64,000 nt of DNA, taken from the NCBI GenBank assembly GCA_038845865.1, contig JAWBQJ010000001.1, positions 62,001 through 126,000 on the forward strand, read 5' to 3'. This stretch comes from Desulfurococcaceae archaeon (GTDB taxonomy: Archaea; Thermoproteota; Thermoprotei_A; Sulfolobales; Desulfurococcaceae). Numbering within the stretch: the stretch's first letter is position 1; each line of letters opens with the position of its first letter. Below, piece after piece: positions 1 to 64,000 of the stretch. The position numbers and the translations under genes were made by a program. Under the pieces are notes generated by a model. That model did not search any database. It was not told where the DNA came from and saw only the letters and a list, made by a program, of their open reading frames with translations.

Positions 1-283
1 GTTGCTTCGGCACAGCTATAGTGAGGGGCTCTTTTCTATTTGATAAAGTCATTGACTGCAGTAATCCAGGTAACCCTAAGTAGTGGTCTCCGTGGCCGTG
101 CGTTATGAAAACAACCTTGACCTTTAATGGACTAAGGCCTGTTCTGAACATTTTTGCCTGGCACCCTTCACCGGGGTCCAATAAGTACACATCAGAGTCT
201 ACTTTAAGGGCTATGCAGGGTAGTAACCTCGTAATGGGCATTGCTGCACCTGTTCCCAGGAAGTATATCCTGGCATTCACCAT
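1..283 (-). CDS. rnz: Ribonuclease Z (tRNase Z), N-terminal part
   Basis: This gene runs off the left edge; about 94 N-terminal residues are readable from ATG at 283-281. RNase Z is a metallo-beta-lactamase-fold endonuclease that cuts the 3' trailer from tRNA precursors. Visible signatures are FLGTGA (residues 8-13), DPGEGCQ (36-42), the zinc motif HGHGDH (62-67) and GLPGLL (70-75), all in the order and spacing of the RNase Z N-terminus. The start codon shares one base with the stop codon of the upstream Trm-G10 gene (TAATG), which suggests translational coupling of two tRNA-maturation enzymes. The C-terminal half, with the remaining metal ligands, lies outside the window. Confidence 0.93.
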   Translation of the reverse strand, partial: MVNARIYFLGTGAAMPITRLLPCIALKVDSDVYLLDPGEGCQAKMFRTGLSPLKVKVVFITHGHGDHYLGLPGLLQSMTLSNRKEPLTIAVPKQ

Positions 284-1257
284 TACCACTTCACCACGTT
301 AATAACCCTCGTGAGGGCGCTGTGCACGTAGTCGTAGTATCTTCCAGCTAGCTTTAACCCATGGGTACTTATTATTTCGTCTACGTAGTCCTCGAGCCAT
401 AGTGGCGCCATGAAGCACGCATAACCGTTTTTTGATAAGTACTCTGAAAGCCTTTCAACGAACGAGCTGTAAAGCTGCTTGATTTCAGTTCCATGCGTGC
501 TAGCGCCCTTACCATAAGGTAGGTCGGTAGCAACGTGATCCACCGCTTCGTAGGAGAGGTACCGGGAATCGCCTATTATCACTATGGAATTGGACTTGAA
601 GTATTCAACGTTAAAAGACATGCCCTTAACGAGTTTCCAGTCTAAGTCCACGCCAATACCTCTCACGCCCATGGACCACGCCTCGACTAGGATCACTCCT
701 GTACCGGCAAACGGATCTAGAAGAACCTCTCCTTCACGGGCTCTTGAAAGATTGATAAGCACCCTCGCGATATCGGGCGTTAACGCTATGCTTCTCTTAA
801 ATGGCATGTTTCTAGTCCTTATAAGCATTGACTTCCTGCTTTGTACGTACTTCTTAATACCGACGAAAACCAGTCCACTGGAAAATATGAGTCTTTTTTC
901 TTCTCCAATCCGGGTACCTTGCTTAAGGCCCACTGCGTCTAGGAATTCCTTGACTGCCCTACTGCTAACGGTAGACTTGTACACGGATAGATGTATAACC
1001 CTGTCCCCAACAACTTCAGCAACTTCTTTAGCGCCTGTGAGAGAGTAGGCACTGTAAACGCCGAGAAGTAAGCCGCTCTCTTTAATAAAACCGGCTCTTC
1101 TCATGATCTTGGCGGCTACGTCTAGCCCTGCCGTAGATGAGCATATCATCGTGTAGCACTCTAAACTCTCATGTGGACTGTACACTTCGAGGAGTGCTTT
1201 TAACTCGCCTTCTGCGAGGTGCTCGTTGCCACCACGTAGTACGAAGTACGTTTTCAA
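283..1257 (-). CDS. tRNA (guanine-10-N2) methyltransferase, Trm-G10 type
   Basis: A 324-residue THUMP-domain methyltransferase. Residues about 50-135 fit the tRNA-binding THUMP region. The Rossmann domain follows, with the SAM loop DPFAGTG (181-187) and the catalytic-type motif TDLPYG (244-249). The archaeal Trm-G10 family uses a D/NPPY-like motif to mono- or dimethylate G10 of tRNA; here the first proline of the usual motif is leucine, as is common in these enzymes. It overlaps the RNase Z gene by one base, making a small tRNA-processing unit. The product could instead be another THUMP methyltransferase of the Trm11/Trm14 group, but length and DLPYG favour Trm-G10. Confidence 0.85.
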   Translation of the reverse strand: MKTYFVLRGGNEHLAEGELKALLEVYSPHESLECYTMICSSTAGLDVAAKIMRRAGFIKESGLLLGVYSAYSLTGAKEVAEVVGDRVIHLSVYKSTVSSRAVKEFLDAVGLKQGTRIGEEKRLIFSSGLVFVGIKKYVQSRKSMLIRTRNMPFKRSIALTPDIARVLINLSRAREGEVLLDPFAGTGVILVEAWSMGVRGIGVDLDWKLVKGMSFNVEYFKSNSIVIIGDSRYLSYEAVDHVATDLPYGKGASTHGTEIKQLYSSFVERLSEYLSKNGYACFMAPLWLEDYVDEIISTHGLKLAGRYYDYVHSALTRVINVVKW

Positions 1258-1304
1258 AGGAAAACACCCTCGGCGCGCTTAGCCAGCGTAGCCGCTGTTC
1301 TCTA

Positions 1305-2213
1305 TTAAAGGACCTTTTTTAACTCCTCTACTACTCTATGAGTCACGCTAACGTACTCTATTAACCTGTGCTCGTGTCTTATTCCCAGCGTATCTGCTAG
1401 TAAAACTCTAAGTGCGCCGGAAGCCTCTAGCTTCTTCACGGCATCGCCGACTAGTAATCCGTGAGTGGCCGCTACGACTACTTTCCTGGCACCGTTTTCG
1501 AGCAACATCTTTGAGGCTTCTGAAATTGTGCCACCGGTACTTATAATGTCATCTACCATAATTACATCCCTGCCCTTAATGCTTAGCTCCCTGGGAGTAT
1601 ACATTACTGTTCCCGTGACTCTATCACGTTGCTTAATAAGGTAGTCGTAGTCGAGCCCGTGAACTCTCGCCGCAATAAACGCTCTTTCCAAGGCGCCTTT
1701 ATCCGGTGCAATTATAACCGGTTTTTCGAGGTAGCTCAAAGCCCGAGCTACCAGAACATCTGATACCACGACGTTAATTACAGGACCTTCAAAGCACTCT
1801 AGTACACGTGTACTATGAACATCAACCGTAATTAGCACGTTGGCACCCGCTACTCTGAGCGACTTGGTCACTAGACATGCTGAAATGGGTTCGCCGGGTA
1901 GGAAGACCTTGTCTTGCCTAGAGTACGCGAGGTAGGGGATTAACGCGATGACCTTTTTAGCGCCTGCATTTTTAGCGGCATTAATTATTAGCAACGTCTT
2001 AAAAAGCCTTCTATCCTGTTCCGGGAACAGCGTTGACACCACTATGACGTCCTGTGAAGCGATTTTCTCGGGAGCTGTTAACTTAATGTATAGTTCACCA
2101 TCGGGAAACACTTTTTCCTGGACAGTTAAGAGGTCGGCTTCAATGGCCCTTGACAACTCCTCCGTTAACCAGTAACCAGGATAACCAATTATCACTACCA
2201 AGTACTTCACCAT
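1305..2213 (-). CDS. prs: Ribose-phosphate pyrophosphokinase (PRPP synthetase)
   Basis: A 302-residue enzyme that makes PRPP from ribose 5-phosphate and ATP, feeding purine, pyrimidine, histidine and tryptophan synthesis and the salvage genes nearby. Visible are the ATP-region motif YLAYSRQDKVF (94-104), the metal-binding DVHS (131-134) and the PRPP-binding loop DDIISTGGT (221-229). The length is that of the short archaeal PRPP synthetases. The ATG at 2213 lies about 29 bases from a TATA-like element that also points toward the gene on the other strand, so it is probably translated from a leaderless or nearly leaderless message. Confidence 0.93.
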   Translation of the reverse strand: MVKYLVVIIGYPGYWLTEELSRAIEADLLTVQEKVFPDGELYIKLTAPEKIASQDVIVVSTLFPEQDRRLFKTLLIINAAKNAGAKKVIALIPYLAYSRQDKVFLPGEPISACLVTKSLRVAGANVLITVDVHSTRVLECFEGPVINVVVSDVLVARALSYLEKPVIIAPDKGALERAFIAARVHGLDYDYLIKQRDRVTGTVMYTPRELSIKGRDVIMVDDIISTGGTISEASKMLLENGARKVVVAATHGLLVGDAVKKLEASGALRVLLADTLGIRHEHRLIEYVSVTHRVVEELKKVL

Positions 2214-2237
2214 GAAAATATAACGGGCTAAAGAAGG

Positions 2238-2246
2238 TTAAATAAG
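2238..2246. promoter_or_regulatory. Shared TATA-like element between prs and amrS
   Basis: The sequence TTAAATAAG sits at the midpoint of the 55-base space between two divergent starts (2213 minus, 2269 plus). Read either way it resembles an archaeal TATA box, 26-30 bases from each start codon. That distance would make both transcripts leaderless. The bidirectional use is inferred. Confidence 0.5.
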
Positions 2247-2268
2247 TAATGAGGTGCGGCATTGAGTT

Positions 2269-3360
2269 ATGTACAGACCCGAAGCATTCGATCCTAGTAG
2301 ACCGGGTATTGCGCTCGCACGGCTATGGAGGGGCTTAGAAGGGGGCAGAGTAACCTGCGATCTTTGCCACAGGAGGTGCATCATAGTGCCCGGTGCCTTC
2401 GGTGCTTGTGGTGTCCGCTACAACCATAACGGGGCACTCTACACTACCGTATACGGCATACTCACAGCCGCGAACGCTGACCCCATAGAGAAAAAGCCAT
2501 TAATGCACTTCCACCCCGGTGCATGTGTATTTTCCATATCGACGGCTGGTTGCAACTTCTACTGTAAGTTCTGCGATAACTGGGTTCTAAGCCAAAGCAG
2601 GAGGGACAGGATATTCGGTGAACCCTATGAACCAGAGGATGTGGTAGAACAAGCTAAACGCAGTGGATGCCATGGATTGAGCTACACCTACAACGAGCCA
2701 ACAATATTCTTCGAGTTTGTACAAGACACAGCTAAGATAGCGAAGAAAGAAGGGCTTTTCAACACTATGGTCACGAACGGCTACATCACCCCAGAGGCGA
2801 TTAGGGAGCTAAAAGGGCTCATGGATGCCGCCACGGTAGACTTCAAGAGCGGTGGCAACAAGGAGTTCTACAGGAAGTACATGGGTGTACCAGACCCGGA
2901 ACCCATATTCGAAAGCTTACTAGAAATGAAAAAAGAGGGTTTATGGATCGAAGTAACAAACCTTGTTATACCAGAAGTGGGTGATAAGGTCGAGGACGTT
3001 AAAAAGCTCGCAAAATGGATTGCTGAAAATCTCAACGAGGAAACACCGTTCCACCTACTGCGATTCCATCCAGACTACCTATTACGAGACTTGCCATCAA
3101 CACCTATCTCAACCTTAGAGAAGCTCGCTAAAACGGCCATGGAGTGCGGCTTAAAGCACGTATATGTGGGAAACGTGTGGGGACATCCACTTGAAAACAC
3201 GTACTGTCCTAAGTGCAGAACGCTAGTCGTAGAAAGGGCCGGTTTCTTCGTGTCCAAGTGGAAGTTAAAAAACGACTTTACATGTCCTAGTTGTGGTTAC
3301 AGGCTTAATTTCCGTGGGGAATTCCACGGTGTGAGGTATAGGAGCCTACTCTGGTGGTAG
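2269..3360 (+). CDS. amrS: AmmeMemoRadiSam-type radical SAM enzyme
   Basis: A 363-residue pyruvate-formate-lyase-activase-like radical SAM protein. The cluster motif CNFYCKFC has its three cysteines at C95, C99 and C102. An N-terminal cysteine set (C30, C33, C37, C47) precedes it, and the C-terminus carries a zinc-ribbon-like pair, CPKC about residue 314 and CPSCG about 344. This architecture is that of the AmmeMemoRadiSam system, whose archaeal partners are AMMECR1 and Memo proteins; neither is in this window. The substrate of the family is not well settled. The ATG at 2269 lies about 26 bases after the TATA-like element, so the message is likely leaderless. The GPN GTPase gene follows after 3 bases. 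Confidence 0.85.
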   Translation: MYRPEAFDPSRPGIALARLWRGLEGGRVTCDLCHRRCIIVPGAFGACGVRYNHNGALYTTVYGILTAANADPIEKKPLMHFHPGACVFSISTAGCNFYCKFCDNWVLSQSRRDRIFGEPYEPEDVVEQAKRSGCHGLSYTYNEPTIFFEFVQDTAKIAKKEGLFNTMVTNGYITPEAIRELKGLMDAATVDFKSGGNKEFYRKYMGVPDPEPIFESLLEMKKEGLWIEVTNLVIPEVGDKVEDVKKLAKWIAENLNEETPFHLLRFHPDYLLRDLPSTPISTLEKLAKTAMECGLKHVYVGNVWGHPLENTYCPKCRTLVVERAGFFVSKWKLKNDFTCPSCGYRLNFRGEFHGVRYRSLLWW

Positions 3361-3363
3361 TGG

Positions 3364-4149
3364 ATGCCCTACTTCATCGTCGTTCTAGGCACGGCAGGTA
3401 GTGGCAAGACGTCGCTGTCAAGCGTGCTACACACGTACTTAACTAGCCACCAGCTAGATGCGATAATCGTTAACTTAGATCCTGCCGTTGAAGAGCTACC
3501 ATACGACCCTGACATTGACGTAAGAGATTACGTTGACGCGAGGGATATAATGAAGAAAACGGGACTAGGACCCAACGGCGCCTTAATAGCATCCATAGAC
3601 CTACTCCTGGTAGACATAGAGGACATTAAGGAAGATGTATGGAGCTATAAAGCGAACTACGTGATCATAGATACCCCGGGCCAGATGGAGCTCTTCGCGT
3701 TCAGGCACACGGGACCGCTAGCACTTAGAGCTATCATCGGCGATGCCAAAGCAGTCGCCACCTTTCTAATAGACTCAACGTATACGACCGAACCTTCAAA
3801 TCTCTTCTCCGCATTACTACTGGCAGCATCAACGCACGTGAGGCTTAAACTCCCACTAATAAACGTCTTGACTAAAATAGATCTGCTCCCGCCGGGTGAA
3901 CTCGAAAAAACCATGGAAATGCTCGAAGACCCGGACGTGCTAGCTGCTAGTATAGCCAATGAAAAAGACCCTAGGTTGATATGGGGGTTTAACGAGGTAT
4001 CAAGCTTGCTGGATAAGTTACTAGTATTTAGCATAATACCCGTATCTAACGTAACAGGCGAGGGCATAGACGACCTCTACGCATTAGTGCAGAGAGTAGT
4101 TGCAGGAGGCGAAGATTACTATACAGAAGAGCCTAGTCCTGTTTTATGA
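3364..4149 (+). CDS. GPN-loop GTPase
   Basis: A 261-residue P-loop GTPase of the GPN family (archaeal relatives of eukaryotic Gpn1-3/XAB1, which help assemble RNA polymerase II). The Walker A loop GTAGSGKT is at residues 9-16, the defining GPN tripeptide at 69-71 in GLGPNGAL, the switch/Walker B region DTPGQMELF near 102-110, and the base-specificity motif TKIDL near 174-178. Archaeal members form homodimers in which the GPN loop reaches into the partner's active site. It starts 3 bases after the radical SAM gene and is probably cotranscribed. The cellular role in archaea is not established. Confidence 0.92.
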   Translation: MPYFIVVLGTAGSGKTSLSSVLHTYLTSHQLDAIIVNLDPAVEELPYDPDIDVRDYVDARDIMKKTGLGPNGALIASIDLLLVDIEDIKEDVWSYKANYVIIDTPGQMELFAFRHTGPLALRAIIGDAKAVATFLIDSTYTTEPSNLFSALLLAASTHVRLKLPLINVLTKIDLLPPGELEKTMEMLEDPDVLAASIANEKDPRLIWGFNEVSSLLDKLLVFSIIPVSNVTGEGIDDLYALVQRVVAGGEDYYTEEPSPVL

Positions 4150-4193
4150 TGTAGAACGTAGTCGAAGCCGCTGGTTGCGAAGCCTCCAAGCTA

Positions 4194-4234
4194 CCGGGCA
4201 AAAGCCTATTACAGCTGAAGGCTCTGCATCCCGG
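4194..4234 (+). other. Nested hairpin after the GPN gene
   Basis: Two nested arms pair: CCGGG (4194-4198) with CCCGG (4230-4234), and inside it AGCCT (4203-4207) with AGGCT (4219-4223). The structure lies between the GPN stop codon and the adenine deaminase promoter, so it would be a 3' end of the upstream message or a small separate RNA. No known RNA family was recognised. Confidence 0.35.
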
Positions 4235-4268
4235 GACAGGAAGTAAGCTAGTGTAACTAATAGTAAAC

Positions 4269-4279
4269 GCTTTAAATAA
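4269..4279 (+). promoter_or_regulatory. TATA box of adenine deaminase gene
   Basis: CGCTTTAAATA has a BRE-like CGC followed by a near-consensus archaeal TATA box, centred about 26 bases before the ATG at 4300. This implies a leaderless transcript covering the adenine deaminase and IMP dehydrogenase genes. Confidence 0.6.
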
Positions 4280-4299
4280 CCTCTTACTATACTTAACAC

Positions 4300-6123
4300 A
4301 TGGCTTGTTCTAATCTAATTAGAAACCCGGATTACAAGATCATTAAGGGTTTAATCAGTGTATCTAGAGGGCTGGAGAAGGCCGATATCCTAGTTAAGAA
4401 CGTCAAGCTCGTTAACGTGTTTACCGGGGAAATACTAGAACCTGTAACCATCGCCATTAGCCGGGGACTAATAGCCACCACGACGAGAAGTATTGAAACG
4501 GATAGGTTCACAGGTCAAAACACGCTCGTAATCGACGGTAATGGCGAGCTCTACGCCGTACCGGGATTCATTGACGCGCATATCCACATAGAGTCGAGCT
4601 TTCTAAACCCCTTGGAGTTCTCCAAATTAGCTACTTTGCATGGAACGACAACCGTGGTCGCAGACCCTCACGAGATAGCCAACGTATGCGGCCTAGAGTG
4701 CCTGGAATGGTTTATCAACGCCTCCCGAAACCTCCCCATGAAAATACTAGTGCAGGTTCCATGCTGCGTTCCACCAGTACCTGAAGAGCTGGATAACCCT
4801 GGTGTTACAGTACCGCTGGATACGGTGAAGAAGCTCCTTTCAAGCAGAGAATACTTTGGCTTGGGAGAGTTAATGAACTACTCCGCTGTAGTAGAGGGGG
4901 ATGAAGGGTACCTTGAAACATCACTTTTTACCATAAAACTAGGTAGTAGAGTCTACGGACACATCCCCTCAATCGATGAAACTCACCTGAACACCTACGC
5001 GCTCTCATATGCTTCCTCTTGCCACGAAGTGACCACACTGGGAGAGGCCCTGGAAAAGCTTAGACTTGGATACTACGTCATGCTGAGGACCGGTGGGGCG
5101 TGGCGGAACGCCGATGAAGCGCTACCGCTACTTAGGCTTGCGAGGGTGAATATGAGTAGGCTAATGCTGGTAGTCGACGATACTACGGTCTCCCACCTCG
5201 TTGAACTGGGTTACATGGATTTCGTGGTGAGAAATGCTATAGAACTCGGGCTCGACCCCATTGAAGCGATACAGCTCGTAACGATAAACCCTGCACAATA
5301 CCTCGGATTGGATAGTTTCGTGGGTTCGATAGCCCCAGGCAGGATAGCCGATATAGTACTGGTTGATGACTTGGAAAGTATGCGAATAAGGCGGGTAATT
5401 TCGTGCGGTGAGATCTACGACGAGGACAGAGTTGGTGAAGTTTACGGGAGGGTTAACATCGTTCCAGCCGTTACCAGGGTCATGGAGATCTCAAACCTAA
5501 CTTCATGGAGGCAGCTAGTTCTTAGCATCAATGATGGGAGTTACGTAAGGGTAAGAGTGATAGAAGTTACACCGGGAACACCGGTAAGCAAGGAGAAAGA
5601 AGCCGTTCTACCAGTAGTAGACAATTATGTAGCGTCTTCTCCCAGCGAAGACGTCATCCACGTAGCTTCTATTGACAGGTACAGGGGCGGCAGGTACATT
5701 GGAGTGGGGTTCTTGAAGGGCCTAAACCTGGTTAAAGGTGCCGTTGCACAAACAATAGCGCACGATACACACAATGTACTAGTTTATGGTGACAACCCTT
5801 ACGACATGTTCACGGCCGTACAAGCGTTAAAGGAGCTTGAAGGCGGAATAGTCGTTGCGTCCAGCGGTAGGGTCTTGGCGAAATTGGGATTGCCGATAGC
5901 CGGGCTAATGAGCACTAAAAGCTACAGCGAGGTTTACGGAGAGTTTAACGAAGTAGCAAGAGCTATAAAGGCCTTGGGCTTTACAGGGGACATTCATTCC
6001 TTTATACTGACGACCTCTGTAGTATCGTTACCGGTCATACCGGAGATACGGATAACTCCCAAAGGCCTTGTTAATGTTACTGAAAATATAATTGTCCCGC
6101 CCCTCAAAGAGGTCTTAGGGTAA
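4300..6123 (+). CDS. ade: Adenine deaminase
   Basis: A 607-residue amidohydrolase-superfamily enzyme that converts adenine to hypoxanthine and ammonia. The metal-binding motif HIHIESS is at residues 94-100 after GFIDA, the pattern of bacterial and archaeal adenine deaminases (the adenosine-deaminase-unrelated family). The second domain contains the HDTHN stretch near residues 488-492, also typical. The length matches the family (about 550-600). It lies 6 bases before the IMP dehydrogenase gene, so the operon links two steps of purine salvage: adenine to hypoxanthine, then (via a phosphoribosyltransferase elsewhere) IMP to XMP. Confidence 0.92.
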   Translation: MACSNLIRNPDYKIIKGLISVSRGLEKADILVKNVKLVNVFTGEILEPVTIAISRGLIATTTRSIETDRFTGQNTLVIDGNGELYAVPGFIDAHIHIESSFLNPLEFSKLATLHGTTTVVADPHEIANVCGLECLEWFINASRNLPMKILVQVPCCVPPVPEELDNPGVTVPLDTVKKLLSSREYFGLGELMNYSAVVEGDEGYLETSLFTIKLGSRVYGHIPSIDETHLNTYALSYASSCHEVTTLGEALEKLRLGYYVMLRTGGAWRNADEALPLLRLARVNMSRLMLVVDDTTVSHLVELGYMDFVVRNAIELGLDPIEAIQLVTINPAQYLGLDSFVGSIAPGRIADIVLVDDLESMRIRRVISCGEIYDEDRVGEVYGRVNIVPAVTRVMEISNLTSWRQLVLSINDGSYVRVRVIEVTPGTPVSKEKEAVLPVVDNYVASSPSEDVIHVASIDRYRGGRYIGVGFLKGLNLVKGAVAQTIAHDTHNVLVYGDNPYDMFTAVQALKELEGGIVVASSGRVLAKLGLPIAGLMSTKSYSEVYGEFNEVARAIKALGFTGDIHSFILTTSVVSLPVIPEIRITPKGLVNVTENIIVPPLKEVLG

Positions 6124-6129
6124 GCGCTC

Positions 6130-7536
6130 ATGGCGTTTAAGGATAAGCTTCTCAACGCCGTAAAAATTCCCGACTTCAACGAAGTTTATATCTTACCTTC
6201 ACTAGCGCCGGTGGAACCCGGTGCTGTTGACTTAACCACGAAGCTCACCACTAACATAACTTTAAAGATACCGCTCGTTTCGTCACCCATGGATACCGTC
6301 ACTGAGCTAGATATGGCCGTAGCCATGGCACTCCTAGGGGGTATAGGCATCGTCCATAGAAATATGGAACGCGAAAAGCAAGTGGAAATAGTAAAGAAGG
6401 TTAAAGAGCACCCTCCGGTTAAACTGAGATTGCTGTACTTGGAGAGCAATGATACGTGTGGTAAGGCACTAGAAGTCTTAAAAAGAACTGGTATTAGAAA
6501 TATTCCCGTGGTCGAAGGTGGGGTATTTCTCGGCTACGCGAGCGTTGATCTCCTCAGGCAATGCAACCCACTTGAACCTGTAAGGCACGCCGTTAGGCCC
6601 GGCAAGGGCTATAGCGTAGAAATGGTAAAAGAAGCCGTGGAAAGCGCTCTCCGTGGAGTTTATGACGCCATCGCAGTGATAACCAGAGACAGCCTGTACT
6701 TGGGCACGCTTGTTTACATAGACGTGCTAGAAGACATCACCCCGGCATTAGACCATGAAGGCAAGCTACTAGTGGGAGCCGCAATTTCACCTTTTGATAT
6801 CGAAAGAGCTAAAATGCTAGACAAGCACGTTGACGTGCTAGTATCCGATGTAGCTCATTTCCACAACATGGAGGTTTTAACAAGTGCTAAAAAACTCGTA
6901 GCAGAGATCTCCACCGACTTCGTCGCTGGTAATATAGGGTCCGAGGAAGCCGTTAAAGACACCATAACAGTCATCGAAGAGGTATCGGGGTTCAGGGTGG
7001 GCATAGGGGGAGGGTCCATTTGTACCACACCAGAGGTAACGGGAGCATACGCGCCAACGCTCTGGGCCGTCGCATCGGTAAGAGATGCACTTGAAGAGCT
7101 AGGACTAGATGTGCCCATCATAGCTGATGGCGGTATTAGGACTGCAGGCGATGTCGTCAAGGCGCTAGCTGCTGGCGCCAATACGGTAATGCTTGGCTAC
7201 ATGCTAGCCGGAACGGATGAGGCAGCATCACCTTTAATAGCTATAGGGAATGAGTACTACAAGCTGTATAGGGGCATGGCTAGTAGGGGTGCAATTGAAA
7301 GAAGGTTTGCCGTAGACCGGTACGCTAGGACGGGTAAACGCGTCCCAGAAGGCGTGGAAGGACTTGTACCATATAAAGGTAGCATATACAACGTTGTAAG
7401 AGGCCTCGTAGAAGCCGTTAGAGCGGGGCTAGGGTATGCCGGGGCCCGTAACATAAAGGAACTATGGGTCAAAGCAAGGTTCATATCATCGCGTCGCGGT
7501 GAACGAGGCATCATTTACAGAGCTCTAGGAGAGTGA
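6130..7536 (+). CDS. guaB: Inosine-5'-monophosphate dehydrogenase
   Basis: A 468-residue TIM-barrel enzyme oxidising IMP to XMP with NAD, the committed step to GMP. The active-site loop GGGSICTT contains the nucleophile Cys at about 298. The flap dyad region PEGVEGLVPYKG, near 412-423, carries the Arg-Tyr/Glu-Gly signature of IMP dehydrogenase. Residues about 90-205 form a CBS-pair insertion; the second CBS unit is poorly conserved. The N-terminus SSPMDTVTELDMA is canonical. GMP reductase is the main alternative, but the flap and CBS insertion argue for dehydrogenase. It is cotranscribed with adenine deaminase. Confidence 0.92.
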   Translation: MAFKDKLLNAVKIPDFNEVYILPSLAPVEPGAVDLTTKLTTNITLKIPLVSSPMDTVTELDMAVAMALLGGIGIVHRNMEREKQVEIVKKVKEHPPVKLRLLYLESNDTCGKALEVLKRTGIRNIPVVEGGVFLGYASVDLLRQCNPLEPVRHAVRPGKGYSVEMVKEAVESALRGVYDAIAVITRDSLYLGTLVYIDVLEDITPALDHEGKLLVGAAISPFDIERAKMLDKHVDVLVSDVAHFHNMEVLTSAKKLVAEISTDFVAGNIGSEEAVKDTITVIEEVSGFRVGIGGGSICTTPEVTGAYAPTLWAVASVRDALEELGLDVPIIADGGIRTAGDVVKALAAGANTVMLGYMLAGTDEAASPLIAIGNEYYKLYRGMASRGAIERRFAVDRYARTGKRVPEGVEGLVPYKGSIYNVVRGLVEAVRAGLGYAGARNIKELWVKARFISSRRGERGIIYRALGE

Positions 7537-7597
7537 GGGGTTATACAGAGTACCTGGAATACGGTTAGGTTATATCGCTAAAAGGTGCGTTGTTTTC

Positions 7598-7636
7598 AAG
7601 ATTCATAAGACTGTTTTTAAGATTTATAAGATTCAT
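7598..7636 (+). promoter_or_regulatory. Direct repeats around the KaiC-like gene promoter
   Basis: AAGATTCATAAGA (7598-7610) recurs as AAGATTTATAAGA (7619-7631), 21 bases apart, and a third partial copy AAGATTCAT (7628-7636) overlaps the second. The second copy includes the likely TATA box, about 60 bases before the GTG start at 7685. Two-helical-turn spacing is what an operator for a dimeric regulator would show. Confidence 0.45.
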
Positions 7637-7684
7637 GTTAGTACTTTATGTACAGCTTTTAGAGTAATTAAGGGTGCACAATGC

Positions 7685-9064
7685 GTGAAGGGCTTTACTA
7701 CTGGTAGTAGCGAGCTCGACAAGCTTATTGGTGAAATACCGCCTCGTACGATGCTTTTAATAGTCGGACACCCTGGCTCCGGCAAAACTACGTTAGCATC
7801 CCAGATATGCTACGCTAATGCTGTAAGAGGGCACAAATGCCTCTATATGACGTTCTACGAAGACAGGGAAAAGCTGTTTAGAAACATGGGTAGACTTAAA
7901 ATAAATCTCGCAGAAGTGGAGAATAAGGGGTTTTTAACGTACGTTAAGCTACCTGTAGCGTCCGCAGAGGAGCTCATGGATATCGTGGCGAAGCTCGTTG
8001 CCAGCGATCACTACAATGTAGTCGTTATCGACTCGATAAACCCGGCTCTAGAACTAGTTGAAAGGGAAGAGTCTAAGAGGGCTATTGTGCTGAATTTCTT
8101 CTACCAGTTAGTAGACATCATTGACGGGTTGCTAGTAGCTGTGGCCGAGATGCCCATCGGAAAAGAGACACTAGAATACGGTTCCATAGAGTTCGTCGCC
8201 GACCTAATACTATACTTGAAGCACAGGATAACTCGCGGACTAAGGTCAAGGATACTCGAAGTAAGGAAGGTGCGGGGGGCCCCGTCATCGGTAATCGAGG
8301 TACCCTTTGCAATACTCAACGACGCAGGTTTCAAAGTCTACCTACCTCCTAGACCGGAGAGAATGATGAGGGGCAGGGAACATGCAATAAGTACAACAAT
8401 AAGCTTTATCACCAAGCTCGCTGGGCCTATATACAAAGGCGATACCATTGATATCAGCTTCCCGCCACATGCGAGAGAAGCTTTAACAATCGTGCCTTTG
8501 GTAGACATCGCTGTTACAAATAACCTGAAGGCATTGCTCATATCCTATAAGTACTCTCCCGATGAGGTCAAGGAGCTGTTCATCGAGGTATTCGGATCGT
8601 ACTTCAACCTAGGTAAAGACGTTGTTTTAAGTATCTTAAACAGGCATTTTACCATAGAATCGTTTAACCCAGCCAGTTATGCCTTAACACACCTATACGC
8701 AGTAGAAGTAGAACTAATAGAGGATTTAAAACCTGACATGGTCGTACACCACGGGACTGAAATTTTTAGCGCTGTCGCAGATCCCTCGGAGTACTGGACG
8801 CTACTCATTAGCATGCTCACTTGGCTTAAAAACAATGGTAAGCTAGTAATACGTTATAGTGCTAGAATAAGTCCTCAATGGACGAGAATAAACGAAATAT
8901 TGGCAGATATCGTAGTTAGAGTTTACTATAAACGCGAAGGAGGGGCCCTCAAACCGGTATTTTACATTTGGAGGCGGGGCAGGACCCCTCTACTCTTCGA
9001 CTTCACAAACGAGGACATAACTCAGGCCGCCTTGGAGGCTTCAGAAACTAGCCGCCCTTATTAA
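7685..9064 (+). CDS. KaiC/RecA-like ATPase with degenerate second lobe
   Basis: A 459-residue protein. The N-terminal half is a clear KaiC-type RecA fold: opening GFTTGSSELDKLIGE, Walker A GHPGSGKTT (28-36), and Walker B VVVIDS near residues 116-121. The C-terminal half (about 235-459) follows the layout of a second KaiC lobe (a KGD... opening near 250, then a strand ending LLISYKYS), but the P-loop position reads FPPHAREAL near 256-264, with no GxxxxGKT. It looks like a tandem KaiC protein whose second ATPase has died, or a one-lobe KaiC fused to a regulatory domain. The start is GTG at 7685; the nearby ATG at 7681 is out of frame. Archaeal KaiC-like proteins regulate motility, phosphorylation or redox responses; the target here is unknown. 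Confidence 0.8.
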   Translation: MKGFTTGSSELDKLIGEIPPRTMLLIVGHPGSGKTTLASQICYANAVRGHKCLYMTFYEDREKLFRNMGRLKINLAEVENKGFLTYVKLPVASAEELMDIVAKLVASDHYNVVVIDSINPALELVEREESKRAIVLNFFYQLVDIIDGLLVAVAEMPIGKETLEYGSIEFVADLILYLKHRITRGLRSRILEVRKVRGAPSSVIEVPFAILNDAGFKVYLPPRPERMMRGREHAISTTISFITKLAGPIYKGDTIDISFPPHAREALTIVPLVDIAVTNNLKALLISYKYSPDEVKELFIEVFGSYFNLGKDVVLSILNRHFTIESFNPASYALTHLYAVEVELIEDLKPDMVVHHGTEIFSAVADPSEYWTLLISMLTWLKNNGKLVIRYSARISPQWTRINEILADIVVRVYYKREGGALKPVFYIWRRGRTPLLFDFTNEDITQAALEASETSRPY

Positions 9065-9103
9065 AACCAACTCCCAAGAGCTAAACACCGCTGGTAATAA
9101 TTA

Positions 9104-9442
9104 ATGGCATGCCATCCCGCGGCGGCCGAGATCAAGGAATCCATCAGGAATTACGCGAAGAGCGTGGTGCCCGGGCTTTTCTACACGATCGATCTCTACT
9201 GTCGCAAGCTAGCGGGCAAGGACTGCGTTACAATCCTGCTCGAAGAGCCAAAAACCCTGAGAGATATCCTCGTGAGAGTATATGATCTGTCGCCCACGGT
9301 CAACCTGGTTGCGAGAGTGTTCCTATACCCTGTAGTGATCGAAACCAATACAGACATACCCGTTGAAGGCCTCGTTAGCTTATTCATGAACAACCCAGAC
9401 GAGTTGCGGAGAGTTTTAAGCGATATACTATGTAGAAAGTGA
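9104..9442 (+). CDS. Uncharacterised 112-residue protein
   Basis: I do not recognise this family. The protein is soluble-looking with no membrane segment. It has mixed helices and two predicted strands around VTILLEEP and VARVFLYPVVIET, and cysteines at the second or third residue, mid-protein and C-terminus. It starts with ATG at 9104, 40 bases after the KaiC-like gene on the same strand, so cotranscription is possible. Codon use matches the neighbours, and the reading frame is free of low-complexity runs, which supports a real gene. Confidence 0.6.
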   Translation: MACHPAAAEIKESIRNYAKSVVPGLFYTIDLYCRKLAGKDCVTILLEEPKTLRDILVRVYDLSPTVNLVARVFLYPVVIETNTDIPVEGLVSLFMNNPDELRRVLSDILCRK

Positions 9443-9480
9443 TTGTAAAGTACGACAGTAACTATTAACGATATACATCG

Positions 9481-10074
9481 CTACACCGGTGCTTTACATT
9501 CTTCAAGCGCCCTGCTAACCGCTAACGAGAACTCTTTATAGTCTGCTACTTTAATGAATGGTATGTGAAGATCCTTTGCAGCTTCCTCGTCGTAGTGAGT
9601 ATCACCTATAAACACCGGTCGCGCGTTTTGAGAGCTTCTCAGTACCCATTCCAGTTGCTCTCTTCTACTAAGATACTCATCCCTAGTGATAACGTAGCTC
9701 ACTGCATCGATTAAACCGAGCTTTGAAAGTAGCGGTACAGTTGATGCACTACTCCTCATGGTTACAAGTACTACCTTAACGCCTATTGAAGCAAGGTGCT
9801 TCACTAACTCAATGTTTTCTTGTACATCTTCTACTTTTAACCTACCTATTGAATCAAGTTCTGCCCGCTCTACGAGATCCCATGCCTTTCTCTTCAACCC
9901 GTCTTCCGCTTGTAGCTTAGCTAGGCTCTCGCCAAGCGGTCTCAATGGGTGATCTACGCCGAGTAGACGCCTTATCTCTGCTCTCAGCTTTTCAAAATCT
10001 AGCAGTATGGGTATTAGTGTCCCATCTATGTCCACTACTAGGGTACAACGAGCGCTGGCGTCTCTACTCGGCAT
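9481..10074 (-). CDS. HAD-superfamily hydrolase
   Basis: A 197-residue phosphatase-like protein. HAD motif I is DIDGTL (15-20) with both aspartates, motif II is the threonine/serine in VLVTMRSS near 101-108, and motif III/IV is FIGDTHYDEEAA near 155-166. A four-helix cap lies between motifs I and II, as in phosphoglycolate-phosphatase-like (C1 cap) members. The substrate cannot be read from sequence. Its start overlaps the end of the asparaginase-type gene by 11 bases on the same strand, so the two are likely translated from one message. Confidence 0.85.
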   Translation of the reverse strand: MPSRDASARCTLVVDIDGTLIPILLDFEKLRAEIRRLLGVDHPLRPLGESLAKLQAEDGLKRKAWDLVERAELDSIGRLKVEDVQENIELVKHLASIGVKVVLVTMRSSASTVPLLSKLGLIDAVSYVITRDEYLSRREQLEWVLRSSQNARPVFIGDTHYDEEAAKDLHIPFIKVADYKEFSLAVSRALEECKAPV

Positions 10075-11053
10075 TTATAACAGCCACTTTCGGTTCTGGC
10101 TTCAGCTCCACCATTACCTCCCCTTTCTTAACGTAGCCTATCAGCATGGCTTCGGTGTTGTACGCGTAAAACATTCTCCCACTCTCGTCCACGCCTATAA
10201 AGCCCAGCGTATTCACGCCAACCGTTTTCTCGACGAACTTCACTACGGAATCCAGCGCTTTGTTTAGATCACCATTTCTATACCCGTACTCTAGGTCTAT
10301 TCTGAGACAGGGCATTGTTCTGACTATGAACTCACCTATGCCTGTGGCGCTACAAGCCACTCTACTAGTGGCGTAAAATCCCGCACCAGGTATAGGCGTA
10401 TCACCCACTCTACCGGGTAGCTTTAATATCACGCCACCGGTACTTGTAGCTGCGGCTAGGATGCCCCGTTCATCGAGGGCTACCGCCCCAACGGTGTCGT
10501 ATACGTCTATAATTCTACGTACGAGCTCGGAGTACACGGTATTGCTATCAACAAATTCCCTTATTGCCCTATAGTAGAAGTCCGCTGGTAATTCCTCTTT
10601 AAATACTTTCTTCAAGACGTCGCGGTATCTCTCCATGACTAGTGGTGGAGGTGGCGGTAATGGGGGTAAGCTGTAAAGTAGTGCGAGTCGGTCAGCATTT
10701 TCGCCTACCAGTAGGAGGTGTGGTGTCTTCTCCGCGACTATCCTTGCAAGCAGTATGGGATTCCGAGTAGACTTGACCGCTGCAACGGCACCAATTAAAC
10801 CCGTAGAAGTCATTAAACCGGCGTCTAGTTCCCTTTCACCAAGTAGGTTTGGTGCCGAACCGTAACCTGCATTGAGGTACCCGGAGTTCTCCATGCACTT
10901 TACCGCGTTAACCACCGTTTCGAGAGAGCTATTTGTGTCGTTGAGTACTCTCCATCCGTACTTCGTGCACTTTTTAACGGCTTCAATGGCGTTCTCTACA
11001 CCGGGCCTGGGTTTCCAGGCCCCTGCACCCCCGTGAAGCATTAACGCCTTCAA
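10064..11053 (-). CDS. Isoaspartyl peptidase / L-asparaginase (Ntn hydrolase)
   Basis: A 329-residue plant-type asparaginase precursor. These proteins cut themselves to expose a threonine that acts as nucleophile; here Thr187 in DTVGAVALDERG fits the autocleavage site exactly, followed by TSTGG near 203-207 and GDTPIPGAGFYA near 217-228. The start HGGAGAW (7-13) is also typical. A proline run (129-138, with five prolines in a row) lies in the linker before the cleavage site and is unusual. The start codon appears to be TTG at 11053; ATG at 11041 would remove four residues. Likely roles are degrading isoaspartyl peptides from protein damage, or asparagine. Confidence 0.88.
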   Translation of the reverse strand: MKALMLHGGAGAWKPRPGVENAIEAVKKCTKYGWRVLNDTNSSLETVVNAVKCMENSGYLNAGYGSAPNLLGERELDAGLMTSTGLIGAVAAVKSTRNPILLARIVAEKTPHLLLVGENADRLALLYSLPPLPPPPPLVMERYRDVLKKVFKEELPADFYYRAIREFVDSNTVYSELVRRIIDVYDTVGAVALDERGILAAATSTGGVILKLPGRVGDTPIPGAGFYATSRVACSATGIGEFIVRTMPCLRIDLEYGYRNGDLNKALDSVVKFVEKTVGVNTLGFIGVDESGRMFYAYNTEAMLIGYVKKGEVMVELKPEPKVAVINAE

Positions 11054-11070
11054 CGCATAGTCACCATGTT

Positions 11071-11099
11071 AGTTTTAAATCTCTAAGCTAATTAAAACT
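11071..11099. promoter_or_regulatory. Interleaved divergent promoters
   Basis: Perfect 8-base inverted arms AGTTTTAA (11071-11078) and TTAAAACT (11092-11099) lie at the midpoint between the divergent starts at 11053 and 11114. Each arm reads as a TATA box pointing across the other. The expected transcription starts (about 11102 plus and 11069 minus) would overlap the opposing box, so only one direction could be occupied at a time. Confidence 0.45.
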
Positions 11100-11113
11100 A
11101 GTGGTGCATTTAC

Positions 11114-12526
11114 ATGGAGACTGGACAAGGTGGCCAGACAACACCGCACTATTTACAGGAGCTAATTAAGACGTTCAGGTTCAGTAAAATGAGCCCCGGC
11201 CTGTTACTGTTACCCTCCCTTTTCGCATTCTTATCCCTAGTACTCTTCACAATCGGTTTTTCGCAACTGCTCAAGCTAGGTGAAGAGGCAGTAAGTGGGG
11301 GGATTTCACCACTAGAATCACTCTACATTGTGCAGCCAATATTATGGGGCGTAGTAGCCTTACTCGGGTTCACTATAGCGTCGATGATAGCCGTCTATAA
11401 CCTGTTAAAGAACCTCAAAGACCACTTTTACCAGAGTGGTGTAACGGTATATTACTTCACGGGAGGTCCTAGTTTTGAGGGCGCAATGCAGTACTTAAGA
11501 TCCATTCTCGTAAGGTCCACGCTACCATCCCCCGTAACGGGCATTTTGCTAATGTTCTTAACCAGTGGGGTGGCCTATCCAGTAATATTGTGCTTCGCGG
11601 AAAAGGCTGTGAGAGAGCACGCTATTGTCGAGGAGGAAGCACTGTTTAGGACGAAGTTTACCAGCGAGTACAAGTGGTTTAACATGTTAATAGACTTCGC
11701 ACTGGTACCCCTGACCCTTGGCCTTTACCTGGCGTACATGGGCCATAGAGTTGCTAAGGTGTTTAACGCGCACGTAAACGCCATTCACAGCTCCCATCCT
11801 AACCCACCTACTTTACCCCCGCACGGCACTACCGTTCAGGAGCTAAGGCCCACTTCAAGCTTGCTAATAGGACTTCTCTTGCTATCAATAGGCCTTAACA
11901 TAGTTACTAGTTACATCGGGCTGTTCACGGCCAGTTACGTTGCCTATTCGTGCGGCATATTACTAAGCGCACTTGTCTTAGCTAGGAGAACAAAAGGGAC
12001 GTCAGCTTCCAGCGTACTGGTAGTGCTGATACTGCTATACCTACTGGTATTTGGAGGGTTACTGGCCGGCATGACCGGTTACGAGACGTACAGGGTTTTA
12101 ACCGATACCATACGTAGACAAACGAATGTAGCGAGTTCTATGAAAATGCTGGATCTTGCAACCTACATCTTCGTAAATAACCTCGTAATCTCGCTTCCAT
12201 CAATTGTACCGTATGTTGGAGGAGTGCTAGTGGCCCAGGGAGTGTACAATGCTGGTTTAGTAGTGGGTACGATAGTCGGTAGCGGGTTAAGGAGCCCCGG
12301 TGATGTCGTTTTGGTCCTGGTATACCCGCACTCCATACTAGAGCTCTCCGCCTACGCTATACTACTGACATCGTCTTCGTTCTTAGGTGAGTGGAGGAGA
12401 TACACCGTGCTAGCTGCGACCGGTATATTGCTCCTCTTCACCGCTGCGCTTGTGGAAGCCCTAACTATAAAGTACCTTCAAGGATCCTCTTTATTAGAGG
12501 GCCTTGCACCTCTACAAGGTTCCTAG
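11114..12526 (+). CDS. Multi-pass membrane protein with SpoIIM-like C-terminus
   Basis: A 470-residue integral membrane protein. There are hydrophobic segments near residues 30-55, 78-100, 135-155, 190-215, 245-290 and several from 295 to the end. The stretch near 405-425, reading YPHSILELSAYAILL, is the hallmark of the SpoIIM/DUF95 family (Pro-His then Glu in a membrane helix). The middle (about 175-230, EYKWFNMLIDFALVPLTLG) resembles DUF4234-type modules. SpoIIM-like archaeal proteins have no assigned function. Its last 62 bases overlap the end of the convergent ROK kinase gene. Confidence 0.7.
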   Translation: METGQGGQTTPHYLQELIKTFRFSKMSPGLLLLPSLFAFLSLVLFTIGFSQLLKLGEEAVSGGISPLESLYIVQPILWGVVALLGFTIASMIAVYNLLKNLKDHFYQSGVTVYYFTGGPSFEGAMQYLRSILVRSTLPSPVTGILLMFLTSGVAYPVILCFAEKAVREHAIVEEEALFRTKFTSEYKWFNMLIDFALVPLTLGLYLAYMGHRVAKVFNAHVNAIHSSHPNPPTLPPHGTTVQELRPTSSLLIGLLLLSIGLNIVTSYIGLFTASYVAYSCGILLSALVLARRTKGTSASSVLVVLILLYLLVFGGLLAGMTGYETYRVLTDTIRRQTNVASSMKMLDLATYIFVNNLVISLPSIVPYVGGVLVAQGVYNAGLVVGTIVGSGLRSPGDVVLVLVYPHSILELSAYAILLTSSSFLGEWRRYTVLAATGILLLFTAALVEALTIKYLQGSSLLEGLAPLQGS

Positions 12527-13463
12527 GAGTTTCAACGGCTATGGCTAACGCGCCGTAGAGACCGGCATCGTCTCCGAGCCTAGTAGGCTTTATCGCAGGC
12601 ATTCCCGTGACGACGTTTAGCTTAGTTAACGTCACAATCGGCTCGTATAGCACGTCAATGTTATTTAAAAACACACTACCACCAATTATTACGAGTTCCG
12701 GGTCATACGCGTTTATCATCGACGCTATGCCTGCTGCTGTTGCCTTGACGTAAAGCTCTATGACCCTTCTAGCTAGGGCGTCCCCCCTCCGGTAGTAGTC
12801 GAATACGTCTTTCGCGACGATCACCGCGCCGGAGAGGACGATCCTCGCTAACTCCGAGTCTACGTGCTCTTTTTCGGCAATGTACTTGGCTACTCTAGGT
12901 AGGTTAGCAGCGCCCGCGTAGGTTTCCCAGTGCCCTAGACCACCACACCCGCATCTCAGCTCCGAGTCAAAGTCTACTACGATATGCCCCACTTCGTGCG
13001 CATTACCCATTTTTCCCATGAGGAGATGCCCGTCTACTACTACCCCGGCCCCCACGCCCGTGCTCAACGTTAAGTAAACGAAGTTATCGGCGTTTCGCGC
13101 ATCTCCGTAAAGTCTCTCCCCCCATGCAGCTGCTACGCAGTCATTTATAACATAAACGGGCTTTCTGAGGCCTTTTACCAATGGTTTTAATAGTTCGAAG
13201 GTGTGCACTGGGATGTTAGGTGTGTACGTGACCTTGCCTTCGGTGATGTCAAGGGGCCCTATACTGGCTACACTCACCGTTACGACTCTTCTTAGAAGAT
13301 CATGCCACTTGGCCCTAACAGTTTCCAGTATAGAGTTGGCTATTGTAAGCTCATTCCCCTGTCTAGGAGTACTGTACGTTTCTTTCTCTACTATGCCCTC
13401 ACGGGTGCATAGCGCAATCCTTGTTTTGGTGGCCCCGAGATCTACTGCTAAATAGTACTCCAC
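12465..13463 (-). CDS. ROK-family sugar kinase (glucokinase-like)
   Basis: A 332-residue ATP-dependent kinase of the ROK family, phosphorylating glucose or related hexoses. The phosphate loop DLGATKTR is at 8-15, and the substrate motif ENxxHxxGH is represented by NAHEVGHIVVD (154-164). The zinc motif CGCGGLGHWE (171-180) has histidine where many bacterial ROK proteins have cysteine, a known variant. The catalytic aspartate is in NDCVAAAWGE near 107-116. Crenarchaeal ROK hexokinases are broad in substrate. It is 1 base from the upstream methionyl-tRNA synthetase gene on the same strand, so probably cotranscribed. Confidence 0.88.
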   Translation of the reverse strand: MEYYLAVDLGATKTRIALCTREGIVEKETYSTPRQGNELTIANSILETVRAKWHDLLRRVVTVSVASIGPLDITEGKVTYTPNIPVHTFELLKPLVKGLRKPVYVINDCVAAAWGERLYGDARNADNFVYLTLSTGVGAGVVVDGHLLMGKMGNAHEVGHIVVDFDSELRCGCGGLGHWETYAGAANLPRVAKYIAEKEHVDSELARIVLSGAVIVAKDVFDYYRRGDALARRVIELYVKATAAGIASMINAYDPELVIIGGSVFLNNIDVLYEPIVTLTKLNVVTGMPAIKPTRLGDDAGLYGALAIAVETPRNLVEVQGPLIKRILEGTL

Positions 13464-13464
13464 C

Positions 13465-14997
13465 CTACTGGGCCCCTTTAATGTTTTCTACCTTTCCTTG
13501 GGGCTTCTTGAAGAGTATTGGCGCACCGGTTACATTATATCTCTCAACGGCTTCTAAGCCCGACTTTACCGGGTTTTCAATCGCGAAGCCGAAGGAACGC
13601 GCCACCATGGTAGATGCCCTCGGCGTGAAGGGATACAGTAATATGGTGGCCAGCCTAATTGCTTCCAGTACTGTATACAGCTCTTTGCTTGGATCGCTTT
13701 TTTCCCACGGCTTAGTTTCGTTTAAGTACTGGTTGGCCAATCTAGCGATGTCCATTGCGTGAACCGCCGCCTTAGTGACTTCGAAATTTTCCATGTTGTC
13801 TACGTATGCGTGAAGCTTTTCATTTAGCATCTCAGCTAGGCGCGTTTCGACACTCCTTCTATAGACCTTACCGCCTGTTTTCTTCTGCGCTAATACGCCA
13901 ACTCTTCGAACTAGGTTACCGTACGTGTCTGCAAGCTCGGTAGCATATATGTTATCGAGGAGCTCGAAGTCAAATTCGCTGTCCTTGTCCATGTTGAATA
14001 TCCTCATGATCACGTACCTAGCGCCGTCAGAGCCCCCATACCTTTTAAGCATATCCTCTATGGAGACGATGTTACCCACGCTTTTACTCATTTTAGTACC
14101 TTTCGACGTGAGGAACGCGTGTACAATCACCTTCCTGGGCGGCTCTAAGTCTAGTGCCCTTAATATCGAAAACCAGACTACAGTGTGAAACCACAGTATG
14201 TCCTTGCCAATAATGTGATGTACGTTAGCCCAGTAGTGGTTGAATTTTTCCCGGTCCTCTAAGTAACCTATTGCACTGACGTAGTTGAGTAAAGCATCAA
14301 ACCACACGTATATGACGTACTTCTCGTCGAAAGGTACCGGTATACCCCACCAAACTCTTTCAATGGGCCTGGCTATTGATACGTCTCTCAACCCTTCCTT
14401 CTCGACCTTCGATATTACCTCTTCCGCGTAGCCACGGGGATGCACTATGTCCCTGTTCTTTAAGACCTCGAGTAGGTAATCCTTGAACTCACTTAACTTG
14501 AAGTAGTATGTTTCCTCCTCCATGTACTCTAGAGGTTTATTGTGAAGGGGGCAGTAAGGCTTGTTTTCCACTTCCACATATTCTCCGGGACTGTAGTACT
14601 TTTCGCAATCAACGCAGTAGAGCCCGGTGTACTTTGCCCTGTAGATCAAGCCTTTCCTGTAGATGTAGTTGAATGCTTCCTTCACCGTCCTTTCATGATA
14701 GCTATCCGTTGTTCTAATGAAGTGGTCGTACTCTACGTCAAGGCTCTTCCAGTACCTCTTGAAGACCTCGGCCATCTCATCTGTGAACTCTTTCGGGCTT
14801 TTACCCTGCTTTTCCGCAACTTTTTGTATTTTTAATCCATGCTCGTCATTACCAGTTAGGAATAGAACCTTGTAGCCGAGGAGTTTCTTATACCTTGCCA
14901 TTACATCTGCAAAGACGGTTGTATACGCGTGTCCTACGTGTGGTGGCGCGTTCGGGTAATATATCGGTGTTGTTATGTAAAAGGTTTCCACTTTCAT
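13465..14997 (-). CDS. metG: Methionyl-tRNA synthetase
   Basis: A 510-residue class I synthetase. The HIGH-type motif is HVGH (20-23) in PPHVGHAYT, and the KMSKS loop is at about 297-301 in TKMSKSVGN. A knuckle with CVDC and CPLH (about 126-155) in the connective region resembles the zinc site of the enzyme. The C-terminal helical anticodon domain ends near residue 500. The protein lacks the extra C-terminal tRNA-binding (EMAP-II/Arc1p-like) domain, which some archaea encode separately. The start ATG is clear, with the reading frame opening on the TPIYYPNAPPH core. Confidence 0.95.
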   Translation of the reverse strand: MKVETFYITTPIYYPNAPPHVGHAYTTVFADVMARYKKLLGYKVLFLTGNDEHGLKIQKVAEKQGKSPKEFTDEMAEVFKRYWKSLDVEYDHFIRTTDSYHERTVKEAFNYIYRKGLIYRAKYTGLYCVDCEKYYSPGEYVEVENKPYCPLHNKPLEYMEEETYYFKLSEFKDYLLEVLKNRDIVHPRGYAEEVISKVEKEGLRDVSIARPIERVWWGIPVPFDEKYVIYVWFDALLNYVSAIGYLEDREKFNHYWANVHHIIGKDILWFHTVVWFSILRALDLEPPRKVIVHAFLTSKGTKMSKSVGNIVSIEDMLKRYGGSDGARYVIMRIFNMDKDSEFDFELLDNIYATELADTYGNLVRRVGVLAQKKTGGKVYRRSVETRLAEMLNEKLHAYVDNMENFEVTKAAVHAMDIARLANQYLNETKPWEKSDPSKELYTVLEAIRLATILLYPFTPRASTMVARSFGFAIENPVKSGLEAVERYNVTGAPILFKKPQGKVENIKGAQ

Positions 14998-15042
14998 ACA
15001 CCAATAGTATCGAACGCCTCTTCTAAGGGGGTTTAGTTCGCT

Positions 15043-16557
15043 TCACTTTTTAACCATTTTTTCGAGTAATCCTACGTACTTTTTAACTTTTCTGTCAACA
15101 TACCAGGTAAAATAGCCAAGAAGGAACCTTATTGGAGCGTATATCGGTGATGACATGTAAATTCCTACTATATCCTTCATCCAGTAAGTGGTGTGCTCGT
15201 ACATCTTCTTTAAAGCTTCAATGTGTTCCTGCTTTATGTGCTCCCTCATAAACCACTTATTTTTCTTAAACGCGCCCATGGGTACGAAGAACATCGGCAC
15301 TATGACACTCCTATAAGGCTTTAACCTATCAACGAGCTCGATGGTTTTAACGACGTCATCGGGGGTCTCTTCGGGCATCCCTAATATCACTGTCGCAGCC
15401 GGTATGATCATGTTCTCGTGCATCACCCTAAAGGCATCTTCAACCACGCTAGGCCATTGCTCAGGAGGATAGGGTAACGACTTGGCGACCATGATTTTCC
15501 TCGCGAGTGCGGGGCTTCCGGTTTCTATACCGACCTCTACGCCGACGAACTTCCTATGATCGTTCAGTATGTATTCCTGCATGAGCTTGGATATTAACCC
15601 GTATTTTTCTTCGGCGTACTTCAATGCTGCGAGGCTTACGTGAGCCCACGCTATGTGCTTTTTCTCACCTATTTTACTGAGCACTTCCTTGTGAAGCTTT
15701 AAGACGGGCTCTGGCCTGGGCTTTATTCCATCAGCGTAGTAAAGTAGTACGTCCTCGCTGTGAAGTATTATACCGCGGACACCGGCCCTTAGATTCACTT
15801 CCACCTCCGCTAGTACTTTTTCTAGCGGTATGAACCTCAAAGGCCTGAGCGTCACGCTACAGAACTTGCAACCTCGTGGACAACCTCTCATCACCTCTAC
15901 TAGCCCGTTGACACTGGCACCTTTAATAGTAGGTATTTCTTCTATGCGCGGTACGTTATCAACGCCTATATATACGTACCTCGGAAGGCGTTCTCCTTTT
16001 AATGCTCTCTCGACGAGCTCTACTACTATCTTTTCTCCTTCTCCATCTACAATTGTATCCACTCCCCACTTGTCCATGTACTCGAGCTCGTAAAGCCATT
16101 GCCATGCCGCTGGTCCGCCTGCTATGATCTTCACACCGCGTTCTTTGGCCCTTCTCACCGCTGGACTGTTCATGAACCTGATAAAGCTTCGCCTATTTAC
16201 AGGCTCTACGCCCGTTAAGCTCCACCACTCACTGCTCGGCGGTCCATATGCAAAATAGTCATGATGGCCTATCATCATCACTTTCATGGTACTTAAGTGC
16301 TTATCGATGTGATCCGGGTCTACCACCGCGGCATTAAAACCAGCATCTTGGAGTGCGGCCTCGATCTTCCTCAAGCCATAAGGCGCTTCAACGGGCCTGC
16401 CAAGCTCATCTACTTTCACTTTTGGCGCGCAGATCGCCATCCAGAGCCATTCCGGCATGCCTATCGGCGGGCCGGTTGCAACGAAGCCTAGAAACTCCTT
16501 ACCGTGGTGGTTAGACATCATAGTCCTGTCGGTCGTAATTACTATTTCAAAAACCAC
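15043..16557 (-). CDS. Cobalamin-type radical SAM enzyme
   Basis: A 504-residue protein with an N-terminal B12-binding-like Rossmann region (about 40-190, including DGEGE near 167-171) and a radical SAM barrel with the cluster motif CPRGCKFC near 222-229. The C-terminal about 100 residues are lysine- and aromatic-rich. The opening VITTDRTMMSNHHGKEFLGF (6-25) is a conserved leader of a group of archaeal B12 radical SAM proteins. Sulfolobus GDGT ring synthases GrsA and GrsB have the same overall architecture, so lipid modification is one possibility, but I cannot distinguish it from other C-methylating or C-C bond-forming members. It is immediately preceded by a small gene on the same strand. 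Confidence 0.8.
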   Translation of the reverse strand: MVFEIVITTDRTMMSNHHGKEFLGFVATGPPIGMPEWLWMAICAPKVKVDELGRPVEAPYGLRKIEAALQDAGFNAAVVDPDHIDKHLSTMKVMMIGHHDYFAYGPPSSEWWSLTGVEPVNRRSFIRFMNSPAVRRAKERGVKIIAGGPAAWQWLYELEYMDKWGVDTIVDGEGEKIVVELVERALKGERLPRYVYIGVDNVPRIEEIPTIKGASVNGLVEVMRGCPRGCKFCSVTLRPLRFIPLEKVLAEVEVNLRAGVRGIILHSEDVLLYYADGIKPRPEPVLKLHKEVLSKIGEKKHIAWAHVSLAALKYAEEKYGLISKLMQEYILNDHRKFVGVEVGIETGSPALARKIMVAKSLPYPPEQWPSVVEDAFRVMHENMIIPAATVILGMPEETPDDVVKTIELVDRLKPYRSVIVPMFFVPMGAFKKNKWFMREHIKQEHIEALKKMYEHTTYWMKDIVGIYMSSPIYAPIRFLLGYFTWYVDRKVKKYVGLLEKMVKK

Positions 16558-16896
16558 TTACAGCACCTCAACAAGCCCTTTCAAATGCCCGGGTAAGTCG
16601 TCAAGGAGGACATGCTCGGAAGCGAGCACGCTTACGATGCTACTACCTTCGCGCTCATATATCTGCTTAGCCTGATCGCCACCTACGGTGTAGACCTCAA
16701 CCGTGAAGGTATAGTTACTGAGTATAAAATCTCTGAGGGCTTCAAGAACCTTCGCGGACGCCGTAGACACCAGGTATATTCTCAACCCACGGGATCCGTA
16801 GACCCTGAGTATGCTTTGAAGCCGAGTGACCACTTTCTCGGTTACGTGTCCGAGGATTATTACAGATGAAGATGGATTTCTATAGGTAAGCAACAC
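16558..16896 (-). CDS. Uncharacterised 112-residue protein, partner of radical SAM gene
   Basis: I do not recognise the family. The sequence suggests a small alpha/beta fold: a strand VIILGHV, a helix, the strand LRIYLVST, a helix KVLEALRDFI, then the strand VEVYTVGG, reminiscent of CARF-like or toprim-like Rossmann folds but without a diagnostic motif. Its stop codon is directly followed by the start of the B12 radical SAM gene, with no gap between the two, so the two are almost certainly coexpressed and probably functionally linked. Confidence 0.65.
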   Translation of the reverse strand: MLLTYRNPSSSVIILGHVTEKVVTRLQSILRVYGSRGLRIYLVSTASAKVLEALRDFILSNYTFTVEVYTVGGDQAKQIYEREGSSIVSVLASEHVLLDDLPGHLKGLVEVL

Positions 16897-16997
16897 AGGC
16901 CCCTCTCCGTCGTGAACATAGTAATGTAGCCCGGTATATAAGTCTTATTGAAAGCTCTCAACGCACTAAATCCGTAAAAAGCTTTTACATAGTAAGA

Positions 16998-17723
16998 ATG
17001 TATAGGGTCTCAGCCGTGAAAGCTACGCTTGCCGAGAAAGTAAGAGCATACATACTGAACGTGGAACAGTTTATCAGTAAAGTGAACGTGGAAGAGCTCG
17101 AATCGAACCAAGAGAGGATACTTGAGCTGGCAAGGTCTTACTTAAGTGACGCTAAGTACTACTACGAGGAGGGAGACTACATTACTAGTCTTGCCTGCAT
17201 CGCGTATGCTGAAGGACTCTTAGATTCGCTGAGAGTCGCGGGCTACGTTAAAGGAATTGAGTGGAGGCCTCTAAGCGAATTACTTAAGAGGCCGAAAGTA
17301 CTGGTTACGGGGAGCTTTGAGCTAATTCATCCAGGACACCTAGCACTACTAAGAGAGGCGTGGAAACTAGGCGAAGTCTACGTTATCGTGTCCAGGGATA
17401 AAAATTTCGAAAGATTTAAGGGCCGGAAGCCCGTCTTAAGCGAGAATGATAGGCTCGAAGTAGTGAGAGGCATTAAGTACGTCTCCAAGGCAATCCTAGG
17501 AGATGAAAATGACCTGTTAAAACCACTTGAGGACTTAAAACCAGACATTGTTCTCCTCGGGCCTGATCAGTGGATTCAACCGGAGGAGCTCTCGAGCAGG
17601 CTCAAAGAACGAGGGTTAAGCAGCGTGAAGGTGTTAAGGCTAGAAAAACGAGTTGGAGAGTGGAGTTCATCAAGTATATTGAATAGAATTAAGAACGAGG
17701 CTTACCCCGCCCGATCCCCCTGA
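16998..17723 (+). CDS. DUF357 plus cytidylyltransferase-like nucleotidyltransferase
   Basis: A 241-residue two-domain protein. Residues 1-95 are helical and fit DUF357. Residues about 98-235 are a nucleotidyltransferase with the HxGH motif HPGH (111-114) in GSFELIHPGH, and end with a WSSSSILNRI motif equivalent to the ISSTxIR motif. The nearest characterised archaeal relatives are FAD synthetase (RibL) and other cytidylyltransferases, but those lack the N-terminal domain, so the substrate is open. The last 35 bases overlap the convergent reductase gene. The start ATG at 16998 follows an A/T-rich stretch. Confidence 0.82.
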   Translation: MYRVSAVKATLAEKVRAYILNVEQFISKVNVEELESNQERILELARSYLSDAKYYYEEGDYITSLACIAYAEGLLDSLRVAGYVKGIEWRPLSELLKRPKVLVTGSFELIHPGHLALLREAWKLGEVYVIVSRDKNFERFKGRKPVLSENDRLEVVRGIKYVSKAILGDENDLLKPLEDLKPDIVLLGPDQWIQPEELSSRLKERGLSSVKVLRLEKRVGEWSSSSILNRIKNEAYPARSP

Positions 17724-18447
17724 ATAGCATCGCTTCCATTGAAGAGACCCTCCTTAATCGCTCCTCCCGCATATTTGCACGGTACTTTTCAACCACCTCC
17801 GCTAGGTTTCTCACGTTGACGTCCGCTCTATAGCCCAGGTGCCCACCATAGCTTCTTATAGCCTTAATTGTTTCAGTAACGAGGTAGCCTACATTGTAGG
17901 CGTCTTTTAACGCCCCCTCATCCTTAGTTACGTCGTCTAGGTGGGTGTATGCCATACTCCATGGTGCAACTACAGCACCCATGCTGTTTAAAACGGACAT
18001 CAAATACGCTACTGCCATGAAAACTCCACTGTCAAGTCCTGTGACTATGAAGCCTACAACCTTGCCTTCGAGCAGGCTCCTACCGGCGTGGAAGATCATG
18101 TTTTCCATGCTAGTTAACCGGTCGATGAAGTTTTTAAGCATACCGCTCGGTGCATACCAGTAAACTGGAGTCGAGATGATTATGCCATCTGCTTCAAGGG
18201 TTTTTTCCGCTACCCCGTTGAAGTCGTCATCTTCTATAATGCATGGGAATTTGCAATACTTCACGTTGTCGGAAACGCAACCTATACACGGCTTAATGTT
18301 GTAGTCGTAGATGTGTATTACTTCAGGCGTGCCACCAGCCTCTTTAATGCCGAGTACTGCCACCTCTGCTAGCTGGGCTGACGAGCCGTACTTTCTCGGT
18401 GAGCCGTTTATGATTAGTACCTTGGGCTTATACTCCACGATCACCAC
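17689..18447 (-). CDS. Flavodoxin-like NAD(P)H-dependent FMN reductase
   Basis: A 252-residue protein with a flavodoxin-like fold. The FMN phosphate loop is INGSPRKYGSSA near 14-25, and the second flavin loop is TPVYWYAPSGMLKNFIDR near 94-111. A cysteine group, CIGC and CKFPC (about 53-69), sits where Isf-type iron-sulfur flavoproteins place a compact 4Fe-4S motif, though the spacing here (CxxC then CxxxC) is looser, so a cluster is possible but unproven. The role is likely electron transfer or quinone reduction. The C-terminal 35 bases overlap the end of the convergent nucleotidyltransferase gene. Confidence 0.85.
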   Translation of the reverse strand: MVIVEYKPKVLIINGSPRKYGSSAQLAEVAVLGIKEAGGTPEVIHIYDYNIKPCIGCVSDNVKYCKFPCIIEDDDFNGVAEKTLEADGIIISTPVYWYAPSGMLKNFIDRLTSMENMIFHAGRSLLEGKVVGFIVTGLDSGVFMAVAYLMSVLNSMGAVVAPWSMAYTHLDDVTKDEGALKDAYNVGYLVTETIKAIRSYGGHLGYRADVNVRNLAEVVEKYRANMREERLRRVSSMEAMLFRGIGRGKPRS

Positions 18448-18531
18448 CTAAGCAAAACCGTGAATACCTCTTATAAGCTCAAGCACTTAAACTTATTTTA
18501 CTAATTTTTTTACTAAAAAGGGTGCAACAAC

Positions 18532-19014
18532 GTGGAGAGAATCTACCCGCGCCACGCCATAGCGGCCGTTGCGGCTGTCTTAATAAAAGAGGGGAGAATT
18601 CTCCTGGTTAAGCGTGGCTATCCACCTGGCCTCGGTAAGTGGTCTATTCCAGGCGGAGTAGTTGAAGCAGGTGAGAAGTTAGTAGACGCAGCTAAACGAG
18701 AACTCAAGGAGGAAACCGGACTTGAAGCAGAGCCTCTCGGTATACTCTGGGTACTTAACAACATTGTATATGATGGAGGGAAGAGGGTCATGTATCACTA
18801 CTTAATAGTAGACATACTATTCGACTCCACAACGACTAGAGGGGAGCTGAGGCCGGGTAGCGATGTTCTAGACACATCTTGGTTCGATCTCGGCGAAGCG
18901 TTGAGCTCTCCGAACGTGTCAAGAACGACGAAGAGGCTTATTAAAAGAATTGAAAGATACGGAATTCAGGTGCTACCACTAGAAGATGTAGACCATGAGT
19001 CCGTGCAACAATAA
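18532..19014 (+). CDS. Nudix hydrolase (ADP-ribose pyrophosphatase-like)
   Basis: A 160-residue protein with a complete Nudix box beginning at GGVVEAGE (41-48) and ending REL.EETGL (57-64), matching GX5EX7REUXEEXGU with all catalytic glutamates. The surrounding layout ([23 protein letters not shown]) resembles ADP-ribose or nucleotide pyrophosphatases that clean up cell metabolites. The start is GTG at 18532; the preceding A/T-rich tract (about 18490-18515) is a plausible promoter. There is no operon partner. Substrate specificity cannot be fixed from sequence. Confidence 0.9.
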
Positions 19015-19123
19015 GCTTCCTAACCGGCTTTCTGAAAGCTCTCCAGCGACCAGCCCAGTTCACGCGCCGTTCTGACTCTTGGGAAACCAGTGCGGTGCCC
19101 GCTAACGAGAATGGTGCTCGAAT

Positions 19124-19552
19124 TTAGAGGGAGCCCTTGCTCTTTTTTGATATTCTTTCTAGGCATCCATCTCTGTATGGTCTAATGTAGCTGTAGTCTC
19201 TCTCGAAAACCAAGTTGGGATCTAGCTGTCTCAAGACGTATTTGCAAACGGTTTCGGAAATAACTTTACAAGTGAACTTCGTATCGAGCCCTAGTAGTAG
19301 CGTTAACCTCAGTATTGGGCAAGGATTGCGCGAGATCGTTACCAGCTCACTATCAGTTAATTTGATTACCTCTACGTGTTCTGGTTTAAGCCTTAAGAAA
19401 TCGTAGTAGAATAACTGTAAAATACCCTTCATCGATGAAACTCTTCTGGATATACGCGTCCAGAGAAAACCATAGATGTAGAAGACCACGAGCCCCATGT
19501 ACACGGGCACAAGCCTAACGACTTGGACTAATTTCCCCCTCACGAGTTTCAA
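19124..19552 (-). CDS. Uncharacterised cysteine-containing membrane-anchored protein
   Basis: A 142-residue protein with one hydrophobic segment near 10-31 and a soluble C-terminal part with cysteines at 78, 95, 103 and 130, in a pattern NPCP...C...C...RPYRDGC. This loosely recalls the cysteine arrangement in proteins related to L-2-amino-thiazoline-carboxylate hydrolase and V4R-type domains, but the match is weak and I would not assign it. It stands alone on the minus strand. Codon use is like its neighbours. Confidence 0.5.
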   Translation of the reverse strand: MKLVRGKLVQVVRLVPVYMGLVVFYIYGFLWTRISRRVSSMKGILQLFYYDFLRLKPEHVEVIKLTDSELVTISRNPCPILRLTLLLGLDTKFTCKVISETVCKYVLRQLDPNLVFERDYSYIRPYRDGCLERISKKSKGSL

Positions 19553-19797
19553 TACTACGCCACCCCCGATGGAACCCCGTTAAAGTGATCAAGGCTCTGC
19601 CGATCTCCCTTCAATATTTCATTACTGAGCTCCTAATAACCATGCACCTGGGCAGTCTTCTAAGCATCTGGCACGATACGTGCCGAGCTCCTCGCATTCC
19701 CTTACCCTGTACGCCGTCGTATAGGCATGTTAGCACGGGTTCTGCGATCTACACATACATAGGCGCGCTGGACATCGTTACTGAAATATAAGGGACT

Positions 19798-20226
19798 ATG
19801 ACCATTTCAATTGTTGTAATGCTCGGTGCTGTAACCTTGAATAAGTTGCGTTTAATACTGGTAGTCTCTTGGCTTCTGGTGTTCATGGCGTACTTAGCGC
19901 CTTGGAGCGAATCTAATAGAGGATTACACAGTGGCTTAGGCTTACTGCCCTTCACTGCCCCGTATTTAGTGGGCTTAGTACTGGGGTTGCTTGCAGTATT
20001 TACGAAGACTCGTAGGTTTTCGCTAGTCATTGCACCGAGCATCCTGATGTTCACCGGTATACTGCTTGTCATTTCTTGGTGGTACGGGCTGGCATTACAC
20101 TATGTCGCCACCGGCGGCGGCATCGCTGAACTTGAGCCGGGAATATGGCTTGCAACAGCAGCTTCATTGGTGTACTTATTATTAAGCATCTACGTACATG
20201 CATCCAAGAAGCCAAAGGTAGTCTAG
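19798..20226 (+). CDS. Uncharacterised four-helix membrane protein
   Basis: A 142-residue hydrophobic protein with four likely membrane helices (about 3-35, 55-72, 77-100, 115-135) and a short basic C-terminal tail (HASKKPKVV). No family was recognised and no charged catalytic motif is visible. It is flanked by a 245-base space upstream with no gene and a 190-base space downstream. The start ATG at 19798 is the first in frame; ATG at 19819 is an alternative. Confidence 0.5.
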   Translation: MTISIVVMLGAVTLNKLRLILVVSWLLVFMAYLAPWSESNRGLHSGLGLLPFTAPYLVGLVLGLLAVFTKTRRFSLVIAPSILMFTGILLVISWWYGLALHYVATGGGIAELEPGIWLATAASLVYLLLSIYVHASKKPKVV

Positions 20227-20416
20227 TCACGTATGCTTGGCTACCGGAAACGCGAATACCGTATAAACCGCTACAAGTGGGGTTGAAAGCGCGTGTTCCA
20301 GTAGCTGTCAGAGGCCTCACTACACACAACTACGTGTTTCAGATACACGACATCGGGCTTGGAGACTTAGTAACGAGGATTTAGAGAGGAGTGTAATAGT
20401 AAGCGGTGGTACGGAG

Positions 20417-20944
20417 TTGAAGGTAGTTTACAGCGTTGGTTATGGTGGTAGGTCGCTTAGCGAGTTACTAAACCTGCTGAAGTACTACGGCATCGAAGTG
20501 GTAGTGGATGTGAGGAGGTGGAATAGGTCTTTAAAAGTCCCAGAATTCTCCGGCAACAACCTCGAGTCAGCCTTGAAAAAGCACAATGTAAGATACTACT
20601 GGTTACCCGTACTTGGTGGGTATAGAAAGTTCGGTGTTGACGTAGAAGACCTCGGCATGGCTAAGTGCTTCGAATCCGAGGGTTTTAGAGCTTACGCTAC
20701 TTATATAGCTACCAAGCCCGAGGTAGTGCCATTCCTGGAAAAACTACTAGAGCTAGCATCTAACAGCACCTCCGCAATCCTGTGTAGAGAAAGATATCCT
20801 TGGCTATGCCATAGGAAAATCCTATCGGACTACCTCGTGATTAAGGGACTTAAAGTGCTACATATCGTTGAAAGAGATAAGCTAGTAGAGCACAAGTTAA
20901 GTAAATGCGCCGTAGTAGATGGTGGGGAGCTTAGATACATCTAA
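20417..20944 (+). CDS. DUF488 family protein
   Basis: A 175-residue protein of the DUF488 family: opening YSVGYGGRSLSEL, VVVDVRRWNRS near 29-39, LPVLGG near 64-69, and a later segment with CRERYPWLCHRK near 132-143 that places two cysteines around a basic helix. DUF488 proteins are widespread and lack a proven reaction; the conserved Arg/Cys/His cluster suggests a phosphate- or nucleic-acid-related enzyme. The start is TTG at 20417, with no upstream in-frame ATG or GTG and a GGTGG stretch just before it. Confidence 0.82.
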   Translation: MKVVYSVGYGGRSLSELLNLLKYYGIEVVVDVRRWNRSLKVPEFSGNNLESALKKHNVRYYWLPVLGGYRKFGVDVEDLGMAKCFESEGFRAYATYIATKPEVVPFLEKLLELASNSTSAILCRERYPWLCHRKILSDYLVIKGLKVLHIVERDKLVEHKLSKCAVVDGGELRYI

Positions 20945-20978
20945 CTAAAAAAAGTATGAAAAGAGAAGACGTTTCCAG

Positions 20979-22079
20979 CTACTTCAGTACTAGGCCTTTA
21001 ACTTCTCTAAGCCATTCCGGTGTAACTTCCTCTGCAAAGTGCTTAACTAGCAGTGCAGCGTTGTAAACGTCGTTCAAATCAACTACCTCGACTGGGCTGT
21101 GTATATATCTTGTTGGAATGGACACCGTGCCCGCGGGAACCCCCTCCTTGTTCAATGCTATAGCACTAGCATCTGTCGTACCACCTGGTATTATCTCTAC
21201 CTGGTATGGTATCCTGTACTTTTCCGCAACTTGCACTAGAAAATCGACAACTTTAGGATGGGCTATTAGACCCGATGCGCTTCTACCATCGGCTATTTTT
21301 ATTGCCGGCCCCTTGCCCAGCTTAGTGTACCACTCACTCTTAGCTACGCCGGGAACGTCACTCGCTATCGTGACGTCAATTGCTAGTGCCACGTCCGGGG
21401 AAATGGCGAATGCCGACGTCCTAGCGCCCTTTAGTCCCACCTCCTCCTGCACGGTAGCGACGAAGTAGACGTCTACTCTCGGCCTCTCAAGCATTTGTGC
21501 AGCCTTGACCAGCGTTGTAACCCCTACGCGGTCATCAAAAGCCTTACCTGTAACTCGGTCACTGGTTAACTCGACTACTTCCCGGTCAAAGACGAGAATA
21601 TCACCTACACGGATACCCATCTTATCCGCCTCTTCTTTCGAGGATGCCCCCACATCTACGAACAGCTCCCTGAGTTCTGGCACCTTCTGGAGTTCCTCGG
21701 GCTTGGCTACATGTAGTGGTTTTAGACCAACCACTCCACGCAGGAGCTTTCCATCCCGAGTCTTTAACATAACTCTTTGGTACAGTAGGGATCTCTCAGC
21801 CACACCACCTATTGGAACTACCCTTAGAAAACCATCATCCTCGATATGTGACACGAAGAGGCCTATTTCGTCCATGTGCGCCGCTATCATTAACCTGCCC
21901 TCACCACTAGACCCCTTCTTCAAGCCAACGAGGTTGCCCCAAGTGTCTATCCAGAGCCTGTCTACATGAGGCTTTAGGTACTCCGATACGATCGCCCTTA
22001 CCGAGTCTTCACGCCCACTAGGGCCAGGTACTTCAGCTAGTTGCTTTAAGAGGTTTAGAACCTCCTGCTTTGCATTCAC
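20979..22079 (-). CDS. M42 family metal-dependent aminopeptidase (TET-like)
   Basis: A 366-residue di-metal aminopeptidase of family M42, which in archaea forms 12-subunit tetrahedral TET particles that clear peptides released by the proteasome. Metal and catalytic motifs are visible: AAHMDE (H68, D70), the bridging aspartate in AFDDRVG (D182), the catalytic Glu pair in VQEEVG (212-213), AIDVTIASDVPG near 233-244, and the late histidine in TRYIHSPVE. The length is typical. The gene stands alone, upstream of a 530-base gap. Confidence 0.92.
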   Translation of the reverse strand: MNAKQEVLNLLKQLAEVPGPSGREDSVRAIVSEYLKPHVDRLWIDTWGNLVGLKKGSSGEGRLMIAAHMDEIGLFVSHIEDDGFLRVVPIGGVAERSLLYQRVMLKTRDGKLLRGVVGLKPLHVAKPEELQKVPELRELFVDVGASSKEEADKMGIRVGDILVFDREVVELTSDRVTGKAFDDRVGVTTLVKAAQMLERPRVDVYFVATVQEEVGLKGARTSAFAISPDVALAIDVTIASDVPGVAKSEWYTKLGKGPAIKIADGRSASGLIAHPKVVDFLVQVAEKYRIPYQVEIIPGGTTDASAIALNKEGVPAGTVSIPTRYIHSPVEVVDLNDVYNAALLVKHFAEEVTPEWLREVKGLVLK

Positions 22080-22608
22080 ACGGAACCACCCTTTTACAGT
22101 ATTAAGCCAGCCGAGTTATAAGCTATGAATAGCCTGCTTGAAATCCACATGGTCTGCACATTAAGTGGCGATACCGTGAACGAGACGCTAATATTTACGG
22201 GATTAGTAGCCGCCTGAACGGGTGGAGACCGATGACATGGACACCGATGAAATGGTGCTCCGAGGTCTGTAAAGCCAAGAGTTGGCAACAAACCATACCA
22301 ACCAACATGAAACTCAAACCCCTTACTTAGACGGATTAATGCCGTAGCCGTATTCGGTGTCTTAACGATGGGATTGTTTCATCCTTGTTCCCCTGCATCC
22401 CGCTCGGGTTTTCATCGGGTTTAGGGGCGTTCAGGGTGACTCCTGGTACCTCACGTCTTGAGCATCTCGGGGAGAGCCTTAATGGGCCCTCAAACCCTCA
22501 TCGAACAACCTCCACATAATACCACATACAGAGTACTTACAAGCATATCCATACACATCAACCAGTATTAACAGACATAAAAACTCAAAACAACTACATG
22601 AGGCTGTC
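22080..22608. other. Gene-poor gap, possible decayed mobile element
   Basis: No gene over 45 codons with convincing composition is present. One plus-strand frame (about 22345-22528) reads through as a peptide containing VTPGTSRLEHLGESLNGP, which faintly resembles the proline-rich C-terminus of some archaeal TnpB proteins. A near-perfect direct repeat CCGATGACATGG / CCGATGAAATGG lies at 22229-22240 and 22244-22255. Both are weak hints of an eroded IS200/IS605-type element. No terminal repeats or transposase core were found. Confidence 0.25.
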
Positions 22609-22746
22609 ATGAACACCATATTCGCGGAAAAGTACAGGTGGAATCCCGAAGCGGTAGCGCTACTAGTACTAGTGGCGTTACTTACAGCAATATTTCTAGT
22701 GGTAGTGTTTCCCGTATTTCACCTTGCTTTGCATTTCCTTTACTGA
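22609..22746 (+). CDS. Small single-pass membrane protein (45 aa)
   Basis: A short open frame starting at ATG 22609. It encodes a polar N-terminus (FAEKYRWNPEA, residues 5-15) followed by one long hydrophobic helix (about 16-40) and ends with TGA at 22746. The pattern of short charged head, Pro and single helix is like archaeal SecG/Sec61-beta tails or small respiratory subunits, but no diagnostic motif is present. It overlaps the end of the convergent HtrA gene by 7 bases. The composition fits a real membrane protein, but at this length chance cannot be excluded. Confidence 0.45.
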   Translation: MNTIFAEKYRWNPEAVALLVLVALLTAIFLVVVFPVFHLALHFLY

Positions 22747-23675
22747 ATTTCCTCTACGGCGACTTCCACTTCGACCGTGAACTTGCGCCTACCTCGAACT
22801 AGGTCCAGCACAATGTAGCCTCTCTCAATGCTATCTTCAATTACCTCTCTTAATTCGCCTGTTCTCTTCACGGGTTTGCCATTAGCTGCAACTATTATGT
22901 CTCCTTCGGTGATTCCGCTCCTCTCAGCTGGGAAACCAGGCACTACTTTTACTACGATAAGCCCTTCCGATAAGGGTAGTTTGTAAAGTGCTGCCATTGT
23001 AGGGTTTACCGGGGCCACGTATACTCCGATCCAGGCCCTTAAGGGCCTACCATACTTATTAACCATCTCAATGAAGCGTTTTACGGTATTTATCGGTATA
23101 GCAAAGCCTATACCCTGCGCGAACGGGATAATAGCTGTCGTAACCCCTATCGCCTCACCTTCTATGTTCACTAAGGGACCACCACTATTTCCTGGGTTTA
23201 TGGCGGCATCCGTCTGTATAACGTCCTCTAAAATGATGTTCTGTGACGTTATGGTCCTTCCAGCGGCACTTACAACCCCCATCGTTACTGAGTTTTCCAG
23301 TAAGCCTAGCGGCGATCCTATAGCGAGCACGAGTTCCCCTACCTCGAGCTTATTTGAGTCCCCCAACTTTATGGGGGTGCCATGCTCAGCCGTCTCCAAG
23401 AGTGCTAGGTCTCTGTGAGGGTCAGCTGCAATTATTCTGGCATCGCTTACGTATCCATCACTAAATATCACTGATACCTTTGAAGCGCCTCGTATCACGT
23501 GAGCGTTCGTGACAACGTAGCCCGGTACTACTACAAAGCCTGAGCCATAGCCTCTTACGGGCTCGTAGCCGAAGAAGAGTAAGGGGTGTGGAATCTCGGT
23601 GGAAATCGTGACTACGGATGGTTTTACTTGCTTTACTACGGTTGCTATTTCTCTACTAAGGTCTTTAATGCTCAA
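22740..23675 (-). CDS. HtrA/DegP-type serine protease with PDZ domain
   Basis: A 311-residue trypsin-fold protease. The catalytic triad is intact: His59 in VVTNAHVI, Asp89 in DPHRDLALLE and Ser164 in INPGNSGGPL. Residues about 215-305 form one PDZ domain, with the carboxylate-binding region near SEGLIVVKVVPG. Bacterial HtrA enzymes act outside the cytoplasm, but this protein has no signal peptide or membrane anchor (it opens MSIKDLSREIATVVKQVKPS), so it is predicted cytoplasmic. Its role would be quality control of damaged proteins at high temperature. Confidence 0.93.
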   Translation of the reverse strand: MSIKDLSREIATVVKQVKPSVVTISTEIPHPLLFFGYEPVRGYGSGFVVVPGYVVTNAHVIRGASKVSVIFSDGYVSDARIIAADPHRDLALLETAEHGTPIKLGDSNKLEVGELVLAIGSPLGLLENSVTMGVVSAAGRTITSQNIILEDVIQTDAAINPGNSGGPLVNIEGEAIGVTTAIIPFAQGIGFAIPINTVKRFIEMVNKYGRPLRAWIGVYVAPVNPTMAALYKLPLSEGLIVVKVVPGFPAERSGITEGDIIVAANGKPVKRTGELREVIEDSIERGYIVLDLVRGRRKFTVEVEVAVEEIQ

Positions 23676-23721
23676 AACCTCTCACCTCGAAGCACTAATA
23701 AACCGGTCTTCGTTATTAAGC

Positions 23722-24378
23722 TTATGGTGAGGTCTCGAGCGCCTTTAGAAGGGCGTTTAAATTAACCATCTTGCTGTGCGCGTTGAGTTTAACGCTCTTA
23801 TCGCGGATAAGCGCCGTGAATGCCTTTTTAGACAAGTCCACGCTGTGAAGCACATAAACGGCTTTAACGTTAGCCTTTAAAGATCCACCTTCGTAGCCCA
23901 GTCTCGACACCATTTCATCTAGAATGCTCCTTTTAACTAGTAAACCATAGTATACGCCCCGCGCAACGGCCCTATCCGTACGTGCAGGTATAATGAAGCG
24001 TAAGAACTGCTCTTTTCCTGAGGGCCTTGCTACGAGGGATCTCGCCTCCTCGACCATCTCGTCTATTGTCTTAAGCGTATTGCGGATGTAGCTTTCAACC
24101 TCTTCTTTATCACATGCTACCTCGGGGAGTCTTTTATAATGTAATTGGCTGGCAAAGTGAAGCTGGTATAGAGCAATAGGGCTTTTGAATGCTAAGAGTA
24201 ACCTCGCATCCGGGTATTCCTCGAACTCTGTCTTTAACAGCTTGTAAAGAGCACAATCAAAGATATATGTGTCGTCACTACCAATCGGGTTTATTAGAAC
24301 GACGTGATTCCAAAAACATATCTTGTCGTCAGAACAGTGCTTTCTCAGCAACTTTTCATCTACATCAATATAGCTCAC
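23722..24378 (-). CDS. Uncharacterised 218-residue protein
   Basis: I do not recognise this protein. It is soluble, mixed alpha/beta, with cysteines at 15 and 21 (HCSDDKIC), C42 and C109. A helix-rich middle (EEVESYIRNTLKTIDEMVEE) is followed by a basic stretch (IPARTDRAVARGVYYG). There are no membrane segments. It sits between HtrA and dihydrolipoyl dehydrogenase on the same strand with gaps of 46 and 72 bases, so may or may not be cotranscribed. Codon use and composition are normal for the region. Confidence 0.6.
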   Translation of the reverse strand: MSYIDVDEKLLRKHCSDDKICFWNHVVLINPIGSDDTYIFDCALYKLLKTEFEEYPDARLLLAFKSPIALYQLHFASQLHYKRLPEVACDKEEVESYIRNTLKTIDEMVEEARSLVARPSGKEQFLRFIIPARTDRAVARGVYYGLLVKRSILDEMVSRLGYEGGSLKANVKAVYVLHSVDLSKKAFTALIRDKSVKLNAHSKMVNLNALLKALETSP

Positions 24379-24450
24379 AAGACGACACCATGGTAATAGA
24401 TGAACTTAGTTTCTTAATAAATTGAGCGCCCTCGAGGCCGCCCCCAAGCT

Positions 24451-25821
24451 CTACTTTTTCAGTAGATGTATAGGTTCTCCAATTATATATTCCGCGAAGT
24501 CCCTTAGAGACTCTGATACCGTTAAGTGGGGATACGGTATTCTCGCGGCATCTCTAATAGAGATCCTGTTGAGGTAGAGCGGTAAGTACGCCGATATCAC
24601 CTCCGATGCGTTTGGGGCGACTATGTGAATGCCATATACCATTTCGTGCTTTTCATCTAGCAGTATCTTGGCAAAAGCGCCCTTGAAGCCCTTGATCTTC
24701 ACTGCCGAGAGGAAGTATAATGGAATTCTATACTTAGCGTATTTCACGTTCATGGCCGCGAGTTCCTTTTCAGTATACCCTATTGATGCTATTTCAAGCC
24801 CGGTAAAAATGGTCATTGGTACGAGTTTGTAGTCTACTTTGAAGGATTCTTCACCGGCAATATTCTTGGCCGCGGCTATGCTCTCTAAGAGCGCTTTGTG
24901 CGCCAAAAGAGGACCACCTACTACATCTCCTGTAGCGTAAACATTAGCTGCACTCGTTTTGAGGTCTTCATTCACCTTTATGTACCCCCTCTGATCGAGT
25001 TGCACATTAGCGTTTTCGAGGCCTACATTTCCCGTTTTCGGCCTCCTTCCAACGGCAACTACAACCCTATCTACATCCAACTTCTCACCAGTAGACAGCT
25101 CTACCAAGTACCTTCCACTAGAGGCTTCTACTTTCTTAATTGTTGTTTTTTCAAGTATTCTTACATTCCTCTGGGTGAGGTGGGCTTTCAGCGCTAACGC
25201 TATATCTTTATCGGTAAATGGGAGGATGTGATCCAGAAGTTCCACCAGCACCACTTCGATTCCAAGTGCCGAATAAGCGTTAGCCAGCTCTACGCCAATG
25301 ACACCGCCTCCCACAATTAAAATCTTCGAGGGCTTTTCTTCGAGAAATAGCGCTTCCCTGTTACTGATAATGCCTTTACCATCAAATCTAGCTACCGGTA
25401 TGTCGGCTGGATCTGTGCCCAGTGCTAATAGTATCTTGCCCGTTTCCAGCTCAAAGTGCCTCTCTTCCGTGATCACTTCAATTTTGTGCGTGCTTAGAAG
25501 CCTCCCCCTACCTCTATACAATGCTATTTCACGTGATTCGAGGAGGTACTCTAAACCCTCTCTAGCATCTTTGACAATTCCCTTAACCCACTCTACGAGG
25601 TTATACCACTTGTACGATGTCGTACCGCCAACTTTTTCAATGCTTTTCAGCGACTCTGCGAACTGGTATAAGGCCTTGCTCGGCACGCAACCATAATTTG
25701 TACATTCTCCTCCTACGAGGTGCTCCTCGATAACCGCTACTTGCAAGCCCTTATCAGCGAGGTATAGAGCGGCTGGGTAGCCGCCTATACCTGAGCCTAT
25801 GACCACGGCATCATACTTCAC
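24451..25821 (-). CDS. lpd: Dihydrolipoyl dehydrogenase (glycine cleavage L protein)
   Basis: A 456-residue flavoprotein disulfide oxidoreductase. The FAD loop is GSGIGGY (9-15), the redox-active pair is C40/C45 in GGECTNYGCVPSKA, the NAD site is VGGGVIGVELA near 175-185, and the C-terminal base region is PYPHLTVSES near 433-442. It reoxidises the dihydrolipoyl group of GcvH using NAD. It overlaps gcvPB by 4 bases on the same strand, so the three leftward genes (gcvPA, gcvPB, lpd) form one operon dedicated to glycine cleavage; no 2-oxoacid dehydrogenase genes are nearby. Confidence 0.93.
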   Translation of the reverse strand: MKYDAVVIGSGIGGYPAALYLADKGLQVAVIEEHLVGGECTNYGCVPSKALYQFAESLKSIEKVGGTTSYKWYNLVEWVKGIVKDAREGLEYLLESREIALYRGRGRLLSTHKIEVITEERHFELETGKILLALGTDPADIPVARFDGKGIISNREALFLEEKPSKILIVGGGVIGVELANAYSALGIEVVLVELLDHILPFTDKDIALALKAHLTQRNVRILEKTTIKKVEASSGRYLVELSTGEKLDVDRVVVAVGRRPKTGNVGLENANVQLDQRGYIKVNEDLKTSAANVYATGDVVGGPLLAHKALLESIAAAKNIAGEESFKVDYKLVPMTIFTGLEIASIGYTEKELAAMNVKYAKYRIPLYFLSAVKIKGFKGAFAKILLDEKHEMVYGIHIVAPNASEVISAYLPLYLNRISIRDAARIPYPHLTVSESLRDFAEYIIGEPIHLLKK

Positions 25822-27383
25822 TGTATTTCCCCTTTCACCCTCTTAACATATACTCTCCACGTAGGGGCAACGTACTTCGGGTGATTCGCTTTCACTATGT
25901 CTACTCTCTTAACGCTAGTATTTTCAGGAGATTTCTTGAGTTCCTCGGGCTTTTCATAAGCTAAATTACTTATTTCTTTAAGCTTCTCAGCATATCTCTC
26001 GATGTTCTCGGGTGTCTCGGTCTCCGTGAACTCTATTTGGAGAGCCTCTTTGACTATTAGTGGGAAGTACATCGTAGGTGCGTGAAGCCCGGCGTCGAGG
26101 AGCGCTTTTGCGACATCCTCGGCTGTTATCCCTGTTTCGTCGGCCATAGGCTTAGCGCTGAGAACAATTTCGTGTTTCCTAAACCGGCCCTTACCGTAAG
26201 GTATTTCGAAACCCCGGATGTTTTCTACGAGCTTAGCGAAGTAGTTTGTTACTAGTACAGCGTGCTCCGTGGCTTTTTTCAGACCCTGAGGACCCATCAT
26301 TAGTATGTACACATAAGCCCAGAGCAACGGTACGGTGTTGGCGAAGAACGATCTTAGTAGCCCTGGACTGTGGGGTCCTGGCCACTTCAGCTTGTAAACA
26401 CCGGTTTTCTCGTCATAGATCACTATTATCCCCGGTACGATGTCCCTTAACCATATATTCCTCTCGGGGTCAACAAGCCTGTCTCTAATGCATATAGGAC
26501 CAGCACCTGGACCTCCACCGCCGTGAGGTGAACTGAAAGTCTTATGTATGTTTATGTGTGCTATGTCGAATTCCATGTCACCGGGCCTCGCATACCCCAT
26601 GATGCCGTTTAGGTTCGCGCCATCATAGTACAGTAATGCATCGTATTCATGTACAAGATTGGCTACTTCGAGTATATGCTCTTCGAAGAGGCCTAGCGTG
26701 CTGGGATTGGTGATCATCAGGCCGGCCGTGGACCTCCCTATAACGGATTTTAGTGCATCCATGTCTACATTACCGTCACTTGCTGAAGGCACCTCTATAA
26801 CTCTAAAGCCAGCCATTGCTGCGCTTGCGGGGTTTGTTCCGTGAGCACTATCGGGCACTATGATATCCGTCTTCGTGCTTATTTGCCCCTTCAGCTCGTG
26901 GTACTTTCTTATAATTAATACGCCCGCGAGCTCTCCGTGAGCTCCTGCAGCCGGATGTAGAGTGCATACATCCATACCAACTATACTGGCTAGCCACATT
27001 TGGAGTTCATACATAATTTCAAGTAATCCCTGAACGGTCTTCTCGTCTTGTAGTGGATGGATTAGGCTTATATCGCTGTTAAACGCTACATCCCACGAGA
27101 TCCTGGGATTATACTTCATCGTGCAAGAGCCTAGTGGGACTGGCCCGTTGTCCACGCCGTAGGCCATCTGAGTTAGCCGTGTAAAGTGCCGGATCACCTC
27201 TACTTCGCTCAGTTCCGGTAGGCTGGGTGGACTGCTTCTCCTGATGCTTTTGGGTAGCCTGATCTCACCTACGAGCTTTTTCACGTTGTCTTCTACTTCA
27301 GGCAGTGATATCCCGACCCTGCCTGGAGCTCCGAGCTCAAATACCAGTGGTTCTGTCCACTTTGCTTGCCTAAACATCCTCAT
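25818..27383 (-). CDS. gcvPB: Glycine decarboxylase (P protein) subunit 2
   Basis: A 521-residue PLP enzyme half. With GcvPA it decarboxylates glycine and passes the aminomethyl group to lipoyl-GcvH. The PLP lysine lies in NIHKTFSSPHGGGGPG, at about residue 281, with the glycine-rich segment that marks this family. Bacterial and eukaryotic P proteins are a single chain of about 950 residues; here the two-subunit form of archaea and many thermophilic bacteria is used. The start overlaps the end of gcvPA by 14 bases and its end overlaps lpd by 4, consistent with strong translational coupling. Confidence 0.95.
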   Translation of the reverse strand: MRMFRQAKWTEPLVFELGAPGRVGISLPEVEDNVKKLVGEIRLPKSIRRSSPPSLPELSEVEVIRHFTRLTQMAYGVDNGPVPLGSCTMKYNPRISWDVAFNSDISLIHPLQDEKTVQGLLEIMYELQMWLASIVGMDVCTLHPAAGAHGELAGVLIIRKYHELKGQISTKTDIIVPDSAHGTNPASAAMAGFRVIEVPSASDGNVDMDALKSVIGRSTAGLMITNPSTLGLFEEHILEVANLVHEYDALLYYDGANLNGIMGYARPGDMEFDIAHINIHKTFSSPHGGGGPGAGPICIRDRLVDPERNIWLRDIVPGIIVIYDEKTGVYKLKWPGPHSPGLLRSFFANTVPLLWAYVYILMMGPQGLKKATEHAVLVTNYFAKLVENIRGFEIPYGKGRFRKHEIVLSAKPMADETGITAEDVAKALLDAGLHAPTMYFPLIVKEALQIEFTETETPENIERYAEKLKEISNLAYEKPEELKKSPENTSVKRVDIVKANHPKYVAPTWRVYVKRVKGEIQ

Positions 27384-28788
27384 CCCCGTTACCCGTAATC
27401 TCTGCTAAGCTCTTGACTAAGAAGTCTATGTCATCCTTGAGGTGGAGCTCTGTAAAGGCGAAGAGAGCCGTTTCACCCAGCTCCGGGTAGAAGTCCTTAA
27501 TGTAAAGTCCTCCATGAACTCCACGATGGAGTAGCTTTTCGTGCACGTTAGTGTACGATAGCCCAGTTTCATTAAATGAAACGAGGAACTCGTTGAAGAA
27601 GTCTTCTTCAAACACTTCCACGTTAAGCCCTACCTCTTTCATTTTTTTCCACGCGTAATGCGCTATGTAGTAGTTCGTTTCTGCTAGTTTTACAATACCG
27701 TTTTTACCCAACATTGAAAGGTAAACGGCTGCAGCTATCGCTACTAACGCCTCGTTCGTGCATATATTGGAGGTTGCTTTTTCTCTCCTAATGTGTTGCT
27801 CTCTTGTTTGCAATATCATCGCGAAGGCTCTCTCACCATCTCTAGACTCAGCCAATCCCATGATCCTGCCCGGCATCTGCCTTAGGAGGTTCGTTTCAAA
27901 CCGCGTTGCGAAAATGCCTAAATAGGGGCCACCATAGTTAAGCCCTAGACCTAGCGGCTGTCCTTCGCCAACGGCTATGTCTGCGCCGAGCTCTCCCGGG
28001 GATTTAAGCAGGCCTAAAGCTATTGGGTACACTCCTGTGATAAACAGAGCCTTCTTCTCGTGAGCAATTTCACCAACCGCCTTGGCCTCGGACTCTACCA
28101 CCCCGAAGAAGTTAGGGTACTGGAGGTAAATAGCTGCTGTGTCTTCATCCACCAGCTTCTTCAGCTCTTCTAAATCAACCACCCCACGGTGCCTATCGTA
28201 AGGCACTGTAACGAGTATAATACTGTGAGGGTGTGTATACGTTTCAACCACTTTCCGATGAAACGGGTTCATGTTCGCCGGTAAAATGACTTTTTTTCTA
28301 CCCTTGTTCACCCTCAAAGCCATTAACACCGCTTCAGCCGCGGCCGATCCCCAATCGTACATTGAGGCGTTGACCACGTCCATTTCCAACAGCTCTGCGA
28401 TCAGGCTTTGATACTCGAAAAGCGCTTGCATTAGTCCTTGCGATATTTCAGCCTGGTATGGAGTGTAGGCCGTTAAAAACTCACCACGTGACACGATATA
28501 CTTTACCAATGGCGGAACGTAGTGCGGGTAGACTCCACCACCCATAAATGGAGGCGAGCGGAGATTCGCGTTCTTGGAAAGCTTCTTTTCAATAATCCTC
28601 CTCGCCTCGATCTCGGATAGGGGCCTACCGACACCTATATTCAGCTTTTCCCACAGCTCCCTCGGGATTCTTACTTGTACGGGGACATCGCTAAAGAGCT
28701 CTTCAACGCTCTTAACGCCTACTACTCTAAGCATTTTTTCAACTTGTTCACGCGTGAACGAGGGTATCCAGGGGTGTGTGCCATTCAA
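27370..28788 (-). CDS. gcvPA: Glycine decarboxylase (P protein) subunit 1
   Basis: A 472-residue partner of GcvPB. The N-terminal YTPYQAEISQGLMQALFEYQ near 104-123 and YDWGSAAAEA near 144-153 are typical of the GcvPA half, which has the PLP-transferase fold but no cofactor lysine. The start is TTG at 28788; no ATG or GTG exists upstream in frame before the divergent gcvT gene. It is the first gene of the leftward glycine-cleavage operon. Confidence 0.95.
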   Translation of the reverse strand: MNGTHPWIPSFTREQVEKMLRVVGVKSVEELFSDVPVQVRIPRELWEKLNIGVGRPLSEIEARRIIEKKLSKNANLRSPPFMGGGVYPHYVPPLVKYIVSRGEFLTAYTPYQAEISQGLMQALFEYQSLIAELLEMDVVNASMYDWGSAAAEAVLMALRVNKGRKKVILPANMNPFHRKVVETYTHPHSIILVTVPYDRHRGVVDLEELKKLVDEDTAAIYLQYPNFFGVVESEAKAVGEIAHEKKALFITGVYPIALGLLKSPGELGADIAVGEGQPLGLGLNYGGPYLGIFATRFETNLLRQMPGRIMGLAESRDGERAFAMILQTREQHIRREKATSNICTNEALVAIAAAVYLSMLGKNGIVKLAETNYYIAHYAWKKMKEVGLNVEVFEEDFFNEFLVSFNETGLSYTNVHEKLLHRGVHGGLYIKDFYPELGETALFAFTELHLKDDIDFLVKSLAEITGNGDEDV

Positions 28789-28824
28789 CTCTATGGCACC
28801 GTGCTGTTATACGCTGGTTGGAAT

Positions 28825-28834
28825 AAAATATTTT
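28825..28834. promoter_or_regulatory. Palindromic TATA element between gcvPA and gcvT
   Basis: AAAATATTTT, a perfect 10-base palindrome, sits at the exact centre of the 83-base space between the two divergent starts (28788 and 28872), 42 bases from each. It can act as a TATA box in both directions, which would coordinate the two halves of the glycine cleavage system from one site. Expected transcripts would carry leaders of about 15-20 bases. Confidence 0.55.
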
Positions 28835-28871
28835 TACTTTCTCACCGTTTACATAGAAACCGGTGTAGTTT

Positions 28872-29987
28872 ATGCCTAGAATAGCTCTACTAGATTTCTA
28901 CGTCGAGAAGCTGGGCGCGGAGTTGGGCTTGTTTGGGGACTGGGAGGTACCGATGAGGTTTACGAACGCGATAGAAGAACACCTGGCTGTTAGAACCAGC
29001 GTAGCATTCTTCGACGTTTCACATATGGGTAGGGTCCTGTTAAGGGGGCCCGATGTCGTACCATTCATACAGTACATTTACACGAAGGATCTTTCTAAGA
29101 CCAAGCAGAGCTTTATGAGCGGCCCTACCCTGGCCTTAACCGGGTTGGCGAGAGTTCGGGACGACGAGATGTTATATAGGGTTAGTGACGAGGAGTGGCT
29201 AGTCGTACCTAACGCGCTTGCCAGGGAAAAGATGTTGAAGTACTTCAACTGGATAATAAACGAGAAGAACTACAAAGTCGAGGTCGTAGACATGACTGAC
29301 AAGTACTCCATGATAGCGATCCAAGGGCCCGACTCGCCAGGAACATTGGAATCTCTTGGAGCAAGGTGGACCGGTGATCTGAAACCGCTTGAATTCAGGT
29401 TAAACGAGGAAATAGGAAATTCGAAGGTATTCTTGGTAAGTAGAAGTGGGTGGACCGGTGAAGACGGGTTTGAAGTATGGGGTGAACATGGAGAGATCAA
29501 GAAACTCGTAGATGCATTGTTAGCTAGGGGCGTCAAGCCTGCTGGCCTCATAGCTAGGGATACCCTTAGAGTTGAGATGGGGTTCGTTCTAGGCGAACAC
29601 GAATACGGCGAAGACCCCTTAAAGTACCCCTGCGCGATCTCACTTAGATACGGTATGGGGGCTATCTCCTGGGAGAAGCGCGGATTTGTGGGCGAAGAGG
29701 CTCTAAGGGCCTGTAGAAGGGAAGGCGTTAGATGGATCAGGATTGGGTTAAGGATGGGTAAGGAGGCTGGTAGGCTATTTCCGCGGCCAGGACATGGCGT
29801 GTACGTGGACGATGTATGGATTGGCTGGATTACCAGTGGGTGCTATTCTCCGGTATTGAACCGGGGTATCGCGATGGCGTACGTTGACACAAGGTATTCA
29901 GTGTTCGGCGAGGAAGTGAGCGTCGAAATACATGGAAGGCGGTATCCGGCTAAGATCGTGGACTTTCCGTTCATAGACAAGAGGTAA
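28872..29987 (+). CDS. gcvT: Aminomethyltransferase (glycine cleavage T protein)
   Basis: A 371-residue tetrahydropterin-dependent enzyme that releases ammonia and makes the methylene-pterin from aminomethyl-GcvH. The folate/pterin-binding fold is clear: FFDVSHMGRVLLRGPD near 46-61, IQGPDSPGTLESLG near 150-163, SRSGWTGEDGFEVW near 190-203 and RDTLRVEMGFVL near 229-240. In crenarchaea the one-carbon carrier may be a folate or a methanopterin analogue. It starts the rightward operon that continues with glyA and gcvH. Confidence 0.95.
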   Translation: MPRIALLDFYVEKLGAELGLFGDWEVPMRFTNAIEEHLAVRTSVAFFDVSHMGRVLLRGPDVVPFIQYIYTKDLSKTKQSFMSGPTLALTGLARVRDDEMLYRVSDEEWLVVPNALAREKMLKYFNWIINEKNYKVEVVDMTDKYSMIAIQGPDSPGTLESLGARWTGDLKPLEFRLNEEIGNSKVFLVSRSGWTGEDGFEVWGEHGEIKKLVDALLARGVKPAGLIARDTLRVEMGFVLGEHEYGEDPLKYPCAISLRYGMGAISWEKRGFVGEEALRACRREGVRWIRIGLRMGKEAGRLFPRPGHGVYVDDVWIGWITSGCYSPVLNRGIAMAYVDTRYSVFGEEVSVEIHGRRYPAKIVDFPFIDKR

Positions 29988-30058
29988 TCGTGCTCAACTA
30001 CTGGTGCCTCGAGGATAGATATTAAATTCCCTGTGCTAGCTTAACTTGGGGATTTTAG

Positions 30059-31402
30059 ATGGCGGAATATGGAGAGTCGCCGGGCTTAAACGCGCTAATA
30101 GACCTCTACCCAGACCTCAAGGAGGTGGTTGAACTTACAGTAAATCACACGCTATGGAGGAAGAGAGACTGTATCAACATGATTGCGAGTGAAAATGTCA
30201 TGTCTCCGTTAGCTATGTTGCTGTACATGAATGACTCTATGCACAGGTATGCTGAAGGTAAGCCGTATAAGAGGTTTTACCAGGGCCTGAGATACGTTGA
30301 CGCCTTAGAGGTCAAGGTGCAAAAACTCGTAGGTGAATTACTCGGAACAGAATATGTGGATTTAAGGCCTATTAGCGGTACAACTGCTAACGCCTCAGTG
30401 TTCAGGGCCTTCACCAAGCCCGGTGACAAGGCCACAGTAGCACCTGTACAGGCAGGCGCGCACGTAAGCCACACTAGGTTTGGTACTCTGGGAGCACTTG
30501 GAATAGAGCAAATAGAGCTACCGGTGGATCTTGAAAACTGGAACATAGACGTGGAGAAAGCAGTCAAGCTCATTGAGCAGATCAAGCCGAAGATCGTCAC
30601 GCTGGGCGGATCGCTATACCTCTTCCCACACCCGACAAAAGAGATTTCCGAGGTAGCACATGCTGTCGGCGCCAAGGTAATACACGACGTAGCGCACGTG
30701 TTAGGGCTCATAGTAGGCGGGGTGTGGGAAAACCCACTAAAGCTAGGTGCGGACGTCATAACATCATCTACTCATAAGACATTTCCCGGACCGCAGGGAG
30801 GTCTAATAGCTACCTCTAATGAGGGAGATTACAAAGAGGTCGGTAAAGTGGTGTTCCCCATGTTCGTGTCGAACCACCACTTACATAGGTTAGCTGCAAC
30901 GGGCGTAACAGCCATTGAGATGAAGATCTGGGGAAGGGATTATGCCCAACAGGTAGTTAGGAATTCAAAGGCGCTTGCCGAAGCCCTCGCCGCTGAGGGT
31001 TTCAAGGTCGCACTAGAGCACCTCGGTTACACGTCAAGCCACCAGGCAGTGATAGACGTCTCGCAGCTGGGTAGGGGAACGAAGTGCGCTATATTACTAG
31101 AAGAGGCGAATATCATCGTTAACAAGAACATGCTACCCTATGATAGACCCGAGGACGTTAAAGATCCCAGCGGGCTTAGATTAGGAACGCAAGAGCTCAC
31201 CCGGTGGGGCATGAAAGAGGGTGAAATGCGCGAAATAGCGAGGTTTATGAAGATGATTTTAATAGACAAAAGGGACCCCGCTGAAGTGAGGCGCAAAGTC
31301 ATTGAATTCAGAAAGGAATTCCTGGAGGTGCACTACGGTTTTAAGATCACTAGAGAGGATGAAGTCAGGTTGCTAAAAACAATGCTACACGCCGAGGAAT
31401 AG
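30059..31402 (+). CDS. glyA: Serine hydroxymethyltransferase
   Basis: A 447-residue PLP enzyme interconverting serine and glycine with transfer of the C1 unit to tetrahydropterin. The PLP lysine is K240 in [13 protein letters not shown], and [13 protein letters not shown] (near 105-117) and HDVAHVLGL (near 214-222) are family signatures. Its position between gcvT and gcvH ties it to glycine cleavage: methylene-pterin from the T protein can be used to make serine from a second glycine. The ATG at 30059 follows the GcvT stop by 71 bases. Confidence 0.96.
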
Positions 31403-31445
31403 CTTTTTTATGCGCATCATGCATTTACTCGCACGGTGACGCCCA

Positions 31446-31871
31446 TTGAGCGACATACTGGTCAAAGTGAAAGGTAAGGAGTACGTTGTGAAGGTGGACA
31501 GAAAATATACCGAGACGGATGAATGGGCGCTTCTAGAAGGTAGAAGAGTCCGCTGTGGCATAACGGACTACGCTCAGAAGGAGCTTAAAGACATCGTGGC
31601 GGTAGAGCTACCCACAGTGGGAAGAGTAGTTAGAAAGGGAGAGGAGTTAGGTATGATAGACTCCGTAAAAGCTACTGCACCGTATTGTGCACCGGTATCT
31701 GGAAGGATCGTCGAAGTGAATAGACAACTGGAAACATCACCAGAGCTCCTCAATAAGGATCCCTATGGAGAGGGCTGGATCATCGCGATAGAGCCCACAG
31801 ACCTTTCAGAATACGAGTCTCTACTTACACCCGAAAAGTACGCCGAGAAGATTAAGGAGAGTAAGAGGTAG
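31446..31871 (+). CDS. gcvH: Glycine cleavage system H protein
   Basis: A 141-residue lipoyl-carrier protein. The lipoylated lysine is K75 in IDSVKATAPYCAPVSG, the standard biotinyl/lipoyl hairpin. It shuttles the aminomethyl intermediate between P, T and L proteins. The start appears to be TTG at 31446, as no ATG or GTG fits in frame upstream and the protein begins directly on the beta-barrel. No lipoate ligase or lipoyl synthase is in the window. This completes the system of P1, P2, T, H, L and SHMT. Confidence 0.94.
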   Translation: MSDILVKVKGKEYVVKVDRKYTETDEWALLEGRRVRCGITDYAQKELKDIVAVELPTVGRVVRKGEELGMIDSVKATAPYCAPVSGRIVEVNRQLETSPELLNKDPYGEGWIIAIEPTDLSEYESLLTPEKYAEKIKESKR

Positions 31872-31966
31872 CTTTTTACCCACACCCCCCTTCTTAGCTA
31901 AAAGCCAATTGCACAGGAAAGGCGTACTTAAGTCGCCTCTACAGTAATACGTAGAGGTGGAAGTGT

Positions 31967-32677
31967 ATGTTGTGGAGCATCACGCACGCTCCAAGTCCAG
32001 GGGAACTCGCGAAGGTAATAGATCACACTTTCCTACGGCCTGATGCAAGCTACGAAGCACTGGAAAAATACATCGAAGACGTTAAGAAGTACGGGTTTAA
32101 GCTGTTAATGGTTCCGCTATCGCTTGCCGAGAAGGTGCTTGAGATCGCAGGTAGAAGCATTGATTTAGGGGTCGTCGTAGGCTTTCCGCTGGGCAACACT
32201 TCCACGAGGGCCAAGGTCGCGGAGGCCATCGAGGCGGCAGAGCTAGGCGTAAGTGAAATAGACATGGTTATGAACATCAATGCCTTTAAATCCGCTGATT
32301 ACAACCGGGTCTTACTAGATATTAAGAGCGTAGTACAAGCCGCTAAAAGCCGCGGCGTTAAAGCCGTCAAGGTGATCATCGAGACCGGTCTTCTCGGAGA
32401 CGAGGAGAAGGTTAAAGCCGTAGACATGATTGTAAAGGCGGGGGCTGACTTCGTCAAAACATGTACAGGCTTTTTAGGGCCGGTTGTAACCGTTCACGAT
32501 GTATCGTTGCTTGTCAGGGCTAGTAGAGGCAGGATAGCAGTTAAGGCGTCGGGCGGCATTAGGCATGCATTAGATGCACTAGTGATGATCAGTGCAGGTG
32601 CTAATAGGATTGGGACTAGTAACGGAGATAAGATTATGGAAGAGTACATTAGATTGAGAGAAGAATTAGGGGGATAG
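31967..32677 (+). CDS. deoC: Deoxyribose-phosphate aldolase
   Basis: A 236-residue TIM-barrel class I aldolase that splits 2-deoxyribose 5-phosphate into glyceraldehyde 3-phosphate and acetaldehyde. The Schiff-base lysine corresponds to K164 in FVKTCTGF, the proton-relay lysine to K193 in VKASGGIR, and the aspartate to D99 in SEIDMVMN. The length fits the archaeal enzyme. A promoter probably lies in the AT-rich 95-base spacer after gcvH. It is followed after 5 bases by the aminopropyltransferase gene. Confidence 0.95.
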   Translation: MLWSITHAPSPGELAKVIDHTFLRPDASYEALEKYIEDVKKYGFKLLMVPLSLAEKVLEIAGRSIDLGVVVGFPLGNTSTRAKVAEAIEAAELGVSEIDMVMNINAFKSADYNRVLLDIKSVVQAAKSRGVKAVKVIIETGLLGDEEKVKAVDMIVKAGADFVKTCTGFLGPVVTVHDVSLLVRASRGRIAVKASGGIRHALDALVMISAGANRIGTSNGDKIMEEYIRLREELGG

Positions 32678-32682
32678 TAGAC

Positions 32683-33525
32683 ATGGAGGGAGTATACGTA
32701 ATAGAGCCCGCTGGCATGCACTTAAAGCTGTTGCTTAAGGTTAACAGAGTATTTGCGTTAGAGAAATCGCCCTACCAGGAAGTAGTGTTCGCTGAGATCG
32801 AGGGTTTTGGCAAGAGCTTACTACTAGATAAGTTCATACAAAGCACAGAGAAGGATGAGCACATATACCATGAACTCTTGGTACACCCCGCCATGGCTCT
32901 CCACCGAAACCCCGAGAAAGTACTAATACTAGGCGGTGGAGAAGGTGCTACTCTAAGAGAGGTTTTAAAGCATAATACTGTTAAGGAAGTGGTGATGGTC
33001 GACATAGACCCGGTCGTGGTAGAATTCTCGAAGAAGTACCTTGAACACATGCATCAAGGTAGTTTTGACGATCCCCGTAGCAAGGTCATTATAATGGACG
33101 GTAAAGACTACATTAAGCGGGGACCGAGTAGCTACTTCGACGTCGTAATCATGGACTTGACGGACCCCTACGCGAGCGAAGTCGCCCGACCGCTTTACAG
33201 CTCGGAGGCGTTTGCCGAGATTAAGAGGATATTAAAGCCTGAAGGCGTCGTGGTAACTCAAGCTGGTAGTAGTTACTTCTACCCAGGAGAATACAAGTAC
33301 GTGCTAAACAATGTTAAAAGCTCGTTTAAGCACGTTTCGGAGTATTGGTTCTGGATACCGAGCTTTGGGTTAAACGTAAATTTCATCGTGGGATCTAATG
33401 CATACAGATTGGAGGATGCCGTAAACTACATCGATGAAAGGTTAAGAGAACGTGGTGTCGTAACGAAGCTGGTTTCAGGTAGGCTTATTGAAGGGCTGTT
33501 AAAGATCGGGGTCCTTTACCCGTAA
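32683..33525 (+). CDS. speE: Polyamine aminopropyltransferase (spermidine synthase)
   Basis: A 280-residue enzyme that moves the aminopropyl group from decarboxylated SAM to a diamine acceptor. The binding loop GGGEGATLREVLKH (84-97) and the catalytic MDLTDPYA near 152-159 are intact. Crenarchaeal relatives have broad acceptors (agmatine, putrescine, cadaverine, spermidine), and long or branched polyamines protect nucleic acids at high temperature. It begins 5 bases after deoC, so the two share a message. The exact amine acceptor cannot be read from sequence. Confidence 0.92.
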   Translation: MEGVYVIEPAGMHLKLLLKVNRVFALEKSPYQEVVFAEIEGFGKSLLLDKFIQSTEKDEHIYHELLVHPAMALHRNPEKVLILGGGEGATLREVLKHNTVKEVVMVDIDPVVVEFSKKYLEHMHQGSFDDPRSKVIIMDGKDYIKRGPSSYFDVVIMDLTDPYASEVARPLYSSEAFAEIKRILKPEGVVVTQAGSSYFYPGEYKYVLNNVKSSFKHVSEYWFWIPSFGLNVNFIVGSNAYRLEDAVNYIDERLRERGVVTKLVSGRLIEGLLKIGVLYP

Positions 33526-33531
33526 GACTCC

Positions 33532-34905
33532 TTACTCCATAGTTTTCTTTTCCACAACTAAAACGCCATCGGATTTCATGGAGACAACCACCACTCTCTC
33601 CCCCGCATTGATCTCCTTGCTGGATGTAGCCCTCCAATACTCACCTTCTATTTTAACGAAACCCACCTTCCCCGGCTTTATGTCTTCCACTACTATGCCT
33701 TCCTTCCCCTCCGGGGTGTACAATATTGGTTTCTTGCGCTTCACTTGAATCACTTTGAATAGTACTATGCCGAGAAATGTGCCCAGAGTTGTCGCCATTC
33801 CAAATATAAATGCCCTTAAAGCCATTAAGTACTCTCCTTGCGGCACTACACCGGTTGGTATATACATGGGTAACAGCGCGAAGCCGAGCGTTATCAGTAC
33901 AATACCGCTTATTCCAACTACGCCGAAACCTGGCAGTATAAAGAGCTCTACTGCTAGTAAAATAGCACCTAGCAGCATGAAGAACACCGATACCAAGTTG
34001 GGGTTTACTCCCGTGCCCACGAGTCCAAGTAGTATCAGCGCTACTGCGAGTGGGAGTACAACAAGCCTACCTGAGGCTAGGGCAAAGATGGCTGCCAGAA
34101 CACCTACACTTAGCAGGGCATTCGCCAAGTAGGCGTTAGATAGTAGTGACAAGAATCTAGACCTAACGCTACACGTATAGCCTTCAATGAAGCCTTCAGG
34201 CACCTCGAGACGGTACCTTACCCCTCTCTTTTCGATTACAAGCCCATTTAACCTCGAGATGAGCTCCTCGAAATTAGCAACTTCAAAGTCCCCGACTCCG
34301 AGCGAGGTAGCCGTAGAAGAGTCTACGACCTTTGCGTTGACAATGAAATCCATTATCAATGTAACATTGCGTCTTCTCGGCTCACTGTAAACTTTGGCTT
34401 TACCAATGATCGGCTCAAGTATTTTCGACTCATTTACAAACGTTACTTCTCCGGTAACAGGGTTCACCATTATGGGCTTCATTGCCCCTATAATTGACCC
34501 CCTTTGAAGCGCAATGATGTCTGCTGGGAGGATTATTAGCGTACCTGCGCTGAGAGCCTTATTTTCAACGTAAGCAACTGCTGGCACGTGAGAGTAGTAG
34601 ACTGCATCCCCCATGGCGAAAGCTGCATCGAGATATCCACCGTAAGAGTTAACCTTGTACAGTAGCATAGCACCTGCAGACTCCGCGTACTTAACAGCGT
34701 CAAGGAAGCACTCCGCCGCCCCGCTGTCAATGGTATCCCACGGAGGGGCTATCTCGACGACAACCGCCTTAGAAACCACCCTCTCCTCGCCGAAATCGCT
34801 AGAGGAGTATGTTAAAAAACCGAAGTTTGAGGCTAGCGTAAAACAGGCTAGAACGCTCAGAACCATGAAAGCCGATAGCACTACCGCTAAAAGAGGTATT
34901 TTCAC
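33532..34905 (-). CDS. NfeD-like membrane-bound ClpP-class serine protease
   Basis: A 457-residue protein with an N-terminal signal anchor (about 4-27), a ClpP/SppA-type protease domain with the nucleophile Ser119 in ALSAGTLI (the equivalent of Ser97 in Pyrococcus 1510-N), about five membrane helices (250-400), and an OB-fold NfeD C-terminal domain (about 410-455). In Pyrococcus the equivalent protease cuts the C-terminal end of p-stomatin. Here it overlaps the stomatin gene by 4 bases, the same partnership. The catalytic lysine is expected in the following helix and is plausible but not pinned down. Confidence 0.88.
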   Translation of the reverse strand: MKIPLLAVVLSAFMVLSVLACFTLASNFGFLTYSSSDFGEERVVSKAVVVEIAPPWDTIDSGAAECFLDAVKYAESAGAMLLYKVNSYGGYLDAAFAMGDAVYYSHVPAVAYVENKALSAGTLIILPADIIALQRGSIIGAMKPIMVNPVTGEVTFVNESKILEPIIGKAKVYSEPRRRNVTLIMDFIVNAKVVDSSTATSLGVGDFEVANFEELISRLNGLVIEKRGVRYRLEVPEGFIEGYTCSVRSRFLSLLSNAYLANALLSVGVLAAIFALASGRLVVLPLAVALILLGLVGTGVNPNLVSVFFMLLGAILLAVELFILPGFGVVGISGIVLITLGFALLPMYIPTGVVPQGEYLMALRAFIFGMATTLGTFLGIVLFKVIQVKRKKPILYTPEGKEGIVVEDIKPGKVGFVKIEGEYWRATSSKEINAGERVVVVSMKSDGVLVVEKKTME

Positions 34906-35702
34906 CCAGTACCACCGGTTCTCTTTTCATGCTCCTTTAGCGCCTTCTGAGCCGCCACAACTTCGCCGAAAAGTCTTCCACCTGCTTCTGTTACCACGAC
35001 GAGAGACTTTTCCCTCGCAACTTCGATCAGTGTTTGAAGCTCCCTGAGTCTCAGCGCAACGGGGTGCTCTTCGTAAAGTCTAGCAGCCTCCGTTAGTATC
35101 GTTGATGCTTGCTTCTCTCCTTCAGCCTCGATTATCCTAGCCCGCCTCCACCTCTCCGCTTCAGCCTGCTTGGCCATGGCCCGCTTCATTTCCTCCGGTA
35201 ATTCAACCGTCTTAATCGTTACAGCTGCAATTTTTATACCCCATGGAATGGTCATTTCGTCTAGAATCCCGGTTATCTTCTTATTTAGCTCGTCTCTTCT
35301 CTGTAAAAGATCATCGAGGTCGGCTTGCCCGAGAATGTCTCTTAAAACGGTCTGCGCTAGTAGACTCACGGCATAGTGGTAATTAGCTAGCCTGGTTACG
35401 GCAGCTATGGGGTCTATGACCCTGTAGTAGACAACAGCATCTACAGTCACGCTCACATTGTCTCGCGTAAGTATTTCTTGCTTTGGTACGTCAACTGTGA
35501 CCACCCTTAAGTCAACCTTGTTAACGGTGTCTACGAAAGGCATGACAAAGACGAGTCCAGGGCCGATCGCGCCACGTAGCCTTCCCAGCCTGAAAACCAC
35601 GAGCCTTTCGTACTCTTTGACGACTTTAATAGCGGACACCAGTATAGGCATGCCTATCAGTAAGACAACGAGTAGGAGTACTAATTGCCATAGCTCGGGC
35701 AA
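34902..35702 (-). CDS. p-stomatin (SPFH/band 7 protein)
   Basis: A 266-residue SPFH-family membrane protein: an N-terminal hydrophobic helix (about 4-25), an SPFH domain with VFRLGRLRGAIGPGLVFVMPF near 36-56, coiled coil (about 165-215) with QAEAERWRRARIIEAEGEKQA (read in part), and a short C-terminal tail. Stomatins form membrane-bound rings and are substrates of NfeD-type proteases. Overlap of 4 bases with the protease gene downstream indicates coupled translation. A TATA box on the minus strand lies near 35738-35750. Confidence 0.92.
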   Translation of the reverse strand: MPELWQLVLLLVVLLIGMPILVSAIKVVKEYERLVVFRLGRLRGAIGPGLVFVMPFVDTVNKVDLRVVTVDVPKQEILTRDNVSVTVDAVVYYRVIDPIAAVTRLANYHYAVSLLAQTVLRDILGQADLDDLLQRRDELNKKITGILDEMTIPWGIKIAAVTIKTVELPEEMKRAMAKQAEAERWRRARIIEAEGEKQASTILTEAARLYEEHPVALRLRELQTLIEVAREKSLVVVTEAGGRLFGEVVAAQKALKEHEKRTGGTG

Positions 35703-35737
35703 GTTTAACCCACCACTTGTAGATAACGTGAAACGCT

Positions 35738-35750
35738 GTTATATACGTAT
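35738..35750 (-). promoter_or_regulatory. TATA box of the stomatin-NfeD operon
   Basis: Read on the minus strand the region is TACGTATATAACA, a good archaeal TATA box about 40 bases before the stomatin ATG at 35702, giving a predicted leader of roughly 12-16 bases. Confidence 0.5.
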
Positions 35751-35916
35751 TACTTGTTACGTGCACACACATATACAGCACTCCTCGACACCAAGCACGG
35801 TGATAAAAACACGCAGAAGCCCCTAAGGGCACGTATTTCGTGGACCTTTGAGGAGAGTTAGGGCCTGGTGACGCTTTTAATTATCATCTACGTAAAGTAA
35901 CTGGTGTGGCGGGATC

Positions 35917-37236
35917 TTGAAAATTGATAGCGAACTCCGAGGTATTTTGAAAACAAGCTTACCATTAGTAGTTGTGGAGCTGGTTGCGAGCTTATATTCT
36001 CTCACCGACACGTACTTTGTTAGCGGGCTCGGTGCAGAGGCGCTTGCCGCGCTCGGAATATCGGGCTACATCATCATGCTCCTTCAGACGTTTAACACGC
36101 TCTTCGTAGTGCCTCTCATGGTTTTCACGTCGCAGTGTATTGGCGCAGGTAAACGCGATCTGGCCAGGCTAGTAACTGGTGAGGTGATTTTTCTCGGACT
36201 CGTTACGGTGATAGTGCTTTCTCTTGCATGGTTCTCCTTGGGGGATAAGATAGTAAAGCTTCAATCGGGTGCCAGCGGTCTTACATTCATGTACGCTACG
36301 AGCTACCTGCGCATAAGGATTGCTGGTTTTGTTGCCTTATACCTAACGATGTCGTTCGACTCCATGATCATAGCTTCGGGAGCCACGGTTTACTCCATGA
36401 TAGCGAATAGTGTGGGACTCGCACTAAACGCTGTATTAGATCCGCTAATGATCTACGGTTACTTCGGGCTACCTGCACTAGGTGTGAACGGCGCCGCCCT
36501 GGCGACAGTGGTATCTAATGCTGTTAGCATACCAATACAACTCTACTTCCTAAAGGGCCTGAAGCTAGTACCGCTATTCTCCATGCAGCCATCTACGTGG
36601 AGGAAGTCACTCGACCTAGGAATACCCGCCTTCATAGAAAGAGCAGTGTTTGCGCTAGGCAATAACGTATACGCGGGTATAATTGCAAGGCTAGGTAGCG
36701 TTGTAATGGCCGCACATAATATAGGTTTAAGGATTGAGAGCCTCATATACATGCCGGGTTTTGCATTCTCCATGACGGCATCCGCACTTGTAGGCAAGTA
36801 CGTGGGGTCTGGACAATTAAGTGAAGCTAAAAGAGCAGGGTGGAAAGCTATAGTTCTTGGCACACTCGTTGTGGGCGTTCTAGGCGTCATAGTAGGTCTA
36901 ACTGGTTACTACCTCGCGCAGCCCTTCTCACCGAGTGAAGAGATCAGAAAACTAGCTTCGCTGTACCTAGCACTAGCAGGGTTCAGCGAGTTCGGCCTAG
37001 GTGCGGCAATGATCACTAGCGGGGCTTTCCGCGGAGCGGGCAATACACGCATACCAATGCTCGTTAACGTATCTTCCCTGCTCCTAATTAGAATAACCCT
37101 ATCGCTACTTCTTGCAGGGCCTCTGGGAGCACTAGGACCCTGGTTAGCGATGTTCATAGACGTCTACGTAAGGGGCGCAGGGCTACTTACCCTCTACAAA
37201 TGTACATTCGAAAAGCTCGCAAAGAAAATTGTTTAA
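35917..37236 (+). CDS. MATE family efflux transporter
   Basis: A 439-residue protein with about twelve membrane helices in two homologous halves, fitting the MATE (MatE/NorM) fold. Typical short motifs are TDTYFVSGLGAEALAALG (near 27-44) and a second copy of the internal motif near 245-265. MATE pumps exchange cations or drugs for Na+ or H+. The start is TTG at 35917, 26-35 bases after the A/T-rich tract at 35875-35885. No operon partner. Substrate unknown. Confidence 0.88.
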   Translation: MKIDSELRGILKTSLPLVVVELVASLYSLTDTYFVSGLGAEALAALGISGYIIMLLQTFNTLFVVPLMVFTSQCIGAGKRDLARLVTGEVIFLGLVTVIVLSLAWFSLGDKIVKLQSGASGLTFMYATSYLRIRIAGFVALYLTMSFDSMIIASGATVYSMIANSVGLALNAVLDPLMIYGYFGLPALGVNGAALATVVSNAVSIPIQLYFLKGLKLVPLFSMQPSTWRKSLDLGIPAFIERAVFALGNNVYAGIIARLGSVVMAAHNIGLRIESLIYMPGFAFSMTASALVGKYVGSGQLSEAKRAGWKAIVLGTLVVGVLGVIVGLTGYYLAQPFSPSEEIRKLASLYLALAGFSEFGLGAAMITSGAFRGAGNTRIPMLVNVSSLLLIRITLSLLLAGPLGALGPWLAMFIDVYVRGAGLLTLYKCTFEKLAKKIV

Positions 37237-37338
37237 TTCCATTAATTCCATAGCAGTAGCCTTCCGTAGCGACATTGCACTGAATTTATAGGCGTGTAGC
37301 AGATATTAAAGAGATAGTGCACTCGAGCAGGGGTTCGT

Positions 37339-38466
37339 ATGGGGCTTCTACGCAGTTCACGCACAATACTGTTCGCCGTGCTGGTAGCTCAACTAATACT
37401 TCTGGGCTTGTTAACGCAACTCGTCGTAGTCGGTAGCGGAGACTGCCTATCAACCACTTTCTTCTACGTTTACGGCTCTACTCAGTGTCCTTATTGCAGG
37501 TCCCTTGACGCCTTCTTCAACCAGAGCTTCCCAGAAAAACACTACTTCTGCCCGGTGAACCTTGACGAGAAGTGCTATAAGGAGTACGAGGTGCTTGTAA
37601 CGTCCATAACGGGGAGAGATGCTGTACCTCAAACACTGGTTTTAAGGAATGAGTCGGGGAGACTTGTAGCAACGGCAATAGTTATTGGGGCCGTGATGGA
37701 GCAGTCCTTCTGGGAGCAACTGGCGTGCGGTAAGCCGGTTAACGAGATACCCATATATAGCGGTGTAAAGCAAGTTGCATCCGCACCAGCTAATAGCGTT
37801 ATCAACTTCATTGACACGATAAGTGGTTTAAGCTATAGTTATAGTAAACCGGGAATCAGTGGCACATCCACTACAGTCAATACTGAAGGATGCCTTTCAA
37901 ACGTGTTATTTTACATGTATGGCCAGACTACTTGTCCTCACTGTAGTAGCCAGGATAATTTCTTCAAACAATACTTCCCCCACAATTACTTCTACTGCCC
38001 GATAGATAAGTACCGGGAATGCTACGATGCCGCTTCGCGGTTTGTCTCATTTTTGGCAAGTAAAGGTGTGCCTTTAGATATTGCTAGAAGCATACCCCAA
38101 ATTGTAGCCTTAAAAAACGACACGGATTCACCTTCAATACTCGCAGTAGTGGTTGGCGAGCTCAGGGAGAGGTCCTTCTGGCTACAACTAGCGTGCTCTG
38201 CGCCTAGTACCGTGATCCCCGTATACGTAAGCACTGGTTCAAGTGGGTCTCCAATAGCGATGATAGATGTTAATACAATGAACCATTCCGGATTAATCAA
38301 TAATTACATAGTGTTTCCAACAACCCACAGCGAGGCGCTAAACTCACAGACCTTGGGAGTTATAGTTGTGGTTACCGTGCTCACCGTGACGCTTGGAGGT
38401 TACACGATCTACGCGCGTACTCGTAGGCGCGTGAAAAGGCCGGCTTCTAGTAGAAGGGGTTCCTGA
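37339..38466 (+). CDS. Membrane-anchored protein with two thioredoxin-like modules
   Basis: A 375-residue exported protein. Residues 8-32 form a membrane anchor or signal; residues 337-360 form a C-terminal helix followed by a basic tail. In between are two repeats of a thioredoxin-like module, residues 36-140 and 185-297. Each has a CPYC or CPHC redox motif (C50/C53; C199/C202), a cis-proline-type loop (VPQTL, IPQIV) and four further cysteines. The first five cysteines are spaced identically (C36, C50, C53, C71, C79 against C185, C199, C202, C220, C228, offset 149), and a last one follows at C130 and C286. The likely role is disulfide formation or isomerisation on the outer face. Confidence 0.75.
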   Translation: MGLLRSSRTILFAVLVAQLILLGLLTQLVVVGSGDCLSTTFFYVYGSTQCPYCRSLDAFFNQSFPEKHYFCPVNLDEKCYKEYEVLVTSITGRDAVPQTLVLRNESGRLVATAIVIGAVMEQSFWEQLACGKPVNEIPIYSGVKQVASAPANSVINFIDTISGLSYSYSKPGISGTSTTVNTEGCLSNVLFYMYGQTTCPHCSSQDNFFKQYFPHNYFYCPIDKYRECYDAASRFVSFLASKGVPLDIARSIPQIVALKNDTDSPSILAVVVGELRERSFWLQLACSAPSTVIPVYVSTGSSGSPIAMIDVNTMNHSGLINNYIVFPTTHSEALNSQTLGVIVVVTVLTVTLGGYTIYARTRRRVKRPASSRRGS

Positions 38467-38552
38467 AATTTGCCTAGAGGATCACCTCATCTATATGAGT
38501 CATCACTACTTAGCGTCCTCTCTGAAGTTTTTAAGATAAGCTGTAATATTCA

Positions 38553-39200
38553 GTGATGAGAAGGTGGGTTTACGTGAGCACAAAGGATACTGTGAGGAAG
38601 GCCCTTGCAAAGGTAATACTATACGCGGTACTAGTAGCGGTTATAATGGGCGTATTACAGTGGTTCTTCTCGCAGGGACTAGATTTAATAGTGGTGTACA
38701 CCAAGCTCGAAGGGCTATTAGTGGCTAAGGACTACGCGGTGTACGTTTACATCATTGTGCTACTAGTGCTTGGCTGGTTAGTGGTAAACGCTATTGCATC
38801 AATGTTCTACACCATGCTGAAACCAAAATACGGGTCTCAAACAGCTGTGGCCGTTAAGAGCATGATCAGCATATTAGGGCTCGGCGCGCTTCTAGCCGGC
38901 ATCGCCGGTGGAGTGGCCGGTGGCGCGGCAGGGGTGGCGTTAGGTGGATTTATAGGATTAGTCATAGGGTTTGCCACGCAACAGGTGCTCGGCCAAGCGG
39001 TGGCGGGAATGTTCATCCTACTAGCGAGGCCCTTTAAGATCGGCGACTTGATAGACATTGCTGGCGAGAGTGAAGTTCAAGTAAGGGACATCACCACGTT
39101 ATTCACCACGGTAAGCAGGAAAGACGGATTAGATGTTCTAATACCTAACTCTGCGATTATTGGCCAGAAAATAGTGATTAGGCGGCGCAGTGAGAAGTAG
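38553..39200 (+). CDS. mscS: Short MscS-family mechanosensitive channel
   Basis: A 215-residue channel protein. Two hydrophobic helices (about 18-38, 47-75) precede a Gly/Ala-rich pore-lining segment (about 105-160), ending in the MscS motif FATQQVLGQAVAGMFIL and RPFKIGD, then the beta domain to residue 213 (VLIPNSAIIG). The C-terminal alpha/beta domain of the classical protein is absent. These channels open on membrane tension to release osmolytes. GTG at 38553 or ATG at 38556 could be the start, after a TATA-like stretch at 38528-38536. Confidence 0.88.
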   Translation: MMRRWVYVSTKDTVRKALAKVILYAVLVAVIMGVLQWFFSQGLDLIVVYTKLEGLLVAKDYAVYVYIIVLLVLGWLVVNAIASMFYTMLKPKYGSQTAVAVKSMISILGLGALLAGIAGGVAGGAAGVALGGFIGLVIGFATQQVLGQAVAGMFILLARPFKIGDLIDIAGESEVQVRDITTLFTTVSRKDGLDVLIPNSAIIGQKIVIRRRSEK

Positions 39201-39315
39201 CTTAGACATGTAATTACCTGTCTATTAGCCTGCTTCCCCCGTTCAGCCCTTCTCCATATTAACCCTTCTTTTAATTCAGTGTTCAAGAAGACCTAGACAG
39301 CAAAGGTGGTTACCG

Positions 39316-40701
39316 GTGAGTGCTAATAGCTTATCTGAGAAGCTCATTGAACTCTTAAGTGCAGGTAGGTTGAGCGAGACCGTTGAACTACTAAGGTCGC
39401 TTCCATCACACGAGGTGGTAGAAGCCCTGCTAAGGCTAAGCAGCGGGGACAGGACTCGATTATTGACCGTACTAGACCTCGATACGATCTCAGAAGAGCT
39501 CGCCAAGCTACCCGTGGAAATAATTCACGAAATCGCACGTGTCAAGGGCTTAGACGACATAGTAAAGGTTATTAAAAAGCTCCCAGTAGATGAAATAGCT
39601 GACATCGTCGCTAAATTGCCGCACAAAATGAGGATTGAAGTCCTAAGGTCTATACCCGGCGATCTCGCGCAAACCGTTGCTAAGCTTGCAAAGTTCCCTC
39701 CTGAAAGTGTTGGCGGTGTGATGACAACCATGGTACCCGTCTTTAGCGGCGACCTAGCGGTTGGTAACGCCATTGAGGAGTACATACATAAGTCTAAACA
39801 GGGGCTTTACGAGAGTAGCCACTACGTTTACGTAGTCGACCACGACGGTAAATTAATAGGTTATACTGATGTGAAGACCCTGCTTACAAAGCCACGAGAT
39901 ACTAAGCTTTCTAAATGCACTCTACCGGTTAAGGTGACTGTAACGCCTTTTGACGACCGCGAAGTCGCCGCTAAGGTTGCCATAAACTATGACTTGATGG
40001 AAGTCCCCGTTGTAGACTTCGATGGGAGGTTTATGGGCATAGTCACGCTAGACGACCTACTTGACGTTGTCGTGAGCGAGTACTCGGAAGACCTGCTAAA
40101 GTACGCCGGTTTCGTTGAAGCAGTTAAGGGAAGTTACGTCACCGAAAACCCACTCAAGCTTGCACTTAAACGAGTTCCAGTACTCATCTACCTGTACCTA
40201 GTAAACACTATTACAGGCAGTGTAGTGGCGTCCTTTACTACCGTAATCGAAAGGGTTGCCGTGTTGGCTGCCTTCATGCCGATGTTGGCGGATAACTCCG
40301 GTAACATTGGTGCGCAGGCATCGGCGCTTGTACTAAGAGGCCTTGTAACCGGCGAAATAAGGCTCTCTAGAAGGGACTTAGCCATGTTACTCATAAAGGA
40401 GTTTACGGCAACTACGGTAATGATTACCATACTAGCGCCGATAGCATTCGCTATAGGGTTTTTAATACCCTTCCTAGCGGTTGGAGGGCTGTTCAGCGCG
40501 ATTAGAGTGGCTAGTGTGGTCGCGATTGCACTAGTAGTATCCTGTTACGTAGCAGATGTTGTGGGAGCGTTTCTTCCAGTAGTATTGGCGAAGCTTAGAA
40601 TAGACCCGGCCACAGCGTCAGCTCCACTCGTTACCAGCATAGCAGATATAATAACGGTAACGGTGTACTTCATGACAGCTGCTCTACTGTTCATGGTTTA
40701 A
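39316..40701 (+). CDS. mgtE: MgtE-type magnesium transporter
   Basis: A 461-residue Mg2+ channel. A helical MgtE N-domain (about 1-130) with repeated short helices is followed by a CBS-pair (about 140-250; EVPVVDFDGRFMGIVTLDDLL is the second half), then five membrane helices (about 290-460). The first membrane motif, MPMLADNSGNIGAQASAL near 322-339, is the MgtE signature in the pore. The CBS/N domains sense cytosolic Mg2+ and close the pore. The start is GTG at 39316, with GGTG-type sequence just upstream. No riboswitch was recognised in the 115-base leader. Confidence 0.95.
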   Translation: MSANSLSEKLIELLSAGRLSETVELLRSLPSHEVVEALLRLSSGDRTRLLTVLDLDTISEELAKLPVEIIHEIARVKGLDDIVKVIKKLPVDEIADIVAKLPHKMRIEVLRSIPGDLAQTVAKLAKFPPESVGGVMTTMVPVFSGDLAVGNAIEEYIHKSKQGLYESSHYVYVVDHDGKLIGYTDVKTLLTKPRDTKLSKCTLPVKVTVTPFDDREVAAKVAINYDLMEVPVVDFDGRFMGIVTLDDLLDVVVSEYSEDLLKYAGFVEAVKGSYVTENPLKLALKRVPVLIYLYLVNTITGSVVASFTTVIERVAVLAAFMPMLADNSGNIGAQASALVLRGLVTGEIRLSRRDLAMLLIKEFTATTVMITILAPIAFAIGFLIPFLAVGGLFSAIRVASVVAIALVVSCYVADVVGAFLPVVLAKLRIDPATASAPLVTSIADIITVTVYFMTAALLFMV

Positions 40702-41028
40702 TGGCCTGAATATAGACTGTAAATAAACATTAACAAGGAAGGTGGTGCACCGCTCGCCCTGAATGTTTACCCCGGGGACCTCCACCACCCAGCACCCCCC
40801 GAAAACACTGAGAAAAATGCCCTTCAACTTGTGTAGCTCTATTTTGGGGCCGAGCAGGGAACGTCATTATGGTACTGTAACTAAGTGGTTAATAGAAGTG
40901 TGCGGCTCTTCCGGAGATGTCGTGATCAGTCAAGGCCGATCATATCACCAGTCAATGCCACCTGGGCTCATCACCACGATTATTGAGTATCTCTTAAACT
41001 AACTAATAAAACATAGTATATTTGGTCT
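40702..41028. other. 327-base gap, GC-rich hairpin near its start
   Basis: No convincing gene. At 40741-40789 a hairpin may form between GGTGGT (40741-40746) and ACCACC (40784-40789) in a C-rich context. An open frame of 79 codons (40763-41002) exists but has codon use unlike the neighbours (CGT/CGA arginines) and no visible fold; I treat it as doubtful. The final 30 bases are A/T-rich and may hold the mre11 promoter. Confidence 0.3.
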
Positions 41029-42360
41029 ATGCAAGCCCATATCTATATATTTCCCATTAAGGCGTATTTGTGCTTGGGGACGCGCACTTTGCAGATTATT
41101 CATACAAGCGACCTTCACCTCGTACCGGAGATGTTTGAAAATACTCCGGTGGAAGAGGCATTTTATAACGTGTTTGGTGAGATAGCCGAGAAAACCATTG
41201 AGAGTGGAGTTAAGTACCTGCTTATCGCTGGGGACATGTTTGATAAGCCTAGTCCGCCCCTCGGTATTGTGATGAAGGCTGTTAGTGTTCTAAGGAGATT
41301 ACGTGAGAACGGTGTTAGGGTCGTAGTAGTGCCGGGCAACCACGACGTATCCCGCAGTAGGCCCGGCGTTTTAAACTTACTAGCAGAAGCCGGTTTAATT
41401 CATCTACTTGAATTTTCCGAGGAAATGGGCTGGCTACTATTAAATCCACTCGTATTCGAGGACGATAAGCTAGTTCTCTACGGCATACCCGGTTTTCCGG
41501 GAGGCGGTTCGCGCGAAGTGAGGTTCTTGAAGCAGGGACTCGTAAAGTTCAAGAACTTATCCACTTACAAGAACTACAACGTAGTCGTACTAGCTCACAT
41601 TAACACGAAGTTCGCTGGTTATGACCCCTCAAGGTATTATAACAGATATGGTAAGCTATACCTGGAATATGAGGATCTATTACGCCGATTTCCTGGAAAT
41701 ACCATTTACGTTGCTCTGGGTCACATTCACCTCCCTATACCACTAGACACGGCTTTCAGGAGTAACATTGCATATCCCGGTGCACCGATCGGGATGAACG
41801 TAGGGGATTTACTAGAAACAGCCGAGCTCGAGAAGCTCGGGGCCTTTAGGCGCTCACTCCTAGTGGATACTTCAAGTACGCTGCCACTAGTAAAGTCTAT
41901 TCGGCTTGAATCAGCCCTCTCAGTACTTCACGAAAACGTTACAGTGAAAGGTATTGACGAGCTAAAGGATCGACTGGCCGAGCTTGTAGGCAGAGCTGAG
42001 GGATCAGGATATACTGCTTTGATCGTAGACGTTAATGGCATGGATAGGCTTAATAGCGAGATAGAGGCCTTTAGGAGGGACCTCATGAAGAAGAAAAACG
42101 TATATATCAAGCTAAGACTCGTAGATGCCGTGAAGGCCCTTCCCATACCGGTAGTAACTATAAATGCGCAAGCACGCCAGGACCTTTCAATACCCGAAAT
42201 CGAGCTCAACGTCTTGAAGGAATTTATCTCTAAGCATAGACTAAATATGACGGCTGACAAGCTTAAGCGAATTATAGACCTCCTGGGTAGCCCGTATGAT
42301 GTGTCTCCCGAGAGGCTTCTAGAGGAGGTCATTAAGGAACTAGGTGAACTTAAAAGTTGA
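41029..42360 (+). CDS. mre11: Mre11 nuclease (DNA double-strand break repair)
   Basis: A 443-residue open frame for the calcineurin-like exo/endonuclease of the Mre11-Rad50 complex. Metal motifs are HTSDLHL (about 25-31), GDMF (66-69), GNHD (near 103-106) and GHIH (near 233-236). The family normally begins at the strand just before HTSDLHL, so the first about 20 residues are probably not translated; a TATA-like CTATATATTT at 41043-41052 and TTG codons at 41074 and 41089 favour a downstream start. The gene opens the four-gene resection operon; its stop overlaps the nurA start (TTGA). Confidence 0.92.
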   Translation: MQAHIYIFPIKAYLCLGTRTLQIIHTSDLHLVPEMFENTPVEEAFYNVFGEIAEKTIESGVKYLLIAGDMFDKPSPPLGIVMKAVSVLRRLRENGVRVVVVPGNHDVSRSRPGVLNLLAEAGLIHLLEFSEEMGWLLLNPLVFEDDKLVLYGIPGFPGGGSREVRFLKQGLVKFKNLSTYKNYNVVVLAHINTKFAGYDPSRYYNRYGKLYLEYEDLLRRFPGNTIYVALGHIHLPIPLDTAFRSNIAYPGAPIGMNVGDLLETAELEKLGAFRRSLLVDTSSTLPLVKSIRLESALSVLHENVTVKGIDELKDRLAELVGRAEGSGYTALIVDVNGMDRLNSEIEAFRRDLMKKKNVYIKLRLVDAVKALPIPVVTINAQARQDLSIPEIELNVLKEFISKHRLNMTADKLKRIIDLLGSPYDVSPERLLEEVIKELGELKS

Positions 42361-43682
42361 ACTACGTTCTTAGCGAAAACTACGAAAGACTTCTCAGTGT
42401 CATACGGCATGTTGTGAAAGCAATGAGGCAGGATTATGTTGCCTCGCGAGAAAGCAGTATTGTAAGGGACCGGGAAGAGGTTTATAAAGCATACTACAAG
42501 GTCACACCTCTTACTCCCACTACCCAGGAGAGGCCCGTAGTATTCGTAGACGCCGGCTATCACGTAGCGGAGTCCGATGTCGCTTCCCTGATCTTCGTGA
42601 ACATCGGGGGTTGTGTCAGGGACGAGGAGGGCAAGCTACGATTTGCGGGGGATATCGGGGATTACCCCAACACAGAGTCCTATTTCATATATGGCAGATG
42701 GCTCGAAGTGGCGGGGGAACCTAAATACTCGGTCCGGGTAATTCCCGTAGAGGAGTCTGCTTTACTGTTTAACGAGGAAAAAGCCTTGAACACCTCGGAG
42801 GAGTTAACGGAGCTTGTAAACAAGGGCTTTAGCAGGGCGCTCTCCAGAGAAAGGGCCATTAAGCTCTTCAAGCGCCTCGTCAAGTACATTGAAAGCCTCC
42901 TCGAAGTGGCATACACAGTTAAGCTCGCTAAACGCGTAGGTGTGAACAGCATAAACGTGGTGGACGGGACTCTTGCGAGGTGGTTTGGAGTGAGGCAAGT
43001 TAAGTTCTTCGGCTTTGAGGGACTAGACATACTTAAAGTGCTTACTTGGTGCACCAAAGAACAGTTATTAGACACGCTTACTAGGATTTATGGACTGGTA
43101 AAAACAACCAAGTTCACTACTGTGGCTAGAGCTAGGTGGTTGTTTAGAAGCAGCATCTCAAGCCCACTAGGACTCTACACGTCAACCGGTGCAGATCTCG
43201 CGAAGAAGGCCGCCCGGTTAATTGATGAGGGGATCAAAAAGAAGTATGGCGAGGACCTTGCACAAGAGACAACTTTGTTGTTTAATAGAAAAGTACACCC
43301 GAAAACTGGTATTTGGGCCGTGAGATTTCCTCTCACAACGGACGGCACCGTAGTACTGCACCTGGAAGCACATTCACTGAAACCCGTTATTTGGTACGAT
43401 GAAAGTAGTAGAAGCATAGTAGCAGATCCGCGGACAGCAGACGAGCTGGGCATTCTCGTAGCGGGTATAGTGGAGGAGATAATGGCTTATAGGACGAATT
43501 CCCACGGGCTTCTACCGCATGGATTCATGGAGATAGACGAGAGGGTGCGAATCCCGCTTAGCTTCTATCACCGGCTCGAAGACATATTCGTGCAGGTAAT
43601 TAGAGAAGAAACGGGTGAGGAGGGGCACCCGTTAGAACATCTGTTCGGTGCATTCAAGAGAATAAGGCTTGGTTACGCTTAG
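42357..43682 (+). CDS. nurA: NurA 5'-3' nuclease
   Basis: A 441-residue NurA-domain nuclease, partner of the HerA translocase in DNA end resection. The first metal-binding aspartate is in VFVDAGYHV near 61-69, and later motifs include VDGTLARWFG near 201-210 and FPLTTDG (near 324-330). The reading frame starts with TTG overlapping the mre11 stop by 4 bases. It ends 2 bases before herA. NurA forms a dimer that fits below the HerA hexamer. Confidence 0.9.
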   Translation: MNYVLSENYERLLSVIRHVVKAMRQDYVASRESSIVRDREEVYKAYYKVTPLTPTTQERPVVFVDAGYHVAESDVASLIFVNIGGCVRDEEGKLRFAGDIGDYPNTESYFIYGRWLEVAGEPKYSVRVIPVEESALLFNEEKALNTSEELTELVNKGFSRALSRERAIKLFKRLVKYIESLLEVAYTVKLAKRVGVNSINVVDGTLARWFGVRQVKFFGFEGLDILKVLTWCTKEQLLDTLTRIYGLVKTTKFTTVARARWLFRSSISSPLGLYTSTGADLAKKAARLIDEGIKKKYGEDLAQETTLLFNRKVHPKTGIWAVRFPLTTDGTVVLHLEAHSLKPVIWYDESSRSIVADPRTADELGILVAGIVEEIMAYRTNSHGLLPHGFMEIDERVRIPLSFYHRLEDIFVQVIREETGEEGHPLEHLFGAFKRIRLGYA

Positions 43683-43684
43683 AG

Positions 43685-45742
43685 GTGGATACGTTGATTA
43701 AAGTAGGCTTCGTTAGGGGCTGGGAAAACGACGTTGTTCATGTAGCTGTAAGCGAGAAGTACATTCCCGAGTTCGGCGACCTGCTCTATGCGCGGGAAAG
43801 GCAGGACAATACCGTCAGGACCATACTGATGGAAGTCGTAGGCTTCGAAAGCCAAGCACCAGGGGCTTTAGGGCCCGTGGAAACTCAGCCCACCATACTC
43901 CGCGTACAGGAAAGGGTGATCGTGAAAGCGAGGCTTTTCATCGAGATCTCCAAGAGCGGTAGCGAGGTAATGCTAGTTAAGGCTTCTAAACCACCTTCGC
44001 TACTCTCACCGGTGTACCTCATTCGCCGAGGTGATGCGGAATCTGAAGAGATTATGAACGATATAAGTCGGTACAGCTACATGAGACGGGGTTCTAGTAG
44101 TAAGGGGATCGGTGCCGTTGTTCTCCGCTCAGGTGTGGCTCACAACGAGCTCCTCGCGCAGGAGAAGCACTTCATGAACGCCTCGTTCAGCGTGGAGTTA
44201 CCTGAATTACTTAGAAAACACGTACTTGTCGCCGGCCAGACTGCCTCAGGCAAAACCAGTGGCGTTCAAGGGTTGCTACTGAAGTACGCATTAGAGTCCT
44301 CCGATAAAATAGGCTGGCTGGTGATAGATAGGCACGGCGAGTACACCCCCTCGGAGGGCTACGTAAAGGACCGGTTTATTGGGATGCTCGTGGATAGCAT
44401 TGCATTAAACACCGATCTCGGAGACGATGTTAAGGTCTATACGTACAGGCTTATACAGGCCTCTCACAGTAAAAAACCCCTTGCAACCATACCTGGACGC
44501 TTTGACGTAAAGGAGTTGCCCATAAAGGCCAGTAGCGTCACTTTCTCGGACTTCGCAGCACTAGAGGAAGTGGGGCTTGAAAAAGCCTCGTTGATTGAGG
44601 AGTTCTTGAACATACTCGTAGATGTATTCAAGTACATTGAGCTAGGTGGTGCCGAGAAACTGCACTCGAGCAGGCTTCCAATAGTCAAGTCCGTAGATCT
44701 CTTCATGCACGCCGATCAGCCGGAGACTTCTACTGCAAACATGCTTGCATTAATACCATTATTAGCAGATAACATGGTGAGGTATGAAGGCGTGGGGTTG
44801 CCGAGGAAGGACAAGAAAGGCCTACATAAGGTACTTGTAGACAGGGGTATTGATGCCCGTATTACACGAACGCTACGCAGGCTAATACTATCGATAATGG
44901 GCTGGAGGGTTAGAATCGTAAACATCGATAAGGAGAAAAGTGTGGTTGTTCTTGACGACTCCAGAAGCATAGTGAAAGTGTCACCCACACTCAAAGACCC
45001 CCAGGAACTACCATGCCTCCTAGAAGCAATAAGCCATACACTTGAAAGGCTCGAAAAGGCTGGTGCAGCTAACTATAAGTGGAAAGGCATATGCAAGAAC
45101 GATATTTTAGAGGTTAAAGGCGAAGAAGGCCTAGATGTTGATGAAATCGTCGAGCACGTAGATAGAGGGAACGTGGTGATACTGGATGTGTCGTCGCTTA
45201 GTACAACCCAAGCCGACTTACTGGTGCTTACCGTTGCTAGAAGGCTTTTCGAATACAGGCTCGAACTCGGTGTAGAAGAGTCGAAGAAAAGGCCAGTTAT
45301 ATCAATCGTCTCGGAAGAGGCCCCGCTTTACTTAAGCCCCGAAAAAGTCAAGAGCCCCTTCAACCCGTTTGCTAGAATTGCTCGCGAAGGCAGAAAATTT
45401 GGTATAGGGCTTCTCGCAATAACGCAACTCGCTACAATGATCGAGAAACAATTACTAGGCAACTTTAACACATTCATAGTTATGAGGACTAGGAGTAGGG
45501 GCGACATAGAGTTCTTCAGGGACTTGGGCATACGGGGAGAGACATTGCCGTTCCTCGGTGATAGGGAGTGCTTCATTTACACCCCTGACCTACCTATAAA
45601 GGAGCCCATACCAGTGTACATGCCAGCGTGGTTTGATGAGGAATACAGGAAGCTCGTGGAGGAGAGACGCGGGAAAACGAGTCAGGAGATTAAGGTCAGC
45701 GGAGAGCTTGCAAAAGTGCTGGAACTGGGTTTTGAGCGATGA
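43685..45742 (+). CDS. herA: HerA DNA translocase/helicase
   Basis: A 685-residue hexameric FtsK/VirB4-like ATPase. The N-terminal HAS-barrel region (about 1-110) precedes Walker A GQTASGKT (184-191). Walker B and sensor regions lie near 560-600, and the C-terminal segment ends about 20 residues after the RecA core. It is somewhat longer than the 500-residue HerA of Sulfolobus, with insertions between about 250 and 480. The start is GTG at 43685, 2 bases after nurA. It overlaps rad50 by 4 bases (ATGA). Confidence 0.93.
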   Translation: MDTLIKVGFVRGWENDVVHVAVSEKYIPEFGDLLYARERQDNTVRTILMEVVGFESQAPGALGPVETQPTILRVQERVIVKARLFIEISKSGSEVMLVKASKPPSLLSPVYLIRRGDAESEEIMNDISRYSYMRRGSSSKGIGAVVLRSGVAHNELLAQEKHFMNASFSVELPELLRKHVLVAGQTASGKTSGVQGLLLKYALESSDKIGWLVIDRHGEYTPSEGYVKDRFIGMLVDSIALNTDLGDDVKVYTYRLIQASHSKKPLATIPGRFDVKELPIKASSVTFSDFAALEEVGLEKASLIEEFLNILVDVFKYIELGGAEKLHSSRLPIVKSVDLFMHADQPETSTANMLALIPLLADNMVRYEGVGLPRKDKKGLHKVLVDRGIDARITRTLRRLILSIMGWRVRIVNIDKEKSVVVLDDSRSIVKVSPTLKDPQELPCLLEAISHTLERLEKAGAANYKWKGICKNDILEVKGEEGLDVDEIVEHVDRGNVVILDVSSLSTTQADLLVLTVARRLFEYRLELGVEESKKRPVISIVSEEAPLYLSPEKVKSPFNPFARIAREGRKFGIGLLAITQLATMIEKQLLGNFNTFIVMRTRSRGDIEFFRDLGIRGETLPFLGDRECFIYTPDLPIKEPIPVYMPAWFDEEYRKLVEERRGKTSQEIKVSGELAKVLELGFER

Positions 45743-48150
45743 GAATACTAGGAGTCCTCGTAGAAAACATCAGAAGCTACAAGAAAGACGTAATCATTCT
45801 ACCTCCAAACGGTATAACGGTAATCTATGGACCTAGTGGAAGCGGTAAGACAAGCCTACTAATGTCCATCAACTTCGCCCTCTTCGGCATGGCCACGGGC
45901 TCGAAAAGCGGAGACCTCTTTGATTCCTACAAAACCCCCCATGGAGTAGACCTCTTGAGAGTGGACAGTGCTCGCGGAAGGGTAAAACTGCTTGTAGCAC
46001 TAGGTAACAAGCTCTACGTCATTGAGAGAACCCTCGAAAAGCAGGGTAATAGGTTCTCATCGGGAACTGGAGCCGTGGAGGAGTACGCCTTAGATGACCG
46101 CGGGGTTTTAAAGCTCGCTAAAAAGAGGGTATTTGAATCTAGGACGGAAATGGATAGCTATATCGCGGACATTCTCGGTGTTCGTGAAAAGAGATCTGAA
46201 CGGGGCGTTGCAACACCTCTAGTGTACACAACTGCACTTTACGTTCCACAATTCAAGGCCCACGAAGTAATGGCACTCGAGAGTAAGGAGAGAATTGAAA
46301 TCGTTGAGAGGGCCCTTGGCCTTGAAAAGTACAAGTTATTCAAGAGTAATTACGAAAAAATCCTAAAGGTCCTCAAAGACAGGCTTAAGGAAATTGAAGT
46401 GAAAAGTAGCGAGTACTCGAAGAGGCTTAAGGAAAAGAATAAAGATAAATTGCTTAAAGATAAGGAGCAGCTATTAGCAGAGCGCAACAAGGTTATGCAG
46501 GAAAAAGACGTGGTTGAAAACGAGTACACTAAGCTAGTAGAGCAGGAAAGGGTGCTTCTGGATAGGCTGAAAAGCCTTGAATTGAAAAAACAGGAGTTGT
46601 ACAGAAAAGTCGAAGAACATAGAAAGATCGAGGATAAACTGATGGAGGTGGAAAAGAAAATTGCCGAGTTACTCAAGATTGAAGAGTACAGGGGCCATCC
46701 AGCTAATAAAGTCGTTGAAATGCTCCAAAAAAAGCTAAGAGAGCTGGAAGCGGAAAAAGGCGCGTTAGAGGGCGAGATCACCAATATAGACGTAAAACTG
46801 GCTACCGTAGAAGATGAGCTCGGAAGACTTAGGGCTAAGCTAATATTGCTCGAGAAAAACGCGTCGGAGCGTAAGAAAGAGGCTGAAGTAGTCGGCAATG
46901 TCTTAGCTGAAACGGAGAAGGAGTATAAGGAAATAGAAGAGCTGGTTAAAAAAGGCATATGCCCCGTTTGCAGGCAACCTATTACCCACGAACACGGGTT
47001 GAAGCTCATCATGGAAAAGAGCAAAAAAATAGATGCTGAAAAAGCTAGGCTTGAACAGCTTTCCAGGGAGCTCGAAGAACTGACCAAGGAGATAGAGGAG
47101 TTCAAGAAAGCCGAAAAAGCACTCGAAGAAGAGAAGAGCCGGCTTAGCGAGGAAAGGAGCTCTGTAATGAAGCGGCGAGATGATGTGTTCGGAGAAATCA
47201 AGAAATTGTCGGAGTTACTTACCGTACTCAACGAATTACTTTCGCTTAGAAATAGCCTAGTAAGCGAGATAGCGAAGATCAGCGCAGAGGAGATAAGACT
47301 TAGCTTGAAGGCTGTGGAAAAGGAAATACCCGGTATATACTCTGAGCTGGAAAAAACACGGCAGCGGATTAAAAGTATTCTAGAGAGGAGAGAGAAGTTA
47401 GCGAAAGAGCTGGGTAGAATTGAGGAAGCCCTAAAAGTCGTAGAAAGGGATTTAAGAGAAGTTGAAAAGTTAAACGAGGAGCTCACAAAGATTCAAAGTA
47501 AACTAAATACCATGAAAAGTGTAGGCGAGCTCCTCGAACGGGCTTCACAGGCCATAGAAGAGGTCGAGATAAGTGTTTTAAAGATCCTAGCAAGCGAATT
47601 CCGCCGCTACTTCTACGAGTACATTGCTGCTCTGATCCCCGATCAGCCGGTGGAGGTTGCTGTAATGGACGATTTTAGCCTGTCACAGAAAATAAAGATC
47701 GGTGGGTCTTTTTACGATGTATCATCTCTCAGTGGTGGTCAAAGTACGGCAATCAGCCTCGCGTACAGGCTTGCTTTAAACCAAACCGTGAGAAAGTATT
47801 CTCCCACGCTCAGAAAAGGTGTACTAATACTCGATGAGCCTACAACAGGGTTTAGTAGGGAACTCGTAATCAGGCTTAAAGACCTGTTGAAGGGCATGAG
47901 CGGCATTGAAGGACAGGTAATAGTTGTAACGCACGATGAAGCACTGATAGAGGCCGGTGACTGCAAAATCAGGCTTAGCTTAGACGTGAACGAGCACAAG
48001 ACCTTAATAGATTACGAGGATTGCGCTCTCGAAGAGGATTACAGAAGGCTTGTGGAGGATCTACTTAAAGGCAGGCACGAGATCCAGCGAATGGAAGTGC
48101 CGAGATCAGCTGACGAGTTTGAACCCAAAGTCACATTCACTACCAGCTAA
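45739..48150 (+). CDS. rad50: Rad50 ATPase (DNA double-strand break repair)
   Basis: An 803-residue SMC-like protein. Walker A GPSGSGKT is at 31-38. Two long coiled coils (about 160-400 and 425-620) flank the zinc hook CPVC (408-411). The C-terminal lobe carries the signature SLSGGQS near 662-668 and Walker B LILDEPTT near 694-701. Mre11 binds the coiled-coil base. Its ATG overlaps the herA stop by 4 bases, so all four genes are translationally coupled or adjacent. The complex recognises and tethers broken DNA ends; HerA-NurA then degrade the 5' strand. Confidence 0.96.
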   Translation: MRILGVLVENIRSYKKDVIILPPNGITVIYGPSGSGKTSLLMSINFALFGMATGSKSGDLFDSYKTPHGVDLLRVDSARGRVKLLVALGNKLYVIERTLEKQGNRFSSGTGAVEEYALDDRGVLKLAKKRVFESRTEMDSYIADILGVREKRSERGVATPLVYTTALYVPQFKAHEVMALESKERIEIVERALGLEKYKLFKSNYEKILKVLKDRLKEIEVKSSEYSKRLKEKNKDKLLKDKEQLLAERNKVMQEKDVVENEYTKLVEQERVLLDRLKSLELKKQELYRKVEEHRKIEDKLMEVEKKIAELLKIEEYRGHPANKVVEMLQKKLRELEAEKGALEGEITNIDVKLATVEDELGRLRAKLILLEKNASERKKEAEVVGNVLAETEKEYKEIEELVKKGICPVCRQPITHEHGLKLIMEKSKKIDAEKARLEQLSRELEELTKEIEEFKKAEKALEEEKSRLSEERSSVMKRRDDVFGEIKKLSELLTVLNELLSLRNSLVSEIAKISAEEIRLSLKAVEKEIPGIYSELEKTRQRIKSILERREKLAKELGRIEEALKVVERDLREVEKLNEELTKIQSKLNTMKSVGELLERASQAIEEVEISVLKILASEFRRYFYEYIAALIPDQPVEVAVMDDFSLSQKIKIGGSFYDVSSLSGGQSTAISLAYRLALNQTVRKYSPTLRKGVLILDEPTTGFSRELVIRLKDLLKGMSGIEGQVIVVTHDEALIEAGDCKIRLSLDVNEHKTLIDYEDCALEEDYRRLVEDLLKGRHEIQRMEVPRSADEFEPKVTFTTS

Positions 48151-48197
48151 CAAGGAAAAGTTGAGAACATTTGAGTAGCCCCTGCTATAGAAGGGAG

Positions 48198-48611
48198 CTA
48201 GAAAAGCGCGGTAGAATACACCAAGTCCTGACGCAACTTGAAAGGCTGAGGAAATAGCTGTTTTAGATCTGCAATAATGTGCTCGCGACTTTTAGTACTG
48301 TAAGATATAACTATAATTGACGGGTTGAACTCCGCTAGGACTTGTCTGCAGGCTCCGCAGGGAGGTATGGGTTTTTCTGCGTCTGTCACTACTGCTATAG
48401 CTAGTGGTTTTTTATCACCAGCTGTGATCATCGCCGATACAGCCACCCTTTCAGCGCACATCGTTAACCCATAACTCGAGTTCTCCACGTTTACACCCAG
48501 GTGCACTTTATTGCTCTCAGATAATATTGCAGCGGCTACGCGTACACCGCTGTAAGGTGCATAGCTATTTGGTAATACACGTTCGGCCTCTTTTACAAGC
48601 CTCCATAGCAT
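48198..48611 (-). CDS. cdd: Cytidine deaminase
   Basis: A 137-residue small homotetrameric deaminase converting cytidine (or deoxycytidine) to uridine. Zinc ligands and catalytic glutamate are C52 and E54 in CAERVAVSAM, and C85/C88 in PCGACRQ. The N-terminal NSYAPYSGVRVAA and NVENSSYG (41-48) complete the family pattern. It lies 13 bases downstream of the ileS start region on the same strand, probably cotranscribed as the last gene of a leftward unit. Confidence 0.94.
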   Translation of the reverse strand: MLWRLVKEAERVLPNSYAPYSGVRVAAAILSESNKVHLGVNVENSSYGLTMCAERVAVSAMITAGDKKPLAIAVVTDAEKPIPPCGACRQVLAEFNPSIIVISYSTKSREHIIADLKQLFPQPFKLRQDLVYSTALF

Positions 48612-48624
48612 TTCTTCGCTGATA

Positions 48625-51600
48625 TTACTCAGCCTGCATCACCTCTATGACGTATAATTCATCATCGATGTCCCACTCTTCGACGAGGCCTCCGAGACTG
48701 CCTGCGAACTCCCTGCTACTTGTGATCATTAGTTCGACTGACCTAGTTTCATTCATAATGTACTCCCGCTTCATCTCTAGAAGGCTGATCCGGTCTGCCG
48801 GTGCCACCACAATAACCTTGATCTTAGCTAGCAAGGGTAAATTGAGTTTTTTCCTCATAACCTGTATCCTTCTAATAATGTCCCTGGCCAGGCCTTCGGC
48901 CACTTCCTCGGTTGTTAACCTAGTGTCCAGCGCTACTACACCGTGCTTGAAGTCCTCCACTAAGAAGCCTTCTACATAATATGGAACGATCTCGACATCC
49001 TCTCCCGTGAGCTCTATTTCAACGCCAGCCACAATCGTTCTGTGGACTCCTCTTTCAATAATACACTTTGCCACACTATCGGCATTCATCTCCACGTACT
49101 CTAGGATCCTCTTCACTAAATCCCTATACTTAGGTCCCAGCGCTCTGTACTTGGGTTTGACCTTGTAGCGCGTGATGTCGGCTATTTTCTTCGCCTCCGC
49201 GATCTCCACCATTTTCGCATTGCACATGAATCTAACTATGTCACTTAGAGACCTCAGCGCTTCCCTGACTTCTTCATTGTCCGTGTATATGGTGATTTTT
49301 CTAACGGGTTGTCTTAACTTTAAACCGGCTTTCATGCGTGCGCTTGATGAAGCCCTGTACACCTCGCGAACAATGTCCATGTACTCTTCCAGCCTCCCAT
49401 CTATGAGCCTGGAATCCACTTCAGGTAGCTTTAGCACGTGCACGCTCGGCGCCCCATAGTAGTCTCTAAAGAGAGCCTGATAGATGTACTCTGCGATAAA
49501 GGGTGTTATTGGAGCTATGAGCCTTACTAACCTGTCAAGTACATAGTAAAGTGTAGCATACACAGCCATCTTCTCGGCTACATTTTCCTCGATCCACACT
49601 CTAGGCCTGGCCAGCTTAATGTACCAGTGGCTGAGGTCCTCAACGATGAATGACCTTGTAAGCCTAGTCGCTCCTGCTACATCGTAGTTACGCATGTAGC
49701 TGTCAAACCGCCGTACCAACGTATTCACTCTGCTAAGAATCCATTTATCCTCCGGTTTCAAGACTTCCATGTACTTTTCTAGCGGATGTTTAGTGGGATC
49801 GTAACGGTCAACGTCCATGTAGGTCTTCGCAAAGACCGAGATGTTCCAGAGTATGGTAAGGTCTCTTCGGGCCTCATCGAGCTCTCTCCACGAGAACCTC
49901 ACGTCTTCCCATACCGTATTGCTCAGTAGCCAGAGCCTTAAGGGGTCTCTACCAGCTTTTTCGATTGCCTCGTCCAAGCCTACGTAATTGCCAAGACTCT
50001 TGTGCATTTCCCTACCTTGCTCATCTAGCATGAAACCGTGCACTAATACTGCCCTATAAGGAGCTACATTGAAGCCTAGTACTCCTGATCTTAGTAGCGA
50101 GAAGAACCAGCCCCTGATCTGGTCGTGGCCTTCGACGATGAAGTCTAGTATTACGTCTTCTTTTCCAAGCTTGCTGGGGTGCCCCCGCGAAGCGTAAAAC
50201 GCCACGCCACTATCGAGCCACACGTCTACTACATCCGGTACTCTCTTCATTTTAAGGCTACAGTAGGGGCACTCTAACGTGACTTGGTCGATCCACGGCC
50301 TATGAAGCTCTTTGGGCATTGTACCGGAATACCTAACTAATTCCTCCATACTACCTATTACAACTCTATGACCGTTAGGACACGTCCATACGGGTAGCGG
50401 TGTTCCCCAGTACCTTTGCCGGGATACAACCCAGTCTTGTACGTTTTCAACCATATTCATTAATCTCGTGAGTGCCCAAGAGGGTATCCAATTAACCTTA
50501 CTAGCTTCCCTCTTGAGCTCCTCTTTTAACTTGGTAACTTTAATTACCCACTGCCTCGTTGCCCTGAGTATTGTGGGTGTTTTACACCTCCAGCACACAG
50601 GGTATCTATGAACTATTGTATCGTGGTGTATTAGCGCGTTTTTTTCTTTAAGGGCATTGATGATGTGCTCGTTAGCCTCTCTCACGTTCATTCCCGAAAA
50701 CAGTCCAGCTTCTTCGGTAAACTTCCCTTCTTCGTTAACGGGGCATACCACTGCTTCTCGCAGGTTATACCTCAACGCCACCTCGTAGTCTTCAAAGCCG
50801 TGTCCCGGCGCTGCGTGCACTAGTCCTGTACCTTCGTACATTGATACGTATTCAGGTGCTAGCAAAACTTTGTGGTAAGCGCTAAGTTTCTCTTGGAGCG
50901 GCACGATCTCTTTGAGTGGATGTTCATAAGTATATTTAACGAGCTCTTCTCCCGGAATCTCTTCTACGACTTCGTAGTTCTTGACGCGGCAATCCTTCAT
51001 GACGGCTTCGAGCCTCTTCGCCGCCATGATCCATGTTTCACCGTTAACTACGACCTTGACGTAAACTTCGTCGGGATGCGCCATTACGAAAACATTGGCG
51101 GGAAGCGTCCAAGGCGTGGTAGTCCATACAACCAGGTACGTGTTCGCCTCCTCTCTCAGGGGGAACTTAACATATATGCTTGGATCTTCAATATCTTTAT
51201 ACTCTACCTCGTATTCGGCTAGCGTGGTTGAGCAACGGGGACACCAGTGTACGACTCTATGCTCGGCTTCGAGTAGTCCGCGCACATCAGCTTGTTTAAT
51301 CAACCACCAAGCTGCTTCAATATATTCATCTGTAAGCGTTAGGTAGGGGTTTTCCCAGTCCATGAATACTCCAAGTTGTTTGAACCATTCAGTCATTACA
51401 CTCAAGTTCAATACTGCGAATTTTTTGCATTCCTCGATGAACCTATCAATGCCTATTTTTTCTTCTATTTCCTTCTTTAGCTTTATACCTAGCTTCTGTT
51501 CAACCTTGACTTCTATTGGAAGGCCGTGGCAGTCATATCCCGGTCTATCGTTTACTCTATACCCCTTCATTCTCATGTATCTAAGTATGGCGTCCTTGAG

Positions 51601-51801
51601 GGATTTGTTCCACGCAGTACCTATGTGCGGTACGTCACCCGTTGGATAGGGTGGGCCATCTATAAAATTGAAGAACAGAGTGCTTTTACTGGTTTCTCGC
51701 TTTACCAGCTGGTATACTTTATTATCCTCCCAGAACTTTAGTACTAGTTTTTCCAGTTCGTGAGGATCGTAAGACCCCGCCATCCTCCACGAGGTTGACA
51801 T
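48625..51801 (-). CDS. ileS: Isoleucyl-tRNA synthetase
   Basis: A 1058-residue class Ia synthetase. The HIGH motif appears as HIGT in PHIGTAWNK (about 59-67), as usual in archaeal IleRS, and the KMSKS loop as EMHKSLGN near 594-601. The editing (CP1) domain (about 190-400) contains the TTPWTLPANV segment. The C-terminal anticodon-binding half is long, as in the eukaryotic-like form. The ATG at 51801 has a GGTG sequence 7 bases before; an internal ATG at 51783 has GGAGG directly against it, too close to be used. Confidence 0.96.
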   Translation of the reverse strand: MSTSWRMAGSYDPHELEKLVLKFWEDNKVYQLVKRETSKSTLFFNFIDGPPYPTGDVPHIGTAWNKSLKDAILRYMRMKGYRVNDRPGYDCHGLPIEVKVEQKLGIKLKKEIEEKIGIDRFIEECKKFAVLNLSVMTEWFKQLGVFMDWENPYLTLTDEYIEAAWWLIKQADVRGLLEAEHRVVHWCPRCSTTLAEYEVEYKDIEDPSIYVKFPLREEANTYLVVWTTTPWTLPANVFVMAHPDEVYVKVVVNGETWIMAAKRLEAVMKDCRVKNYEVVEEIPGEELVKYTYEHPLKEIVPLQEKLSAYHKVLLAPEYVSMYEGTGLVHAAPGHGFEDYEVALRYNLREAVVCPVNEEGKFTEEAGLFSGMNVREANEHIINALKEKNALIHHDTIVHRYPVCWRCKTPTILRATRQWVIKVTKLKEELKREASKVNWIPSWALTRLMNMVENVQDWVVSRQRYWGTPLPVWTCPNGHRVVIGSMEELVRYSGTMPKELHRPWIDQVTLECPYCSLKMKRVPDVVDVWLDSGVAFYASRGHPSKLGKEDVILDFIVEGHDQIRGWFFSLLRSGVLGFNVAPYRAVLVHGFMLDEQGREMHKSLGNYVGLDEAIEKAGRDPLRLWLLSNTVWEDVRFSWRELDEARRDLTILWNISVFAKTYMDVDRYDPTKHPLEKYMEVLKPEDKWILSRVNTLVRRFDSYMRNYDVAGATRLTRSFIVEDLSHWYIKLARPRVWIEENVAEKMAVYATLYYVLDRLVRLIAPITPFIAEYIYQALFRDYYGAPSVHVLKLPEVDSRLIDGRLEEYMDIVREVYRASSSARMKAGLKLRQPVRKITIYTDNEEVREALRSLSDIVRFMCNAKMVEIAEAKKIADITRYKVKPKYRALGPKYRDLVKRILEYVEMNADSVAKCIIERGVHRTIVAGVEIELTGEDVEIVPYYVEGFLVEDFKHGVVALDTRLTTEEVAEGLARDIIRRIQVMRKKLNLPLLAKIKVIVVAPADRISLLEMKREYIMNETRSVELMITSSREFAGSLGGLVEEWDIDDELYVIEVMQAE

Positions 51802-51847
51802 TCGAATTCACCATTCCAAGACTAATTCACTCTGATACGCTCATGGA

Positions 51848-52636
51848 TTAAAATATACTTTTCGCACAGAGCCAAATTAAGAGGGATAATAAAAGCGCTA
51901 CTAATATGGTAAAGGCCGTTACAAGTGAGGGATGCAACTTAAAGAGTAGCTTAATGTGCAGGAGGACGACCCTGCTACCTAGCTTGGACTTACCGGAGCT
52001 CCTACCTTTAAACACATAAGGCTCCTCGCATACCCGCCTAGGCTTCGCCGTACTTAGTATCTCCACCAGTGCTTTGTAGCCCTCTGGTACAATGGGCTTC
52101 CACCGTGAAATCACCTCCCTGCGCGCGGCGAAAAACCCGCTAACGGGGTCTTTGACCCCCCGGCACTCCTGAACGAGAAGTCTCGTTACTAGGACTGCTC
52201 CAAGGGAGATCAGCTTCCTGGTCAAGTTCCACCTCTCTATTCCGCCCTCCTTCGAGTACCTTGAAGCGATCACTACATCGCATTCTTGAATTTTTGAGAC
52301 TAGCCTAGGCACGAGGCTTGGAGGGTGCTGTAGATCCGCATCCATTACTACGATCACATCGCCTGAGGCGTTTTTTACACCGTCATATATGGCAGAGGTA
52401 AGCCCCATTTTTCCGGGCCTTCTCACGACTTTAACGGGGTGTTTGAACGAGTACGATTCAGCCACCTCGGCTGTTCCGTCAGGACTGTTATCGTCTACTA
52501 CCACTATTTCGTAGTCGTGTTCCTTGAGGTACTCCGCAAGCAGCTCTATCAGCTTGCCGATGTTTTCTCTTTCATTATACGTGGGGACTACGATTGAAAT
52601 CCGGGGCTGCGAGGTTTTCATACCCTGTTTTATCAT
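51848..52636 (-). CDS. Dolichol-phosphate-mannose synthase-like glycosyltransferase
   Basis: A 262-residue GT2-family enzyme with a single C-terminal membrane helix (about 240-259). The nucleotide-sugar site is marked by VPTYNERENIG near 17-27 and VVDDNSPDGT near 45-54; the acceptor aspartate motif is MDADLQHPPS near 97-106. It resembles archaeal Dpm1/DPM-synthase enzymes that charge dolichol phosphate with mannose or glucose for N-glycosylation or lipid building. Overlap of 4 bases with lysK (ATGA) makes it part of the same leftward unit. The exact sugar is unknown. Confidence 0.85.
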   Translation of the reverse strand: MIKQGMKTSQPRISIVVPTYNERENIGKLIELLAEYLKEHDYEIVVVDDNSPDGTAEVAESYSFKHPVKVVRRPGKMGLTSAIYDGVKNASGDVIVVMDADLQHPPSLVPRLVSKIQECDVVIASRYSKEGGIERWNLTRKLISLGAVLVTRLLVQECRGVKDPVSGFFAARREVISRWKPIVPEGYKALVEILSTAKPRRVCEEPYVFKGRSSGKSKLGSRVVLLHIKLLFKLHPSLVTAFTILVALLLSLLIWLCAKSIF

Positions 52637-54276
52637 CTCATCCTCCTAGACGCTATTGCCATATAAGCCATCGCTTTGTCTTTGCCAATTAAGGCTAGGA
52701 GCGGTGCCGCGCGAGGACCGCTGGGCTTACCAACCAATACTTGGTAGAAGTGCTCATAGAACTTCTTGATGGTCGCGTTTTGGAGCCTTGAGGTGACCGA
52801 TACTAAGGCCTCCTTCACGGTTTCTTCGCTCCATTCGCTCATAGATTCTAGGTTCTCGTATACACTCTTAAACACGTCCATTAGCTCTACCGGTATCTTC
52901 TCGGCCCACTTTTCTGCCTCATCAAGCGTGTTTAGCCTGAATTTCAAGTCGGCGGGACCATACTTCATTAGCCAGCTGTATGCTCTAGGAACGGTTTCCA
53001 ATATTCTTCGAACACCGTATTCTGTCGGCTCCTCTGAGACGTGCTTACTTGACTTTAACCTCATAATAGCCTCCACGTTCCACTTATCCGGTGGAATGAT
53101 CTGCGCTAAGATCGCCAAGTGCAGGTATGGTACTTGTTCAGGTGGTTTCCGTGGTGGCGATCCGCGCGGATAGCTAAGCTCGTAGCTTCTGGCGAGTAAT
53201 ACCTCCTCCTCGGGATTGGTTGCTTTTTCGAGCCCATAGTAAAGCCTCTCGGCTTTGAAATAGTTGTTGTAGTATTGAGGAACTTCATGGAGACCTACAG
53301 TGAGCTTTTTCATCGGCGGAGTTTTTAAGACAAGAAACCTATAGACATGCGGATGCGCGACTTCTAACCAGTCTCTCGGAGTGAAACCGAGGAAATCGCT
53401 ACTGCCCATGTCGAACACCCTGCCTTCAATAGTCCTCCACTCTACCCACTCGTATGGTAGCCCTTCTGGCGGTTTCATTGAGTAAACATTTACCGCGAGG
53501 TCGACACAGCTATCGCGACTGCCACCAGGCATTGCGTGGTCCTTACCATAAGGCTCAAAGTCTACTTTAAGACTCCACCAAACCCCAACCCACTCTATTC
53601 TCCACATTAACTTGCCTTCGCTAATATGCGCCATTCCTCTATGCCTGCAGTTCTCGCACACGTACTCCACATGTTCGTCACCAACCAGCTTAATGGCCTC
53701 TGTAGTGTCTATTCTGCCACACTTCTCACATATGGGCTCGAAGGGTATCCAGCCTTCTGAGTAGGGCTTTCTACCACGGTATTTATTCACCACTCTTCTC
53801 ACATCCTCTCTTCTCCTGATCGTCATCTTCGCGAACTCTAGAAGCCCTTCTTTATAGAGGCTTGTAGTAGTTACTACTTCTATTTCACCATCAGTGAATT
53901 CGCCTATGAACGGACCGAACTCGGCCCAGTAGTGCTCGACCCAGTTCGCGTGGCAGGAGTGGGGGTCTGGAACCCGTATTAAGGGCCACCCCGCGTACTT
54001 CTTTCCGCGTTCATGATCGCCAAATACGGACACCTGTGCGTCTTTAGCTTTCCACGCGTCTTGTGTGTAGAGGGTGAGGTACTGCTTGATCTTAAGGCCT
54101 TTAGATGTCAGTATCTTCCTCAGCGTCTCAGTTATAATGATCTCTCCTCGCAACCTCCCAACATGCTGTAACCCGGATACCGATAGCCCTCCGTTGAATA
54201 CATAGACTTCTTTTTTCCTCGCCACCAGCGCTTCGTAGAGCTGGTCTGCTAATTCATCTATCCAGTGGCGTGCCAT
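52633..54276 (-). CDS. lysK: Lysyl-tRNA synthetase, class I
   Basis: A 547-residue class I LysRS, unrelated to the class II enzyme of most bacteria and eukaryotes. The HIGH-type motif is HVGR in SGLQHVGRLRGE (near 33-44), and a zinc-type CEKC/CENC pair is near 185-210. The position of the KMSKS motif reads FDMGSSDFLGF (about 287-297), so the classical Lys-Met-Ser-Ser-Lys pattern is not recognisable. I place the start at ATG 54276 because GGAGGT lies just upstream (54281-54286); the longer frame from GTG 54288 is less likely. Confidence 0.88.
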   Translation of the reverse strand: MARHWIDELADQLYEALVARKKEVYVFNGGLSVSGLQHVGRLRGEIIITETLRKILTSKGLKIKQYLTLYTQDAWKAKDAQVSVFGDHERGKKYAGWPLIRVPDPHSCHANWVEHYWAEFGPFIGEFTDGEIEVVTTTSLYKEGLLEFAKMTIRRREDVRRVVNKYRGRKPYSEGWIPFEPICEKCGRIDTTEAIKLVGDEHVEYVCENCRHRGMAHISEGKLMWRIEWVGVWWSLKVDFEPYGKDHAMPGGSRDSCVDLAVNVYSMKPPEGLPYEWVEWRTIEGRVFDMGSSDFLGFTPRDWLEVAHPHVYRFLVLKTPPMKKLTVGLHEVPQYYNNYFKAERLYYGLEKATNPEEEVLLARSYELSYPRGSPPRKPPEQVPYLHLAILAQIIPPDKWNVEAIMRLKSSKHVSEEPTEYGVRRILETVPRAYSWLMKYGPADLKFRLNTLDEAEKWAEKIPVELMDVFKSVYENLESMSEWSEETVKEALVSVTSRLQNATIKKFYEHFYQVLVGKPSGPRAAPLLALIGKDKAMAYMAIASRRMR

Positions 54277-54305
54277 AGATACCTCCACGCGTTGTGACGC
54301 TTTAC

Positions 54306-54336
54306 TACTATATACAAAGAAACAAATACTTTTAAG
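54306..54336. promoter_or_regulatory. Divergent promoters of lysK and leuS
   Basis: On the minus strand GTATATAGTAG (54306-54315) fits a TATA box about 30 bases before the lysK ATG. On the plus strand CTTTTAAG (54329-54336) lies about 35 bases before the leuS ATG at 54367. Unlike the gcv pair, these two boxes are separate. Confidence 0.45.
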
Positions 54337-54366
54337 TACCAGTTACAGAAATCCATATAGTGCTGC

Positions 54367-57297
54367 ATGGTGAATTGTTTGTCTCAACGTAGACAGGAGT
54401 TCCTGGAGTGGCTTAGGGGCGTTGAAAGAAAGTGGCAAAGAATTTGGAAAGAAAAGCGCGTCTTCGAAGCCGATAGTAAAGAAGGCGTCTCAAAGTACTT
54501 CATAACGGTACCCTACCCCTACGCCAACGGCCCTCTTCACATAGGACATGGCAGGACGTACACCATAGGGGACATAATAGCGAGGTATAAGAGGCTCAAG
54601 GGCTTAAACGTGCTTTACCCGATGGCATTCCACATAACAGGCACGCCAATAATAGCCTTCTCGGAAATGATTGCGAGAGGCGACCCGAAGACAATAACGC
54701 TGTATAGAGAGTACATCAGGCTTTATGCGGAAGACGAGAAACAAGTAGATGAGATATTAGAGTCCTTTAAAGATCCACTTAACCTGGCTGTTTTCTTTGC
54801 CGAGAAAATCCAGAGAGACTTCGAAGAGCTCGGTTACAGCATTGATTGGCGCAGGAAGTTCCACACGGGTGAACCAATGTACAACAGGTTCGTTACCTGG
54901 CAATATTATAAGCTGCTGGAGCGAGGTCTAATAACTCGGGGAGACCACATAGTAACCTACTGCCTCCTGCATAATCAGCCGGAAGGCGAAGACGATATAC
55001 AAGATGCCGATGTAAACCCCGTTGAAGTAGTGGAATACACCGCGGTGAAGTTTAAACTTGTAGGTACCGGCGAATACTTACTAGCGGGAACGCTACGTCC
55101 AGAAACACTCTTTGGAGTAACTAACATCTGGGTTAACCCGGAGGCAGAATATGCGGTTTTCGAGTGGAATGGGGAAAGATACGTTGTAAGTAGCAAGGCG
55201 CTAGTTAAGTTTATGCATCAGTATCCAGGCGAAGAGGTGAGACTAGTCAATTACATTAAAGGAGCAGAGCTTTTAGGCAAGTGGTCTGAATCGCCGCTTG
55301 GAGATAGAGTGATCGTGCTCCCCGCCTGGTTCGTGGACCCGGACAACGCCACGGGAATAGTATATTCAGAGCCAAGTGACGCTCCTTACGACTACGTAGC
55401 CTTAATGGAATTGAAATCAAATCCGCAGTTACTTGAAAAGTTCAACATTGATCCGAGCTTGGTCCTAAGCATTGAGCCCAGGAAGATCATCGGGATCGCG
55501 GGAGTTGAAGCGCATCACGCCAAGTTGGCCGTAGAGAGGGCGGGCATAACCTCGCAACTAGATCCACGACTCGAAGACATTTCACGAGAGGTCTACAAAG
55601 AGCAGTTTTACGGGGGGGTGATGATTATCGACAACCCAGAGTTTAAAGGCCTTTCAGTTAGAGAGGCGAGGGAAAAAATCAGGGTCAAACTGTACAATGA
55701 GAACAACGCGATTCCATTTTACGAGCTCAATAGGAAGGCATGGTGCCGTGCCGGAGGGGAGATCATAGTAGCCAAGATTACAGGCCAGTGGTTTATAAAT
55801 TACAACGTAAAATGGCTTAAAGAACGGGCTCGAAGAGCGCTTGAAAACGACGAGGTAAAAATTATACCGGCAAAGTACAAAAAACTATTCCTCGACACTA
55901 TCGACTGGCTTGACAAGAGGCCGTGTGCTAGGAAACGTGGAATCGGAACCCGATTGCCCTGGAGCACCGAGTGGATCATTGAAAGCCTCAGCGATTCGAC
56001 AATATACATGGCGCTTTACACCATATCTCATATTATCAGGGAGCACAACATACCTCCAGAGCTCCTCATACCGGAGGTGTTCGATTACATATTTCTCGGT
56101 CACGGATCGCCCGAAGATACGTCATCCAAGAGCAACATACCGATAGAACTGCTTAGCAAAATGAGGCAAGAGTTTACCTACTGGTATCCCGTGGACCACA
56201 GACATACAGCCATGCCGCACATTACAAATCACTTGACGTTTTACATACTGCACCACTTCGCTATATTTCCCGAGGAGTACATGCCGAGAACGATTTCCCT
56301 TAACGAGACTGTAATAAGAGAAGGTGCCAAGATGTCTAAGAGTAAGGGTAACGTTATACCCCTCAGGCACATAATCACGATGTACTCCGCGGACCTCTTC
56401 AGGCTTTACATATCGTGGGCGGCGGGCTTGGACAGCGTACTGGACTGGCGCGAGGCCGAAGTAGACAGGGTCGTAAACAGCCTGGTGAAATTCACAAATA
56501 TAGCTAAGGTGGCGGTTGAGGCAGAGTGCCGTGAAGTACAAGATAACGTTTTTACCGAGTGGTTCATTAGCAAGTTCTACGAATTGCTGGCCAAGGCCTC
56601 AAGCGCTATTGAAAACCTCGAAATCAGGGACTACGCTCAGGCGGCGTTCTTCGACGTGTTGGCTTTGATAGATAAATATCGCGATATGGTGGGTGAGAAA
56701 TTCATCTGTGGCGTGAAGAGAGTATTACCAGACTGGATTACCGTCCTAAACCCAGTTATACCTCATATCACCGAGGAAATAAACAGCTGGTTGGGCAGAG
56801 AGCACCTACTTTCAACATCTAAATGGCCCGAGATCGGGGCCGTGAAGGAAGAGATCATCACGTTGATGGACTCCGTAGAATCGCTGATCTCGGACATCAA
56901 GGAACTACTAGAACTTGTTAAGCGGCCCGAAGCCAAAGTATATGTCATTGTTGCACCCGAGTGGAAACGCGAAGTAGCGAGAATGGTGCTTGAAGGCTTG
57001 CCACTCAAGGCTATAATAGACGTATTGAGGACAAAGTTTGGTTTGAAGGGCCGTGAAGCCGAGATCGTAGATGCGTACAACGTTTACAAGAAAACGGAGA
57101 GAAGCATGCTTGAAAGCATCATTAAAACCAAGAGTAAAAGTGAGTACACCATGTACGTGGAAACCATGAACTACATCAAGGCTAGGTTGCCCGGAGTTAG
57201 AGAAGTAGTAGTTCTCTGGGAGGATGAAGCAAGAACTAGGAACATTCCTAAAGCAGAGCGGGCACTACCCTTGAAGCCGGCAATATATCTGGAGTAA
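54367..57297 (+). CDS. leuS: Leucyl-tRNA synthetase
   Basis: A 976-residue archaeal/eukaryotic-type class Ia synthetase. The HIGH motif is HIGH in PYPYANGPLHIGHGRTYT (about 50-67); KMSKS is intact in GAKMSKSKGNVIP near 652-664. The CP1 editing domain contains GTLRPETLFG near 241-250, with the threonine and aspartate expected to clear mischarged tRNA. The C-terminal domain (about 870-976) is the extended archaeal form that contacts the long variable arm of tRNA-Leu. ATG at 54367 is the start. Confidence 0.96.
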   Translation: MVNCLSQRRQEFLEWLRGVERKWQRIWKEKRVFEADSKEGVSKYFITVPYPYANGPLHIGHGRTYTIGDIIARYKRLKGLNVLYPMAFHITGTPIIAFSEMIARGDPKTITLYREYIRLYAEDEKQVDEILESFKDPLNLAVFFAEKIQRDFEELGYSIDWRRKFHTGEPMYNRFVTWQYYKLLERGLITRGDHIVTYCLLHNQPEGEDDIQDADVNPVEVVEYTAVKFKLVGTGEYLLAGTLRPETLFGVTNIWVNPEAEYAVFEWNGERYVVSSKALVKFMHQYPGEEVRLVNYIKGAELLGKWSESPLGDRVIVLPAWFVDPDNATGIVYSEPSDAPYDYVALMELKSNPQLLEKFNIDPSLVLSIEPRKIIGIAGVEAHHAKLAVERAGITSQLDPRLEDISREVYKEQFYGGVMIIDNPEFKGLSVREAREKIRVKLYNENNAIPFYELNRKAWCRAGGEIIVAKITGQWFINYNVKWLKERARRALENDEVKIIPAKYKKLFLDTIDWLDKRPCARKRGIGTRLPWSTEWIIESLSDSTIYMALYTISHIIREHNIPPELLIPEVFDYIFLGHGSPEDTSSKSNIPIELLSKMRQEFTYWYPVDHRHTAMPHITNHLTFYILHHFAIFPEEYMPRTISLNETVIREGAKMSKSKGNVIPLRHIITMYSADLFRLYISWAAGLDSVLDWREAEVDRVVNSLVKFTNIAKVAVEAECREVQDNVFTEWFISKFYELLAKASSAIENLEIRDYAQAAFFDVLALIDKYRDMVGEKFICGVKRVLPDWITVLNPVIPHITEEINSWLGREHLLSTSKWPEIGAVKEEIITLMDSVESLISDIKELLELVKRPEAKVYVIVAPEWKREVARMVLEGLPLKAIIDVLRTKFGLKGREAEIVDAYNVYKKTERSMLESIIKTKSKSEYTMYVETMNYIKARLPGVREVVVLWEDEARTRNIPKAERALPLKPAIYLE

Positions 57298-57362
57298 GTA
57301 TAAAAACTTAATTTCACTCCTCGAAAACTCGTTATATTAAGTGCATCGTGGTGTGACCGGAA

Positions 57363-57977
57363 ATGGAGCACCTAATAACATTATTAGCGTATTTCACGCA
57401 ACTATTTGCAATAATGAACCCTTTTTCGGTCTTGCCGTTCTTCGTATCGGTTGTAGAGGGGCTCGGTAAGCGCGAAGTAGACTCCATAGTGCGAAAAGCC
57501 ATGGTCGCGGGGTTACTGATAGTCGTGACGTTTACTATAGCGGGCAAGTATATCTTAGAGGCATTTAACATATCTATAGCGGGCTTACGTGTAGGAGGCG
57601 GTATTCTACTCATTGTACTGGCACTCGACATGCTGGGCGAAGAGCCGAGGACTAAGAAAATGGATCCACGCGATATCGCAGTAGTGCCTATAGCAACACC
57701 TCTGATCATCGGACCTGGCACCATTACGACAATACTGTTACTGGTTGCGGCCAGGCCTGGCGATCTACTAAACTTGCTACTAGTGCTAGTTGCTGGAATT
57801 ACGGCGTGTTTAGCGTCCTTCACGATCTTGAGAGTCGGTAACATGCTAGTGAGGTTCTTGAGGGTTTCTACCGTGAGGGCGCTAGGTAGATTCATGTCGC
57901 TAATCATAGCTGGCATGGCTGTGGAGATGATTGCAGGTGGTGTAAAGATGTACTACTATACATTGTTTAAAGGTTAA
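57363..57977 (+). CDS. MarC family membrane protein
   Basis: A 204-residue integral membrane protein with six hydrophobic helices. The family-specific motifs are visible: NPFSVLPFFVSV near 18-29, GLRVGGGILLIVLALDML near 74-91 and PLIIGPGTITT near 114-124. MarC/UPF0056 proteins have no settled function; the old link to multiple antibiotic resistance was not upheld. The start is ATG at 57363. It is 65 bases after leuS, so may be cotranscribed. Confidence 0.9.
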   Translation: MEHLITLLAYFTQLFAIMNPFSVLPFFVSVVEGLGKREVDSIVRKAMVAGLLIVVTFTIAGKYILEAFNISIAGLRVGGGILLIVLALDMLGEEPRTKKMDPRDIAVVPIATPLIIGPGTITTILLLVAARPGDLLNLLLVLVAGITACLASFTILRVGNMLVRFLRVSTVRALGRFMSLIIAGMAVEMIAGGVKMYYYTLFKG

Positions 57978-57987
57978 CAACAATAAT

Positions 57988-58011
57988 GAGGCCTCTATAG
58001 AGGGGCCCCTC
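57988..58011. repeat. Overlapping palindromes after marC
   Basis: Three perfect palindromes overlap: GAGGCCTC (57988-57995), CCTCTATAGAGG (57992-58003) and GAGGGGCCCCTC (58000-58011). They begin 10 bases after the marC stop codon. A transcript could fold into one of several alternative hairpins. A terminator or a processing site is possible; no U-rich tract follows. Confidence 0.5.
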
Positions 58012-58303
58012 TTCAGCACGGTTAGGGCGGGTCGTTCACGACTTTATGAATACTTTACTGTGTTATCCCCCTGAAGGGCTTAAGAAGCTTATACCAGTTT
58101 CAGGATAAACGACCTCAGCATCCATATTTAGCTGTAAAGTACGTGGAGGCGTCATGGATCCCACGTCCTTGGGTTTACTGGGGAATATCGAAGTATCCGA
58201 GCACGGACAGGGATGTTTAATGATCAACAGAACCCACTGTTTCCCTAAGGCGCGCTCTTAGCCAACCTAGTTTAAGAGCTATTAGGTCTAGGGGAAATAG
58301 TTC

Positions 58304-58382
58304 TAGTAGGGGAATGATGAAGAACCTTGGGCTAAGACCCGTAAATGAATTAGGCCCCGCATAGCTGACCGCGAGCCTACTA
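58304..58382 (+). ncRNA. Candidate C/D-box-like small RNA
   Basis: A C-box-like ATGATGA (58314-58320) and a D-box-like CTGA (58365-58368) are 54 bases apart end to end, the size of archaeal C/D guide RNAs. Seven-base arms TAGTAGG (58304-58310) and CCTACTA (58376-58382) flank them. A weak C' (ATGAATT, 58344-58350) is present, but no good D' box is, and the terminal stem is displaced from the boxes. I matched no rRNA target. Confidence 0.3.
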
Positions 58383-58418
58383 ATAACCAGTGTGTAAAGC
58401 TACTAACTACGATCAATG

Positions 58419-58427
58419 CTTTTATAC
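58419..58427 (+). promoter_or_regulatory. TATA box of ferredoxin gene
   Basis: CTTTTATAC is a near-ideal TATA box, about 37 bases before ATG 58460. It predicts a transcript start near 58449 and a short leader containing GGTG (58451-58454) as ribosome-binding sequence. It argues against the longer frame from GTG 58430. Confidence 0.55.
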
Positions 58428-58459
58428 CGGTGCCCTTAATACCTTACAGTGGTGTAAAC

Positions 58460-58702
58460 ATGGCAAAGTACAAAGTTAAAATAGATCCCAGAGAAAACTG
58501 CATTTCAGACATGGTATGTGTATCGATATGCCCAGACGTCTTCGAAATGAACCCTGATGACAATAAAACGCAGATCACAGCCAAGTACAGAGAGGGAGAA
58601 AACATTGGGGTAGGCGTTGTACCGGAAGACCTGCTCTCCTGCGTGCAAGACGCCGCGAATGCGTGCCCCATTCAAATAATTCACGTCGAGAAAGTGGACT
58701 AG
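58460..58702 (+). CDS. Ferredoxin with Asp-ligated 4Fe-4S cluster
   Basis: An 80-residue single-cluster ferredoxin. Cluster ligands follow the Pyrococcus furiosus pattern: C14, D17, C20 and C69, with Asp in place of the usual second cysteine (CISDMVC). Two further cysteines, C24 and C61, match the disulfide of that protein. The motif SICPDVFE (22-29) is almost identical. Such ferredoxins are electron acceptors for 2-oxoacid and aldehyde oxidoreductases. ATG 58460 was chosen over GTG 58430 because the promoter and GGTG sequence lie between them. It may exchange between 3Fe and 4Fe forms, as known for Asp-ligated relatives. Confidence 0.93.
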   Translation: MAKYKVKIDPRENCISDMVCVSICPDVFEMNPDDNKTQITAKYREGENIGVGVVPEDLLSCVQDAANACPIQIIHVEKVD

Positions 58703-58737
58703 ACGCGGTCTTCACGACCGTGCTTTTTTATCTTAAC

Positions 58738-59976
58738 ATGCCCCCTCTGGGTGTTCCTTTGGACTTCAAATCACTTACCGAGCTGGCCGTTAAGATACTT
58801 TGCGAGAGCGTGAGGTTCAAGACAGTACTTGGAGAAGCATACGAGAACATCGTGGATTACTATAGGGAGATTCTCAAAGACTATGGCATACACGTAACCA
58901 CTCACAGGGTGCCAGATGAGTATGTGAAGAGAAATCTGCCACTGCAATTTAACCCCGATAAGCCTAGATACATATTACTCGCCAGGGTAGGCTATGGTGA
59001 AAAGGTACTACAGTTTAATGGGCACTACGACGTTGTACCCCCTGGAGAAGGGTGGACGAGGCCTCCTTTCGAGCCATCCATAGATAGTGGAAAGCTGTAC
59101 GGTAGGGGGGTGAGTGACATGAAAGGTGGCATAGCCGCAATTCTCGCAACGCTAATACATTTTGCGCAGACACGCGAGCCCGAGATAGTTCTAGAGGCTG
59201 CTCTTGTACCGGATGAGGAGATAGGTGGAGTAACTGGTACAGGGTATCTCGTGAGAGAGCTCGGTAGTAAGCCCAACTGGGTCGTTATAGCCGAGCCCTC
59301 CGGTATAGATGGGGTTTACACTGGACACCGTGGTAATATATGGTTTCTTGTGAAAATTCACGGTAAACAAGCACATGGATCTTCGCCGTGGCTAGGAGAC
59401 AATGCATTTGAAAAAATGCTTGTTTACGCTAAGCTTTTCATAGAGGAGTATAGAAGAATCTTGGAATCTAAAACCAGCAATTACGAGTATGAAGATCCTA
59501 GGGCGCGCAACCCTACAATAACACCTGGTGGAGTCTTAATCTCTCCGGGAGCGGTCAACGTCGTACCCGGAATGTGCGGGTTCAGCGTGGATAGACGGCT
59601 CGTAGTAGAGGAAAACGTGGAAAATGCTATTATGGAAGTGGAACGCCTTCTAGAGGAGCTGAATAAGAGAACGGGTATTCGGGCGGAGGTCGAGGTGCTA
59701 GATGCGTCTAACCCAGCATATACTCGAAAGGATGCCGAGGTGGTACAAGCGCTTGCAGAAGCTATTAACAAAGTTGTGGGGAAAGAGCCGCGGCTAGTAG
59801 TGTGTGCTGGAGGGCTGGACTTAAAGTACTATGCCGAGAAAGGCATACCCGCAATTGCGTATGGACCTGGAATGCCGGGCACAGCCCATAGACCCGATGA
59901 GTATGTTCTAATAGAGCACTTGGAGAGGGTCATAGAAGTTTACATAGAGCTGGTTAAAATACTTGAGAAGAGATGA
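58738..59976 (+). CDS. M20 family metallopeptidase (ArgE/DapE-like)
   Basis: A roughly 412-residue zinc amidohydrolase. The first metal motif is GHYDVVPPGEGW (about 101-112), then GRGVSDMKGG near 123-132 and DEEIGG (160-165), all of family M20. The middle dimerisation domain is present, with HGSSPW near 215-220. Substrates in the family include N-succinyl-diaminopimelate, N-acetylornithine and dipeptides; which one is open here. The longest frame begins at 58663 inside the ferredoxin gene, so I chose ATG 58738. It shares no other genes of amino-acid synthesis. Confidence 0.88.
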   Translation: MPPLGVPLDFKSLTELAVKILCESVRFKTVLGEAYENIVDYYREILKDYGIHVTTHRVPDEYVKRNLPLQFNPDKPRYILLARVGYGEKVLQFNGHYDVVPPGEGWTRPPFEPSIDSGKLYGRGVSDMKGGIAAILATLIHFAQTREPEIVLEAALVPDEEIGGVTGTGYLVRELGSKPNWVVIAEPSGIDGVYTGHRGNIWFLVKIHGKQAHGSSPWLGDNAFEKMLVYAKLFIEEYRRILESKTSNYEYEDPRARNPTITPGGVLISPGAVNVVPGMCGFSVDRRLVVEENVENAIMEVERLLEELNKRTGIRAEVEVLDASNPAYTRKDAEVVQALAEAINKVVGKEPRLVVCAGGLDLKYYAEKGIPAIAYGPGMPGTAHRPDEYVLIEHLERVIEVYIELVKILEKR

Positions 59977-59979
59977 AAG

Positions 59980-60018
59980 GCTTTTATACAAGTGCTTTCA
60001 TTGCTTTTAACAAGTGCT
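59980..60018 (+). promoter_or_regulatory. Duplicated promoter element before the carboxylase-like gene
   Basis: GCTTTTATACAAGTGCT (59980-59996) is repeated as GCTTTTAACAAGTGCT (60003-60018), differing by one deleted T, 23 bases apart. Each copy contains a TATA-like TTTTATA/TTTTAAC. GAGGAG at 60038-60043 is a ribosome-binding site for the GTG at 60053. Confidence 0.55.
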
Positions 60019-60052
60019 CGGCTGCGTGCTTAGCGCTGAGGAGTGAATAAGT

Positions 60053-61615
60053 GTGCCGGTTAAAGTACTTATTGCTAACAGAGGAGAAGTAGCTATTAGA
60101 ATAGCTAGAACACTTGTGGAAAGCGGCTATATTCCCGTAGGGATATATACAGCTGACGACGCTGATTCCCTGCACAGACGGTTTCTAGTCGATGATACCG
60201 AAGTCTCCAGTTACCTAGATATAAAAGACGTGGTCAACGCCGCAGTAGAGCTCGGTGCCGAAGCCGTTCATCCCGGTTACGGGTTCCTCGGTGAAAACCC
60301 CGAGTTTGCGCACGAGGTTGCTAGAAAAGGTTTAGTATTTATAGGTCCTCCACCAGGTACGATCACCCTCAGCCGCGATAAGTTGGCATCTAAAACGTTT
60401 GCTGAAAAACTAGAGGTGCCGACGCTTCCGTGGGTGGAAGTGCACGAACAGGAGGATGTCATTGAGTTCGCCAAGGTGCACGGATATCCAGTAATAGTTA
60501 AAGCTACTAGTAGTGGGGGTGAGGGAATCGGAGTTGCGTGGAGCGAAAAGGAAGTAGAGTCCGCCATCAAATCGGCTAGATCGGGGGCAGAGAAATCATT
60601 TAAAGATGTGAAGCTCTATGTAGAGCCTTATATCGAGCACGCCAAACACATAGAAGTACAGGTCCTAGGCGACGGCGATAACATAGTACACTTATACGAG
60701 CGAGAGTGTAGCATTAGAAGGAATTTCTACCAAAAGATAATCGAAGAAGCGCCCAGCCCATTCCTTAACGCCGCAGAACGAGGAAGACTTTATGAGTACG
60801 CCTTGAAGTTGGCGAGCGGGCTTAGGTACGTGAACGCTGGAGTAGTAAAATTCGTTTTTGACATCAAGAAAAGAGAGATGTACTTTACAGAAATCGGTAC
60901 AGGACTTCAGGCAGGGCACTCCGCGACCGAGATGATTACACGTATCGACCTCGTCAAAAAGCAGGTAGAAGTGGCACTATACAAAGTACTAGGGCTGAAA
61001 CAACACGATGTAATGCGTGAAGGTCATGCAATAGAGGCGTGCGTATATGCAGAAAACCCATATACGGGTGAGCCGTCGCAAGGTATAGTCAAAAAGTACA
61101 AGGAGCCTGGCGGCCCTGGTGTACGGGTTGATTCCGGCATTGCCGAAGGATCGCGGATTAGCGGCCATAATGACCCATTAATAGCCAAGGTAATTGCATG
61201 GGGTTCTGACAGGTACACATCAGTACAGAGGCTTGAACGGGCACTCAGAGAATACGTAATTGATGGCGTGCCCACAAACATACCATTATTGAGGTATTCG
61301 GTACAGTCGCCAGAATTTATCAGCGCAAATTACACTATAAGGTACTTCGAGATAGGGCTGTCCAACGTATACAGTAAAATGCTTGAAGATTCCCGAGTAC
61401 ATGCTGTAATACTTTCAACTCTCTTCGAGTACGGTGATGCATCCGTTAAGGCGTACTCGAAGAAGGCGAGCTTAATAGAACATGTATTAAAGAGCGAGAA
61501 GGTTTCCTCAATAAAGAGGCGTGCATGGTACTATTACGTTAGCCTGAAGACCGCTCTTGAAAGGTCTTATAGCGGTAGGAAAAGCCGTGTAAGGGAAGAA
61601 AGATCTAAACGCTGA
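60053..61615 (+). CDS. Biotin-carboxylase-like ATP-grasp protein with altered active site
   Basis: A 520-residue homologue of the biotin carboxylase subunit of acyl-CoA and pyruvate carboxylases, with its N-terminal Rossmann part (LIANRGEVAIRIART), HPGYGFLGENPEFA and ATP-grasp domain. Lys150 and Lys228, equivalent to E. coli K159 and K238, remain. However, the positions matching E. coli E276, N290, R292, V295, E296 and R338 are K266, G282, G284, A287, G288 and C330, so the magnesium, bicarbonate and biotin chemistry is lost. The glycine loop SSGGEGIG is also altered. The basic C-terminal tail (about 495-520) is extra. No biotin-carrier or transferase gene is nearby. GTG 60053 follows GAGGAG. 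Some other ligase activity, or a regulatory role, is more likely than carboxylation. Confidence 0.8.
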   Translation: MPVKVLIANRGEVAIRIARTLVESGYIPVGIYTADDADSLHRRFLVDDTEVSSYLDIKDVVNAAVELGAEAVHPGYGFLGENPEFAHEVARKGLVFIGPPPGTITLSRDKLASKTFAEKLEVPTLPWVEVHEQEDVIEFAKVHGYPVIVKATSSGGEGIGVAWSEKEVESAIKSARSGAEKSFKDVKLYVEPYIEHAKHIEVQVLGDGDNIVHLYERECSIRRNFYQKIIEEAPSPFLNAAERGRLYEYALKLASGLRYVNAGVVKFVFDIKKREMYFTEIGTGLQAGHSATEMITRIDLVKKQVEVALYKVLGLKQHDVMREGHAIEACVYAENPYTGEPSQGIVKKYKEPGGPGVRVDSGIAEGSRISGHNDPLIAKVIAWGSDRYTSVQRLERALREYVIDGVPTNIPLLRYSVQSPEFISANYTIRYFEIGLSNVYSKMLEDSRVHAVILSTLFEYGDASVKAYSKKASLIEHVLKSEKVSSIKRRAWYYYVSLKTALERSYSGRKSRVREERSKR

Positions 61616-61694
61616 TGAAACCGTTGTGATCGCCTGAAAACGTTGAACCCAAGTATATACGAGTATATGTTGTATAAAGCTCTTTGTAAATAGT

Positions 61695-61702
61695 CTTTAT
61701 AA
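61695..61702 (+). promoter_or_regulatory. TATA box of the PEP synthase gene
   Basis: CTTTATAA, about 33 bases before the GTG start at 61732, is a good archaeal TATA box. The predicted transcript starts near 61725, leaving a leader of only a few bases. Confidence 0.55.
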
Positions 61703-61731
61703 CCCCCTTAGGCTAGAAACCCCTTGATAGG

Positions 61732-64000
61732 GTGAATGGGTTGAACGGCAAGGAAACCAGGTTCGTGCTCTGGCTAGAAGAGGTCAGAAAGGAAGATACT
61801 CCTCTAGTTGGTGGTAAGAACGCAAATCTAGGAGAAATGCTGGCTGCAGGTATTCCAGTGCCTCCAGGATTCGCCGTAACGGCATACGCATTTAAATACT
61901 TCCTCGAGAAGACGGGGCTTGGCCAGAAAATATATGAAATGTTGAGAAAACTAGACGTTAACAACACAAAGGAGCTCGAAGAAACAACTAGGAAAATTAG
62001 GGAAATGATCCTAGCGCAACCTATGCCTCCCGAGGTCGAGGAGGAGGTTAAAAACCACTACTACGAACTAGCTAAGAGGCTCAACATGGATCCGAATAAC
62101 CTCCGCGTAGCTGTTAGGAGCAGTGCCACAGCCGAGGACCTGCCCGAAGCTAGTTTCGCCGGGCAACAAGACACCTACTTAAACGTTTACGGCGCCGAGA
62201 AGGTAATAGAGCACGTTAAAAGGTGCTGGGCAAGCCTATTCACCGCGAGAGCGACATTCTACAGAGTCGCGCACGGCATACCACATGAGAGAACGCACAT
62301 GAGCGTCACAGTCCAGAAGATGGTCAACAGTAGAGTTGCCGGCGTAATGTTTACACTGCATCCCGTTACAGGGGATGAAAGCGTAATCGTAATCGAAGGT
62401 AGCTGGGGTCTTGGAGAATCAGTTGTAGGAGGCAAAGTAATACCGGACGAATACGTTGTTGAGAGAGGCAGCATGAGGATTGTCGAGAAGAAGATTAATA
62501 AAAAGACTTATATGATCACATTCGACCCCGTTCTAGGGAAGAACATACACTTAAAGTGGGACGAGGAGAAAAAACAGTGGATTGCCGAAGAAGGCGTTGA
62601 AATAAACACCCCACTAGTCAAGATCGCTGAGCCCGAAACGCAGGCTCTAACAGACGACGAAATAAGGAAACTGGCCGAGCTCGGCGAGCTGATATATGTG
62701 CATTACGGCAGGCACATGGACATAGAGTGGGCAATCGATGCCGATCTGCCGTTTCCACAAAACGTATTCATAGTACAAGCAAGGCCCGAAACAGTCTGGA
62801 GCCTCAAGAAAGTGAAAGAAAAGGAAGTGGAGAAGAAATCGGCTGAAACAATCATCGCAGTAACGAGAAAAAGCGTTAAGCTATCAGAAGCTAAAGTGCT
62901 TGCAAAAGGGTTGCCGGCTAGTCCGGGTGTAGCTGCAGGCGTTGCTAGGGTGATCTTCGACCCGAAGAGCCCCGAGGCCATGGAGTTTAAGCCGGGAGAT
63001 ATACTGATAACTAAAATGACCGATCCCGACTGGGTTCCACTGATGAAGAAGGCGGCTGCCATCGTCACGGATGAAGGTGGAATGACAAGTCACGCTGCCA
63101 TCGTTAGCAGAGAGCTCGGCATACCTTGCGTAGTGGGAACGGGTAACGCGACGAAGACCGTTCAAACCGGTATAGATGTCACCGTAGATGGCGGTAAAGG
63201 TATGATTTACGAGGGTGTGGTAGAAGAGCTGGTAAAGCCCAAAGTAGAAGTAGCCGCTCCGGCACCAGGAGTTGTTGCAGCAGTCGGTATCAGCCCAGAG
63301 CAGTTGCTACCATTGTACCCGGTAACGGCCACCAAGATCTACATGAATCTTGGCGAGCCAGACGCCATTGACAGGTATAAGGACCTGCCCTTTGACGGTA
63401 TCGGGCTAATGAGAATAGAGTTCATATTCACTGACTGGATTGGATATCATCCAATGTACTTAATAGACAGCGGGAAGGAAGACTTCTTCGTAAGTAAGCT
63501 GGCAGAAGGCGTTGCCAAAGTAGCTCAGGCGATATACCCAAGACCTATAGTTGTCAGGTTTAGTGACTTTAGAACAAACGAGTTCAGAGGATTAAAGGGA
63601 GGCGAGAAGTACGAGCCGGAAGAGAGGAACCCGATGATCGGCTGGAGAGGAGTATCTAGGTACATACATTCAAAGTATGAACCCGGATTCAGGTTAGAGT
63701 GTAAGGCTATAAGAAAAGTCAGGGAGGAATTCGGGCTAGCTAACGTGTGGGTGATGTTACCATTTGTGAGAACCACTTGGGAGGTCAAGCGCGTTCTAAA
63801 GATCATGGAAGAGGAAGGACTGAGAAGGAGCAAGGACTTCAAGGTGTGGATCATGGCAGAAGTTCCTAGCGTATCGCTATTAGCAGAAGAATTCGCGGAG
63901 CTGGTGGACGGTTTCAGTATCGGAAGCAATGACTTGACGCAACTAGTCCTAGGAGCCGATAGAGATAGTAACATACTAGCCGAGATGGGTTACTTCGATG
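61732..64000 (+). CDS. ppsA: Phosphoenolpyruvate synthase, 3'-truncated by window edge
   Basis: The first about 756 codons of a protein usually about 800 residues long; the end lies outside the window. PEP synthase interconverts pyruvate, ATP and water with PEP, AMP and phosphate, supporting gluconeogenesis. The N-terminal ATP-grasp domain contains [10 protein letters not shown] (27-36) and [19 protein letters not shown] (near 126-144). The phosphohistidine lies in [15 protein letters not shown] near 448-462. The PEP-binding barrel is visible at GLMRIEF near 560-566 and IGSNDLTQL near 730-738. I chose GTG 61732; the nearby TTG 61741 is in frame and also possible. Confidence 0.95.

Follow-up and report, generated by a model that had tools for sequence, protein, structure and literature searches.

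The window, that is, the whole 64,000-nucleotide stretch of DNA analysed here, carries a homologue of biotin carboxylase (BC; 60053..61615, + strand) in which seven ligand residues of the active site are replaced, while the reading frame is open over 520 codons from a GTG start. The explanation preferred here, with slightly better than even confidence, is that the product is a BC pseudoenzyme which would serve, structurally or as a regulator, in a BCCP–carboxyltransferase enzyme running without ATP-dependent CO2 loading. Rewritten sites are also found in six other species, in which the frame is likewise intact.

The window gene and its active site

The gene lies between two conserved neighbours, an M20 peptidase of the ArgE/DapE type on the left (58663..59976, + strand) and, on the right, a gene (61741..64000, + strand) which extends beyond the window end and which we take to belong to the phosphoenolpyruvate synthase (PPS) family. 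The called reading frames of the ferredoxin and the M20 peptidase overlap (window 58430-59976; 58663 vs. 58702), and the true start of the peptidase is probably located further in.

The Pfam domains Biotin_carb_N, CPSase_L_D2, and Biotin_carb_C span residues 4-433 of the protein which, together with the alignment with Escherichia coli AccC, bears out the full-length homology claimed in the earlier note. The closest relatives of solved structure are biotin and propionyl-CoA carboxylases, and the AlphaFold model, with a pLDDT of 87.6 and values exceeding 90 over most of the core, matches E. coli BC 3g8c with a target-normalised TM score of 0.92 and 3rv3 with 0.95. It is the only BC match in its own genome (G000), which has no second BC. 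The protein resembles AccC and the BC domain of PCC-alpha (E. coli AccC, 3g8c) in full-length homology, the three BC domains, the predicted fold, and the partners BCCP and carboxyltransferase. It differs from them in seven replacements (Q233R, E276K, N290G, R292G, V295A, E296G, and R338C, in the numbering of E. coli AccC used throughout) and in its score in the NCBIfam accC equivalog model, which is far below the cut-off (390.7 vs. 626.5 bits).

Q233R changes an ATP-side contact at codon 222 (60716..60718, + strand), a position occupied by Q in all background rows, and E276K, at codon 266 (K266; 60848..60850, + strand), a Mg2+ ligand. Four replacements are situated within the motif EIGTGLQAGH (residues 280-289; 60890..60919, + strand), which stands in place of the canonical E(I/M/V)N(T/A)R(L/I)QVEH: N290, R292, V295, and E296 correspond to G282, G284, A287, and G288, respectively, with E288 and H297 kept. 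R338C concerns a biotin/carboxyphosphate residue at codon 330 (C330; 61040..61042, + strand). The alignment with AccC agrees with every correspondence listed in the earlier note, which omitted Q233R. Its statement that all residues acting on the substrates are changed went too far, however, as K116, K159, G165, G166, E201, H209, E211, K238, E288, Q294, H297, and D382 are kept. The two lysines it described as ATP-binding, K150 and K228 (K159 and K238 in E. coli), are indeed retained, but K238 is presumably a bicarbonate/biotin-side residue of E. coli BC and not an ATP lysine. The Mg2+/ATP set (E276, E288, N290, K116, K159, and E201) is incomplete, with E276K and N290G changed and the rest kept, and the bicarbonate/biotin set R292, E296, and R338 reads G, G, and C. 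The equivalents of E276, E288, E201, Q233, R338, and D382 are described as contacting ligands and as strictly conserved in organisms ranging from bacteria to humans, and that of E296 as the general base (PMC11077971); four of these seven residues are lost in the window protein.

The comparison was based on 75 positions invariant in 30 canonical BCs and E. coli AccC, 20 of which count as ligand contacts in a set drawn up from what is generally known about the structures of E. coli BC. Nine of the 75 are changed in the window protein, 7/20 contacts vs. 2/55 others (Fisher p=0.00097), and in a wider position set the changes comprise 10/23 contacts vs. 21/157 others (p=0.0014). In canonical BCs of the same family, leave-one-out tests revealed no more than one changed invariant position (0-1). 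R292 or R338 is changed in none of 122 background archaeal and bacterial BCs (counted after dropping the duplicate row L177, which is G001 itself), and N290 in one, as N290K.

A still-working biotin carboxylase with a reorganised site, employing other residues for bicarbonate and biotin, would be in line with the retention of the partner genes and BirA and of K116, K159, K238, E201, E288, Q294, H297, and D382. Nevertheless, R292, E296, R338, E276, and N290 are all missing at once, no background BC departs from R292 or R338, and no compensating conserved charges were seen, so that such activity is regarded as highly improbable. Without E276 and N290 for Mg2+, R292 and E296 for bicarbonate, and R338 for biotin chemistry, the protein would be expected neither to activate bicarbonate nor to carboxylate biotin. 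Two options were offered in the earlier note, an ATP-grasp enzyme recruited for a new reaction and a catalytically dead regulator, and the residue pattern appears to fit the second better.

Rewritten copies in related species

A BC match was found in 36 of the 40 genomes of the family, probably the Desulfurococcaceae to judge from named relatives, and 38 orthologues (34 of the family and four of other families) were aligned with E. coli AccC. The closest orthologues, from G002 and G007 of the same genus (62-63% identity), are fully canonical. The site is rewritten in seven species, G000 (the window), G001, G004, and G005 of the same genus, and G034, G026, and G016 of another genus; R292 and R338 are lost and the reading frame is intact in all seven. 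G034 is the complete genome of an isolate, Desulfurococcus mucosus O7/1.

An artefact confined to this genome, be it a chimeric contig or a mistake in sequencing or assembly, would agree with the canonical state of the two closest orthologues and with the origin of several relatives, and of most genus members, from metagenome assemblies. However, the substitutions are clustered in an intact frame, synteny is conserved, and six further genomes, among them the complete one of D. mucosus, have lost these key residues too, and the probability left to this explanation is next to negligible. The earlier note held that a decayed gene or an error would be more likely if close homologues kept E276, R292, and R338 and this copy alone differed. 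The closest orthologues do keep them, but the copy is not alone, and the loss of R292 and R338 in intact frames of six other species means that neither decay nor a sequencing error is the preferred reading.

The rewriting is of three kinds. In the window protein, the Mg2+, bicarbonate, and biotin residues are lost and the glycine-rich loop is partly kept; this particular set of replacements is found in no other species. In G001, 20 of the 75 universal sites are changed, including K116R, K159R, G165D, G166S, K238V, and E276V. The third kind, the NPGL type, comprises the copies of G004, G005, G034, G026, and G016, which share the site KPxxGxWGxG with E(V/L)N(P/M)GL(S/T)PEH (L151:8715-10241, L148:9586-11160, and relatives, with KPxxGxWGxG and NPGL[ST]PEH). 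Its changes are A160P and G165W (both in the glycine loop), R292G, Q294S/T, V295P, and R338N/K/V, while K116, K159, E201, E276, E288, and N290 are kept. The contact-site enrichment recurs in G001 (p=2e-5; wider set p=1e-4) and is not seen in the five NPGL copies, the changes of which are spread more broadly. A scan with the NPGL alignment revealed no copy of this type outside the family among the named relatives checked, and a scan for related loci with the window protein as a query gave no match. In a Thermogladius assembly, G033 (L023/L161), the BC open frame is 727-751 amino acids long, possibly owing to a fusion or a read-through into the neighbouring gene.

In the five-gene species tree, the topology ((G002,G007),(G004,G005)) has a support of 68 and the grouping of G000 with G001 a support of 51. 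Counted with canonical outgroup genomes, the site appears to have been lost at least three times (in the other genus, in G000 and G001, and in G004 and G005), unless canonical residues were regained in G002 and G007; the backbone of the tree is weakly supported. The BC tree built without the active-site columns agrees with the species tree, though with weak support, in placing G004 and G005 with G002 and G007 and not with the other genus. The active-site columns alone, in an AU test run on a reduced taxon set, reject the monophyly of the genus (p=0.0097) and bring the NPGL copies together; the remaining columns of the gene favour the genus. This conflict points to convergence, or to an exchange of the active-site segment, rather than drift as the source of the NPGL site in two lineages.

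An ATP-grasp site rebuilt so that another carboxylate is phosphorylated instead of bicarbonate would account for the specific site shared by the five NPGL relatives, with its ATP/Mg2+ residues kept, and for the grouping of the two NPGL lineages by the active-site columns against the rest of the gene. Those five proteins, whose sequences in part combine a retained ATP/Mg2+ site with a conserved replacement pocket, might be of this sort. The window copy is without the NPGL site, E276 and N290 are also lost in it, its replacements are unshared, and there is no conserved replacement pocket around it, so that the recruitment for a new reaction put forward earlier is not supported in its case. Moreover, BCCP and carboxyltransferase are kept in the NPGL species too, and no independent pathway is indicated. 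On this evidence, a new substrate is considered unlikely.

As regards the retention of the protein, when a canonical gene was evolved neutrally in simulation until 24% of its amino acids had changed, a mean of 7.2 stops arose, and none of 300 runs was stop-free. The model of the D. mucosus protein has a pLDDT of 90.4 and matches 3g8c at a TM score of 0.92. The AlphaFold models, their structural matches, and the simulation indirectly indicate that the fold and the frame are kept by selection, the distances between the species being too great for dN/dS from synonymous sites. A C-terminal motif, KRxAWxY, is nearly invariant in the family, and its five near-invariant positions are kept in 7/7 rewritten copies; in the window protein it reads KRRAWYY (residues 488-494; 61514..61534, + strand) and is part of a helical extension in the predicted model. 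It is a candidate subunit-contact tail.

Partner genes and a genome without them

The earlier note pointed out that neither BCCP nor carboxyltransferase is encoded in the flanking genes. This is true inside the window, but both are found on the contig of the BC gene, ca. 24 kb downstream of it, where one BCCP with a biotinylatable ESMKM motif and one carboxyltransferase are encoded by convergent genes placed end to end (C1:147854-149938). The genome also encodes BirA, which has the motifs KWPNDI and GIGINVNN, and the BC gene is thus not isolated from a biotin system. In genomes of other genera and families (G010, G013, G055, G043, and G046), BC, BCCP, and carboxyltransferase are clustered, which makes the window BC a separated subunit of that system. 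Within the genus, the carboxyltransferase is 82-88% identical vs. 49-63% for BC, and the ESMKM biotinylation motif is present in every rewritten species. A search for correlated change in the carboxyltransferase gave none. That another ATP-grasp protein has taken the place of BC was considered and rejected, as the only other weak match in the genome looks PurT-like by eye.

The carboxyltransferase of G000 matches mmdA best, though below the cut-off (697.7 vs. 998.8 bits, the query being without its N-terminus). Its gene is directly preceded, with a gap of 0-90 bp, by a thiolase gene in every family member examined; in G000 the two genes share a base (thiolase at C1:149938-151128, L145:11939-13129, outside the window). 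This thiolase, which resembles the archaeal acetoacetyl-CoA thiolase, is the sole one in 14/14 of these genomes searched.

In the sister genome G003 (99% complete), BC, carboxyltransferase, an adjacent BCCP, and a BirA-type ligase are all absent, and their joint absence indicates that they form one module in this genus. G003 keeps the M20 and PPS genes, ca. 290 bp apart, with BC missing between them. DNA comparison faintly reveals, at the expected offset in this gap, the opening 63 bases of the BC gene (L227:669-731; 0/300 shuffles with the window query and 0/300 for the sum over five BC starts), while a protein-level search of the gap for a BC relic gave no significant result. Contig C58 of G003 (L310:3912-7997) reads as a cluster of mevalonate kinase, HMG-CoA synthase, thiolase, and DUF35. 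The thiolase of this cluster is a different one, 43% identical, and, together with the thiolase–carboxyltransferase pairing elsewhere, this suggests a link of the biotin module to acetoacetyl-CoA formation. Another genome, G006 (76% complete), is without BC and carboxyltransferase and keeps BirA; these absences may result from incompleteness of the assembly.

The state of G003 would accord with relaxed selection, under which the whole biotin module would be becoming dispensable in the genus, with BC decaying first and the loss complete in G003, where a faint 5' relic remains. The BC branches of G001, G004/G005, and the Desulfurococcus-genus stem, about 2-6 times as long as in the concatenated species tree, also fit such a course. 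On the other hand, all seven rewritten frames are intact, which the neutral simulation never reproduced, and the BC branch of the window, at 0.28, is not unusually long, the neighbouring M20 gene having one of 0.40. Furthermore, the changes in the window protein are at contact positions and not across the fold, and neither the carboxyltransferase nor the biotinylation motif is decaying. Relaxed selection is accordingly a serious possibility, though well short of an even chance.

Possible function and its meaning

In the preferred interpretation, the window protein would fold like BC and be kept under purifying selection as a pseudoenzyme form of the BC subunit of an archaeal biotin-dependent acyl-CoA carboxylase; having lost the Mg2+, bicarbonate, and biotin residues, it would still dock with the carboxyltransferase and the biotinylated carrier. 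Docked, it would act as a structural or regulatory subunit, and the carrier and carboxyltransferase would form a BC-independent transcarboxylase or decarboxylase on acyl-CoAs. Several observations speak against this interpretation: the ATP-site residues K116, K159, E201, and E288 are kept, the contact-site enrichment is confined to the window and G001 and does not extend to the five NPGL copies, and neither OAD_beta nor methylmalonyl-CoA mutase was found in the genus. OAD_beta, the sodium-pump beta subunit, is present in 0/8 genomes of the genus, so that a Na+-pumping biotin decarboxylase, which would need a membrane subunit of this type, was rejected. The mutase route was rejected as well, the mutase being absent from the genus, as already noted for Staphylothermus marinus (PMC2678158). 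A broader variant assumes BC-free carboxyl transfer by BCCP and carboxyltransferase beside the sole thiolase, BC having turned into a scaffold in the window species and G001 or, convergently in two lineages, into the NPGL ATP-grasp with a new carboxylate site; it is rather doubtful.

Three known systems offer partial parallels to the BC pseudoenzyme. In methylmalonyl-CoA decarboxylase (MmdA/MmdC), the carboxyltransferase is of the kind that is matched best here and would work with BCCP without BC; the difference is that here the genus is without the OAD_beta pump subunit and a BC-like subunit is retained. The Propionibacterium-type transcarboxylase consists of 12S, 1.3S, and 5S components and would be alike in combining a carboxyltransferase and a biotin carrier without BC. 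Plant BADC proteins are inactive BCCP homologues in acetyl-CoA carboxylase, and thus catalytically dead homologues of a carboxylase subunit acting in a complex; there, a dead carrier accompanies an active one, whereas here the presumably dead part is BC, present as the only copy. No report of a dead BC subunit was found in the open-licence literature.

BC has been described as the component by which biotin carboxylases differ from transcarboxylases and biotin decarboxylases (PMC3199775). Genes such as that in the window would readily be named biotin carboxylase and then used to infer CO2 fixation, which calls for caution in annotation. The occurrence of a rewritten copy in the cultured D. mucosus means that it can be assayed. 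In this lineage of heat-loving archaea, catalytic residues of the sole BC appear to have been lost on at least three occasions, with the biotin carrier, carboxyltransferase, and biotin ligase retained, which would imply that the rest of the biotin enzyme dispenses with CO2 loading or employs the presumably dead subunit as scaffolding. The natural series from the canonical through the rewritten copy to loss of the module may show how a carboxylase could turn BC-independent.
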